From Melioribacteraceae bacterium (GTDB lineage: Bacteria; Bacteroidota; Ignavibacteria; Ignavibacteriales; Melioribacteraceae): a stretch of 46,322 bases of DNA. The notes below the pieces were generated by a model. It saw only the letters and a program-made list of their open reading frames with translations. It did no database searches and had not been told where the DNA came from. Below, piece by piece: positions 1 to 46,322 of this stretch. The stretch's first letter is position 1. Each line of letters begins with the position of its first letter. The translations under genes and the position numbers were made by a program. The stretch lies in the NCBI GenBank assembly GCA_028282005.1, contig JANQIV010000153.1, positions 1 through 46,322 on the forward strand, given 5' to 3'.

Positions 1-20
1 TTTAATATCTCGAGGTTGTT

Positions 21-1265
21 GTGGAATATTTTGAAAAAATTAAAATTCTGGAATTTTCAACTATTCTTGCGGGACCAACAGTCGGAATGTTCTTTGCCGA
101 ACTTGGTGCGGAAGTAATTAAAGTAGAAAACCCTCTTTCAAAAGGTGATACGACGAGAGGCTGGAAAACTCCAATGGAAGAAAGGGACCAAGATTTAACA
201 GCCTATTTTTGCTCTGCTAATTGGGGAAAGAAATCGATAGCTTTGGATTTGAAACAAGACGAACACTACGAAGTTTTCACTAAGCTTGTAAAAAGATCGG
301 ACATATTTATAATTAACACTAAACCCGGAGACGACAAAAAATTAAAAGTTGATTACGAAACCATAAAGAAATACAATGAGAATATTATTTATGCACATAT
401 TACCGGCTATGGTTTGGATGACAGCCGTCCTGCTTTTGACGCAGCAATTCAAGCTTATTCAGGATTTATGTCGATAAATGGAACTGAAGAAAGCGGTCCG
501 GTAAAAATGCCGGTTGCACTTATCGATATTCTAGCGGCCCATCAAATAAAAGATGCTATTTTATTAGCGATCATTAAAAATTCTGACCAAGGAAAGATAT
601 CGAAAGGAAGTTATATCAATTGCTCTTTGCTGCAGGCTGGAATTTCTTCACTTGCTAACCAAGCAACGAACTACTTTCATAATCGGGAAATTATGAAAAA
701 AGAATATGAAGGGAACGAAGAAAAAATTAAAGAATGTATTCCGGTGCGTACCGGTTCAGACCATCCGAATATATTTCCTTACGGAACTTTGTTTAAGACT
801 AAGGACGCTGATAAAAACATAATGCTTGTTATTGGAACAGATGAGCAATTCAGGGTCTTTTATAAACTTTATTTATCAAACACAGATCCCAAAAATAGAA
901 TTGAGTTTGAAGAAATAGAAACTAATGAACAGAGAGTAATACAAAGAAATAAATTAAAGCAATTCATTGGAGAAGTGCTAAAGAAAAAAAACTCAGATGA
1001 ACTAATAAATGAACTAAACAAAAATAAAATTCCTGCTGCAGTAGTGTTGAATATAAAAGAAGTTTTTGAACAAAAACAAGCTAAAGAAATTCTCTTAGAG
1101 AAAGATCAAATATTCGGACTTCGAACATTTGTAAGTAATATGAGTGATGTTGACAAAGTAGAACTTAATAAACCACCAAGGTTCAATGAAAATGGAAAAG
1201 ATATTTTAGTAAATATTTTGAAGTACAACGACAAAGATGCCAATAAAATTATGAAGGGGATTTAA
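21..1265 (+). CDS. CaiB/BaiF-type (class III) CoA-transferase
   Basis: A 414-aa cytoplasmic protein of the formyl-CoA transferase/CaiB family, which moves CoA between carboxylic acids through an aspartyl-CoA thioester. The N-terminus shows the family signature (LEFSTILAGPTVGMFFAELGAE, near residues 10-31, quoted here only in outline as L-A-G-P and LGAEVIKVE). Asp169, in VALIDI, falls at the catalytic aspartate position of formyl-CoA transferase. Length is normal for the family. The start is GTG, preceded by GAGG at 12-15 with 5-nt spacing. Substrate cannot be told from sequence; the upstream neighbour is outside the window. It converges with the next gene and overlaps its end by 4 nt. Family assignment is firm, specificity unknown. 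Confidence 0.9.
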   Translation: MEYFEKIKILEFSTILAGPTVGMFFAELGAEVIKVENPLSKGDTTRGWKTPMEERDQDLTAYFCSANWGKKSIALDLKQDEHYEVFTKLVKRSDIFIINTKPGDDKKLKVDYETIKKYNENIIYAHITGYGLDDSRPAFDAAIQAYSGFMSINGTEESGPVKMPVALIDILAAHQIKDAILLAIIKNSDQGKISKGSYINCSLLQAGISSLANQATNYFHNREIMKKEYEGNEEKIKECIPVRTGSDHPNIFPYGTLFKTKDADKNIMLVIGTDEQFRVFYKLYLSNTDPKNRIEFEEIETNEQRVIQRNKLKQFIGEVLKKKNSDELINELNKNKIPAAVVLNIKEVFEQKQAKEILLEKDQIFGLRTFVSNMSDVDKVELNKPPRFNENGKDILVNILKYNDKDANKIMKGI

Positions 1266-1687
1266 GATTTCAGCCTGTTGCAATGTTCAAGATAGCTGTA
1301 TTTCGATAATCTAAAAATATCAAATATATCTTTACCTTCTTTAGACTGGCGAACCACAGCGTATGTTAATCCAACATTGTATTGTTTAATAAATCTGAAG
1401 CAATTATAAACTTCGCTAAGTGAGGACGGATTATTTATAAAATAAAACATACATTCAACAGTGGAGCTACCAGGAGTTCTCCATAATATAAAATCACTAT
1501 TAACTTCCTGTTGGTCAAAATGTTTTTGTTTGGATAATTCTCTAAAAAAGTCTGCAATTGTTTTAAAATTTGTCGAAAAGAGTTTTACCCATTTTTTTTC
1601 TAAATTCTTTTCAATTGAAAAAAACAAATTGTATAAATCAAGTCTTCTTCTCGTATTCGAAGCATTAACGCTTTTTTCTGCAATCAT
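1262..1687 (-). CDS. Hypothetical protein, 141 aa
   Basis: I do not recognise this protein. It is 141 aa, has no signal peptide or membrane segment, is rich in aromatic residues and Lys/Arg, and looks globular and cytoplasmic (helical N-terminal half, then a stretch with WRTPGSSTVECMFYF). The ATG at 1687 has only a weak ribosome site. Its stop overlaps the end of the convergent CoA-transferase by 4 nt. It is preferred over the 100-aa plus-strand frame in the same place because its composition is protein-like and that frame lacks a credible start. It could still be non-coding. Confidence 0.5.
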   Translation of the reverse strand: MIAEKSVNASNTRRRLDLYNLFFSIEKNLEKKWVKLFSTNFKTIADFFRELSKQKHFDQQEVNSDFILWRTPGSSTVECMFYFINNPSSLSEVYNCFRFIKQYNVGLTYAVVRQSKEGKDIFDIFRLSKYSYLEHCNRLKS

Positions 1688-2171
1688 TTCAGTATCCGCA
1701 TTAATCTATGGTATAATCTTTCCATTTCTCTTTCAGAAAGGAAAGAATCTTAATTATAATTAAATTTTTAAATGAACTGTTGAATGGAATAGGGATTAGA
1801 ACATAATGAAGTTAGTTGCAAAAGAAAAATAAGATTACGTTAAAAAATTGTTAAGCCAAATATTCTTTTATTTTTGCAATAAAAACATATTTTACACCGT
1901 TTTTTTTGACTACACTTTTTAATGAAAATCATGTCCTAGCTTATTCTTTTCATTTTATGGTTTTCTGAAGTACACTTTATTTTTGTCTAAAACAATTACA
2001 ATTATTTCGATTTGACATGATAATCACAACAATTTTAAAGATTTCCGGAAAGATTATTTTATCTGTAAAACGGTATTTGCAAAATATTTTTTTAAAAGTG
2101 GTGACTTAGAAATTAAAGTACCGCAAAATCTTTTGCGGCACAGTTAATTAAATGAAAAACCAACGTATTTC
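1688..2171. other. Intergenic stretch, about 480 bp
   Basis: AT-rich DNA with no ORF of coding character. The only structure I see is the terminator-like hairpin at 2118-2138, described separately. The promoter for the 141-aa gene should lie at its left end, but I cannot point to one. Confidence 0.5.
2113..2138 (-). terminator. Rho-independent terminator of the methyltransferase gene
   Basis: Perfect 8-bp stem CCGCAAAA (2121-2128) / TTTTGCGG (2131-2138), followed on the minus strand by TACTTTAATTT. It sits 34 bp past the stop of the minus-strand methyltransferase. The loop is only two bases if fully paired, so the top A-T pairs probably open. Confidence 0.6.
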
Positions 2172-3008
2172 TTACCTTTTTGCTACACAAAATGTGACAT
2201 TATCTCCATTCCAAAGATCATCTCCAATTAATACATCATTGTGAAAGGAGTATTCTTTGTAATTATGTTTCGTTATTATGTTTCTCAAATCATCATAAGA
2301 AAAGAAGTGAGTCCAAAATCGGTAAGAACCAACATTTCCGGAATCTTCTATAACAATGTGTTGATACAAAATCACTTTCTCTTCTTCATAAAGAAACGAT
2401 TCAGATAAAGCAAGATACGGGTCCGGTCTCCAAAAACCTTGTTCTGTTAATTCCCAATTTTTTGGTGAAACTTTCTTTTCAATATTTTTTTCACTTAAAA
2501 CATCGAAAATAAATGTACCATCAGGTTTTAATGCTTTATTGATCTTTTGCAATAATTCATCTCTTTCGGCAGGAATCAGTACTCCTAAGTCTGTGAAAAT
2601 CAAGATCACTAAATCAAATTCATTTTCAAAATCCATTTCAAGGTAACTTTGGTTAATGTAATTGATTTCAAGTCTCTTCTTTTCAGCCTCTTTTTTAGCA
2701 TAATCAATTGAATTCTTGGAAAAATCAATTCCGGTTACGTGATGGCCTTTTTTTGCAAATATTTCGGCATACAAACCAGGTCCGCATCCCAAATCAAGAA
2801 TCTTGAGATTTTGGCCTTTTGCTTTATCTAAAATCCAATCAATAGTACTATCTATGCTAGTTTTTTTCCTGCTTGCTAAATCAATTTCTTCATTCAAATG
2901 TATGGACAATAATTGCGATGAAATGTATTCATCAGTCCACATAATTTTACTGCCTTTTTCATATAACTTTGGTTTTTCTGATAATTTAATTACTTCATTT
3001 AAATTCAT
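2172..3008 (-). CDS. Class I SAM-dependent methyltransferase
   Basis: A 278-aa soluble methyltransferase with the Rossmann-fold SAM site. Motif I is ILDLGCGPGLYAEIF, followed by the acidic motif II residue in VTGIDFS and a motif IV-like FDLVILIFTDLGVL; the C-terminal half carries an aromatic, substrate-side region. It most resembles small-molecule or ubiquinone-biosynthesis-like (Methyltransf_25/11) enzymes; the substrate is unknown. The frame opens further upstream with a TTG (3038) and ATG (3035), but the ATG at 3008 is chosen because AGAGG lies six bases ahead of it, whereas the upstream starts have no ribosome site. A terminator follows, so it is probably transcribed alone. Confidence 0.85.
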   Translation of the reverse strand: MNLNEVIKLSEKPKLYEKGSKIMWTDEYISSQLLSIHLNEEIDLASRKKTSIDSTIDWILDKAKGQNLKILDLGCGPGLYAEIFAKKGHHVTGIDFSKNSIDYAKKEAEKKRLEINYINQSYLEMDFENEFDLVILIFTDLGVLIPAERDELLQKINKALKPDGTFIFDVLSEKNIEKKVSPKNWELTEQGFWRPDPYLALSESFLYEEEKVILYQHIVIEDSGNVGSYRFWTHFFSYDDLRNIITKHNYKEYSFHNDVLIGDDLWNGDNVTFCVAKR

Positions 3009-3071
3009 CTTTTCCTCTGATTTTTTAAAGTTCATCAAATAAAAAATTGCTTCTCTAATTTCTATTATTAT

Positions 3072-3099
3072 AAAAAGGGAATAGCCACACCAATGGCTA
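3072..3099 (-). terminator. Possible terminator after the zinc-ribbon gene
   Basis: Stem TAGCCA/TGGCTA (3082-3087 and 3094-3099), then TTCCCTTTTTAT on the minus strand. It lies between the minus-strand zinc-ribbon gene and the methyltransferase. The spacing of five bases between stem and T-run is loose, so this is a tentative call. A second weak hairpin (TAGCTT/AAGCTA) lies just upstream at 3106-3121. Confidence 0.35.
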
Positions 3100-3266
3100 A
3101 AGATTAGCTTTTAAGCTATTTTGAAAGATTTGTTGATATGTAATTAATTCGATTTCATAACATTATTAAAATAAGAATAATATCATGAAAAGGACAATAA
3201 AATTTAAGCAAAGAAAATCTCCGCTGCTAAGAATGAACAATTTACTTAACAGCAGCAAATTATAAA

Positions 3267-3404
3267 TTAACCTTTCTCAAATTCTCTGTGATTGCAGCGT
3301 TCACATGGCGGAAGAGTGTCCGTATCTTCGTCCAATACAATTCTGGTACCGCATTTCTTGCAATAGTAAACTCCTTTTCCTGGTTGTTCACCTGTACTTG
3401 GCAT
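3267..3404 (-). CDS. Small zinc-ribbon protein, 45 aa
   Basis: A 45-aa protein starting MPSTGEQPGKGVYYC, with two cysteine knuckles: C15-K-K-C18-G and C34-E-R-C37, separated by the acidic turn LDEDTDTLPP. This is a rubredoxin-like/zinc-ribbon fold binding one metal ion, like the C-terminal zinc ribbon of the DUF1451 family but standing alone. The start is well supported by GGAGG seven bases before the ATG. It falls below common ORF length cutoffs and is easily missed. The function is unknown; a redox, RNA or protein-contact role would fit the fold. Both neighbours on the same strand are more than 180 bp away, so it is probably its own unit. Confidence 0.85.
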   Translation of the reverse strand: MPSTGEQPGKGVYYCKKCGTRIVLDEDTDTLPPCERCNHREFEKG

Positions 3405-3591
3405 ATTTCCTCCAGATATATTATTATATATAACATTTATTCTCTAAGCTAAACAAAAAGCAACGGGAATAAATTATTTTGAGCTCACTGATTTTGATTT
3501 GCCATTAAGTTTTTATAAAACTTTTGAACTATTACACAATTTAAGCATTTTCAAATTAAAAATCTTTTGAAGAAAACTTAACAATGCGGCA

Positions 3592-4509
3592 TTATAAGAT
3601 AAAGAACAGTTTTCGATTGATTATTTGTCTCTCCACAAAATTTAAAACGATAATAATATCAAAAGCACCGTTGATGTTACTGTCGAGGAAATACTGTTTG
3701 GGGTATCTAAATTCTGTAATAATTGTATCGGAGTGGCCACTAAGTTTATACTTTTGATTCTCCAATTGAAACGAATGAGTGAATACTGTATCTTGTTCGG
3801 AATCATCAAAGAAGTAAATAAAACTGGGTGATTCTGAGGCAGTTAATTCAATATCTTTTGTAATTCTGTTACGTAAAATGAAATCATAGTTTATTGAATC
3901 TTTAGCATCGTGATACCTATGAAGATGCCCTGATAATGGTTCGCCATCTTCTAATATTTCAATTTTCTTGGTCAAATATGGATCCAGTCCATTATCTACT
4001 CCACGAAATGATATGCGTAAATCATATATGCCTGAGTAAGCTTTTAATCCGCTGTAAATATCGTTTGGATCCCAAATATGATGGTGCCAACTTAAACTTT
4101 CGCTTAGTATTTCGCCAACTTTTAACGAATCTTCATAATCAATAAATCCGATTATCGACGGCTCAGCAATAATTAATTTGTTGTTCGAATCTGTTATTCT
4201 CCATGATAAATAAGGGGGGAAATTACCAATGACAATATGAAGTCCTTCTTCGTTTGATTTGTTTTCAAGATAAACAATTGCAGATAATGGCTCATCCAGA
4301 TTGTATGAATCTTTTAACGAATCGCACCTTAAAAAAATACCCTCTTTTAATTCTCTTAGGATTATATTTGAATCATCAACTTCTTCCTGTTCATCATCAT
4401 CAGGTTCAATTATATCAATCACATCAGGCTCAACAACTGGGTTTTCTTCTTTACATGCAAGTAAGATGAGAGTAAAAACAAATAGCAATAATGTTGTTTT
4501 GATCATCAT
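3592..4509 (-). CDS. Lipoprotein with an acidic linker and a BsuPI-like beta-sandwich
   Basis: A 305-aa protein with a classic lipoprotein signal (hydrophobic LLLFVFTLILLAC, lipid Cys at 19) followed by a very acidic linker (about residues 27-46, mostly D/E). The body has beta-rich sequence, with a segment near residues 66-115 (LSAIVYLENKS...) resembling BsuPI/intracellular proteinase-inhibitor-like Ig domains. That resemblance is weak and the function is unknown. Two in-frame ATGs (4509, 4506) open the gene and neither has a strong ribosome site. It lies in a run of three separately spaced lipoprotein genes, but with no sign of co-transcription. Likely outer-membrane or periplasmic. Confidence 0.75.
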   Translation of the reverse strand: MMIKTTLLLFVFTLILLACKEENPVVEPDVIDIIEPDDDEQEEVDDSNIILRELKEGIFLRCDSLKDSYNLDEPLSAIVYLENKSNEEGLHIVIGNFPPYLSWRITDSNNKLIIAEPSIIGFIDYEDSLKVGEILSESLSWHHHIWDPNDIYSGLKAYSGIYDLRISFRGVDNGLDPYLTKKIEILEDGEPLSGHLHRYHDAKDSINYDFILRNRITKDIELTASESPSFIYFFDDSEQDTVFTHSFQLENQKYKLSGHSDTIITEFRYPKQYFLDSNINGAFDIIIVLNFVERQIINRKLFFIL

Positions 4510-4613
4510 AATAAATTATAGATTGAATTTGAAGTGTAAGTTACAGATAAATTGAAAATGTAAAAAGGCAATTAAAATTAACCTATCAAAGTTTAATCGG
4601 TTGTGGTGTCCTA

Positions 4614-4640
4614 ATAAGTCCCTCAAATTGAGGGACTTAT
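4614..4640 (-). terminator. Strong hairpin after the NrfJ/OB-fold lipoprotein gene
   Basis: Perfect inverted repeat of 13 bp (4614-4626 with 4628-4640, core AAGTCCCTCAA/TTGAGGGACTT) around a single central base. It lies 13 bp past the lipoprotein stop. There is no clean T-run outside the stem (only TTATT), so it may terminate poorly or act as a transcript-end stabiliser. Confidence 0.5.
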
Positions 4641-4653
4641 ATTGCATGTAAAA

Positions 4654-5379
4654 TCATAAAACTTTTGCTTCTTCCATAATGATTATGTAAGAATATCCAG
4701 CACCAAAATCTTTATTTAGTGCAATTACACCTTCAAATGTTACAACATCACCATTGTTTACAAGTTCGTCAGTTGTAATAGTTAAATCAAAAGAATTTTT
4801 ATCGCCGGTTCCATCCTGAATATGCACCCAGTTTCTTCCCATAATTTGCTTATTCACTTTGGTAACTTTTCCTTTGATTTTAACTTTTTTGTCACTGTAT
4901 TTTTCCATGTTATTGTACAGCTCAGCAATCGTAATTCCGCCTTCTGCTGTTTCAATAGATAGTTCTTCTTTAGAAAGTACCGGCTTTTGAGGAGTGCTCA
5001 TACCACCTTGAGCTGATCCCATCATTGAAGAAGACATCGTACTGGTTGAGTTGAACTCCTGAATAAATAAAATTCTATCGAAGGTTTTATTTAAATCTTT
5101 ACTCTCAAAATTTTTCATTTCAAGTGCTTGTGTGAAAACGTATTCTTCACCTACTTCTATCTCTCTTCTTGTTACTGCCACCCAATATTCATCGTCATTT
5201 TCTTTAACTTTTAGATAAGTATATTCGGTTGCTTGAATAACTTCGTCAACTAGAACTTTATGTATGTTTGAATGTGGATCAGTGTTTTCTGATTGAGTTT
5301 GTTTTTCTTCTTCTTTTTTACTGCAGTTTATAGTTAAAAATACAACTGTTAGCAAAACTAAAATAGATTTATAATTCAT
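4654..5379 (-). CDS. Lipoprotein with NrfJ-like and OB-fold domains
   Basis: A 241-aa lipoprotein (lipid Cys19 in FLTINCSKK). After a charged linker come two beta domains. The first, about residues 38-110, has the pattern VLVDEVIQATEYTYLKVK...YWVAV, as in NrfJ-like/SH3-like periplasmic proteins linked to cytochromes and metal stress. The second, about residues 150-241, is OB-fold-like (KVKIKGKVTKVN...WVHIQDGTG...VTFEGVIALNKDFGAGY). A Met/Ser-rich linker (MSSSMMGSAQGGMS, near 115-130) joins them and could bind soft metals. Family function is not settled; periplasmic location is inferred. The start at 5379 gives a proper signal peptide. Confidence 0.8.
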   Translation of the reverse strand: MNYKSILVLLTVVFLTINCSKKEEEKQTQSENTDPHSNIHKVLVDEVIQATEYTYLKVKENDDEYWVAVTRREIEVGEEYVFTQALEMKNFESKDLNKTFDRILFIQEFNSTSTMSSSMMGSAQGGMSTPQKPVLSKEELSIETAEGGITIAELYNNMEKYSDKKVKIKGKVTKVNKQIMGRNWVHIQDGTGDKNSFDLTITTDELVNNGDVVTFEGVIALNKDFGAGYSYIIIMEEAKVL

Positions 5380-5467
5380 ACTTCTTCCCGTTTAGATTTG
5401 ATTGGTATAATTCAAATATAATAAAAAGAGTAGGTAATCTGAAAATATTTTTGATATTGAATTGTAC

Positions 5468-5492
5468 AAAAAAAGCCGGCTATTTGCCGGCT
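5468..5492 (-). terminator. Rho-independent terminator of the sigma-54-controlled lipoprotein gene
   Basis: Stem AGCCGGC/GCCGGCT (5474-5480 and 5486-5492) with loop TATTT, followed on the minus strand by seven T residues. It begins 13 bp past the stop of the minus-strand lipoprotein gene and makes that gene a single-gene transcript. Confidence 0.9.
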
Positions 5493-5505
5493 CTATTTAG
5501 GAGAA

Positions 5506-6045
5506 TTATTGTTTGAAAAAAGGAAAATTATGAAGATCGAGTGGATAACCTTCTCCGGAGACTCTCCCACCGTCATCTTCAAAAACGCCATGATAAAATT
5601 TTAGCATATTGTTTTCTTCAAGAATAAAAAACGTTTGTTTAAAATTCTCAGTTCTACCGGTAGATAAATTAGTTGATGTTCCGGATATTTTATTCGCTTT
5701 TACTGTTTGACCATTAATAACTGCAGTTATTTCACCTTTGGATTCAAAATTTATATCAATAATTTGAGTTTCAACCGGGTTTCCATCGCAATTTCCTTCG
5801 TTATAAACATAAATTGTAATTTTCAGCGAATTATCATTAAACTCTAAAGTCTCTTTCATGTTTACACCGCCAATAACCTCACAATTTGTTTTCCAAGTTC
5901 CATTTAAGTCAACTTCATTCCCCGCAGAGGAAATTATTCTAAGTTCGGCGGTATCTTCATTTATTTGCGGACTTACCGGTGAATCGCTGCTGCAACCTGT
6001 AAATAATACGAAAGTCAATGATAGTATTGATAAAACTAGTCTCAT
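5506..6045 (-). CDS. Lipocalin-like lipoprotein under a sigma-54 promoter
   Basis: A 179-aa lipoprotein: signal peptide MRLVLSILSLTFVLFTG with lipid Cys18, a Pro/Ser linker, then a beta-barrel-like domain opening with LNGTWKTNC and TLEFNDNSLKITI, the pattern of lipocalin-like secreted proteins. The ligand is unknown. The frame is open up to 6111, but the ATG at 6045 is chosen: AAAGGAG lies just ahead of it and only this start gives a clean signal peptide. A -24/-12 promoter at 6084-6098 lies 39 bp upstream and a strong terminator follows, so it is a monocistronic unit. The adjacent sigma-54 activator gene is the obvious regulator. This is inference from position and motif. Confidence 0.85.
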   Translation of the reverse strand: MRLVLSILSLTFVLFTGCSSDSPVSPQINEDTAELRIISSAGNEVDLNGTWKTNCEVIGGVNMKETLEFNDNSLKITIYVYNEGNCDGNPVETQIIDINFESKGEITAVINGQTVKANKISGTSTNLSTGRTENFKQTFFILEENNMLKFYHGVFEDDGGRVSGEGYPLDLHNFPFFKQ

Positions 6046-6083
6046 TTTTACATCTCCTTTGTTTTTGTGTTTATATGTTAGTC

Positions 6084-6098
6084 GCAAAAGCGATGCCA
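6084..6098 (-). promoter_or_regulatory. Sigma-54 (-24/-12) promoter
   Basis: On the minus strand the sequence reads TGGCATCGCTTTTGC. Compared with TGGCACG-N4-TTGC it keeps TGGCA, the TTGC and the exact GG-to-GC spacing; only the two bases after TGGCA differ. The predicted start of transcription is near 6073, leaving a leader of about 28 nt with a good ribosome site before the ATG at 6045. The gene for a sigma-54 activator is immediately upstream. Confidence 0.75.
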
Positions 6099-6185
6099 AA
6101 TGAGACAACAAATCTGAAAACGACCTAACTTGTTGTTTTATAATACCTTATGAATTCTTAGAGGATTTGTGATTTTAATTAGTGA

Positions 6186-6219
6186 TGTCAAAATCTTGAC
6201 TAGTGTCAATATATTGACA
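6186..6219. promoter_or_regulatory. Tandem palindromic enhancer sites for the adjacent sigma-54 activator
   Basis: Two related palindromes lie side by side: TGTCAAAATCTTGACT (6186-6201) and TGTCAATATATTGACA (6204-6219, perfect). The shared half-site is TGTCAA...TTGAC(A), with the two centres 18 bp apart. They sit about 110-145 bp upstream of the predicted start of the lipoprotein gene, the usual place for upstream activating sequences, and end two bases before the activator's stop codon. They are the best candidates for the Fis-type helix-turn-helix of that protein. Confidence 0.65.
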
Positions 6220-6221
6220 AT

Positions 6222-8498
6222 TTAGGATGGTTTTTCGATACCCAACTTTTTCATTCTGGCAATTAATGTTGTTCTTTTTAAGCAAAGCAATTCAGAAGCT
6301 CCATTTTCACCACTCAATTTCCAATTTGTTTGTTTAAGTATTTTCAAGATGTGATTTTTTTCAATTTCTTCTAAAGATGTAATTGAATTATCATCTACTA
6401 ATTCATCATTATCGAAAAATTTTGAAAGTTCTAGTTTATTCCCGGTTGATAAAATAACTGCTCTTTCAATCACATTTTCCAATTCTCTTACATTACCCGG
6501 CCAGTAATATTTCTTAAGAATGTTCAAAGATTTTGCCGGAATATTATTTATCTCTCTTCCATTTCTTGTGGCATACTTTCTTACAAAATGATTTGTCAAC
6601 AACTCTATGTCATCTTTTCTTTCCCTGAGTGGAGGTATTTGCAAAGGAATAACATTGAGCCTGTAAAACAAATCTTCACGGAAGTTTCCTTTCTTAATTT
6701 CTTCTTCAAGATTTCTGTTTGTTGCCGTGATTACTCTGACATCAATTTTCTCAGTTTTTGTACTTCCAATTTTTTCAATTTCATTTTCTTGTAAGACTCT
6801 TAAAAGTTTAGCTTGCAAATCTATGGGCAGTTCTCCGATTTCATCAAGAAAAATTGTGCCTTTATCCGCCAAACCAAATCTGCCTAGTTTGTCTTTTATG
6901 GCTCCGGTAAAGGCTCCTTTTACATGTCCAAACAATTCGCTTTCAATTAAATTTGTTGGAAGTGCAGCACAATTTACTTTCACTAATGGCCTTTCAGCTC
7001 TTTTGCTTAAGTTGTGAATTGCCCGGGCTATTAACTCTTTACCAGTTCCGGATTCACCTGTAATTAATACTGTCGACTCAGTAGGTGCAATGCTTTCAAG
7101 CTGAGAGAGCATTTCTTTCATTTTTTGGCTGTTCGTAATTATCTCACTAAAATTGTGATCAAGTTTTATCTCGTCTCTTAAATAAACATTTTCTTGATTC
7201 AATTTTTCTTTTAGAGTTTCAACTTCATTGAGAGCTTTTTCCAAAGAAATAAGAGTATCATTTTTTAAGTCAATTTCTTTGACCAAATCTTTTCTTTTTT
7301 CATTCAGTTCTTTATTCAATCCGGCAAAATTGTATGCAAGGAAAACAGAAATAGAAATTAAGAAAAACAAAAATCCATACCTCTCAATTGGAAAAGTAGA
7401 CTGATATAAGTGTAAAGAAATTACATCGGATGTTGATATTAATCCGAAAATGAAAAGCAAAATAGTCACAGAAATGCCGGATACAATAATCCAATTGGCT
7501 TTTAGAACTGGATTTAACTTTTTCATTATTGCTAAAATTACAATTCGTAAAATTTCCAAAAAGAATATCAAAGTAATTATTTGACCAAGTCCTTCAGAGG
7601 AAAGTGGGTTGAAAAAACTGAAAAGAAAAACTGAGATTCCAAGTCCGGCAAAAATAAAACCGTACTTAGGAACTTTTTTATAGAATAGAGAATAAGCCAA
7701 AAAGAGAATAGAAATTAATGCTATGCATACACCAAAATAATTCAGCCTGATATTAAAAAGATATTCTGCTTCAGGCAGACTGAAAAAGTTTTGAATATCG
7801 AAAAAAACATTTAAAGCAAAACCCAAGGAAATTAATGAAAAAAATAAATTTGCTGTGGGCTGTCTATAAAATAAAAACAAACTGAAATGAATTATAAAAA
7901 ATGCAATGCTGATTCCGGAAATCAACATTTGATGTGTTTTAATTTTTTTCACAAAATTGTTTCGCAAAAAATTTGTTGATTTAAGATCAACAAACTCAAA
8001 ATAAAATCCCGGCTGAAAACCTTCCCAAGTACCTTCACCTATATCAGCTGAATATTTTATGGAAATTAAATGTTTTGATTCATTTAATGTATCAACTTTT
8101 GAAAAATTTACAGGTATTATTTCTGGAAAAATGTTAAAGAATTTCCTGCCTTCATTTTCTTTGTTTCTTATAATAAGTTTTCCATCCAAATATAACTCGG
8201 CATAACCTGAATACCTGAAAACCAATCCCCAAAATTTGTTTTGATCTATTGCTTTATTTTCAATTTTGAATCTAAAAAGTCCATCACCATTCCAATCTTC
8301 TAAGGGGAAAGTACTAATATCGACATCTATCCAGTTACTATCGTCATAGTTGAGATTTATCCATTGGGAATCTTCAATATTTCCTTTGTAATACTTATAA
8401 AACTTGGGGAAAATAATCTCATCTTTTGCTAAAGAGTTATTTACAAACCCAGTCAGCAAAAGGAAATAAAAAAAGAGATAACTGAATAATTTATTCAA
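6222..8498 (-). CDS. Membrane-bound sigma-54 activator with 7TM-DISM-type sensor
   Basis: A 758-aa protein. Residues 1-24 are a signal peptide; 25-175 form a jelly-roll extracytoplasmic domain ([25 protein letters not shown]) like 7TMR-DISM ligand domains; 190-395 hold seven hydrophobic helices; 393-442 a coiled coil. The AAA+ core follows: Walker A GESGTGKE (481-488), GAFTGA (528-533, contacts sigma-54) and Walker B TIFLDE (548-553), then a Fis-type HTH (711-755). It should hydrolyse ATP to open sigma-54 promoters in response to an external ligand, without a kinase. There is no receiver domain. The 3' end abuts paired palindromes and a -24/-12 promoter, so its target is probably the neighbouring lipoprotein gene. 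The gene is divergent from typA. Confidence 0.9.
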
Positions 8499-8634
8499 GA
8501 GATTTTAATATTTAGTTTTAGGATTAATTGTTCAGATATTCGAAAATATTATAATAATTTAATAATAACTATAAACTTGATTATTATTTTTTTTTATTCA
8601 AATTGCCATGTCTTTTTAAATAATTTTGGTAGAG

Positions 8635-10440
8635 ATGAAAGAGATTAGAAATATAGCAATTATAGCACACGTTGACCACGGCAAAACAACATTGGTTGAT
8701 GAGCTTTTGAAACAAAGTAAAATATTTCGCACCAACCAAGTTGTGCAGGAAAGGTTTTTGGACTCGAATGATCTTGAAAGAGAACGCGGAATTACAATTC
8801 TCTCAAAAAATATTAGCATACCATATCACGATATAAAAATAAATTTAATCGATACACCCGGTCACGCTGACTTTGGCGGAGAAGTTGAACGTGTATTAAA
8901 GATGGCTGACGGAGTTCTGCTTTTAGTTGACTCTTTTGAAGGCCCAATGCCACAAACAAGATTCGTATTAGAGAAAGCACTACACCTTCACTTAAAACCG
9001 ATCGTTGTTATCAACAAAGTTGACAGGCCGGATAACAGGCCGGATGAGGTTTTGGATGAATGCTATGATCTGTTTATTGATTTAAACGCAGACGAAGACC
9101 AGCTTGACTTTCCGGTAATTTATGCAAGCGGCAGAAATGGTTGGGCAATCAAAGAACTTGACGACGAAAGGAAAGATTTAACTCCCCTACTTGAAACTAT
9201 TGTTCGATCTATTCCAAAGCCGGACTTAAAAGAAGGAACAGTGCAAATGCAAGTTACTTCTTTGGATTACAATGATTACGTTGGCAGAATCGGCATCGGA
9301 AGAATTTTCAGAGGTACGTTAAATAAGCAAGAACCATTGGCAATAATCAAACGCAACGGAGATATCCACGATGTTGCATTAAAACAAATTTTTGTTTTCG
9401 AAGGATTGGAAAGAAAAGAAGTAGACGAAGTCACTACCGGCGACATCTGTGCAATAGTTGGAGTAGAAGATATTGATATTGGCGATACAATTTCCGATAG
9501 AGAAAATCCCGAACCAATGCCAATAATTGCAATTGATGAACCGACAATCAGCATGCACTTTACTGTAAACACATCCCCATTTTACGGCAAAGAAGGAAAG
9601 TATGTTACATCACGCCATTTAAGAGACAGGCTTTACAAAGAATTACAGCATAATGTTGCGCTTCGTGTTGAAGAAACCGGATCACCGGATACTTATAAAA
9701 TTTCAGGTAGAGGAGTTTTACATTTATCTGTGTTGATTGAAAACATGAGACGCGAAGGTTACGAGTTTGCCGTAGGTCCGCCGAAGGTAATTTACAAAGA
9801 AATTGATGGGAAAAAAGCTGAACCGATTGAAATATTAACAGTGGATGTACCAAGCGAGCATTCCGGCAAAGTAATTGAAATTGTTGGAACCCGTAAAGGT
9901 GAAATGATAAAAATGGAACAAAAAGGAAATCTTGCAGCACTTGAGTTTCATATTCCTTCACGCGGATTAATGGGATTTAGAAATAGAGTACTTACTCTTA
10001 CTCAAGGTGAAGCAATTATGCACCACCGTTTTTATCAATACGAATTTTTTAAAGGCTCTGTTGTGCAGAGACAAAACGGAGTATTAATTTGCATGCACGA
10101 TGGCACATCAACGACATATGCAATCAACTCATTACAGGATAGAGGTAAATTTTTTGTTGATCCTGGTGAATCGTGCTACCGCGGACAGATAATGGGTGAA
10201 AATAATAAAGACAATGATTTGGAAGTTCATATTTCCCGTGAGAAAAAATTGACAAACATGCGTGCAGCTGGTGCGGACAAGTCTGCAAAAATTGCTCCGG
10301 CTACAAAATTTACACTTGAAGAATCATTGGAATATATAAAAGATGATGAGTTAGTTGAGGTTACCCCTAAATCGATACGGATGAGAAAACTTTACCTTGA
10401 TCCGAATGATAGAAAGAAACACGCGATGAAACATTCATAA
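8635..10440 (+). CDS. typA: Ribosome-associated GTPase TypA/BipA
   Basis: A 601-aa translational GTPase of the EF-G/LepA superfamily that binds the ribosome and aids 50S assembly and stress adaptation. G motifs are clear: [10 protein letters not shown] (G1), RGITI (G2), [12 protein letters not shown] (G3), NKVDR (G4). The EF-G-like domains II and III/V and the BipA-specific C-terminal domain ([10 protein letters not shown], then GQIMGENN) follow. Length is normal. The open frame reaches a TTG at 8626; the ATG at 8635 is chosen because family members begin just before [15 protein letters not shown]. The ribosome site (GGTAGAG) is unusually close either way. It converges with the agmatinase gene. 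Confidence 0.97.
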
Positions 10441-10446
10441 ATTTTA

Positions 10447-10469
10447 AAGGGCAATAATATTTTGCCCTT
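10447..10469. terminator. Shared terminator between typA and the agmatinase gene
   Basis: Stem AAGGGCAA/TTGCCCTT (10447-10454 and 10462-10469) with a 7-base loop, in the 29-bp gap between two converging genes. On the minus strand it is followed by TAAAATTT and on the plus strand by CTATTCTAAAATTTT, so the T-runs are modest. Confidence 0.65.
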
Positions 10470-11300
10470 CTATTCTAAAATTTTAACTGCTATTTCTTTT
10501 AAAAATTTTGCAGCAACCATTGCAGTCATTCCATTAATATCTCTTTGTGGATTTAGCTCAACAATATCTGCACCTACCACTTGGGCATTAATTTTCTGAA
10601 TTAAATTGATAACATCTCTTGACGAACATCCACCAGGTTCGTAGTGAGAAATTCCTGGTGCAAAAGCTGGATCCAGAATATCTAGGTCAAGCGAAATATA
10701 AACCTGAGAATCTAACTTAAGCGAGTTTACTTCTACCCAATTTTTCATTTCAATTGTCTCAACACCAAATTTAACACCTTGTTCTTTTTGATGCTGATTC
10801 ATTCCTCTGATCCCAACCGAAACCATTCTCTTCACAAGATTTTGCTCCATAACTCTGGCAAATGGACAAGCATGCGAATACTTATTCCCCTCAAATTCAT
10901 GATACAAATCAGGATGAGCATCAAAGTGTAAAACAGTTAAATCTTTGAAAAAATTAGAATGAGCTTTTACTAATGGGTATGATATAGCATGATCTCCGCC
11001 GAGAGCAATTATTTTCACACCATTTTCTAAAATTTTGTTAATCGGCTCTTCAATCTGCAAAACTTGGTTTGAGTTATCATTAAACTCAAACGAACCAATC
11101 TCAACCAGCCTTTCCTCTTTCGACAAATCAACCCGGTTTTCTGCACACATGTTTGATGAATCGATATGAAGCGCTTCTATAATTTTTTCGGGCCCCTCAG
11201 CCGTACCTTTTAAAAAAGTTGAATTCTCATCACTAGGGACACTGATAATTGCAACTGAACTTTCTTTGTTTATACTTTTAAGTTTTTCTAAATCTATCAT
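10470..11300 (-). CDS. speB: Agmatinase/arginase-family ureohydrolase
   Basis: A 276-aa cytoplasmic ureohydrolase. All six manganese ligands are present: H104 (GGDH), D127, H129 and D131 (DAHPD), D205 and D207 (SLDLDILDP). The PAFAPGISHYEPGG segment and the ending region with ELNPQRD match agmatinases (agmatine to putrescine and urea) better than arginases, but formiminoglutamase or guanidine-type hydrolases of the same fold cannot be excluded. It starts 10 bp after the amidase stop and is very probably co-transcribed with that gene. The ATG at 11300 has AGAGGA close upstream. Confidence 0.85.
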   Translation of the reverse strand: MIDLEKLKSINKESSVAIISVPSDENSTFLKGTAEGPEKIIEALHIDSSNMCAENRVDLSKEERLVEIGSFEFNDNSNQVLQIEEPINKILENGVKIIALGGDHAISYPLVKAHSNFFKDLTVLHFDAHPDLYHEFEGNKYSHACPFARVMEQNLVKRMVSVGIRGMNQHQKEQGVKFGVETIEMKNWVEVNSLKLDSQVYISLDLDILDPAFAPGISHYEPGGCSSRDVINLIQKINAQVVGADIVELNPQRDINGMTAMVAAKFLKEIAVKILE

Positions 11301-11310
11301 TCCTCTACCT

Positions 11311-12864
11311 TTAATTTTCTAAATCAGGAAATAATTGAGGGCTTCTTCGGTGCTTAGTTGCTTGTTCGTAAGAATAAATATATTTGATCAAATCCGGTTC
11401 ACTAAAGGCTCTTCCGAAGAACGTCATGCCAACAGGTAAACCTTCCTTTGTGTATCCTGTTGGGACTGTAATAGCCGGAAAGCCGGTGTGGGGAGAAAGG
11501 ACCTGGCTGTTATCGCCGTCAGGGCTTTCCATGTCCCCAACTTTTCTAGGTTGGTTGCTCCACGTCGGATAAACAATTGCGTCAACATTGTGTTTATCCA
11601 TTTCTTTTAAAACTGCTTCACGAAATTTGATATTCTTTTCAGTGTTGTAAAGATCTCCGCAAAACGGTTCACGTTCACCAGGCGGAGTCGAGTATTTCAT
11701 CTCGTTTTCAATGCCTTCTTTAACATAAGGTAAAAACAACCCCGAGTCATAAATTTCTTGTAAAGTTTTGTAAGGTGCTTTTTCTCCAAGTGACGAAAGG
11801 TAGTTGTTTAAATCATGTTGAAAAGTGCTTCTCCAAATATCTTTGGTAAGTTCATCATAATTTGGAATATCAAATGGATCAATTATTTCTGCACCTAACT
11901 TTTTTAATTCTTCAACTGCCTGCAATGTAATAGCTTTTATTTGGGAATCAATTGTTTCAGTATCGATGTATCTTCTAAACACAGCTATGCGAGCACCCTT
12001 CAAACCATCCTTCTGTAAGAACTGAGTGTAGTTTTCAGTTACTTTACCATCACTTAGTTTTGTTATCGGGTCTGCCGGGTCGTAACCTGCTATCACTTCA
12101 AAAACACGAACCGCACCTTCTACAGTCCGTGCCATTGGCCCACCGATATCATTACGCAAGAAAAGCGGGATAATACCATCTCGACTTGTCAACCCCATTG
12201 TCGAACGAATTCCCACCAAACCATTGTGTGAAGAAGGCCCACGAATTGAATTGCCGGTATCAGTACCCAAACCTAACACGCCAAAATTCGCAGACACAGC
12301 TGCTGCTGTTCCGCCGCTGGAACCTGCGGGTACTCGATCTAAGTCGTATGGATTTCTCGTAATTCCTGAAATAGAGCTAACAGTAATAACATTACTGAAA
12401 GCCCATTCTGCCATGTTTGATTTCCCCAAAATTATAACTCCGGCTTCACGAAGTTTTCTCACTTGAAAAGCATCATCGTGAGGAAGCGAACCCTTTAACG
12501 CAAGCGATCCGCCTGCAGTCTGCATATCCTGCGTATCATAATTATCTTTAACAATTATCGGGATTCCGTGTAACGGCCTCAATTTTCCTGTACGCTTAAA
12601 TTCTTCGTCAAGTTCTTTTGCTCTTCTTAAAGCGTATTCATTAATCACAACCATTGAATTAAGTCTGCTCGACTGGTCGAAATACTCAATCCTTTTTAAA
12701 TACATTTCTGTTAATTGATATGCAGTTAAATCTCCAGATTCATAAGCTTCGTGAACTTTAGAAATTGTTGTTTCAATAATGTCGAACTCGGAAACATATT
12801 GTAAATTTATGCTTACCGGAAAGGATAAAATAAAAGGAAAGATTGCTAAAAATAATCTGATCAT
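11311..12864 (-). CDS. Amidase-signature hydrolase, probably exported
   Basis: A 517-aa amidase-signature enzyme with the Ser-cisSer-Lys triad: K106 (IIVKDNYD), S182 ([10 protein letters not shown]) and nucleophile S206 (GNSIRGPS). The S182-to-S206 spacing of 24 equals that in well-studied members. It is not a GatA: the N-terminal residues 1-20 are hydrophobic (signal peptide or anchor), and related exported amidases attack peptide or other amides. The substrate is unknown. It is first in a two-gene unit with the agmatinase-like gene 10 bp downstream, hinting at a nitrogen-scavenging pair, although the two would act in different compartments. Confidence 0.88.
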
Positions 12865-13000
12865 TATAAAACCTTTAGTTTGGGAAGTAATATTTAAAGT
12901 AAGTATTTCAAATTATTTGAACAAATATGCTGTAAATGTATTTGGAGTTATCTGAATTTAAATTTTATATTTCACTGTTTGTTAAACAAATGATACTCTC

Positions 13001-13672
13001 ATGAAAAATCTAATTATTAGCTCGATGTTATTTATAACATTATGCTTTGCCCAACAAGAAAAGCTGCCGGAAGGCTTCGTTTACTTAAGCGAATATTTAA
13101 CCCATGTTGAAATCGATTTAAGGTATTTTTCTAAAGATAATTTTGTTGGTGACACAGTCAACAGTTACCACTCAAATAAATGCATTATATCTATTGAAGC
13201 AGCAAAGGCTTTGAAGAAAGTGAATGAAGAACTAAATGCAAAGGGAATCGGATTAAAAGTTTTCGATGCTTACCGTCCGCAAGGGGCGGTGAATCATTTT
13301 GTGAGATGGGCAAAGGACATGGGTGATACTTTGACCAAATCAAAATATTATCCAAATGAAAATAAAAAGTATCTATTTAAGAGAGGATATATTGCTTCTA
13401 AGTCTGGCCATTCTCGGGGAAGTACAATTGATTTAACTTTGATAGATCTTGAAACAAAAGTAGAATTAGATATGGGCTCTGGCTGGGATTTCTTTGGGAA
13501 AATTTCTTGGCCAATGAGCGGCAAGGTAACTGCCGAGCAAAAAGAAAATAGAATGCTACTTCGCAACACAATGATTAAGCACGGCTTTAAACCTTATGAA
13601 AAAGAATGGTGGCATTTTACTTTAAAGGACGAACCTTATCCGGATACTTATTTTGATTTTCCTGTAAAATAA
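13001..13672 (+). CDS. VanX/DdpX-type D-alanyl-D-alanine dipeptidase, exported
   Basis: A 223-aa M15D metallopeptidase that cleaves D-Ala-D-Ala. Zinc ligands are H137 and D144 in SGHSRGSTIDLTL and H205 in EWWHF, with catalytic E202 and substrate-binding R92 (DAYRP). The first 17 residues form a signal peptide, so it should act in the periplasm, where it would recycle wall-derived dipeptide rather than confer vancomycin resistance; no vanH/vanA-like genes are near. Size matches the family. It is divergent from the amidase gene and followed directly by a terminator shared with the converging neighbour. Confidence 0.92.
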   Translation: MKNLIISSMLFITLCFAQQEKLPEGFVYLSEYLTHVEIDLRYFSKDNFVGDTVNSYHSNKCIISIEAAKALKKVNEELNAKGIGLKVFDAYRPQGAVNHFVRWAKDMGDTLTKSKYYPNENKKYLFKRGYIASKSGHSRGSTIDLTLIDLETKVELDMGSGWDFFGKISWPMSGKVTAEQKENRMLLRNTMIKHGFKPYEKEWWHFTLKDEPYPDTYFDFPVK

Positions 13673-13674
13673 AA

Positions 13675-13693
13675 AGCCCGATTAATTCGGGCT
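13675..13693. terminator. Bidirectional terminator
   Basis: Stem AGCCCGA/TCGGGCT (13675-13681, 13687-13693) with loop TTAAT, between two converging genes. It is followed by TTTTTATTTTAC on the minus strand and CTTCTATTC on the plus strand, so it serves the lipoprotein gene best. Confidence 0.85.
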
Positions 13694-13716
13694 CTTCTAT
13701 TCAAAAATTTCAATAA

Positions 13717-15108
13717 CTAATTCTTTGTTAAAACAATATCCGTATTTGTATTTTGACCGGCAGAAACTGTAATTGTTAAAGAACCATTTTGGTAGCCGGT
13801 TTTCACTGCACTAATTGTGTAATTTCCTGGGTTCACATTCGTAATACTAAATTCACCACTTGCATTTGTTAAGACCGAACTGGTACCGGGACTAGTAGAA
13901 ATAAGGACACCTTCAATAGGCGTTACTGAAGCCGAATCAACTTCAGTTACCGTTCCACTAATAGAACCTGTAGAGATTAACAGGGTAAAGTTTGCTGTTA
14001 CACTTTCTCCTGCTGCCACTGTCACATCTCCCGAATTACTGCCATAGCCTGTTTTGGTAACATTTATTTTGTAAGAGCCAGGAGTCAAATTCATAATTGA
14101 GTATTGACCTTGATCATCAGAGGTTACCAGACTTGAAGCAGGGACTGTTGTAATATTTGCACCTGATAAAGGATCGCTGCTTAAAGCATCAGTAATTACT
14201 CCTTGAATGCCGCCTGTGGTTGGAATTGTAGTAGTATCGGTTTCTTGCATAAAGATATCTGCTATTGAAGTATCACCAATAGCGACTTTTACACTAATTG
14301 TTGTAGAGTCGTACCCTTCTTTTTCAGCAGAAAGCACATACGTACCCGCTGATATTCCTTCGATTTTAAATACTCCCGAAGCATTTGATGTTACCGAACT
14401 CGTTACAGGTTCAGTTGTTATGTTAACTTGATCCAGCGAGTTAAAAGTAACCAAATCTTTTACGGTACCGATAATAGTACCAAAATTATTGACCACTTCT
14501 TCTGGTTTTAATAGAAAGTCAGCCGTAGTTGTTTGCCCTGCTAATACGGCAACTTCAGTGGTTGATGTTTCAAAATCTTCTTTGGAGGCTGTAATTGTAT
14601 AAGTACCGGGCTTAACATTTGTAATTTCAAATTGCCCGTTGGAACCTGTATTAACCGAGTTTGTTACCGGTGATGTAGTTACGTTTACTTGGGAAACTGC
14701 TTCTCCTGTTTCCGAATTTGTAACAGTACCTGAAATAATACCTACATTATCTCCGGAGTTATCTTGATAAATTGAAAGAATAAAATCCGCTACAGCTGTA
14801 TTGTTCGGCGAAACTGTAACATTAATAGTTAAGGTATCGTATCCATCTTTTGCTGCGGTAACACTATATGTTCCACTATCAACATTAGCAATTTCATATT
14901 CACCGGAATTGTCGGTAGTAACTGAACTTGTTGCCGGATTAGTGAAAATATTTACTTTGGTCAACGGGTTTTCATTGCCAAATTCTGTTACAGCACCTTT
15001 AATTTTTCCGAGTCTCGAAGTTGGTTCAACCGGTGATTCTTCTTCGCTGCATATCAACATAAAAAACATTAAGAATAAACTGTAAACTGCTCCTAAGATT
15101 AATTTCAT
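13717..15108 (-). CDS. Lipoprotein with five carboxypeptidase-regulatory-like repeats
   Basis: A 463-aa lipoprotein (lipid Cys20 in FFMLICSEE) made almost wholly of five tandem beta-sandwich repeats: about 34-112, 123-200, 209-288, 299-376 and 381-461. Each opens with a G-x-I-x-G-x-V pattern, has a T-x-P-x-T-S-x-V turn, and closes with G-x-Y-x-I/V...K-x-G-Y and an aspartate-ended strand (ADF/ANF/ADI). Such repeats occur in outer-membrane receptors and adhesion proteins; alone they probably form a surface rod or a polysaccharide- or protein-binding module. It is last in a same-strand run with the small lipoprotein, desaturase and receptor genes, 41 bp behind the small lipoprotein. Confidence 0.82.
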   Translation of the reverse strand: MKLILGAVYSLFLMFFMLICSEEESPVEPTSRLGKIKGAVTEFGNENPLTKVNIFTNPATSSVTTDNSGEYEIANVDSGTYSVTAAKDGYDTLTINVTVSPNNTAVADFILSIYQDNSGDNVGIISGTVTNSETGEAVSQVNVTTSPVTNSVNTGSNGQFEITNVKPGTYTITASKEDFETSTTEVAVLAGQTTTADFLLKPEEVVNNFGTIIGTVKDLVTFNSLDQVNITTEPVTSSVTSNASGVFKIEGISAGTYVLSAEKEGYDSTTISVKVAIGDTSIADIFMQETDTTTIPTTGGIQGVITDALSSDPLSGANITTVPASSLVTSDDQGQYSIMNLTPGSYKINVTKTGYGSNSGDVTVAAGESVTANFTLLISTGSISGTVTEVDSASVTPIEGVLISTSPGTSSVLTNASGEFSITNVNPGNYTISAVKTGYQNGSLTITVSAGQNTNTDIVLTKN

Positions 15109-15149
15109 GACTAACTTTTACCCTTTAAATATGGCTGGTTATAATTTTC

Positions 15150-15506
15150 TTAATAAATTTCTTTTTCTATTTCTTCTTTTTCTTTTGACCTTAAAACAAT
15201 AACATTTTCTTTTCCATTATCGGAAATTAATCTTACAACTTTAAGTTTATAGCCATCGTAGTTTGTGTATTTGTGAGATGTACCATTGAATGTAAACGAG
15301 ATATGATGAAGTTCTATTTTTACTTCTTTAACTTCAGCAGGCCACGAATTACCAAACCTGCCAATAAATAGAAAATCATTTTCTTTTTGATAGTTTATAA
15401 ATTGATTATAATTTTGAAATGTCTTGCCAACTTCACTGCATGAGCAAAGTAAGATAATCGAACAAAGACAGAATAAACAAATCTTTTTAAGTAAGATTCT
15501 CTGCAT
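15150..15506 (-). CDS. Small lipoprotein, 118 aa
   Basis: A 118-aa lipoprotein of unknown function: a Cys-rich hydrophobic signal with lipobox LLCSC (lipid Cys23), then a short beta-rich domain and a charged tail (SKEKEEIEKEI). I do not recognise the family. Its start overlaps the end of the upstream desaturase gene by 20 nt, so its translation is probably coupled to that of the desaturase, suggesting a linked role at the envelope. Confidence 0.7.
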   Translation of the reverse strand: MQRILLKKICLFCLCSIILLCSCSEVGKTFQNYNQFINYQKENDFLFIGRFGNSWPAEVKEVKIELHHISFTFNGTSHKYTNYDGYKLKVVRLISDNGKENVIVLRSKEKEEIEKEIY

Positions 15507-16530
15507 TTCTCAATTTCTTAAGATATCTAAAACTTACCATCCTTTGTTCTTTTTCATGCCAGAGTTTAAGCCACAAAGATTTCAGACTGGTCTTTATTGT
15601 CAAAGGCTCAACTTCTTGCAAACCTTGTATTTCATCGTAGCATTGCTGCAAATAATAATTTGGTATGTTTGGTTTTAAATGGTGAATATGGTGCAATCCA
15701 ATATTACCGGTGAACCATTGAAGTATTTTTGGTAGTTTGTAATACGAGCTACCTTCTAATGCAGCTTTAACTGGATCCCATTCATGCTTACGCGCCCAAT
15801 AGACTTCTTCATATTGATGCTGAACATAAAAAAGCCAAACACCAAGTGAACCCGAAGTTAAAGTTAATGGTATTTGAATTATGAGATAATCCCACAATCC
15901 AATTGTAAAGCTGAAAACTAAAGTAATAATAAGTAGCGCAACATTAGTAATAAATACACTTCTTCTTTGAATTTTCTTTGATCCCTTTTGCGAGAATCTT
16001 TCTGATAAGATAAAAATTATCGCTGGGCCAAGTCCAAACATGATAAAAGGATTTCTGTAAAGCCTGTAATAGAGTTTTTTGAATCTTGAAGAATTGCAAT
16101 ATTCGTCAACAGTCATTGTCCAAACATCACCGATCCCACGTCTGTCCAAATCACCGGCTGAAACATGATGCAAACCGTGAGATCTTCTCCATTCTTCAAA
16201 AGGAGTTAAAGTCATTATTCCTGAGATGTAACCAAAAATTCTATTAGCAGTATTTGATGTAAAAAACGAGCCATGGCAGCAATCATGAAACATTATAAAT
16301 ATTCTGATAAGAAATCCGGAAGCCAAAAAGATTACCGGTAGCAACAGTAGATAGTTGTATTCATTTTCAACAAGGTAAATTGCAATTGCCCATAAAGCAA
16401 TATACGGCAATACTGTATTTAGTATCTGCCAAAATGCTTTTAAGTTGTTTGCTTTAGTAAATTTCGAAAGGTCTTTGTACCAGTATGGTTTTTCAAAAGT
16501 AGCTTTTTTGCTTTCATAACCGTTCTGCAT
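15487..16530 (-). CDS. Membrane fatty-acid desaturase
   Basis: An integral-membrane di-iron desaturase of about 347 aa, which introduces double bonds into acyl chains of lipids or acyl-CoA/ACP. The three histidine boxes are present: HDCCH (82-86), HGLHH (118-122) and HHIHH near 280-284, with hydrophobic segments between them. The frame also opens with a TTG at 16590 (20 more residues). The ATG at 16530 is preferred because GGA lies at suitable distance and the aromatic start MQNGYESKK suits the family, but this is uncertain. It is followed by an overlapping lipoprotein gene and preceded, 140 bp away, by a TonB receptor gene on the same strand. Confidence 0.88.
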   Translation of the reverse strand: MQNGYESKKATFEKPYWYKDLSKFTKANNLKAFWQILNTVLPYIALWAIAIYLVENEYNYLLLLPVIFLASGFLIRIFIMFHDCCHGSFFTSNTANRIFGYISGIMTLTPFEEWRRSHGLHHVSAGDLDRRGIGDVWTMTVDEYCNSSRFKKLYYRLYRNPFIMFGLGPAIIFILSERFSQKGSKKIQRRSVFITNVALLIITLVFSFTIGLWDYLIIQIPLTLTSGSLGVWLFYVQHQYEEVYWARKHEWDPVKAALEGSSYYKLPKILQWFTGNIGLHHIHHLKPNIPNYYLQQCYDEIQGLQEVEPLTIKTSLKSLWLKLWHEKEQRMVSFRYLKKLRNAENLT

Positions 16531-16672
16531 TAATAAAATCCAATCAATTAATATTTTAGATATTGCATCTAAGTTAATGTTTTTTTTCAAAAACTTATGA
16601 TAATTTTATGCTATAAACGTATTTTTTTGAAAAAAATTCTATCCTATTTTTAATTGATCTAAAATAATCTTA

Positions 16673-19027
16673 TCAAAAATCTATAACCAACCTTACATTA
16701 AAAAATCTTTTGCTTGAAATACGGGAAATTCTTGTAGGGGTGTTGAATTCATCAAATACTTTTACCCACTCGTAACCAACAACATTATAGTGATTAAATA
16801 CATTTAACACTTCTGTTATTACTGTTAAGTTAAAGAACTTGCTTATTTCAAATTTTGCAGAAAGGCCCATATCAACCCTGAAGAAAATTAAGTATTCCTT
16901 CGGATTACTGTAATCGACAGAAACGATCGAAGCACCTGGCTGCTGATTTCCTTCTATCCTTCTTTGGTGATATAAAAATCCGCTGCCGAATAAAAACCTC
17001 AAATGCGACTGCCAGTTTAGATGTTTTGGCATTTTATCCTGGAAAAATATTTGAAGTGTGTGCGTTTGATCGGTAAGTCTCCTCCTATAAGGCTGGTTTG
17101 AGCCTATAGGTTTTTCCTTTGAATTCAGATAGCTGTAGCCTACCCAACTATTCATTCCTTTTGATATCTCTCCTTTGAACATTAAATCTAAACCGTAAGC
17201 AAAGCCTTCAAGCCGTTGGGAGAGGTCATAATTTATTTGAATATTTTCAAGGTAGTAAGGTAGAAGATTGTTGTAATCCTTATAATAAGCTTCTATCTGC
17301 AGCTTTACATCTTTCTTTAAATCGTACTCCCAACCCACCACGTAATGAATTGATCTTTGCGATTTTTTGTTGATCGAATTAATATTTTCTACATTTCGTA
17401 ATTCATTAACAAAAAGAGGCTGATAATAATAACCGAAACTAAAATTGAAAAGATGTCTTTTGTTCAAATAGTAAAGCAAATTAAAACGAGGACTAAATAA
17501 ATTCTCACCGCTAAACTCTACTACAGAATATCTAAAGCCTATGTTTGTAACTAAATTATCTGTTAATTTAAAATTATTCTCATTATAAATCGAATAACTT
17601 GATAAACCCGGTTGAGTTGAAATATTTAGAGGAAGTGCAGATGAATTTGTTGAATCAGTCTCCTCCAAAAATGTTTCGTTAATTACGTTATTCACATCCA
17701 CAAATTTTAGATCGAATCCAACCAAAGATGAAAAAGATTTATTATCATATTGAATTCTTGGGAGAACTTGGTAAGAGTTGAACTTCACATTATTGTCTGC
17801 AAACTCGGAACGTGTTTTCAAGAACCTCTTATCATCATCAATGTTTTCAGCATCAGGATGAAAATATATATCACTGCTTAAATTTACTTTATCTTGTTCA
17901 TTGGACCAATAATTAACAAGGGAAAGTTCAAAAGATAAATCGCGTTTTATTTTTTCCGAGAACTTTAGTCCAATCAGATTTGTGTTGTATTTGTATGTTC
18001 TGTTACCATCATAATTAATTGTTACTGCGCTGAAGTTACCTCTTCCCCCAATGCCCACATGCCCCAGCCATTGTGCAGGTACAAAGTCAAACTTGTTGCC
18101 GGAAAAAAGCAATAACAATTCGACATAGCTATCATCCGAAATTTGATAGTTGGATAAAAATTGGAAATCTGTAAATGAAGGTTGATAATTTCCGCTTGTT
18201 TGAAGGTCATCTAAAAATAAACCGGGATAAGCATGTCTTGCCCCGACCATCCAGTTAAGTTTGCCGATACTACTTTTGGCAAACGCCCCGGTATTCATCA
18301 GGTCAGCCCGTATTTTAAAGTCGGAAGATGTATCATTTCTAGCAGCATAATTAACTTGCAAAGCGGAAGCCATCTTATCACCAAATCTTGCCGAAAAAGC
18401 TCCGTTGTAAAATTTAAGGTTTTCAACCATGTCGGGATTTACAAGTGTCTGACTTTCTTCGAAACCTTGCTTTAAGAGAAATGGTCTGTAAATTTCATAA
18501 CCATTTAAGTAAATAAGATTTTCGTCATAACTTCCTCCTCGCACATTATAACCGCTTACAAGCTCGTTACTGAAGGATACACCTGAAAATATCTGCACTG
18601 TTCTTATCGGATCGGAAAACATATTTGGAATTTTTTGAATATCCTTTGTTTCAATACTTTGAACAACAATCAAAGCATCTTCTTTTTTTCCAAAGACTGT
18701 AACTTCATCTTCCAATAACGAATGTTTTTCCAAATAAACATTGTAATTCAATATTTTGTTTGTGGAATCAACCACAATTTTTTTTTCGATTGATTTATAT
18801 CCAACGTAACTAAATCTAATAGTATACTCTCCGAAAGGTAATCTGATATTATAACTGCCTTCTTTATTTGTTATTGTACCTTGCGCAAGATCCTTAACAT
18901 GAACATTGCAGTTTGCTAAAGGCCGGTTGTTTGATTCGTCAAATACTTTCCCTGAAAGGATTTTCCGGTTTGACTGGGAAAAAATAATTAATGGTAAAAA
19001 AGATAGGAATAATAATTTCTTTAACAT
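16673..19027 (-). CDS. TonB-dependent outer-membrane receptor
   Basis: A 784-aa outer-membrane receptor. Signal peptide 1-17 (ends SQS), then a carboxypeptidase-regulatory-like domain about 20-105 (ILSGKVFDESNNRPLANCNV...GYKSIEK), a plug domain about 115-225 (IPNMFSDPIRTVQIFSGVSF, YNVRGGSYDENLIYLNG) and a 22-strand-type barrel ending in a terminal Phe (VRLVIDF). The layout is that of Bacteroidota receptors without a SusD partner, so iron, vitamin or peptide uptake is as likely as glycan uptake. The substrate is unknown. The gene heads the minus-strand run with the desaturase and lipoproteins. Confidence 0.92.
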   Translation of the reverse strand: MLKKLLFLSFLPLIIFSQSNRKILSGKVFDESNNRPLANCNVHVKDLAQGTITNKEGSYNIRLPFGEYTIRFSYVGYKSIEKKIVVDSTNKILNYNVYLEKHSLLEDEVTVFGKKEDALIVVQSIETKDIQKIPNMFSDPIRTVQIFSGVSFSNELVSGYNVRGGSYDENLIYLNGYEIYRPFLLKQGFEESQTLVNPDMVENLKFYNGAFSARFGDKMASALQVNYAARNDTSSDFKIRADLMNTGAFAKSSIGKLNWMVGARHAYPGLFLDDLQTSGNYQPSFTDFQFLSNYQISDDSYVELLLLFSGNKFDFVPAQWLGHVGIGGRGNFSAVTINYDGNRTYKYNTNLIGLKFSEKIKRDLSFELSLVNYWSNEQDKVNLSSDIYFHPDAENIDDDKRFLKTRSEFADNNVKFNSYQVLPRIQYDNKSFSSLVGFDLKFVDVNNVINETFLEETDSTNSSALPLNISTQPGLSSYSIYNENNFKLTDNLVTNIGFRYSVVEFSGENLFSPRFNLLYYLNKRHLFNFSFGYYYQPLFVNELRNVENINSINKKSQRSIHYVVGWEYDLKKDVKLQIEAYYKDYNNLLPYYLENIQINYDLSQRLEGFAYGLDLMFKGEISKGMNSWVGYSYLNSKEKPIGSNQPYRRRLTDQTHTLQIFFQDKMPKHLNWQSHLRFLFGSGFLYHQRRIEGNQQPGASIVSVDYSNPKEYLIFFRVDMGLSAKFEISKFFNLTVITEVLNVFNHYNVVGYEWVKVFDEFNTPTRISRISSKRFFNVRLVIDF

Positions 19028-19239
19028 CGGGCAACCTGAATTTAATCAATTACTAAAAGTAGCAGTTTACCCTTTTTTACCTCCTTTAATTTTGAAGTGT
19101 CATTATATGATATTGTCAGTAATAATTCAATGAATAAATAAATACATTTAGCAAGAAACTTTAATAAATATGCTAATTCTATTAAATTGTATTATACTAA
19201 AATTTATATTTCAAATTTCTTTAATAATCTATATTTTGA

Positions 19240-19674
19240 AGAAGTGCATTAATTGATTTAGAAATTTCTGATATTGATTCCGAAAGAATGGATGTGAATA
19301 TTAAAGGTGCTAAAGGTAAAAAGGACCGGATTTCTCTTTTATCAGAAAACACACTAAATTTATTACGCGAATATTATAAAAGTTATAGACCCAAGGTTTA
19401 CCTTTTTGAAGGTATAAAAGGTTGCAAATATTCTCCAACAAGTATAGCAAATATTTTAAAACGAGCAGCACAAAAATCAGGTATTACAAAAAATGTTACG
19501 CCGCATATGCTACGTCATAGTTTTGCAACTCACTTGCTTGAACAGGGAACAGATTTAAGGTATATCCAGGAATTATTGGGTCATAATAGTTCAAAAACAA
19601 CTGAGATTTATACTCATGTATCTAAAAAAGCACTTGATAAAATTAAAAATCCACTTGTTGAATTTTTTGAATAA
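19240..19674 (+). pseudogene. Tyrosine recombinase (XerA/integron-integrase-like), 5'-decayed remnant
   Basis: Only the catalytic half of a tyrosine recombinase remains. From 19240 the frame reads RSALIDLEISDIDSERM, which matches the segment right after the first catalytic Arg of XerD/IntI-type enzymes (GLRVSELIxL), with about one residue lost and a TGA just ahead (19237). The rest is intact: KGKKDR, HMLRH, GHNS and the active-site Tyr in YTHVSKKAL, ending in KNPLVEFFE. The longest ATG-started frame is 19288-19674 (128 aa). The N-terminal SAM-like domain is missing, so it cannot be active. The tail resembles Bacteroidota recombinases linked to integron-like cassettes, and a cassette lies directly downstream. 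Confidence 0.75.
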
Positions 19675-19707
19675 ATGTAGTTTGATTGTATTAAGATTAT
19701 ATAAACA

Positions 19708-19769
19708 ATTGTTCTTATGCACTCAGTAGGGAATAATAAGAACAATAAATATACACTAAACGTTAGCAC
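19708..19769 (+). other. Recombination-site-like element (attI/attC-like) at the left edge of the cassette
   Basis: An 11-bp inverted repeat (ATTGTTCTTAT at 19708-19718, ATAAGAACAAT at 19736-19746) is followed by AAACGTTAGCAC, where GTTAGCAC (19762-19769) resembles an integron core site (G^TTRRRY). The ten bases GTTAGCACTT (19762-19771) recur exactly inverted as AAGTGCTAAC at 20342-20351, across the cassette gene. It may be an attI-like site of the decayed integrase, or the end of an earlier attC whose left arm is lost. Confidence 0.5.
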
Positions 19770-19784
19770 TTATTTGAGAAAAAA

Positions 19785-20360
19785 ATGAAACGATTAATAA
19801 AATTCATAGAAAAGAATATTTCAGGCAAAAAGGTTTTAGGATTTTTTATCTTGACCAATCTTGTTTACACCTTTATGCTGACTGTTACAATTCCCAAAAC
19901 AATGGAATTCTCTAACGGAATGAAATTATTGGATATGATGCCCACAGGATATGATTTGAATTATGTAAGTAAATTATTGACTTCGCTTGGAGAAAATGGA
20001 CGATTGACATATCTAACTAACCAAATACCTGTTGATATGATTTACCCACTGCTATTCGGACTTTCTTACTGTCTACTTTTGGGATATTTCTTGAAAAAAT
20101 TGAACAAATTAAATTCCCCATATATTTATCTTTGCGTAATACCGATAATTGCCGGAATTGCAGATTATTTGGAAAATATCGGAATTATCACAATGCTTAA
20201 AAACTATCCCGAATTGAAAGAGACTGCAGTTTATACAACTAATATATTTTCAGTTATAAAAAGCATTTCAACAAGTATATTTTTTATTGCATTAGTAGTA
20301 ATCTTAATAACACTTGGAATTAAAGTATTAAACAGAAAAACAAGTGCTAACACCGTATAA
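19785..20360 (+). CDS. Cassette-borne 4-TM membrane protein
   Basis: A 191-aa protein of unknown function with four hydrophobic helices: about 17-37, 85-105, 113-140 and 160-180. The third contains GIADYLENIGI, a conserved-looking acidic motif inside the membrane region. The gene begins only 23 bp after the left core site and its reading frame runs into the right-hand attC-like site, ending SANTV-stop inside it (GCTAAC-ACC-GTA-TAA). Both features are typical of integron cassette genes, which often lack their own promoter. There is no strong ribosome site (GAG only). Function cannot be guessed; many such cassette genes are toxin, immunity or adaptive functions, but nothing here shows that. Confidence 0.75.
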   Translation: MKRLIKFIEKNISGKKVLGFFILTNLVYTFMLTVTIPKTMEFSNGMKLLDMMPTGYDLNYVSKLLTSLGENGRLTYLTNQIPVDMIYPLLFGLSYCLLLGYFLKKLNKLNSPYIYLCVIPIIAGIADYLENIGIITMLKNYPELKETAVYTTNIFSVIKSISTSIFFIALVVILITLGIKVLNRKTSANTV

Positions 20361-20476
20361 AATTAATTGCTTGTATTAGCCAATTTACGAAAGTCCGCGA
20401 GGACTTTCTATCTGTGATTTATTTGCTAAATCAGGTGCTTAAACACGCAACTAATCTTATACAATCACGTTATGCA
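20343..20476 (+). repeat. attC-like recombination site
   Basis: About 132 bp of imperfect palindrome. Outer boxes: GTGCTAAC (20344-20351) facing GTTATGC (20469-20475). Inner boxes: GTATAA (20355-20360) facing TTATAC (20457-20462). The arms 20355-20374 and 20443-20462 match in 17 of 20 positions as inverted repeats. A central hairpin (GAAAGTCC/GGACTTTC, 20389-20408, loop GCGA) lies near the middle. Size and layout fit an attC site folded as single strand. The outer boxes fit the RYYYAAC/GTTRRRY consensus only loosely. Confidence 0.6.
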
Positions 20477-20490
20477 TTAAGAGAATCAAC

Positions 20491-20583
20491 ATGAAAAGTC
20501 AGATAGAACAGTATATTTCAACGGACAAACAGAAGTTTGAAGACATAGAAAATAGAATAAACCGTGCTATACAATGGTTATAA
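20491..20583 (+). CDS. Short ORF (30 aa), possible remnant of a second cassette gene
   Basis: MKSQIEQYISTDKQKF... (30 aa, charged, helical) begins 16 bp after the attC-like core site, just where a following cassette gene would start, and ends in RAIQWL. It is short and probably the 5' stub of a truncated cassette gene. No other features support it. Confidence 0.3.
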   Translation: MKSQIEQYISTDKQKFEDIENRINRAIQWL

Positions 20584-20619
20584 AGCGTAAGCCTTATCAA
20601 TCAGACTATCCCTACGCTT
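20583..20619. other. Inverted repeat past the aminotransferase gene
   Basis: AAGCGTA (20583-20589) and TACGCTT (20613-20619) could form a 7-bp stem with a 23-base loop. On the minus strand TATAACC follows, so it is a poor terminator for the aminotransferase; it could also belong to the cassette debris. Confidence 0.25.
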
Positions 20620-20640
20620 CATAGCCAAACCGATATAAAT

Positions 20641-21849
20641 TTATTCAAATTCGTTTACATACTTTTCATAAAATGACGCAATATTTTTATATGCTTTTTC
20701 AAGTATTTCATCTTGCGGTAAGAATACTATTCTGAAATGTTTTGTTCCCGGTACTTGCCCGAAACCCGTCCCCGGTACAACAACAACGCCTGTTTCTTTT
20801 ATCAACTCTTTTACAAAATGTTCGTCATTATTTTTTATTTCTAATTTAGGAAACGCATAAAATGATCCTTCCGGTTTCACACAGCTAATTCCGTCAATCG
20901 CGTTTAGCATTTCATATGTCATATCTCTTCTTCTATGAAGTTTTACCATTGCTTCTTCAAGATTTGATTGATCTTCTTCAAGTGAAGGCTGGATACCGTA
21001 TTGTTCAGGATGGTTCGCACATAATCTTGAACGTAAGATTTTGTTAATTGCTTCAATATAGTCAGAAAGCATTGCTTTATCACCGCTGATAATTCCCCAT
21101 CCGATTCTAAATCCGGGAACCATATAATTTTTCGACAACCCGCCGAAAGTTATAACAGGAGCGTTTTTGTTAATAGATGCAATTGAAATGTGTTTTTTAC
21201 CATCGAATAAAAGTTTATCATAAATTTCATCAGAAAAAATCACTAACTCGTTTTCCATTGCGAAATCAACAATCTCTTTTAGTGTATCATAACTACAGTT
21301 TGACCCGGTTGGATTATTAGGATTGATCAATATAATCGCTTTTGTTTTTTCATTTACTTTACTTTTAATATCATCAATATTCGGCTGCCAGCCATTGCTT
21401 TCATCAAGGTAATATGGATTTTCCATCATTTGCAACTTACTTGCTATCGCAGTATAAAGAGGGTAGCCAGGACTCGGGGTTAATACATTTTCCCCATCGT
21501 TAACCAAAGCTGTTAAACAAATATCGATTGCTTCACTGGCACCTGTGGTTACAAATACATCGTGAACATTTTGAATACCTTTTTTTTCAGCTTCTCTTTC
21601 GATCGCTTCAACAGCACTTTTAATTCCGGACGATGGCGAATAACCGTTATTGTTTTCAAGCATTGCTTTGTATGTGGCTTCTACTAAATGTCTTGGCGGT
21701 TCAAAATCATACTGATTTGGATCACCGATATTTAAATACAACATTTCTTTTCCGGTCTTCGCAACTTCATTTGCTAACACAACAATATCTCTTACAGCAT
21801 ATGTGATATTCTCTGTTCTAACTGCAGGATTAACTTTGAATGTTTTCAT
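20641..21849 (-). CDS. Class I pyridoxal-phosphate aminotransferase, AlaA-like
   Basis: A 402-aa fold-type I aminotransferase. It shows NIGDPNQYDF near the start, NPNNPTG, SDEIYDKL and the PLP lysine in GGLSKNYMVPGFRIGW, plus the C-terminal Arg in FRIVFLP. The SKNY-x-VPGFRIGW form and the length match the glutamate-pyruvate (alanine) aminotransferases AlaA/AlaT better than aspartate aminotransferases; the exact amino donor remains inferred. The ATG at 21849 has GGAGAT upstream. It lies 85 bp behind the double-receiver protein gene, in a minus-strand run with glutamate dehydrogenase, which makes its co-substrate. Confidence 0.85.
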   Translation of the reverse strand: MKTFKVNPAVRTENITYAVRDIVVLANEVAKTGKEMLYLNIGDPNQYDFEPPRHLVEATYKAMLENNNGYSPSSGIKSAVEAIEREAEKKGIQNVHDVFVTTGASEAIDICLTALVNDGENVLTPSPGYPLYTAIASKLQMMENPYYLDESNGWQPNIDDIKSKVNEKTKAIILINPNNPTGSNCSYDTLKEIVDFAMENELVIFSDEIYDKLLFDGKKHISIASINKNAPVITFGGLSKNYMVPGFRIGWGIISGDKAMLSDYIEAINKILRSRLCANHPEQYGIQPSLEEDQSNLEEAMVKLHRRRDMTYEMLNAIDGISCVKPEGSFYAFPKLEIKNNDEHFVKELIKETGVVVVPGTGFGQVPGTKHFRIVFLPQDEILEKAYKNIASFYEKYVNEFE

Positions 21850-21934
21850 ATTTATCTCCAGTATTCAGTTTTATTACGTATTGAAATCTATATTTTTTAA
21901 AAGATTTTTTCATCTTAATATTTTTACAAAATTT

Positions 21935-24928
21935 CTAATCTATGCCAGGTTTTAGAATTATTCCAACATTTTTCTGGCCATCTATTTTAACTGTTATAGG
22001 CTTATCAAAAGTAATGTGTCTGGTATAGTCCCTCATTTCAACATTAGCTTGCTCTTCAAGCCAATCCCAATCAATAAACCCTTGTTCCAAATGATTATTT
22101 ACCGTGAAATAACCAACTTTGAAAGAAGTAAGATTTTGGAAGAAGTGAGAACCCTGTGACGGCGCAACATTAAAATCTTTAAAGTTGGATTCAACTATAG
22201 CATTTGCTCCAGAGATCTGTTCCCATGTTACAGGAATTCCAAGCCACGGATCAAGTGTACCCCAACGCCCAACTCCAATTAATATGTATCTTTTATTCTG
22301 GTTAATTAACAAGGAATTTAATTCACCAATTTCTCTTGCTACCTCTCTTGTTCTCGATCTGTCAAATTGGTTTATATCTACATAAACTATGTCATGAATA
22401 TTTTGTATTCTGCCATTACCTAAAACGTTTTCACTTTTACAAATTAATTCCGGTTCTTCGTGAGAACTAATATTTAATTCTTCCCTTTCATCGTTTACAA
22501 CAAGAGGCCTCATTTGGAGAATTCCGAATTCTCTTTTCTTCCCCTGTTCCGGTGATAGATTTGCGGCAAATTCTATTTCAACAGGTGAGCCCATACCCCA
22601 AGCACCCATTTCAAGAAGAAGTTCTAAAATTTCGGGCAATGGAAAAACTCTGTATTTTAATATTGGAGCTAATGTAAAAAGTCTGCTACCGTTACGAGAT
22701 GTTCCATCATAAATAGCATTATTCTCTCCGGAATAAGTCGAGGCAACAAGTGGTAGAGTACTGTCGTTTTCGGCAGAACTCACAAAATATTTTTTCACAA
22801 AAATATCATCTGTGATAAGTAAATTATCGTTGCTTTCTTCTAAATCAAGAGCAAAAAATTCTTGCTGGCTGTAGTTCAGTACATCTTCTATAGTCGCGTA
22901 CTGCAATAAGTGATGGGGAAACTTAGGACAGAAACGAACTGTTGATCCACCCTCTACAATTGTTTTGCCTAATCCAAATGCACACGAAACAATTCCATCA
23001 GAAGATTTCAATGGAGGCGCTGGATAAAAATTATAAGATTTACCTACTCCGGAAAACTCTGGGTAAAATCTATTTTTATGGCGGTTGCCGACAACCTTTT
23101 GTATTATTACCGCCATTTTTTCTTCTTCTAACCTGTACGAAGTTACTTGAATGTAATCTTTAGTTTTTTGGAAAAATGTTGATGCGTAAACTAGTTTAAT
23201 TGTGTTTAATAATTGTATTAACCTTATTTCAACATCCGGATGAGAATTCGGCAGCATGTATGTTTCATAAACACCGGCAAACGGCTGGCCCTGTGAATCT
23301 TCAAGCAAACTAGATGAACGAACCGCTAAAGGATCTTTTACAATACACAAATATTCTCTCAATTGCTCCACTAGTTCAGGTGCAAAACTCTGAGCGCGTA
23401 AAAATCGGCTAATCAATTCTTTATCATCATTACAGTGAAGAGCAAACTGCTCTAAATTATTTTCAGCTAAAAATCTGTCAAAATAATCGGTAGCTACTGT
23501 GACAGAGGCCGGCACAAAAATCTCAACATCTTCAAATTGATTTCTGATATCAAAATTACTTAATAGATTATTTATAAACCCGAGTCCTCTTGCTTTGCCA
23601 CCAATTGATCCACTGCCAATGCGGGCAAAGGAAGTTTTCTTTTCAAAGGATTCCCTGTTAAAATCAAGTATAATTCCAAGCTGACGCGAGCTGCGGAAAT
23701 CGCGAACTGAGTCGATTAAAAATTCTCTCAAATCACCTATTGAACTGTAATCCGTTACTTTCCGCGGGCGTAGCTGCTGTGCAAGCCAAAACTCAGTACG
23801 GGCTTTTAACCAATTAGAGAAATGGTTTCTCTCTCCATGATATTTTATACTTTCATCTGGGACAGATTGCAGAGCTTTCTGCATCTCTTTAAGGTTTTTT
23901 GCTCTCCCTACTTCATCACCTTCTGATGTTCTAAAAACGAAATCACCAAAGCTAAAATTATCAACCATGAATTTTTGCACTTCATAAAGTAGAGTTGGAG
24001 AGTCTTTAAGTGCAAACGCACATTCTATATCATGAGCTCTTTGTTCATTCTCAGGTGTTTTAGACTGTAATAAAATCGGTAAGTCCGGATTTTGAGATTT
24101 AATCTCTTTAGCTAGTTTTATACCCGCATCACTGTCTTTTTTACCTTCTTTATAAAAATCTACATCGGAAATTATACCAAGCATATAGTCTTTGTATTTT
24201 TCATAATATTCCATTGCTTCCTCGTAAGAAGAGGCAAGTAGAATTTTTGGACGCGCACGCATCCTTAAAAATTTATGTGAAAGGTTAATCCCCTCTGAAA
24301 TTAAACTTTGTGACTGATTTAATACTTGTGTATAAACATGCGGTAAATAGGAAGAATAAAAACGGATGCTGTCTTCGACAACTATTATAACTTGAACACC
24401 AACATTATGAGTATCGTATTCAACATTATTTTTATCCTCAAGGTATTTAATAATTCCTAATATAATTCTGTAATCACCCTGCCAAATAAAAATTTTATCG
24501 AAAATGTCTGACTCTGGATGCTTTATTAAATCAAGCATTTCTCGGTTATTATAACCAAGCAAAACAATAGGAATATCTACACCGGCTTTTCTGACTTTTT
24601 TAGCAAAATCAACCGTGTTCATATCTTCTATGTGCTGAGTAGTAAGGATCAAATCGAATCTTTCATCTTGCTCAGCTAATTCGATTGCTTCAGCACCTGA
24701 TGAAACCTGAATTAACTCTGGCGAATGACTTAAGTTTAATTGCTGATACTCTTTTCTGATAAGTTCGTAAAGCCTGTTGTCTTCCTCAAAAATGTATGAA
24801 TCATATAAACTTGATACCAGAATTATATCGCGAATTCTGTAGCGCATCAAGTTGTGGAAATCCTGGAATTTTTTGTATTTACTTCCCTTAATTAAATCAG
24901 TACTAAATTTATATTTTTTGTTTTGCAT
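21935..24928 (-). CDS. Double receiver domain fused to a PEP-synthase/PPDK-like nucleotide-binding domain
   Basis: A 997-aa soluble protein. Residues 34-160 form a receiver-like domain lacking the phospho-acceptor (FDLILTTQ); 178-325 form a second one with a likely intact site (VVEDS at 184-188, D255/D257 in ISDVDF, K290 in LQSK). From about 430 comes a PPDK_N/PEP-synthase ATP-grasp-like domain: SIGGKARGLGF (441-451) and VRSSSLLEDSQGQPFAG (about 545-562), and ILQMRPL near 815. The phospho-histidine swivel and PEP-binding barrel of true pyruvate phosphotransferases are missing. It therefore probably phosphorylates or binds something else under receiver control. Homologues seem widespread in Bacteroidota, but I know no function. 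It follows gdhA after a terminator. Confidence 0.8.
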   Translation of the reverse strand: MQNKKYKFSTDLIKGSKYKKFQDFHNLMRYRIRDIILVSSLYDSYIFEEDNRLYELIRKEYQQLNLSHSPELIQVSSGAEAIELAEQDERFDLILTTQHIEDMNTVDFAKKVRKAGVDIPIVLLGYNNREMLDLIKHPESDIFDKIFIWQGDYRIILGIIKYLEDKNNVEYDTHNVGVQVIIVVEDSIRFYSSYLPHVYTQVLNQSQSLISEGINLSHKFLRMRARPKILLASSYEEAMEYYEKYKDYMLGIISDVDFYKEGKKDSDAGIKLAKEIKSQNPDLPILLQSKTPENEQRAHDIECAFALKDSPTLLYEVQKFMVDNFSFGDFVFRTSEGDEVGRAKNLKEMQKALQSVPDESIKYHGERNHFSNWLKARTEFWLAQQLRPRKVTDYSSIGDLREFLIDSVRDFRSSRQLGIILDFNRESFEKKTSFARIGSGSIGGKARGLGFINNLLSNFDIRNQFEDVEIFVPASVTVATDYFDRFLAENNLEQFALHCNDDKELISRFLRAQSFAPELVEQLREYLCIVKDPLAVRSSSLLEDSQGQPFAGVYETYMLPNSHPDVEIRLIQLLNTIKLVYASTFFQKTKDYIQVTSYRLEEEKMAVIIQKVVGNRHKNRFYPEFSGVGKSYNFYPAPPLKSSDGIVSCAFGLGKTIVEGGSTVRFCPKFPHHLLQYATIEDVLNYSQQEFFALDLEESNDNLLITDDIFVKKYFVSSAENDSTLPLVASTYSGENNAIYDGTSRNGSRLFTLAPILKYRVFPLPEILELLLEMGAWGMGSPVEIEFAANLSPEQGKKREFGILQMRPLVVNDEREELNISSHEEPELICKSENVLGNGRIQNIHDIVYVDINQFDRSRTREVAREIGELNSLLINQNKRYILIGVGRWGTLDPWLGIPVTWEQISGANAIVESNFKDFNVAPSQGSHFFQNLTSFKVGYFTVNNHLEQGFIDWDWLEEQANVEMRDYTRHITFDKPITVKIDGQKNVGIILKPGID

Positions 24929-24988
24929 AGTTCCCGGCAGTATTTGATTAGCGCGATAATATAGAGAATTTTATGAGTATTTCTAAAC

Positions 24989-25016
24989 AAAAAAGGGCTG
25001 CCGTTGGCAACCCTTT
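24989..25016 (-). terminator. Terminator of gdhA
   Basis: Stem AAAGGG-TGCC/GGCA-CCCTTT (24992-25002, 25006-25016) with one C/A mismatch and loop GTT. Six T residues follow on the minus strand. It lies 22 bp past the gdhA stop. Confidence 0.85.
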
Positions 25017-25037
25017 AATAATCTATGGAAGTACAAA

Positions 25038-26399
25038 TTATACAATACCTAGATCTAACATCGCGTCAGCAACTTTTACGAAACCGCCAATGTTTGCACC
25101 ATTAACGTAGTTACCCGGTGTACCATATTTTTCAGCAGTAGTAACACATGTTTCGTGGATGCTTTTCATGATCATTGCTAATCTGTTATCAACTTCTTCT
25201 CTTGTCCAGCTATATCTCATGCTATTTTGAGCCATTTCAAGACCTGAAACTGCGACACCACCAGCGTTAGCAGCTTTACCAGGACCATATAATGTTTTGT
25301 TTTCGATAAAGATATTAACTGCATCTAAATCAGATGGCATATTAGCACCTTCAGAAATAACATAAACGCCGTTGTTAACTAAGTTTTGAGCGTCTTTACC
25401 GTTAATTTCATTTTGTGTAGCTGATGGGAAAGCACAGTCAGCTTTGTGGTTCCATAATGGATTATGGTCAGCATTACGATCTAAAGCTGTATAAACTGCA
25501 TTAGGGTATTTTTCAGCGTATTCTTTAATTCTTCCTCTTCTAACGTTTTTAAGATCCATAACGTAAGCTAATTTTTCTCTGTCGATACCTTCTTCATCAT
25601 AGATATAGCCTTGAGAGTCAGATAAAGTAACTACTTTACCGCCTAAGTCAAGAACTTTTTCAGTTGTGAATTGAGCAACGTTACCTGAACCGGAAACTAA
25701 ACAAACTTTTCCTTCCAATGTTTCGTTTCTTGTTGTTAACATTTCTTTTGCAAAGTATACAGCACCGTAGCCAGTAGCTTCAGGTCTAATTAAAGAACCG
25801 CCCCAGTTTCTGCCTTTACCTGTTAAAACGCCTGTGAATTCGTTTTTGATTTTTTTGTATTGACCGAACATGAAACCTATTTCTCTACCACCAACACCGA
25901 TATCGCCAGCAGGAACGTCTGTGTTAGGACCTATGTGACGTTGTAATTCAGTCATAAAGCTTTGACAGAATCTCATAACTTCAGCATCACTTTTACCTTT
26001 AGGATCGAAGTCTGAACCACCTTTACCACCGCCCATAGGAAGTGTAGTTAATGAATTTTTGAAAACTTGTTCAAAAGCTAAGAATTTTAAGATACCTAAG
26101 TTTACAGATGGGTGGAATCTTAAACCGCCTTTGTAAGGCCCAATAGCGCTATTCATTTCAATTCTGAAACCACGGTTAATTTGAACTTCACCTTGGTCAT
26201 CTACCCAAGGAACTCTAAACATTATTACTCTTTCAGGTTCTATAATTCTTTCTAATACTTTTGCTGATCTGTATTCAGGGTGTTTTTCTAATACTAATAC
26301 TAAAGAGTCAGCAACCTCTTGAACCGCTTGGTGAAATTCTGGTTCTGCAGGATTTTTTGCTTTTACATCGACCATCAGATTTTTTACGTATTCTGACAT
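25038..26399 (-). CDS. gdhA: Glutamate dehydrogenase (hexameric, NADP-type)
   Basis: A 453-aa glutamate dehydrogenase (2-oxoglutarate + ammonia + NAD(P)H to glutamate). Substrate and catalytic segments are GPYKGGLRFHPSVN (87-100) and PMGGGKGG with catalytic K126; the nucleotide fold has GSGNVA (237-242), followed by a Ser in the sequence LSDSQGY, which suits NADP over NAD. Length is that of the 450-residue hexameric type. The gene stands alone between a strong terminator and a 380-bp upstream gap, so it has its own promoter. It supplies glutamate for the arg operon in this window. Confidence 0.97.
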   Translation of the reverse strand: MSEYVKNLMVDVKAKNPAEPEFHQAVQEVADSLVLVLEKHPEYRSAKVLERIIEPERVIMFRVPWVDDQGEVQINRGFRIEMNSAIGPYKGGLRFHPSVNLGILKFLAFEQVFKNSLTTLPMGGGKGGSDFDPKGKSDAEVMRFCQSFMTELQRHIGPNTDVPAGDIGVGGREIGFMFGQYKKIKNEFTGVLTGKGRNWGGSLIRPEATGYGAVYFAKEMLTTRNETLEGKVCLVSGSGNVAQFTTEKVLDLGGKVVTLSDSQGYIYDEEGIDREKLAYVMDLKNVRRGRIKEYAEKYPNAVYTALDRNADHNPLWNHKADCAFPSATQNEINGKDAQNLVNNGVYVISEGANMPSDLDAVNIFIENKTLYGPGKAANAGGVAVSGLEMAQNSMRYSWTREEVDNRLAMIMKSIHETCVTTAEKYGTPGNYVNGANIGGFVKVADAMLDLGIV

Positions 26400-26720
26400 A
26401 ACTACTCCACAATTTAATTTAATGATTTGTTGGTTAGTTTTAAGAAAAAGGCTGCCTTGTATTCGAGCACTTTTATATCTATTGTTTTATATAAATGGAC
26501 GTGACTATTGATAGCAGCGTTTTGGCTTAATGCAAAATTTATATTGAGATCAAATTGTACTTTCTTATTTATCAAATATTCGTTCACGGCTTCTACATCG
26601 TATACTAAAAAAAGATGTTATAATATTATTTTTGTATTATCAAATTAAATGGACTAAAAATATTACGCAAGTAAAAAAGGATTTTTTTTTGAATTTTTTT
26701 TAGGACATTGTAGTATTTAT
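26400..26720. other. Upstream region of gdhA
   Basis: About 320 bp without an ORF. It should hold the gdhA promoter; I see AT-rich DNA but no clear -7/-33 pair, operator or riboswitch. The terminator at its left end belongs to the T9SS protein gene. Confidence 0.4.
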
Positions 26721-26749
26721 AAAAAAAGCGACTCAATCAAGCCGCTTTT
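26721..26749 (-). terminator. Terminator closing the second regulator/surface-protein module
   Basis: Stem AAAAGCG/CGCTTTT (26724-26730, 26743-26749) extended by a G-T pair inside; seven T residues follow on the minus strand. It begins 30 bp past the stop of the last T9SS protein gene. Confidence 0.85.
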
Positions 26750-26778
26750 AATGACAATCTATCAAAATTTTAATGAAT

Positions 26779-28074
26779 TTATTTGATTAATATCATCTTT
26801 TTAGTTTCAATTAAGTTACCAGCTCTTAATTCATAAATATAAGTACCACTTGGTAATCCTTCTGCATCAAAATTATATGAATAGCTTCCGATAGATTGTT
26901 TTTCATTTACTAGTTTCGTTAACTCTTTTCCCAATGCATCATAAATTGTTAATTCAACATCACTGACAGCGGAAAGCTGATAGCTGATCACTGTACTCGG
27001 ATTAAATGGATTCGGATAGTTCTGATTCAATACGAAATGGGAAGGTAGTGATTCAGATAACGAAATCTCAATCGTATTTGAGTACTCGTATGAACCGTCA
27101 TAATCTATTTGTTTTAATCTATAGTAATACTTCCCATTCGTTAGTTTTTCATCTAAAAATGAATAATCTTTTGGTGAGTTGCTGTTTCCGTGCCCTAATA
27201 CAAATCCTATGGCTTCCCACTCTTCGATTCCGCTCGGAGTTACATTCGGTCTGCCGTCTGTGGCCTGCTGCCTCCGCTCAACAGAGAAACCGTAATTATT
27301 TACTTCTGTAGCTGTATTCCAGTGCAGTTCAACAATATTACCTTGAAAAATATTTGCAGAAAAAAAGGTCAGTTCTACAGGAACAGGAGTAGGTGAATAG
27401 GAACAACCAGCCTGACTTGTAGCACCACCTGTGTATTCTGAAGCACTATTTGTATTGTAATTGCTTTCAATCATAAATAAAGCAAGCAAATTTTCCGGTG
27501 TATCGTTTTGTGTTGAAGAACATTTAACCTGCCAGTTATCAGCATGAGTAGTAACTGAATATGCGTTAACATTATTCGTTAATCCGTCAGGTAAATTTGT
27601 ATCAAGAGTATTACTTAATATAGAGAAACCGCTTGCACTATGATTGAAACAATAAATAAAAGTAGGACTAGCTTCTGTTCCCTGGTAAACAAGTATTTGA
27701 TCTCCACCACCAGATAAATTAAAAGTCCCGGATTTACTTACTGATCCGTCATTCACACTTGGAGTAGCAGTTGAGGGATTGCTTACAATTATTTCAGTAC
27801 CTGCAGAAATTGCAGAAGTTGCTGTCCAAGTAATTATACCTTCACTCCCTGAGGTAAAATCGTCAGTTGCTGTATTCCAACCATTATCCGTAAATCTAAT
27901 TTCTGTATTGATGTCAAGATCAATAAATGGCACAAAAGAAAAACCATCACCGCCGTCGGCATTAATAGTTGTAAGTGCGAGATTGCCTGCACTAAGCGTT
28001 GTTTGAGCAAAAATATAATTTGAATGAATTAAAATGGTAATTAGTAGGACGATAGGAATGTGTTTTCTTTTCAT
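26779..28074 (-). CDS. T9SS-secreted surface protein, paralogue of the upstream neighbour
   Basis: A 431-aa secreted protein: signal peptide 1-23 (ends FAQ), N-terminal beta domain about 25-225 of the type AGNLALTTINADGGDGFSF...FTDNGWN...WTATSAIS, also found in lamin-tail/calx-beta-like exoproteins, a fibronectin-like domain about 230-335 and a T9SS type A sorting domain about 345-431 (QNYPNPFNPSTVISYQ, ending ETKKMILIK). It should be exported and fixed to the surface or released. The frame opens at an ATG four codons earlier (28086), but the ATG at 28074 has GGGG at the right distance, like its paralogues. A 36-bp in-frame insertion lies at 27220-27255. Function unknown. Confidence 0.88.
   Translation of the reverse strand: MKRKHIPIVLLITILIHSNYIFAQTTLSAGNLALTTINADGGDGFSFVPFIDLDINTEIRFTDNGWNTATDDFTSGSEGIITWTATSAISAGTEIIVSNPSTATPSVNDGSVSKSGTFNLSGGGDQILVYQGTEASPTFIYCFNHSASGFSILSNTLDTNLPDGLTNNVNAYSVTTHADNWQVKCSSTQNDTPENLLALFMIESNYNTNSASEYTGGATSQAGCSYSPTPVPVELTFFSANIFQGNIVELHWNTATEVNNYGFSVERRQQATDGRPNVTPSGIEEWEAIGFVLGHGNSNSPKDYSFLDEKLTNGKYYYRLKQIDYDGSYEYSNTIEISLSESLPSHFVLNQNYPNPFNPSTVISYQLSAVSDVELTIYDALGKELTKLVNEKQSIGSYSYNFDAEGLPSGTYIYELRAGNLIETKKMILIK
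27220..27255 (-). repeat. In-frame 36-bp palindromic insertion (copy 1)
   Basis: Encodes GRPNVTPSGIEE between ATD and WEAIGF. The core reads CCGCTCGGAGT on the plus strand, a near-palindrome. The paralogue at 32792-34312 joins TAD directly to WTNIGF, without it. Confidence 0.7.
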
Positions 28075-28141
28075 TAAATACCCCATAGAAAATTATAATT
28101 GCTTTATTATAGTTCTATAATGTAATTCAGATGAGTGTATA

Positions 28142-28163
28142 TAGGGCTTATTTTGGATAAGCA
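28142..28163 (-). promoter_or_regulatory. Weak GGG/GG direct repeat upstream of the last T9SS gene
   Basis: TAGGGCTTATT (28142-28152) followed by TTGGATAAG, with the G clusters 11 bp apart, 68-88 bp before the ATG at 28074. It resembles the better repeats in front of the paralogue but also contains an inverted repeat (GCTTAT/ATAAGC), so it may be something else. Confidence 0.3.
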
Positions 28164-28202
28164 ATTATTTATTCATCACAATTACAATCTTTAAGAATTA
28201 AA

Positions 28203-29543
28203 TTATTTCATTAACAACATTTTTTTGGTTTCAACCAAATCATCAGTTTGTAGTTTGTAGATATAAGTCCCGCTTGATAATCCTTTCCCGTTAAAATTGT
28301 AAGAATAACTTCCGGCTTCCTGTTTTTCATTTATTAGTGTTTTTATTTCTTTTCCCAATGCATCATAAATTGTTAATTCTACGCTACTAGTTTCTGAAAG
28401 CTGATAGCTGATAACCGTACTCGGATTAAAAGGATTAGGATAATTTTGCTTTAAAACGAGGTTTGTCAATAGAGATTTGGTTAATGAAATCTCTACGGTA
28501 TGCGAATATTCAAAAGTACCATCAAAATCTATTTGTTTTAATCTATAGTAGTACTTTCCTACTATTACATTTTCGTCTACAAATGAATAATCTTTTGGCG
28601 AATTGCTGTTTCCATGCCCTAATACAAATCCTATGGCTTCCCACTCCTCGACTCCGCTCGGAGTGACATTCGGTCTGCCGTCTGCGGCCTGCTGTCTCCG
28701 CTCAACAGAGAAACCGTAATTATTTACTTCTGTAGCTGTATTCCAATTTAGCTCAACAACATTATCTTGAAAAATATTTGCAGAAAAAAATGTTAACTCA
28801 ACAGGAACAGTAACCGAACAACCGCCTTCATCCATTGTAGTGTAGTTTACTGTAGTGTTAGTGGTATTATAGTTACTTTCATCCAAAAAAAGAGCTCGTA
28901 TATTACCCGGAGTGTCATTTAGAGCTGAGTTACATATGAATTGCAAATTATCGACATGATTGCTTGGAGCAAAAGCATTATCAAGTGTATCTAAGCCAGC
29001 AGGTATGTTTGTATTATTAGAAGGTGAGCTGCTAACTGATAAATTCCATGCATTACCGCTTAACCGTCGAGTATTAATACAATATATAAATGTAGGTGAA
29101 CTTTGATCACCCTGGTATACAAGAATTTGATCACCTGAACTTGTTAAAGACCAAGTACCTGAGCGTGTCATACTTCCGCTGCTTGGCGTAGGAGGATTTG
29201 CTGTGGGGTTAGTAACTTGAATTTCTGTGCCTTGACTGATATCGCTTGTTGCGGTCCAAGTTAAAGTACCTTCAGTTGCAGTAGTAAAGTCGCTGGTACC
29301 GATATCCCAGCCTTCATCAGTAAATTTTATTACTGTCCCAGAATCTACATCCACTAACGGCATAAAAGCAAAGCCATCATTGCCATCTGAGTTAAACACG
29401 GTAATAACTAAGTCACCGGCAGAAAGAGCAGTAGCCTGAGTTTTATTTAGTTTGTTAAAATTCTCTTCTTGCTTACTTAAAGCAAAACTTTGGTATAATA
29501 GAAAGAAGACCAATAATACAGTAACCTGAAGAATCGTCCGCAT
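28203..29543 (-). CDS. T9SS-secreted surface protein
   Basis: A 446-aa exported protein built like its downstream neighbour: signal peptide, N-terminal beta domain about 40-240 (AGDLVITVFNSDGNDGFAF...TWTATSDIS), fibronectin-like domain 247-350 and type A T9SS sorting domain 362-446 (QNYPNPFNPSTVISYQ...TKKMLLMK). The two proteins are clearly paralogous along their length, showing a tandem duplication. The ATG at 29543 has GGGG upstream. It follows the second transmembrane regulator gene, separated by 150 bp that contain three 11-bp direct repeats, so it is the first candidate target. It carries the 36-bp in-frame element at 28644-28679. Confidence 0.88.
   Translation of the reverse strand: MRTILQVTVLLVFFLLYQSFALSKQEENFNKLNKTQATALSAGDLVITVFNSDGNDGFAFMPLVDVDSGTVIKFTDEGWDIGTSDFTTATEGTLTWTATSDISQGTEIQVTNPTANPPTPSSGSMTRSGTWSLTSSGDQILVYQGDQSSPTFIYCINTRRLSGNAWNLSVSSSPSNNTNIPAGLDTLDNAFAPSNHVDNLQFICNSALNDTPGNIRALFLDESNYNTTNTTVNYTTMDEGGCSVTVPVELTFFSANIFQDNVVELNWNTATEVNNYGFSVERRQQAADGRPNVTPSGVEEWEAIGFVLGHGNSNSPKDYSFVDENVIVGKYYYRLKQIDFDGTFEYSHTVEISLTKSLLTNLVLKQNYPNPFNPSTVISYQLSETSSVELTIYDALGKEIKTLINEKQEAGSYSYNFNGKGLSSGTYIYKLQTDDLVETKKMLLMK
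28644..28679 (-). repeat. In-frame 36-bp palindromic insertion (copy 2)
   Basis: Encodes GRPNVTPSGVEE. On the plus strand it contains GACTCCGCTCGGAGTGACA, with stem ACTCCG/CGGAGT around CT. It is the most regular of the three copies here. Confidence 0.75.
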
Positions 29544-29641
29544 GACTACCCCTATTTAAATTATATTTCAAATTTTTAATTTCTGACTAGATTATTTTTA
29601 TTATGAAAACATTGTGTAAATCTAAATTAGGGGAATGTAAG

Positions 29642-29674
29642 TAGGGTTTATTTTAGGTTTAATTCGGGTTTAAA
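29642..29674 (-). promoter_or_regulatory. Three tandem 11-bp direct repeats, candidate SARP-type operator
   Basis: On the plus strand: TAGGGTTTATT (29642-29652), TTAGGTTTAAT (29653-29663), TCGGGTTTAAA (29664-29674); consensus TnGGGTTTAWW, period exactly 11 bp. They lie 99-131 bp before the ATG of the T9SS protein gene at 29543. A possible -7 box (TAGATTTA, minus strand 29625-29618) lies 16 bp gene-ward. SARP regulators bind 11-bp-spaced direct repeats near the -35 region, and the protein encoded next door carries a SARP-type DNA-binding part. Confidence 0.6.
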
Positions 29675-29693
29675 ATTTAGATAAAAATCTATA

Positions 29694-32669
29694 TTAACGT
29701 TTTTTTTCTGTTAAAATTTCGTCGAGACTCAGCTTATAATTTTTACCGAAAAGATTTCGGTATTCGTTATTAAATTTTGTAAATACTATCGCTGCCTCCG
29801 ACAAATCATTTAATTTATTCAATAACCTTATAAAATAAATTATGTCAATTTCATTAATTGGGTCTATTGATACCATTAATCGCCCAGCATTTATACGATT
29901 ATTACTATCATAATTTTCATTTCTTAGGATATTGCTCAAAACTTTAGCTGTTTCTCTATCACACCATGTTTGAAAGTCATTTAACCAATCATAAGAATTG
30001 CTGCAGCTCAAAAAAGTATTATTATTAACAATTTCAAAAAAAGTTCTTAGTTCTCTTGCGGATAAATTATTCTCAGTATTCTTTTTCTTCAACATAATCC
30101 AATCAAAATAATCTAAGTCTAATTCCTTTTTCAGTTCTAAATGCCACTTTCTATTATAAAACTTTATTTCGCCTAATTCTTCATTTTCTAAAAATTCTCT
30201 TAATCTTTTTATTGTTAAGTTTCTTTTATTTTTTAAACTTTTTTCTTCTACATCACTCCAAAGAACTTTCATTAATTTTTCAGAAGAAATGCCGTTCATT
30301 GATTCCCTTTCATCGAATGAATGAATTAACAAGATTAGAAATAATTCTTTTAATTTCGGAGTTAGTTTATGAGTTACATTTTCAAATTTAGTGTTGTAAA
30401 TTACTAAAGCCCCAAAAACATTAATATTATATTTATCTTCTTTCGGTTCTAAATTCTCAAGTGCCAAGTTTTTTTCAATTTTTTTGCCTTTTCTTTTGGT
30501 TGAATAGAAATAAACCAGAAAAACTAAGCCAAAGACTAATAAACCACCGATTAAAAATATTTTAGCGTTTGTTTTAACAACATAATCAACAATTATTTCT
30601 TTGCTTGTGTTCGAAAATCTATCCACTGCTACAATTTTGATTTCGTATTTTCCACTTTTCAAATTAGCAAAGCGTATACTATCACTCATAGTGATAATAT
30701 TCTTTTCATATTCTAAATTTTCACTTCTTACTTCGATTTTGTATTTTATTTCAGGTTCTAAATACAAACTTGATCCCGAATAGCTTAAAAAAATCTCATT
30801 ATTGTCAACATAACTTTTAGATTTATTATAAGTTAATTTCGGTTTTTTATTGTAATCTTCAATATCATCTAACTCAAAAGAAGAAACTCCACCGATTGTA
30901 CCTAACCAGATTTTTCGATTTTTGTTATCATAAACAAAGGCACTTCTATTTAATTCGTCATCACCAAGTCCGTCAAAACTATTGTAATTTTTTATATTAC
31001 CATTTACTTTTCTGAATAAGCCAAAATTTGTACCGATCCAAAAATTATTATTGTTATCAGTTTTATTGATAAAATAAACTTCGACTATTTTGTCAGGATT
31101 GTTTGTTAAATGTATTCTTTTATAATTTCCATCGACTAATCTATATAAACCCTTTCTTCCACCAACAATTAAGTCGAGCCCACTTTTTTCTAAAGAAAAC
31201 ATATCCGGTATTTCAGAATTTGAATTTGTAATCTTTCCTTTGTTAATATCGAAAGAAAGAATTCCCAAATTGGAAACCAATGTTACTATATTTTCATTTT
31301 CCTGAAGAATTCTTCTGAAATAATACTCTTTTTCTAATGTCGTGTTGTAAACTCTAGAAACTTCATCATCATTTATTTTATAAAAATAAAATTTTGCTCC
31401 TACAAATATTTCCCCGTTTTCCAACAAAATCATTGTCTGAAAATTTATATTATTAAACCATTTTATATTTTCAGGATTATTAATATCATCGATTCGTCCT
31501 ATTCCAAGTTTTTGAATTAAAAACCAAGCTCTTTGTCTATCATCAATTAATAAATCAATTACCCTTGAATTAGCTTTTTCAACAAAATTTGATAAAGAAA
31601 TTTTGGTAAATTGACCATTCCTCAATAATGTCAATCCATTTTGCTGCCCTAATAACAAATCACTGTTATCAAATTTAGCTAATGCTGAAACATCATTATT
31701 CAATAGTCCATCTCTATGAGTATAAGTTTTGAATAATGGTTTGTTAATTCTAATAATACCTATTTTTGAACATACCCAGATGTTATTGAAATCATCAACG
31801 AACGTTTTGGCACTAATTTCCGGTTCAATACCATAATATTCATTTAGATTAGTTTTTTCCCAGGTTTCAGAGTTTACAACGTAATGAGTTAAACCGGAAC
31901 ATATCGCAAGTTTATTTTCGGAAATTCTATTTATGTAAGGAGTAAGAACTCTATAATGAACTGCTAACGAAATTTCCGTTAAAATTTTCTTATAATTTCC
32001 ATTACTGTAAATTATAATATGATTATTCATAAGAAAAATAAGTTCATTATTATAAGTATCTTCGTAAATATAGTAGGTTGGCATGCCGCTTATTTTATTG
32101 CCAGATTTTAATGATAAATCATCATATACAAAAATCCCTTTGTCACTGCTAATCCAGAGTTTACTTTCAAAAATTGCGAGATCTGTTAGGTAGAAAAAAT
32201 CGAATTTTTCAGGCAATCTATACTTAACCCATTTTTTGCTTTCATAAGAATAAATTATACCAGATTTCTCGACAAAAAATATCCTTCCATGAAAAATTGC
32301 TAATCCGATGACTTCTTCAACATTTTCCGGAATTGCTATACTTTCAAAAGATTTCCCATCATATTTGATTAGCTCATTTTTATTTGTGTTTGAAAAAAAC
32401 CAAATATTTGAACTGTCATCAGACACTAATCTTTTATATAACGGTTGATTTTGAGAAATCTTTTTGACTACGGTTAAATCTTTTCCATCATATTTTAAGA
32501 CTTGTGTTCCGGTTAGAAAATAGACTTCCTCGTCATTAAATTGTAATCCGTCAAGAATAGATTGGTTAGTTACATCAAACTTATTTCTGAATTCTGTAAT
32601 CTTATATTCGTTTGCCTGAATGAAAATGATCAAACATAAAGGAATTAGGAAAATTCGAAGGAATTTCAT
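29694..32669 (-). CDS. Transmembrane beta-propeller regulator with SARP-type wHTH and BTAD
   Basis: A 991-aa one-component regulator. Signal peptide (MKFLRIFLIPLCLIIFIQA), a beta-propeller of Reg_prop-type repeats about 20-600 (LWISSDKGIFVYDD, FWIGTNFGLFRK, IWLGTIGGVSSFEL), a Y_Y_Y-like domain about 610-700, one TM helix about 702-722, then in the cytoplasm a winged helix about 745-850 (FGALVIYN, TPKLKELFLILL, SSEKLMKVLW, IKRLREFL) and a BTAD-like helical repeat domain about 850-985 (SIDPINEIDIIYFIRLL). It has no kinase or receiver. The frame reaches 32720; the ATG at 32669 is chosen because the signal peptide starts there and it aligns with the start of its paralogue. It should sense a periplasmic ligand and bind DNA directly. 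Confidence 0.88.
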   Translation of the reverse strand: MKFLRIFLIPLCLIIFIQANEYKITEFRNKFDVTNQSILDGLQFNDEEVYFLTGTQVLKYDGKDLTVVKKISQNQPLYKRLVSDDSSNIWFFSNTNKNELIKYDGKSFESIAIPENVEEVIGLAIFHGRIFFVEKSGIIYSYESKKWVKYRLPEKFDFFYLTDLAIFESKLWISSDKGIFVYDDLSLKSGNKISGMPTYYIYEDTYNNELIFLMNNHIIIYSNGNYKKILTEISLAVHYRVLTPYINRISENKLAICSGLTHYVVNSETWEKTNLNEYYGIEPEISAKTFVDDFNNIWVCSKIGIIRINKPLFKTYTHRDGLLNNDVSALAKFDNSDLLLGQQNGLTLLRNGQFTKISLSNFVEKANSRVIDLLIDDRQRAWFLIQKLGIGRIDDINNPENIKWFNNINFQTMILLENGEIFVGAKFYFYKINDDEVSRVYNTTLEKEYYFRRILQENENIVTLVSNLGILSFDINKGKITNSNSEIPDMFSLEKSGLDLIVGGRKGLYRLVDGNYKRIHLTNNPDKIVEVYFINKTDNNNNFWIGTNFGLFRKVNGNIKNYNSFDGLGDDELNRSAFVYDNKNRKIWLGTIGGVSSFELDDIEDYNKKPKLTYNKSKSYVDNNEIFLSYSGSSLYLEPEIKYKIEVRSENLEYEKNIITMSDSIRFANLKSGKYEIKIVAVDRFSNTSKEIIVDYVVKTNAKIFLIGGLLVFGLVFLVYFYSTKRKGKKIEKNLALENLEPKEDKYNINVFGALVIYNTKFENVTHKLTPKLKELFLILLIHSFDERESMNGISSEKLMKVLWSDVEEKSLKNKRNLTIKRLREFLENEELGEIKFYNRKWHLELKKELDLDYFDWIMLKKKNTENNLSARELRTFFEIVNNNTFLSCSNSYDWLNDFQTWCDRETAKVLSNILRNENYDSNNRINAGRLMVSIDPINEIDIIYFIRLLNKLNDLSEAAIVFTKFNNEYRNLFGKNYKLSLDEILTEKKR

Positions 32670-32731
32670 CAAGTTGTTAAAATTAGTAGGTTTTTTTTGA
32701 AGAATAATATACTGATTCATTTTTGAATCAC

Positions 32732-32756
32732 AAAAAAAGCGGTTCGCTTGAACCGC
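32732..32756 (-). terminator. Terminator closing the first regulator/surface-protein module
   Basis: Perfect stem GCGGTTC/GAACCGC (32739-32745, 32750-32756) with loop GCTT and seven T residues after it on the minus strand. It lies 35 bp past the stop of the NHL protein gene and only 63 bp before the second regulator's ATG, so that regulator needs readthrough or a promoter squeezed into the gap. Confidence 0.9.
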
Positions 32757-32791
32757 CTCTAATTAGATTTACAAATTGGATAAACATTAAG

Positions 32792-34312
32792 CTATTTTAA
32801 TAAAATCATTTTCTTTGTTTCTGAAAAACCGTTTGTAGTTAATCTATAAGTGTAAGTTCCGCTCGGTAATCCTTCGGCATTAAAATTATATGAGTAACTT
32901 CCGGCAAATTGTTTTTCATCAACCAGTGTTGAAACTAATCTACCTATTGAATCAAAGATTTCAAGTTTTGCCTGACTTTCTGAAGAGAGACGATAACTTA
33001 TAATAGTAGCTGGATTAAACGGATTTGGGTAGTTTTGATTCAACACAAAATGGGATGGTAGAGATTCCAACAATGAAACCTCTACCATATTTGAGTATTC
33101 GTAAGAGCCGTCATAATCTATTTGCTTTAAGCGATAATAAACTTTTCCAGCTGTCATTTCTTCATCTTTGAATGAATAGCTCTTTGGTGAGTTACTATTT
33201 CCATGTCCCAATACAAATCCTATGTTTGTCCAATCTGCTGTTTCCGGCCTGCGTTCTATGTTGAACCCGTAATTATTTATTTCTGTTGCAGTATCCCATT
33301 TTAATTCAATTAAATTCTTCTTAATAAGAGCAGTAAAAGAAATTAGTTCGACAGGTAATGCTGCATCAGATAGTATTTGAACCCTATCATTATTTCTATC
33401 TACAATAGCCATTTTGGTTCCACCATCAAAAGCCATATCAACTACGCCGCCATTGGATGCAAATTGGATTTCACCTGTTCCAACGGAACCAAAGGTCGAT
33501 TTATATACCCCGGAGCTATTCCAAATTGATACTCTTTCATTATTCCTGTCACAAACATAAATATCGCCGGTTGGAGAAACAGCAACTCCTTCAGGATTAT
33601 CAAATTGTCCATCACCTGCTCCTTCTGAACCAATTTCTAAAATGAATACACCATTACTGTCAAACTTTTGGACTCTATGATTAGCTCTATCAGCAACCCA
33701 TAAATTATAATCCAAATCAAAAGCTAAATCAGAAGCCCCACCGTTTGATGCAAATTGACTAGTATCACTTCCTAATGAGCCAAATTTACCAAGAAAATTA
33801 CCATCTTTATCAAAATATTGAACTCGTTCATTTCTCCTGTCTGCCACATAAATTTTTCCAGTGGTTTCTAGTATAGTGACACCATATGGGTCATCAAAAT
33901 TACCGTCACCTGAACCCAGCGTACCAAATTTTGCTAAAAAATTTCCTGTGCTGTCAAATTTTTGCAACCTATCGTTACCTCTATCAACAATCCAAATATC
34001 GCCATCGGAAGTAATAGCTGCATCCTCTGCAGCATTGGAAAAAAATTGTCCATCTCCACTGCCTGATGATCCAAATTTCCTTATAAAATTTCCTGTGCTG
34101 CTAAAAATCTGGATACGTTCATTATTTTTATCAATAACCAAAATTTTTCCATCAGGGAAAAAAGCTACACCGCTTGGTGAATCTAATTCTCCGTCTGAAG
34201 TACTGGGAGTAGATGTAGTCCCAATTTGAAATTCAAAAACTTGAGCAAAAAACTCATCATGAAGAATGACACAATTAAAGAGAATTATTAAAATGTATAG
34301 ATATCGCTTCAT
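32792..34312 (-). CDS. T9SS-secreted NHL-repeat protein (no in-frame insertion)
   Basis: A 506-aa secreted protein: signal peptide 1-24 (ends FAQ), six NHL blades about 25-315 (FDDPYGV...IYVADRRNERVQYFD, each with D-R-x-N-x-R-V/I-Q), a fibronectin-like domain 316-415 and a type A T9SS sorting domain 423-506 (QNYPNPFNPATIISY, ETKKMILLK). Six blades suit a closed propeller for protein or glycan contact. The ATG at 34312 is preceded by GGGG. It lies 68 bp after the paralogue's stop, with no promoter-like repeats, so the two NHL genes are probably one transcript. It lacks the 36-bp element, giving a clean empty version (ETADWTNIGF). Confidence 0.88.
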   Translation of the reverse strand: MKRYLYILIILFNCVILHDEFFAQVFEFQIGTTSTPSTSDGELDSPSGVAFFPDGKILVIDKNNERIQIFSSTGNFIRKFGSSGSGDGQFFSNAAEDAAITSDGDIWIVDRGNDRLQKFDSTGNFLAKFGTLGSGDGNFDDPYGVTILETTGKIYVADRRNERVQYFDKDGNFLGKFGSLGSDTSQFASNGGASDLAFDLDYNLWVADRANHRVQKFDSNGVFILEIGSEGAGDGQFDNPEGVAVSPTGDIYVCDRNNERVSIWNSSGVYKSTFGSVGTGEIQFASNGGVVDMAFDGGTKMAIVDRNNDRVQILSDAALPVELISFTALIKKNLIELKWDTATEINNYGFNIERRPETADWTNIGFVLGHGNSNSPKSYSFKDEEMTAGKVYYRLKQIDYDGSYEYSNMVEVSLLESLPSHFVLNQNYPNPFNPATIISYRLSSESQAKLEIFDSIGRLVSTLVDEKQFAGSYSYNFNAEGLPSGTYTYRLTTNGFSETKKMILLK

Positions 34313-34339
34313 ATTATTTCCCCAATTATATACAGATTA

Positions 34340-34367
34340 AAGTTGTTCAACAAAGCTTAAACAACTT
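34340..34367. other. Intercistronic inverted repeat between the two NHL genes
   Basis: AAGTTGTT (34340-34347) and AACAACTT (34360-34367) can pair with a 12-base loop; on the minus strand only TAATC follows. It may stabilise or partly terminate the transcript between the two genes. Confidence 0.4.
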
Positions 34368-34380
34368 CATGTTGATTGAT

Positions 34381-35940
34381 TTACTTTATCAATACCATCT
34401 TTTTTGTTTCTACAAAATCATCTACTGATAATTTATAGATGTAAGTACCGCTGGCCAGTTTTTCAGCATTAAAGTTATATGAATAACTTCCAGCGATCTG
34501 CCTTTCGTTTACAAGAGATTTAATTTCTTTACCCAATGCATCATAAATTGTAAGTTTTACAATACTGACTTCTGAGAGCTGATAGCTGATAACTGTATTA
34601 GGATTGAACGGATTTGGGTAGTTTTGTTTTAATACAATTTGAGAAGGTAGTGATTCCGACAATGAAATCTCTATCACATTTGAGTATTCGTATGAGCCAT
34701 CATAGTCTATTTGTTTTAATCTGTAAAAAATTCTTCTATCTTCTACATTTTCGTCAATAAAAGAATAATCTTTTGGTGAATTACTATTGCCGTGTCCTAA
34801 TACAAACCCTATCGCTTTCCACTCATCCACTCTGCTCGGAGTAACATTCGGTTTGCTGTCTGCTATTAGCGATTTCCGCTCGATAGAGAATCCATAATTA
34901 TTTATTTCTGTAGCTGTGTTCCATCTTAACTCAATTGAATTCTCTTTAATGAGAGCAGTGAAAGAAGTCAGTTCAACCGGTAAAGCTGCATCGGTAAATT
35001 TTTGTACTCTGCTGTTACCTCTATCAACAACATATATTCCTGTACTTCCATCAAATTCCAAATCAACACAACCATTATTTGAAGCAAACTCACCATTCCC
35101 ACTTCCGGCAGTACCTCCAAATTGGGATTGATAAACACCACTACTGTTAAACACTTGAACTCTTTCGTTAAGTCTATCACAAACATAAATATCACTTGTG
35201 GAAGCAATACCAATTCCGGTTGGTTGATTAAATTCTCCATTACCAGTTCCATTTGATCCAAATTGATCTTGATAAACTCCTGAACTGTTAAATTTTTGGA
35301 CTCTATGATTTCCACGGTCAACTACCCAAATATTATCTGATCCATCAACAGCTATATCAACGGCACCATTATTTGCAGCAAATTGACCGTCGCCACTTCC
35401 TGATGATCCGAATTGTGATTGGTAAACCCCGCTGCTGTTAAAAACTTGTACCCTTTCATTATTACGGTCCGCTACCAGAATATTTCCATTTGATAAAATT
35501 GCAATTCCATTTGGATTATCAAATTCTCCATTTCCGGTACCGTTTGAACCAAATTGTGATTGATAGACACCGGAACTATTAAATATTTGGACTCTAGAAT
35601 TTCCACGGTCAACAACGTAAATATTATCAGATCCATCAACAACAATATCTACAGGACCGTTATTTGCAAAAAATTGACCGTCGCCACTGCCAGATGATCC
35701 GAATTGAGATTGATAAACCCCGCTACTGTTAAAAACTTGAATTCGTTCATTATTTCTATCAGCTACAAGTATATTTCCATTTGATAAAACGGCAATACCA
35801 TTAGGGTTATCAAAATTACCATTTCCAGAGCCTGATGAACCAAACTGAGAATCGTAAGATGCTTGTGGGAAAATTGTATTTTGAAAAACAAAGATTATTA
35901 TAAATTTTAGTAAAAAAATATTACTGAAAAGGTTTTTCAT
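34381..35940 (-). CDS. T9SS-secreted NHL-repeat protein with 3 two-blade units
   Basis: A 519-aa secreted protein: signal peptide 1-26, six NHL blades about 30-316, fibronectin-like domain 320-428 and type A T9SS sorting domain 436-519 (QNYPNPFNPNTVISYQ, ETKKMVLIK). The blades alternate between two forms, VADRNNERV and VVDRGNSRV, so the propeller is three copies of a 97-residue pair (33, 130, 227). The start at 35940 has GAGG upstream. It directly follows the first regulator gene; a pair of CGGGTTATAT repeats and a TAAATTTG -7 box lie in between. A diverged 36-bp insertion (SKPNVTPSRVDE) sits at 34822-34857. Confidence 0.9.
   Translation of the reverse strand: MKNLFSNIFLLKFIIIFVFQNTIFPQASYDSQFGSSGSGNGNFDNPNGIAVLSNGNILVADRNNERIQVFNSSGVYQSQFGSSGSGDGQFFANNGPVDIVVDGSDNIYVVDRGNSRVQIFNSSGVYQSQFGSNGTGNGEFDNPNGIAILSNGNILVADRNNERVQVFNSSGVYQSQFGSSGSGDGQFAANNGAVDIAVDGSDNIWVVDRGNHRVQKFNSSGVYQDQFGSNGTGNGEFNQPTGIGIASTSDIYVCDRLNERVQVFNSSGVYQSQFGGTAGSGNGEFASNNGCVDLEFDGSTGIYVVDRGNSRVQKFTDAALPVELTSFTALIKENSIELRWNTATEINNYGFSIERKSLIADSKPNVTPSRVDEWKAIGFVLGHGNSNSPKDYSFIDENVEDRRIFYRLKQIDYDGSYEYSNVIEISLSESLPSQIVLKQNYPNPFNPNTVISYQLSEVSIVKLTIYDALGKEIKSLVNERQIAGSYSYNFNAEKLASGTYIYKLSVDDFVETKKMVLIK
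34822..34857 (-). repeat. In-frame 36-bp palindromic insertion (copy 3, diverged)
   Basis: Encodes SKPNVTPSRVDE at the same place in the fibronectin-like domain as copies 1 and 2. The palindrome is eroded (CTCTGCTCGGAGT), suggesting an older or separately inherited copy. Confidence 0.65.
34993..35844 (-). repeat. Tandem 291-bp repeats inside the NHL protein gene
   Basis: Three units of 97 codons, each coding for two NHL blades. DNA similarity between units is high, especially in the part coding NSSGVYQSQFGS. Such repeats can grow or shrink by recombination. Confidence 0.75.
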
Positions 35941-35980
35941 AATTGCCTCAATTTTGAATTCTTTTCAACAGGAATTATGA

Positions 35981-35988
35981 CAAATTTA
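35981..35988 (-). promoter_or_regulatory. Bacteroidota-type -7 box
   Basis: TAAATTTG on the minus strand, an exact match to TAnnTTTG, 41-48 bp before the NHL gene start and 20 bp gene-ward of the CGGGTTATAT repeats, whose position therefore overlaps the expected -33 region. Confidence 0.5.
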
Positions 35989-36007
35989 AAGCTGAAGAGT
36001 ACTTAAT

Positions 36008-36041
36008 CGGGTTATATTGGGGTGTCTGAGCGGGTTATATT
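36008..36041 (-). promoter_or_regulatory. CGGGTTATATT direct repeats, candidate regulator operator
   Basis: CGGGTTATATT occurs at 36008-36018 and again at 36031-36041, 23 bp apart, with GGGGTGTCTGA between them (36019-36029), giving three G-clusters at about 11-12-bp steps. It lies between the regulator gene and the NHL gene, 68-101 bp before the start codon. It resembles the three-unit GGGTTTA array in front of the paralogous module. Confidence 0.55.
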
Positions 36042-36065
36042 TGTTAAAAAATTGATTTTTCTCGG

Positions 36066-39029
36066 CTAAGTTAAAATATCATTGAGTTCTGATTTATACT
36101 CCTTTCCAAATAAATTATAGTATTCAATATTAAACTTTTTGTAGATTTCTGCGGCCTGGGATAATCGGTTCGAATTATTTAAAAGTTTTATAAAGTATAT
36201 TACTTCCGATTCGTTTAAAGGATCAATAGAAACTAAAGTATTTCCTGCTCTTAATCTTAATTCAATTTCTAGATTTTCATTATGCAGAATTTTTGTTAAC
36301 GTATTTGAGCATTCCCTATCGTGCCAAATCTTTATTTCTTCAAGCCAATCGTAGTTATTGCTGCTTAAAAAATTTCCTTTTTTGATGATGCTTATTAATG
36401 AGTTTGATTCAGCAACATTTAGTTCCAGATCACTATTTATTTTTTCTCTTAATTTTGTCCAATCAACATAATCAATCCTCAATTTTTCATTTAGTCTTAA
36501 AATCCATTTTTTCTGTTCAAATATTATTTCACCAAGTTTTTCTGCCTTCAAAAATTCACGTAATCTTTTTATTAAAGTGTTTCGTTTGTTTTTAATATTC
36601 TCATCAGATGAATCATTCCATAGATGATTGCTTAGTTTTTCTGAAGAGATTCCGTTAATAGTTTTTCTTTGATCGAAAGTGTAAATTAAAAGCAGAACAA
36701 ATAACTCTTCCAGTTTTGGTGTAAATTTATGAGTAATGTTCTCACCTTCTACATTGATAATTGTTAATGATCCGAAAGTATTTATCTTAAAACTCTGCGA
36801 TACGGTGAAGCTACTTTTCTCTTCAGCTTCAATATTTGTTATCTTTGGACTCCTTTTTCGAATTATTAGAAATAGAACAATTACAATGGCCACAACAATG
36901 ATTACAATTTTGTAAAACGTTGCATTAGCAATTCTATTTTCAATTTTATATTCCAGAAAAATTTCTTCACTTTCGTTTGAAAATCTATCAACTGCCTTTA
37001 TTGATAACTTATAATTATCCTCCTCCAAATTTTCTAAGGTGATATTTTGATCCACAGTGAAAAATTCGTTATGATATCCTGAGCTTTCCCCTTCTACCTT
37101 TATGAAATATTTTAATTCGGGTTGAGGGTATAAACTTACTCCATAATAGTTTAGAAATAATTTTCCTTTTTCATTTAATGTGTTTTTTCTGTCAATCCAT
37201 ACTTTAGGTTTTACTGTACGATAATTTAGTTCTTCTAAATCAAGGCTAGACAATCCGGAGATTGTGCCAACCCATATTCTTTGATTTTCTTTATCAAATA
37301 CAAAAGAACTCCGGGTTAACTCATTATCACTTAATCCATCAACAGATGAAAAATGCCTAATATTATTATCTATGAGCTGGAAAATTCCTTTATTAGTTCC
37401 AAGCCATATTTCACCCTCATTAGCACCATTTATAAAATATACTTCGGGAGATTTTTTACTAATTGTGTTTATAGGAATTTTTGATAAATTGTTCTCTTTC
37501 TTTCTAAATAGTCCTGGTTTACCACCTATTAAAATTTCCTTATCGTACTCATAAGCTGAATACATATTATTAATATATTCTAAATTATGTTTAACATTGT
37601 TAGCCAAAAGATCATATATAAATACATGGGAACGTGCAATAGCAATAGCAATAGAATCACTTGCCTCAATAACTCTTCTAAAATATATATTTGGTAAATC
37701 TTTTATATCATATACTTTATTAACATCATTATTGTTTATTTTATGAAACCCATTTCGTGACGCTATAAAAATCTCTCCGGTTTTGAGCTCAGTCATAGTT
37801 AAATAATTACTATCATTAAACCATTTGATTTCCTTAAAATTATCGATGTTATCTATTCTGCCAATTCCACGATTTTGAATTAAGAACCATACACTCTGCT
37901 GTTTATCGATGATCAAATCAATTACATGGGATAGTTGTTGCCCGTCTTTTCCATTTAACGGAATTTCGATAAAAGAATTATCTTTAATAAATGTCATTCC
38001 CGTAAGGTGGCCAACTAAAATGTTTCCATTATCAAATTGTGAGATTGAAGAAACATAGTTAGCCAAAAGTCCATCGGTTTTTTTAAGATTGTTAAATAGT
38101 GATTTATTAATTCTGATTATTCCAAGATTAGAACATACCCAAAGGTTATTAAAACTATCCCTAAAGATTTTTGTACTGTGAGCAGGTTTTATGTCATAAA
38201 CTTCATTGAAATATGTGAGTTTCCAATTATGCGTATTTAATATGTAATGAGATTTATCCGTTCCGATAATTACTTCAGAGTCAGAAATTCTGATAATATC
38301 TTTGCTTACCCTATCATCAGTTCCTAGCGGAATACCTGTATTAATCATTTGCAACGAGTCATTTCGAAAAACTCCGAGTTTATTTTCATTTAAAAGAAAA
38401 ATAGTAGAATCGGAATCATCAAAATAAATATCATAGGTTGATTTTTTTGTGACTACTCTATTTGATTGATATGAAGAATCATTAAATACAAATGTTCCTT
38501 TGTTTGTAGAAATCCAAAGCTGCTTATCTATAATTTCTAAATCTGTAATAGATGATCCACTAAAAAGCCTGGGCAAATTTATCTCTCGCCAACTATTATT
38601 TTCGAAGGAATATAACTCATCTCTATTTGTTGCAAATACTATTTTAGAATCTTTTACAGTATGTGCATATATCCCTTTTATATGTTTGCCGATTGGAATA
38701 GATTTGAATGTAAAGCCATCATATTTAATTAACTCATTTTTCCCAACACTAGAAAAAAACCAAATATTCGATTGGTCATCTGTTATAATATCTTTAGAGA
38801 AAAAATATGAATCAGAAATTTCTTTAATGGCTGAAAATTTGTTCCCGTCAAAAGCTAAAAGCTCATTGGTAGTAAGAAAATATAATCTTCCATCAGGCCC
38901 TTGAACACCATCTAATATAGCTTGATTAGCAAAATCTGAGATATTCCTAAAATCAGTGATTAAGTAATCTTGAGTTCGAAGTGAAGTAATTAAACAAAAT
39001 GTGACTAAAAGATAGAATATGGGTTTCAT
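36066..39029 (-). CDS. Transmembrane beta-propeller regulator with SARP-type wHTH and BTAD (paralogue)
   Basis: A 987-aa paralogue of the regulator at 29694-32669, with the same order: signal peptide (MKPIFYLLVTFCLITSL), Reg_prop-type propeller (LWISTNKGTFVFND, IWLGTNKGIFQL, IWVGTISGLSSLDL), Y_Y_Y-like domain, one TM helix (FYKIVIIVVAIVIVLFLII), a winged helix (FGSLTIIN, TPKLEELFVLLL, SSEKLSNHLW, IKRLREFL) and a BTAD-like domain (SIDPLNESEVIYFIKLL). The ATG at 39029 is preferred to the TTG at 39032; neither has a strong ribosome site. It starts 88 bp after argH on the same strand. It is the likely regulator of the two NHL genes immediately downstream; its ligand is unknown. Confidence 0.88.
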   Translation of the reverse strand: MKPIFYLLVTFCLITSLRTQDYLITDFRNISDFANQAILDGVQGPDGRLYFLTTNELLAFDGNKFSAIKEISDSYFFSKDIITDDQSNIWFFSSVGKNELIKYDGFTFKSIPIGKHIKGIYAHTVKDSKIVFATNRDELYSFENNSWREINLPRLFSGSSITDLEIIDKQLWISTNKGTFVFNDSSYQSNRVVTKKSTYDIYFDDSDSTIFLLNENKLGVFRNDSLQMINTGIPLGTDDRVSKDIIRISDSEVIIGTDKSHYILNTHNWKLTYFNEVYDIKPAHSTKIFRDSFNNLWVCSNLGIIRINKSLFNNLKKTDGLLANYVSSISQFDNGNILVGHLTGMTFIKDNSFIEIPLNGKDGQQLSHVIDLIIDKQQSVWFLIQNRGIGRIDNIDNFKEIKWFNDSNYLTMTELKTGEIFIASRNGFHKINNNDVNKVYDIKDLPNIYFRRVIEASDSIAIAIARSHVFIYDLLANNVKHNLEYINNMYSAYEYDKEILIGGKPGLFRKKENNLSKIPINTISKKSPEVYFINGANEGEIWLGTNKGIFQLIDNNIRHFSSVDGLSDNELTRSSFVFDKENQRIWVGTISGLSSLDLEELNYRTVKPKVWIDRKNTLNEKGKLFLNYYGVSLYPQPELKYFIKVEGESSGYHNEFFTVDQNITLENLEEDNYKLSIKAVDRFSNESEEIFLEYKIENRIANATFYKIVIIVVAIVIVLFLIIRKRSPKITNIEAEEKSSFTVSQSFKINTFGSLTIINVEGENITHKFTPKLEELFVLLLIYTFDQRKTINGISSEKLSNHLWNDSSDENIKNKRNTLIKRLREFLKAEKLGEIIFEQKKWILRLNEKLRIDYVDWTKLREKINSDLELNVAESNSLISIIKKGNFLSSNNYDWLEEIKIWHDRECSNTLTKILHNENLEIELRLRAGNTLVSIDPLNESEVIYFIKLLNNSNRLSQAAEIYKKFNIEYYNLFGKEYKSELNDILT

Positions 39030-39116
39030 CAATAAGCTTTCATATGAAAAATTACAATAACTGCTTCATAAATTTCATAATTATAATGGTTGAAGTCAAA
39101 TTAACGCTTAACTCTT

Positions 39117-40484
39117 TTAGAATTGTAATTTGAGACTATCTATTTGTTTTTTTACAAATTCCGGGTTCGGTGAGCCGAATGTTCTTTTATTTTTGAGCTG
39201 AGTTTCGGCTTGAACAACTTTCAATGCTGTTTCATCAAAAACAGAATTGATTTCTTTTAAATATTCTGTCGAAATTTCCTTAAAGGAAATTTTATCGTCT
39301 TCCATTTTCTTTAACAGTTTTCCGATTATTGAATGAGCTTTGCGGAAAGGAACTCCTTTTAAAACAAGCCAGTCGGCTAAATCTGTTGCTAATGAAAAAT
39401 CATTTCTTAATTCATTGGTAAATTTTGAGGAATTTACCTTCATTGTAGCAATCATTCCAACCATAATTCTTAAACTGTTCATCACTGTGAAAAATGCATC
39501 AAAAACCGGTTCTTTATCTTCCTGCATGTCACGGTTGTAACTTAAAGGCAAGCCTTTCATCATTGTTAAAAGCGAAGTGTAGCTTCCGAAAACCCTGCCT
39601 GACTTTCCGCGAATTAATTCAGCCATATCGGGATTTTTTTTCTGCGGCATTAAAGATGAACCGGTTGTGAATTTATCGGAAAGCTTCACAAAATTGAATT
39701 CTGTCGATGTCCATAAAATCAGCTCTTCGGATAGCCTGCTTAAATGCATTATTGTTAAATTCATTGCATTAAGAAAATCCAAAAGAAAATCACGGTTGGA
39801 AACAGTGTCGAGAGCGTTTTCGGTTGGCTTGGAAAAGCCCAATTCTTTTGCGATAAATTCGCGGTCAAGCGACAAAGTTGAACCAGCTAACGCAGCAGAG
39901 CCCATCGGGCATTCGTCGCATTCTTTAATTACATTCTTAAATCTTTCAGAATCTCTTTTCAGCATTTCAACATAAGCCAGCAAATGAAATGCGAATGAAA
40001 CCGGCTGTGCCCTTTGCTGATGAGTGTAGCCGGGAATGATAGTTTCTGTTTGTTGTTCGGCTTGCTCCAACAAAGCAGTGATAAAATCTTTGATCAAACC
40101 TTGCAGTTTTTTGCAGCTTTTAATCACCCACAATCTTTCGATTGTAGCAATCTGATCGTTTCTGCTCCGGCCACTGTGAAGTTTACCAGCGGTATCGCCA
40201 ATCAAATCAAACAAAAAGGCTTCAATAGCTGAGTGGATATCTTCAAATTTATTTTCGTCAAGTTCTAGATTGCCCTCTTTCCATTTTATGAGAATTACAT
40301 CTAGCCCTTCAATTATTTTTTGCGATTCTTTCTCAGAAATTATTGACACTTTGGCCAGCATCTTCGCATGAGCTTTGCTTACAGTAATTTCTTCTTTAAT
40401 TAATAATTTGTCAAAACTTAACGAAGAAGAAAAACTCATTGCAGCTTTATCAAGAGAATCTTCAAATCTTCCGCCCCAAAGCAT
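39117..40484 (-). CDS. argH: Argininosuccinate lyase
   Basis: A 455-aa enzyme of the fumarase/aspartase superfamily, cleaving argininosuccinate to arginine and fumarate. Signature GSSLMPQKKNPDMAE carries the catalytic serine of the flexible loop; SGRSRNDQ and the His region GYTHQQRAQP are present. Its ATG overlaps the argG stop (TAATG), so translation is coupled. It is the last gene of the arg operon; no clear terminator lies before the regulator gene 88 bp downstream. Confidence 0.97.
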   Translation of the reverse strand: MLWGGRFEDSLDKAAMSFSSSLSFDKLLIKEEITVSKAHAKMLAKVSIISEKESQKIIEGLDVILIKWKEGNLELDENKFEDIHSAIEAFLFDLIGDTAGKLHSGRSRNDQIATIERLWVIKSCKKLQGLIKDFITALLEQAEQQTETIIPGYTHQQRAQPVSFAFHLLAYVEMLKRDSERFKNVIKECDECPMGSAALAGSTLSLDREFIAKELGFSKPTENALDTVSNRDFLLDFLNAMNLTIMHLSRLSEELILWTSTEFNFVKLSDKFTTGSSLMPQKKNPDMAELIRGKSGRVFGSYTSLLTMMKGLPLSYNRDMQEDKEPVFDAFFTVMNSLRIMVGMIATMKVNSSKFTNELRNDFSLATDLADWLVLKGVPFRKAHSIIGKLLKKMEDDKISFKEISTEYLKEINSVFDETALKVVQAETQLKNKRTFGSPNPEFVKKQIDSLKLQF

Positions 40485-41704
40485 TAAGCAGCCTCTTCCT
40501 CTTTTTGTAAGTGATGAATCTGACTTATAGTTTTATAAGGCAAACCGTAAAGTTTCACAAAGCCTTCTGCAGCTTTGTGATCAAAGAAATCTTCAATTTC
40601 TGCCGAATAAGTTGCAAGTTCTTTTTGGTATAAACTGTAATCTGACTTTCTCGATAAAATATTGATGTTGCCTTTGTACAATTCTAACTCGATTTCACCC
40701 GTAACTTTTTCCTGAGTAGCATCAACAAAGGACATCAAAGAATTAAAGAAAGGTGAAAACCACAAACCGTCATAAATTAGATTTGCTACTTTATTATTTA
40801 CATCTTGTTTAAAACGGAATGTATCTTTATCCAAAACTAACTTTTCTAATTCGTTATGAGCTTGATGAAGAATAGTTGCAGCAGGTGCTTCATATATTTC
40901 TCTCGATTTAATTCCCACTACTCTGTTTTCAATCATGTCAATTCTGCCGATACCGTGCAACCCAGCATGTCTATTGAGGTATTCAATGATTTCAACAGGG
41001 TCTTCTATTTCGTCATTCAAACAAACCGGAATTCCTTTTTCAAATTCTAATTTTATTTTTACAGATTGATCAGGAGATATTTTCGGATCAACTGTAATTT
41101 GATATGCATCTGCTGGTACGACATTATTCATATCTTCAAGCTCACCGCACTCAACAGCAACACCCCAAAGGTTTTCATCTATTGAGTAAGGCTTTTCTTT
41201 TGTAATACTTATCGGAATATTTTGTTCGATTGCATAGTCTATTTCTTCATCACGATTTTTAAATTCCCAATCTCTTAGGGGAGCAATTATTTTCATATCA
41301 GGAGCAAGTGTATTTATCCCGACTTCAAATCTCACCTGGTCGTTGCCCTTGCCAGTACAGCCATGAGCAATAGCATCAGCATTTTCTAGTAATGCAACAT
41401 CTACCAAAGCCTTTGCCAATAAAGGCCTTCCGATGGCAGTTGCCAAAGGATAAACTCCTTCGTAAAGTGCCCCGGCTTTTAATGCTTTCCAAATGTACTG
41501 TTCAATGAATTCTTTTTTCAAATCAAGAATAATTGCTTTTGATGCACCGGTCCTTATAGCTTTTTCTTCTAGTCCCACCATTTCCGATTTTTGACCTAAG
41601 TCGCCGGTTACTGCTACAATCTCAGCTTCATAATTTTCTTTTAACCATTTTACCATTACTGAGGTGTCTAAACCTCCGGAGTATGCAACTACAATTTTCT
41701 TCAT
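40484..41704 (-). CDS. argG: Argininosuccinate synthase
   Basis: A 406-aa synthase joining citrulline and aspartate with ATP. The PP-loop AYSGGLDTS (8-16) binds [17 protein letters not shown] and the YSIDENLWG segment are typical of the family. It overlaps argH by one base. It is 125 bp from argR, a gap filled mostly by a dispersed-type palindrome, so it may have its own promoter or be read through from upstream. Confidence 0.97.
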
Positions 41705-41735
41705 GATTGAATTCCTATATTGTTAAAAAACTTTT

Positions 41736-41814
41736 CTGTCATTCCGGTAATCTTTTAAGCTGGGATCCATTTTTTGCTAATTAGATTCCCGCTAAAAACA
41801 TGCGGGAATGACAG
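41736..41814. repeat. 79-bp palindromic dispersed-type repeat between argR and argG
   Basis: Ends are exact inverted repeats: CTGTCATTCC (41736-41745) and GGAATGACAG (41805-41814). Inside, ATTCCCGC (41785-41792) pairs with GCGGGAAT (41802-41809) around a 9-base loop. The TGTCATTCC...GCGGGAATGACA form is one I associate with dispersed intergenic repeats in many bacterial genomes. In the transcript it could fold and act as a processing or attenuation point inside the operon. Confidence 0.65.
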
Positions 41815-41829
41815 TACCTTATTATTCAT

Positions 41830-42279
41830 TTACGTTTGATTCATTTTATTGTTTATAAATTTTTTGATATCATCTATATATTTAACTGAACTAGGGATTA
41901 CCAATACCGTATCATCACCACCTACTGTGCCCATTATTTCATGCTTGTTCAATCTATCAATGTAATGAGCTATTCCCTGCGCACGTCCGGCAAGTGTACG
42001 AATAATTATCATTGATTCGTTATGATGTACACTCAATATTTCAAAACCAATTAGTTTATCTATCTGCTTCCCGGATTCATTGGGATTGAGTGTATACCTT
42101 GGTTCATTTTCGACAAACGTTCTAACTACGCCAAGTTCTGCAAAGTCACGACTAAGAGTTGCTTGAGTAATATGAATTCCCTCTCTTTCAAGCAGCTTAA
42201 TCATCTGATCGTGATTCGAGATTTTATACGAATTTAATATCTCTTTAATTTTGTTTTGTCTGTTTAATTTTACGGGCAT
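41830..42279 (-). CDS. argR: Arginine repressor
   Basis: A 149-aa ArgR/AhrC. N-terminal winged helix with HITQATLSRDFAELGVV (recognition helix) and a C-terminal arginine-binding, hexamer-forming domain with GTVGGDDTVLVI. With arginine it should bind ARG boxes and shut down the operon it lies in. It starts 12 bp after argD with GAGG upstream. I saw no clear ARG box inside the window; the main operator is presumably ahead of argC, beyond the right edge. Confidence 0.95.
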   Translation of the reverse strand: MPVKLNRQNKIKEILNSYKISNHDQMIKLLEREGIHITQATLSRDFAELGVVRTFVENEPRYTLNPNESGKQIDKLIGFEILSVHHNESMIIIRTLAGRAQGIAHYIDRLNKHEIMGTVGGDDTVLVIPSSVKYIDDIKKFINNKMNQT

Positions 42280-42291
42280 AATTTTTCCTCG

Positions 42292-43503
42292 TTATATTTG
42301 CTGTAATACTTTTTCAAATATAACGGTAAATTCAATAATATCGTTTTTAGAAATTATCAATGGCGGAAGCAAGCGCAGCACTGAGTCTCCAGAAGTTCCC
42401 ACTACAATACCTTTATTCAGCAACATCTTCGCGATTTCTTTTGCTGAAACTCTATTAACAAATTCAATTCCAACCATCAAACCTTTACAGCGTATTTCTT
42501 TGATCTTGTTTGTAAAAATTAAATGAATTGATTTCTCAAGAAGTGTTGCTGATTCATTAACTTTCTCGAGTAAATTTTCATCTACCAAATCGACAACAAC
42601 ATTTGCTGCCGCTATCGCCAAAGGGTTACCTCCAAAAGTAGATCCGTGACATCCCGGAGTAATTATCTCCGCAACCTTTTCCGAAACAATAGTTGCACCC
42701 AGCGGAATGCCGTTTGCTATTCCTTTTGCAACTGTGATTATATCAGGCTTTATTTCATCCCACTGATGTGCAAAGAACTTTCCGGTTCTCCCGATGCCGG
42801 TTTGTATTTCATCAATAATTAAAAGAAGATTGTGCTCCTCACAAATTTCTCTCAACGATTTTAAATATCCTTCATCAGGAATAATTACTCCACTTTCACC
42901 TTGAATTGGTTCAACCATTATTGCAATAGTGTTTTCATCAATTGAGTACTCTATATTTTCAATATCATTAAACGGAATATAATTAAAACCCGGCAGTAAG
43001 GGTGTAAATCCCTCCCAGGTCTTAAATTGAGCTGTAGCAGAAAGGCTCCCCATTGTTCGTCCGTGAAATCCGCCAACTGCAGTTAATATTTTTGATCTAT
43101 CGTTTCCCCATTTTCTGGCAAACTTTATTGCAGCTTCGTTTGCTTCCGTTCCGGAATTACAAAAGAATACTGAATGCAGGCCGGACTTTTCAACAAGTTT
43201 TTGTGCTAGTAATTCCTGTTGGGATGCTTCAAACAAATTGGAAACATGCCACAATTTATTTAACTGATCAGTAACAGCCTCATTAATCATGGGATGATTA
43301 TGCCCTAAGCCTGTTACGGCAATGCCGCTTAAAAAGTCGAGATATTGTTTACCGTCAGTATCAAAAAGATGAACACCTTCGCCTTTTTCAAACTCTACCG
43401 GATAGCGTGCGTAGTTATTAGCTAATGGTCCGCAGCTTTTTGAATCAACTTTGTGCTCCTTGAACAATCCAAGTTCCTTTTGAATTTTCACTTGCGGTAT
43501 CAT
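42292..43503 (-). CDS. argD: Acetylornithine aminotransferase
   Basis: A 403-aa class III PLP aminotransferase. NYARYPVEFEKGEGVHLFD opens the fold; FCNSGTEANEAAIKFAR, DEIQTGIGRTGKFFAHQ and the PLP lysine in TVAKGIANGIPLGA follow. Converts N-acetylglutamate semialdehyde to N-acetylornithine. The frame is open to 43533, but the ATG at 43503 has GGAGG nine bases upstream. This start lies inside argB, giving an unusual 59-nt overlap. Confidence 0.95.
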   Translation of the reverse strand: MIPQVKIQKELGLFKEHKVDSKSCGPLANNYARYPVEFEKGEGVHLFDTDGKQYLDFLSGIAVTGLGHNHPMINEAVTDQLNKLWHVSNLFEASQQELLAQKLVEKSGLHSVFFCNSGTEANEAAIKFARKWGNDRSKILTAVGGFHGRTMGSLSATAQFKTWEGFTPLLPGFNYIPFNDIENIEYSIDENTIAIMVEPIQGESGVIIPDEGYLKSLREICEEHNLLLIIDEIQTGIGRTGKFFAHQWDEIKPDIITVAKGIANGIPLGATIVSEKVAEIITPGCHGSTFGGNPLAIAAANVVVDLVDENLLEKVNESATLLEKSIHLIFTNKIKEIRCKGLMVGIEFVNRVSAKEIAKMLLNKGIVVGTSGDSVLRLLPPLIISKNDIIEFTVIFEKVLQQI

Positions 43504-44230
43504 TGAATATTTCCTCCAATTTGTTTGAGCCAATCCAAACTTTTTTAATTCCCTTTTTTAATAGACTTACACAGCTATTTAATTTTGGAATCATACCGTC
43601 GCTTATTTGCCCGTTCCCGATTCCATGTAAAATATCTTGCTCACTAATTTCGTTTTGAACACTTCCGTTTAGTATTACTCCGTTAACATCTGAAACGAAA
43701 AAAACACATTCCGCATTAATAGATGTTGATAGAGCTTCGGTGAATAAATCTGCATTTACATTCATCAAGTTACCGTCTTTGTCTCTACAAATACTTGAGA
43801 TTACGGGCACAATGTTTTCAGTCGCCAAATCAAGTATCCAATCAGTTGAAGCAACCTTTATCGGAATACCGACATTTCCCAAATCTTTATCGAAGTTTTC
43901 CGCAACAAAAGAACCTCTGTCGATTCCACTTAAACCCATTGCATTTATTCCTTTTGTGTTCAATCTGCTTACTATTTGTGCATTTAGTAAACCAGACTGT
44001 ACAGCAGCAACGACTTCTATAGTTTTATCACAAGTCACTCGCTGGCCGTCAATGAACTTTGACTTATAGCCCATTGCGTTCAACCATTGTGTGATAATGA
44101 CTCCCGCGCCGTGAACTATAATTACGCCATCAAAAATTTCTTTAATTTTCTTGATGTTGTTTATCCATTTATCTTCATTTAAAAATTCAGTAATAGCTTT
44201 TCCACTGATTTTAATTACTGCAATTTTCAT
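43445..44230 (-). CDS. argB: Acetylglutamate kinase
   Basis: A 261-aa amino-acid kinase phosphorylating N-acetylglutamate. VIKISGKAI (phosphate loop), HGAGVIITQ, the substrate segment GQRVTCD and NVNADLFTEAL with VSDVNGVI are present, as in the ArgB/ArgB-like family. The ending KGTWIVQGAQS matches the family's GT-x-I end. AGAGG lies eight bases before the ATG. It starts 12 bp after argJ, and overlaps argD by 59 nt. Confidence 0.92.
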   Translation of the reverse strand: MKIAVIKISGKAITEFLNEDKWINNIKKIKEIFDGVIIVHGAGVIITQWLNAMGYKSKFIDGQRVTCDKTIEVVAAVQSGLLNAQIVSRLNTKGINAMGLSGIDRGSFVAENFDKDLGNVGIPIKVASTDWILDLATENIVPVISSICRDKDGNLMNVNADLFTEALSTSINAECVFFVSDVNGVILNGSVQNEISEQDILHGIGNGQISDGMIPKLNSCVSLLKKGIKKVWIGSNKLEEIFNDTASENSKGTWIVQGAQS

Positions 44231-44242
44231 TCTGATGTCCTC

Positions 44243-45448
44243 TTAAGTTCTGTACTCTGCATTAATTTTTATGTAGCCCTCGGTGAAATCGCACGTCCAC
44301 CAAGTTGATGATTCCGAGCCCCCGTTTAGATTTACGTTTATTTGATATTCCGGCTGATTCAAAATTTTCAGTGCTGCTTCTTCGTTAAGATGCAATGAGA
44401 AATCCGGTTTTAGTATTGGCAGATCATTAAAGCTAATACTCATCTTCGCCGGATCAATTTCCGCACCGCTCATTCCGGCTGCAGACATAATTCTTCCCCA
44501 GTTTGCGTCGCAGCCGTAAATAGCGGTTTTTACCAATGCAGAGTTTGCAATAAACTTTCCAACTAAATCTGCATCGTTTTCTGTATTTGCCCCGGTTACG
44601 TTTATTGTTACTACCTTTGTTGCCCCTTCACCGTCCGAGACAATGGCTTTCGCCATGGAAATACATAATGCGGAGAGTGCTTCGAAAAATTTATTTTCAT
44701 TGTTTGAGCTTTCTTTTATTTCAATTCCCGATAAACCATTTGCCATTACTGTTACCATATCGTTCGTGCTGGTTTCACCGTCAACTGAAATTTTGTTGAA
44801 CGATTTTGAAACAGCATTGCCAAGCAATTTTTGAAGTAACCCGGTTTCAATTTTTGCGTCTGTAGCAATGAAGGCCAGCATTGTTGCCATGTTCGGCATT
44901 ATCATTCCACTGCCTTTACAAATTGCACCAATTGTAACACTACCTTCTTCTAGTTCGACTTCTACAGCAAAAGATTTTGGTTTTGTGTCTGTTGTCATTA
45001 TAGCTTCGGCAGCATTGTGTCCGCCGTTTGTACTCAGCTTTTTTGAGATATCACCAATTCCATCAAGCAAATTATCCATCGGCATTTTTTCACCAATCAC
45101 ACCGGTTGAACTAATAAGCACTTCATCTTTCTCTATATCTAGCATTTGGGCAGAATGTGATTGCATTACAAGCGCGTCGTACATTCCACTATCACCGGTA
45201 CAAGCATTCGCGTTGCCGGAATTCACAACAACAGATTTTACTTGATTTTTGTTATAAATTACTTTTTGAGAAATAATTAACGGAGCAGCTTTAACTTTAT
45301 TTAGAGTAAAGGTACCCGCCGCATTGCATGGAACTTCTGAATAAATAACAGCTAAATCTTTTCTTTTCTTTTTTATTCCGCAGTGGATTCCGGCTGCTTC
45401 AATTCCCTGAACAGAAGTAACCGTTCCGTTTTCAATAAACTTCAGCAT
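44243..45448 (-). CDS. argJ: Glutamate N-acetyltransferase/ornithine acetyltransferase
   Basis: A 401-aa Ntn-type enzyme that transfers acetyl from acetylornithine to glutamate and may also use acetyl-CoA. The self-cleavage site lies in IMPNMATMLAF, making Thr189 the nucleophile of the beta chain; STGVIGEKMPMD matches the oxyanion region. Its presence implies the acetyl-recycling form of the pathway. The ATG at 45448 is chosen over the ATG at 45484, as GGAGGG lies just upstream; it overlaps argC by 17 nt. Confidence 0.95.
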   Translation of the reverse strand: MLKFIENGTVTSVQGIEAAGIHCGIKKKRKDLAVIYSEVPCNAAGTFTLNKVKAAPLIISQKVIYNKNQVKSVVVNSGNANACTGDSGMYDALVMQSHSAQMLDIEKDEVLISSTGVIGEKMPMDNLLDGIGDISKKLSTNGGHNAAEAIMTTDTKPKSFAVEVELEEGSVTIGAICKGSGMIMPNMATMLAFIATDAKIETGLLQKLLGNAVSKSFNKISVDGETSTNDMVTVMANGLSGIEIKESSNNENKFFEALSALCISMAKAIVSDGEGATKVVTINVTGANTENDADLVGKFIANSALVKTAIYGCDANWGRIMSAAGMSGAEIDPAKMSISFNDLPILKPDFSLHLNEEAALKILNQPEYQINVNLNGGSESSTWWTCDFTEGYIKINAEYRT

Positions 45449-46322
45449 TGTTACCCTCCAATCTTTGTATTCCCAGTTTTTCATCCCAGCCGAAAAGTTT
45501 GTTTAAGTTTTGAATTGCCTGGCCGGATGCACCTTTTATTAAATTATCTATCGCAGAACAGATTATGACTTTATTATCTTTCGCAGAAATATTGATATCG
45601 CAAAAGTTTGTGCCCACTACCCATTTTAAATCCGGTGGAGTTTCCCGCAATCGAATAAAATATTTTCCAGCATAAGTTTTTTTTAATTCCTCCAAAATTT
45701 CGGTCTCAGGAATATTACTTTTCAAATGAACTGATGATGTCGAATAAATGCCGGTGTCAATCGGTAGCAAATGTGTTGCAAAAGAAAACGGTGAATCAAA
45801 TCCTTCCTTTTTTAATTCTTGTAATATTTCAGGTTCGTGTCTGTGTTTATTAACATTGTATGCTCTCACATTACCGTGCATTTCAGCTATCATCAATTCT
45901 TTTTTTGGTGATTTTCCGGCACCACTTGAGCCTGAATATGAAACTGTGCAGACAGATAATATTTCGTCACTGTAGTTTTGTACTAAAGGTAAAAGCCCCA
46001 GTAATACTGAAGTTGGGTAACACCCGGGATTTGCAATTAAATTATTGTGAGAGTAATCTGATTTTGTGTAATCCGACAAACCATAGATTTTTTCATCTAA
46101 TAAATAAACTGAAGTGTGATTGAATTTATACCAATCTGAGTACAGATCTTTATCATCTAATCTAAAATCACCGCCGAGGTCAATTATTTTTTTCCCGTTT
46201 TCAAATAATACCGGCACATATTTCAATGACTCCCCATGCGGAAGTGAAATAAAATAAACATCATGATTTTCATTTAATTCACTTGCTGATTTTATAATTT
46301 GATCGGGAATCAAATTCAGCAA
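45432..46322 (-). CDS. argC: N-acetyl-gamma-glutamyl-phosphate reductase, truncated at window edge
   Basis: The C-terminal 296 residues of ArgC; about 30-50 N-terminal residues with the start lie beyond the right edge. Active-site Cys in NPGCYPTSVLLG, a later GDFRL (LGGDFRLDD) motif, and conserved SGSSGAGKSPK and the ATHLLPIDTGIYST region are seen. It reduces acetylglutamyl phosphate with NADPH. It is the first known gene of argC-J-B-D-R-G-H and overlaps argJ by 17 nt. Confidence 0.95.
   Translation of the reverse strand: MLNLIPDQIIKSASELNENHDVYFISLPHGESLKYVPVLFENGKKIIDLGGDFRLDDKDLYSDWYKFNHTSVYLLDEKIYGLSDYTKSDYSHNNLIANPGCYPTSVLLGLLPLVQNYSDEILSVCTVSYSGSSGAGKSPKKELMIAEMHGNVRAYNVNKHRHEPEILQELKKEGFDSPFSFATHLLPIDTGIYSTSSVHLKSNIPETEILEELKKTYAGKYFIRLRETPPDLKWVVGTNFCDINISAKDNKVIICSAIDNLIKGASGQAIQNLNKLFGWDEKLGIQRLEGNNAEVY

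Follow-up and report, generated by a model that had tools for sequence, protein, structure and literature searches.

Membrane-anchored regulators with a predicted SARP-type output domain and candidate operators beside T9SS genes in a Melioribacteraceae bacterium

Two blocks of regulator and T9SS genes

The window is the whole analysed stretch of 46,322 nucleotides from a Melioribacteraceae bacterium (contig JANQIV010000153.1). Six genes on the same strand lie in two blocks, each composed of a regulator gene (R1 or R2) and two genes for T9SS proteins, and all six open reading frames proposed in an earlier sequence-only reading are present (Table 1). The strong terminator that this reading placed at the end of each block was borne out by folding (-14.7 kcal/mol and z -4.1 for the R2 block; -12.3 kcal/mol and z -4.7 for the R1 block). 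The C-terminal sorting domain (TIGR04183/PF18962) was found in all four neighbours with E<=6e-9 and 46.8-53.5 bits against a cut-off of 23; the 4.09 Mb genome has 98 T9SS proteins in total.

The regulators are old paralogues with 41% identity, and alignment of R1 with its paralogues indicates that its true start is probably Met18, at base 32669. The earlier description of the locus as a duplicated module is qualified by the age of these paralogues and by the T9SS proteins: the pairs are tandem within each block (the R1-block proteins are 46% identical in the head region), and the heads are unrelated between the blocks, with an NHL propeller in one and another beta-rich head in the other, so that only the pre-tail and tail are common.

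Table 1. Features of the two blocks, in positions of the window
Feature	Position	Strand	Details	Basis
R2 regulator	36066..39032	-	988 aa, TTG start	ORF list, profiles, hydropathy, model
Candidate R2 operator	36009..36039	-	TATAACCC / ACACCC / TATAACCC as direct repeats, 12 bp and then 11 bp apart	
Bacteroidota-type -7 box (TAnnTTTG)	35981..35988	-	TAAATTTG, 20 bp past third R2 repeat	
Putative first target in the R2 block, a T9SS type A protein	34381..35940	-	NHL propeller	Profiles
T9SS type A protein, second gene of R2 block	32792..34312	-	NHL propeller	Profiles
Intrinsic terminator ending R2 block	32732..32760	-		Folding
R1 regulator	29694..32720	-	1008 aa as listed; domain order as R2	
Candidate R1 operator	29644..29672	-	TAAACCC / TAAACCT / TAAACCC direct repeats, both spacings exactly 11 bp	
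-7-box-like element	29617..29624	-	TAGATTTA, 19 bp past third R1 repeat	
Putative first target in the R1 block, a T9SS type A protein	28203..29543	-		Profiles
T9SS type A protein	26779..28086	-	Tandem paralogue of 28203..29543	Profiles
Intrinsic terminator ending R1 block	26721..26749	-		Folding

Predicted architecture of the regulators

Both regulators show the same order of a signal peptide, a double beta-propeller with a Y_Y_Y-like domain, a TM helix and, on the cytoplasmic side, a winged helix with BTAD. Hydropathy analysis showed a single strong TM segment at residues 706-739 in R1 and R2 alike, followed by basic residues, with the helix of R2 placed at about 706-724, and a signal-peptide-like N-terminus, which in R2 falls under the 1.6 cut yet is evident from its sequence. 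The signal peptide and single TM helix claimed earlier for both proteins are thus borne out.

In the full-length model the sensor part is usable (pLDDT 70-85). Its top Foldseek matches are 4a2l, 3v9f and 3ott, and the HTCS sensors rank first, with E values of 1e-25 to 1e-29 against the crystallized sensors of BT4663, BT3049 and BT4673. In the profile searches Reg_prop passes the cut-off of 20.4 bits in R2 (33.6 bits) and stays under it in R1 (16.9 bits); for Y_Y_Y, R1 gives a match below threshold (E 0.006) and R2 none. The proposed Reg_prop-like propeller and Y_Y_Y-like domain stand as predicted folds, while among their profiles only Reg_prop passes, and in R2 only. Reg_prop/Y_Y_Y sensors usually feed a histidine kinase (HTCS). 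Profile searches of R1 and R2 gave no match to HisKA, HATPase_c or Response_reg, nor to HTH_18 or HTH_AraC, both of which are present in the sister proteins P0006 and P0007.

The C-terminus was folded again alone because the full-length model is unusable there, and both models are mediocre (pLDDT 63-64). A Foldseek comparison of the C-terminal model with the PDB gave AfsR (8hvr/8k60) and EmbR (2ff4/2fez) as the sole matches below E 1e-3, with a VIA Z of 10.5 across 220 residues for AfsR; the winged helices of CadC and TcpP also matched. By sequence, nothing was found for R1 in the PDB or for R1 and R2 in NCBIfam, and a profile of 27 C-termini of the family gave just a TPR-like match and a chance match in the PDB. 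The Trans_reg_C and BTAD profiles have no match in R1 or R2 themselves; each matches 3 of 27 family members (0.002 for Trans_reg_C; best 3.5e-9 for BTAD), so this part of the profile check came out positive only in other members of the family. In the models, R1 and R2 have the winged helix and BTAD that characterize a SARP, a combination otherwise known mainly from soluble Streptomyces proteins that regulate antibiotics. Structure prediction thus returned the fold that had been claimed, with AfsR and EmbR nearest, and the TM helix is also in place.

An HTCS-like sensor, one TM helix, a SARP fold and no kinase or receiver match together uphold the one-component architecture. It is very improbable that the regulators are not autonomous and that a separate histidine kinase or other membrane partner relays the signal. 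Genes for a 7TMR-DISM hybrid kinase and for receivers do follow the module of one paralogue (L031:11904-18383), but neither window module nor the R4 module has a kinase gene, and a receiver domain that could take a phosphate is absent from R1 and R2.

Candidate operators behind the regulator genes

Each module has the same order: the regulator stop codon, three AACCC-type direct repeats 11-12 bp apart, a TAnnTT box 19-20 bp further on, and the first T9SS gene. The candidate R2 operator thus lies 3' of R2 and upstream of its first T9SS gene, and the box resembles the Bacteroidota -7 consensus TAnnTTTG (PMC9723704). Repeats and box recur in each of the four modules of this genome and in a second Melioribacteraceae genus, whose three readable modules all have them, and at all seven junctions the repeats are spaced 11-12 bp apart. 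The box is offset from the third repeat by 20 bp in six of the seven and by 19 bp in the remaining one; other offsets occur in at most 1-2 of 7.

The pattern counts are post hoc because the motif was first spotted by eye in the seven gaps. A motif-free repeat test gave a Fisher P of 3.6e-9 for the seven regulator-T9SS gaps, among which two pairs are orthologous and hence not independent, P=6.8e-6 for the four gaps of this genome alone and P=0.73 for 20 other gaps; taken one by one, the R2, R4 and L085 gaps give weak values (P 0.04-0.07). The pattern of repeats and box has eight matches in this genome, four at the junctions and four inside ORFs, and nine in the second genome, three at junctions and six of which none lies ahead of a gene. 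The generic triple taken alone showed no enrichment (11 matches vs 11 in the reversed control of this genome); only the pattern including the box, and its position relative to genes, is informative.

Family members were searched in genome contigs with an alignment of the four paralogues. The Kelch-type relatives were left out of the motif definition and form an independent test set, in which 8 of 27 have a triple repeat 3' of the regulator gene vs 3 of 268 other genes (P=2.4e-7). In four members of the set, a script measured a distance of exactly 8 bp between TAnnTT and the last repeat. In the best gap (L095), a zinc-ribbon ORF lies behind the repeats and a T9SS gene behind that. Together the motif-free and Kelch-type tests answer the post hoc objection in part. 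The family-wide AACCY triple was rejected as an operator signal, as many of its matches are AACCTY hexamer repeats or lie inside ORFs. Two R1-like matches were also discarded, with no such regulator adjoining in G002 and none on the one flank examined in G341. In L211 and L212, Kelch-type homologues that belong to other classes of the phylum, no clear AACCC triple follows the gene on its 3' side; by eye, L211 apparently has ATTAAGG repeats instead.

The repeats could also serve another factor or a T9SS-class core promoter, with the regulators acting elsewhere, and their absence 3' of the gene in more than half of the Kelch-type relatives would fit this. However, the genome has far more T9SS genes than the four regulator junctions, at which alone the pattern matches in intergenic DNA, and Kelch-type relatives that are followed by a gene other than T9SS have the same repeats; we regard this explanation as quite unlikely.

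The geometry resembles that of SARP target promoters, in which direct repeats are spaced 11 or 22 bp beside the promoter and the 3' repeat lies 8 bp from the -10 element (PMC10936776). Several Kelch-type relatives share the 8 bp, whereas in the propeller-type R1/R2 subfamily the last repeat is 19-20 bp from the -7/-10 box. A postulated fourth degenerate repeat, which would reconcile the two distances, is poorly supported by a leave-one-out matrix. The position of an operator is by itself no proof of activation, and the distance of 19-20 bp from the end of the third repeat to TAnnTT brings this repeat close enough to the -33 region for polymerase to be blocked. The same anatomy could thus let the regulator repress the T9SS genes or its own read-through until a signal relieves it. 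This is unlikely, since the repeats lie upstream of the -7 box and start site rather than across them, which suits activation; the 8-bp phase of the Kelch-type relatives is that of SARP-activated promoters, and similar SARP-fold proteins such as AfsR are activators (PMC10936776).

A T9SS gene comes next after the regulator in all four modules of the genome, as it does wherever a module of the second genus is readable, so the expected linkage to T9SS genes holds in the propeller subfamily. It is not kept across the wider family, in which the next gene is often a zinc-ribbon microprotein, indicating that the conserved unit is the regulator with its operator and not the regulator with T9SS. Within the R1 block, the gap ahead of the second T9SS gene (28087-28202) has just a decayed repeat copy. 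Judged from the sequence, a clear operator precedes only the first T9SS gene of each block, and the second would be transcribed by read-through. The proposal that each regulator directly drives its two neighbours is therefore favoured for the first, before which the SARP-like repeats are conserved, and lacks a clear operator for the second.

Proposed mechanism and comparison with known systems

The preferred reading, to which we assign a probability of roughly 0.77 on sequence and model evidence, is that R1 and R2 are SARP-type regulators that are anchored in the membrane, work as one-component systems and each act on the promoter directly behind their own gene. Since a TM sensor ends in a DNA-binding module and matching repeats precede a surface-protein gene, sensing and switching appear to be combined in one protein. 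A ligand in the periplasm would alter the pairing of the cytoplasmic domains, which may sit side by side on the repeats, one protomer each, as in AfsR. The bound regulators would recruit RNA polymerase to the TAnnTT promoter, and both T9SS genes would be transcribed up to the terminator.

The location of the operator directly 3' of the regulator stop codon makes regulator and operator a transferable unit whose cargo gene varies between genomes. It seems somewhat probable that Ignavibacteria and their relatives have a family of membrane SARPs with actinobacterial SARP promoter geometry, that is, 11-12 bp direct repeats in fixed phase with a -7/-10 box. Each member would be a self-contained cassette of sensor, switch and operator, with an exchangeable sensor in front (propeller or LamG/Kelch) and exchangeable cargo behind the operator (T9SS surface proteins, zinc-ribbon microproteins, lipoproteins or a peptidase).

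Work on SARPs has treated them as soluble proteins that activate antibiotic clusters. In R1 and R2, which come from another phylum, the predicted output fold, with matching promoter repeats, is joined to a periplasmic domain that resembles glycan sensors. The arrangement suggests a one-step route from a surface signal to T9SS genes without a phosphorelay, in a class, Ignavibacteria, with almost no regulatory genetics to our knowledge. The candidate operators are short and exact and name each regulator's target promoter, and a ligand-responsive single-gene sensor with its promoter would make a handy tool. A literature search that covered few subscription papers found no description of a Reg_prop/Y_Y_Y-TM-SARP protein.

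The HTCS BT4663, BT3049 and BT4673 share the periplasmic double propeller, Ig-like domain and single TM helix with R1 and R2. However, they carry a histidine kinase, a receiver and an AraC domain, in place of which R1 and R2 have the SARP output. Two kinase-less propeller-TM-AraC proteins of the same genome (L033:285-2966 and L034:286-2988) belong to the same sensor family (~24% identity) and likewise adjoin T9SS-type genes, but their output domain is of the AraC type. Upstream of the T9SS gene beside one of them lie 17-nt repeats with a spacing of ~20 bp. CadC, ToxR and TcpP are also membrane-anchored winged-helix proteins without a phosphorelay; their winged helix is N-terminal and their periplasmic domain C-terminal, the reverse of the order in R1 and R2, and they have no BTAD or propeller. 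SusR of B. thetaiotaomicron, likened here by description, similarly joins a periplasmic sensor and a cytoplasmic DNA-binding domain in one protein (PMC3878776), but controls starch genes. AfsR and EmbR have the winged helix plus BTAD fold in common with the models of R1 and R2. The described SARPs, however, are cytoplasmic with an N-terminal SARP domain, whereas that of R1 and R2 is C-terminal, after a TM helix and under a periplasmic sensor.

Locus layout and regulator architecture

On the minus strand of the window, in the direction of transcription, argH is followed by the regulator R2, two T9SS proteins, a terminator, the regulator R1, two more T9SS proteins, a terminator and glutamate dehydrogenase. 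All four T9SS proteins carry a type A sorting domain well over the cut-off. The terminators predicted to close the two blocks both fold far better than shuffled sequences. Three of the four T9SS genes contain an in-frame insert encoding RPNVTPSG(I/V)EEW in the pre-tail region, which is missing from the fourth; its DNA has a palindromic core like CACTCC-GAGCGGAGTCGA-GGAGTG, and it looks like a REP-type palindromic element within coding sequence. Adjoining aminotransferase and glutamate dehydrogenase genes is an unusual fusion of receiver-like domains with a PEP/pyruvate-binding (PPDK_N) domain (997 aa).

Positions of features in the window and in comparison loci
Feature	Sequence	Position	Strand
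Regulator R1	window	29694-32720	-
Regulator R2	window	36066-39032	-
Candidate operator, R1 junction	window	29644-29672	
Candidate operator, R2 junction	window	36009-36039	
T9SS gene with insert	window	26779-28086	-
T9SS gene with insert	window	28203-29543	-
T9SS gene with insert	window	34381-35940	-
PPDK_N fusion protein	window	21935-24928	
Propeller-TM-AraC protein	L033	285-2966	
Propeller-TM-AraC protein	L034	286-2988	
17-nt direct repeats	L034	3004-3060	
Near-identical contig start	L033	1-284	
Near-identical contig start	L034	1-285	
Two SARP-type ORFs	L214	2479-5782	

R1 and R2 are 41% identical over their full length. Each has a signal-peptide-like start and one strong hydrophobic segment (residues 706-739) followed by basic residues. 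The full-length predicted model has a low overall pLDDT of 63, with 70-85 in the sensor part; the C-terminal 265 residues modelled alone have a pLDDT of 64, with 70-95 in the winged helix and the last helices. Both structure models were built on four sequences. In the PDB, the sensor model is closest to the periplasmic domains of three Bacteroides hybrid two-component systems (HTCS), BT4663, BT3049 and BT4673, and then to the T9SS component PorZ. AfsR and EmbR are the sole matches of the C-terminal model below E 1e-3. The profile search found no kinase, receiver or AraC domain in R1 or R2, and the BTAD and Trans_reg_C profiles match neither, though they match other members of the family. Thus, with an HTCS-like sensor, an AfsR/EmbR-like C-terminus and no kinase, receiver or AraC domain, the domains assigned in the sequence-only reading (propeller sensor, single transmembrane helix, cytoplasmic winged helix plus BTAD) are right, with weak support from Pfam and better support from structure.

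Family and linkage to T9SS genes

The source genome (4.09 Mb, 98.9% complete), whose nearest named relative found is a Melioribacteraceae MAG of the class Ignavibacteria, encodes four propeller-type membrane SARP regulators (R1 and R2 with the paralogues R3 and R4), and a second genus (G411, which contains MAG PL25a_bin.33) likewise has four; the subfamily is known from these two genera only. The comparison genomes are species representatives. The tree joins R1 to L085 and R2 to L084; R3 and R4 group with both L069 proteins. About one in ten genomes of the class encode a protein that matches the C-terminal family, counting weaker, soluble SARP-like proteins; the sensor of most other membrane-bound members is of the LamG/Kelch type. 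In another class of the phylum, L214 has two neighbouring SARP-type ORFs, one with two TM-like segments; in the gap after the pair, short GTAATCGC/GTAACCC repeats precede the gene for a large secreted protein.

The next gene downstream is T9SS-tailed for R1, R2, R3, R4, L069a and L085; the gene after L084 encodes a T9SS-type NHL head that is truncated where the contig stops, and for the eighth propeller-type regulator the contig ends before the next gene. With 98 T9SS proteins in a 4.09-Mb genome, a T9SS next gene in 4/4 cases is therefore far from chance. The proposed linkage holds for propeller-type regulators and does not extend to Kelch-type ones, for which the next gene is seldom a T9SS gene. 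The partner genes track the regulators: those behind R2 and its orthologue encode T9SS proteins with an NHL propeller (81% identical in the readable part), and those behind R1, the R1 orthologue and R3 encode T9SS proteins whose different head is homologous among the three. A p6-like NHL gene (head 88% identical) also lies upstream of the L085 regulator, so gene order in the second genome is probably likewise R2 - NHL genes - R1, spread over two contigs.

The source genome also encodes two kinase-less propeller-TM-AraC proteins adjoining T9SS-type genes (L033 and L034). These share the sensor logic of R1 and R2 with a different output domain, as a parallel one-component design. Three 17-nt direct repeats, spaced 21 and 19 bp, precede the T9SS neighbour in L034. 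Both contigs start with a T9SS gene end and the upstream region of the AraC-type regulator, nearly identical in the two, reflecting either a recent duplication or an assembly break at a repeat.

Candidate operator and its test in Kelch-type relatives

Every gap between a regulator and its T9SS gene, when read, contained (T/A)AACCC-type direct repeats in a row. In a motif-free test (any three 6-mers spaced 10-13 bp, no motif supplied), the best triple was these repeats, in register or within one base, in all seven gaps (Fisher P = 3.6e-9; 6.8e-6 for the source genome's four alone; 0.73 for 20 other gaps of the same loci). The third repeat lies 20 bp from TAnnTT in six of the seven gaps and 19 bp in the other; at no other offset does TAnnTT occur in more than two of the seven. 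Bacteroidota sigma-A has TAnnTTTG as its -7 box (PMC9723704). The pattern ACCY-N6-8-AAYCC-N19-20-TAnnTT, formed after the sites were seen so that its match count alone is weak evidence, has eight matches in the source genome, namely the four junctions (20-76 bp ahead of T9SS start codons) and four within ORFs; three of nine matches in the second genome are junctions, and the other six are never just upstream of a gene. A looser triple pattern without the TAnnTT box is not enriched. Neither of the two second-position T9SS genes has a clear separate operator.

The Kelch-type relatives had no part in the motif definition and hence provide an independent test. The best triple repeat among 86 gaps near them is TTAACCC x3, at 12 bp, in L095, where it lies 3' of the regulator and is followed by a zinc-ribbon ORF and a T9SS gene; this is the sole Kelch-type regulator in the set whose next long ORF is T9SS. 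Within 160 bp 3' of each gene, triple repeats occur for 14/34 family regulators vs. 3/268 other genes (P = 1.7e-12), and for 8/27 Kelch-type members against the same background (P = 2.4e-7). In L086, L095, L096 and L100, a script places TAnnTT exactly 8 bp after the last repeat; by eye, L108 shows this distance too, as do L097, counted from a fourth repeat, and the weaker L087 and L093. In SARP promoters, the repeats are described as spaced at 11 or 22 bp, with an 8-bp distance between the 3' repeat and the -10 element (PMC10936776). Adding one repeat period to 8 bp (11 bp for R1, given its 11-bp repeat spacing, and 12 bp for the others) gives the 19-20 bp offset of the propeller subfamily. 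We conjecture that a fourth, decayed repeat accounts for it, to which a leave-one-out matrix lends weak support.

A zinc-ribbon microprotein of 39-57 aa (CPHCGKxIxxxAxRCKWCK) follows the repeats 0.1-0.3 kb 3' of the regulator in L035, L104, L106, L086, L087, L093 and L095; its Pfam zinc-ribbon matches are weak only. It is likely the first target gene of the Kelch-type membrane SARP and may be its feedback partner.

Proposed mechanism and relation to known systems

All evidence is computational; the anatomy, the linkage and the conserved repeats, with their constant phase relative to a promoter-like box, are observed. By analogy with AfsR, one protomer would occupy each repeat and polymerase would be recruited. 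The COG3292 sensors studied so far bind oligosaccharides (PMC3878776), and the ligand may therefore be oligosaccharide-like, as for HTCS sensors. Transcription of the second T9SS gene in a block would occur by read-through, continuing up to the terminator.

No paper on a propeller sensor joined through a TM helix to a SARP output was found in the literature searched, whose coverage left out most subscription papers. R1 and R2 would work like the one-component membrane regulators of the SusR and CadC types. Their output has the fold of SARPs, but the cytoplasmic N-terminal SARP domain that defines those regulators does not describe them. Similarly, their sensor is of the HTCS type, whereas the kinase and receiver that define HTCS are missing.
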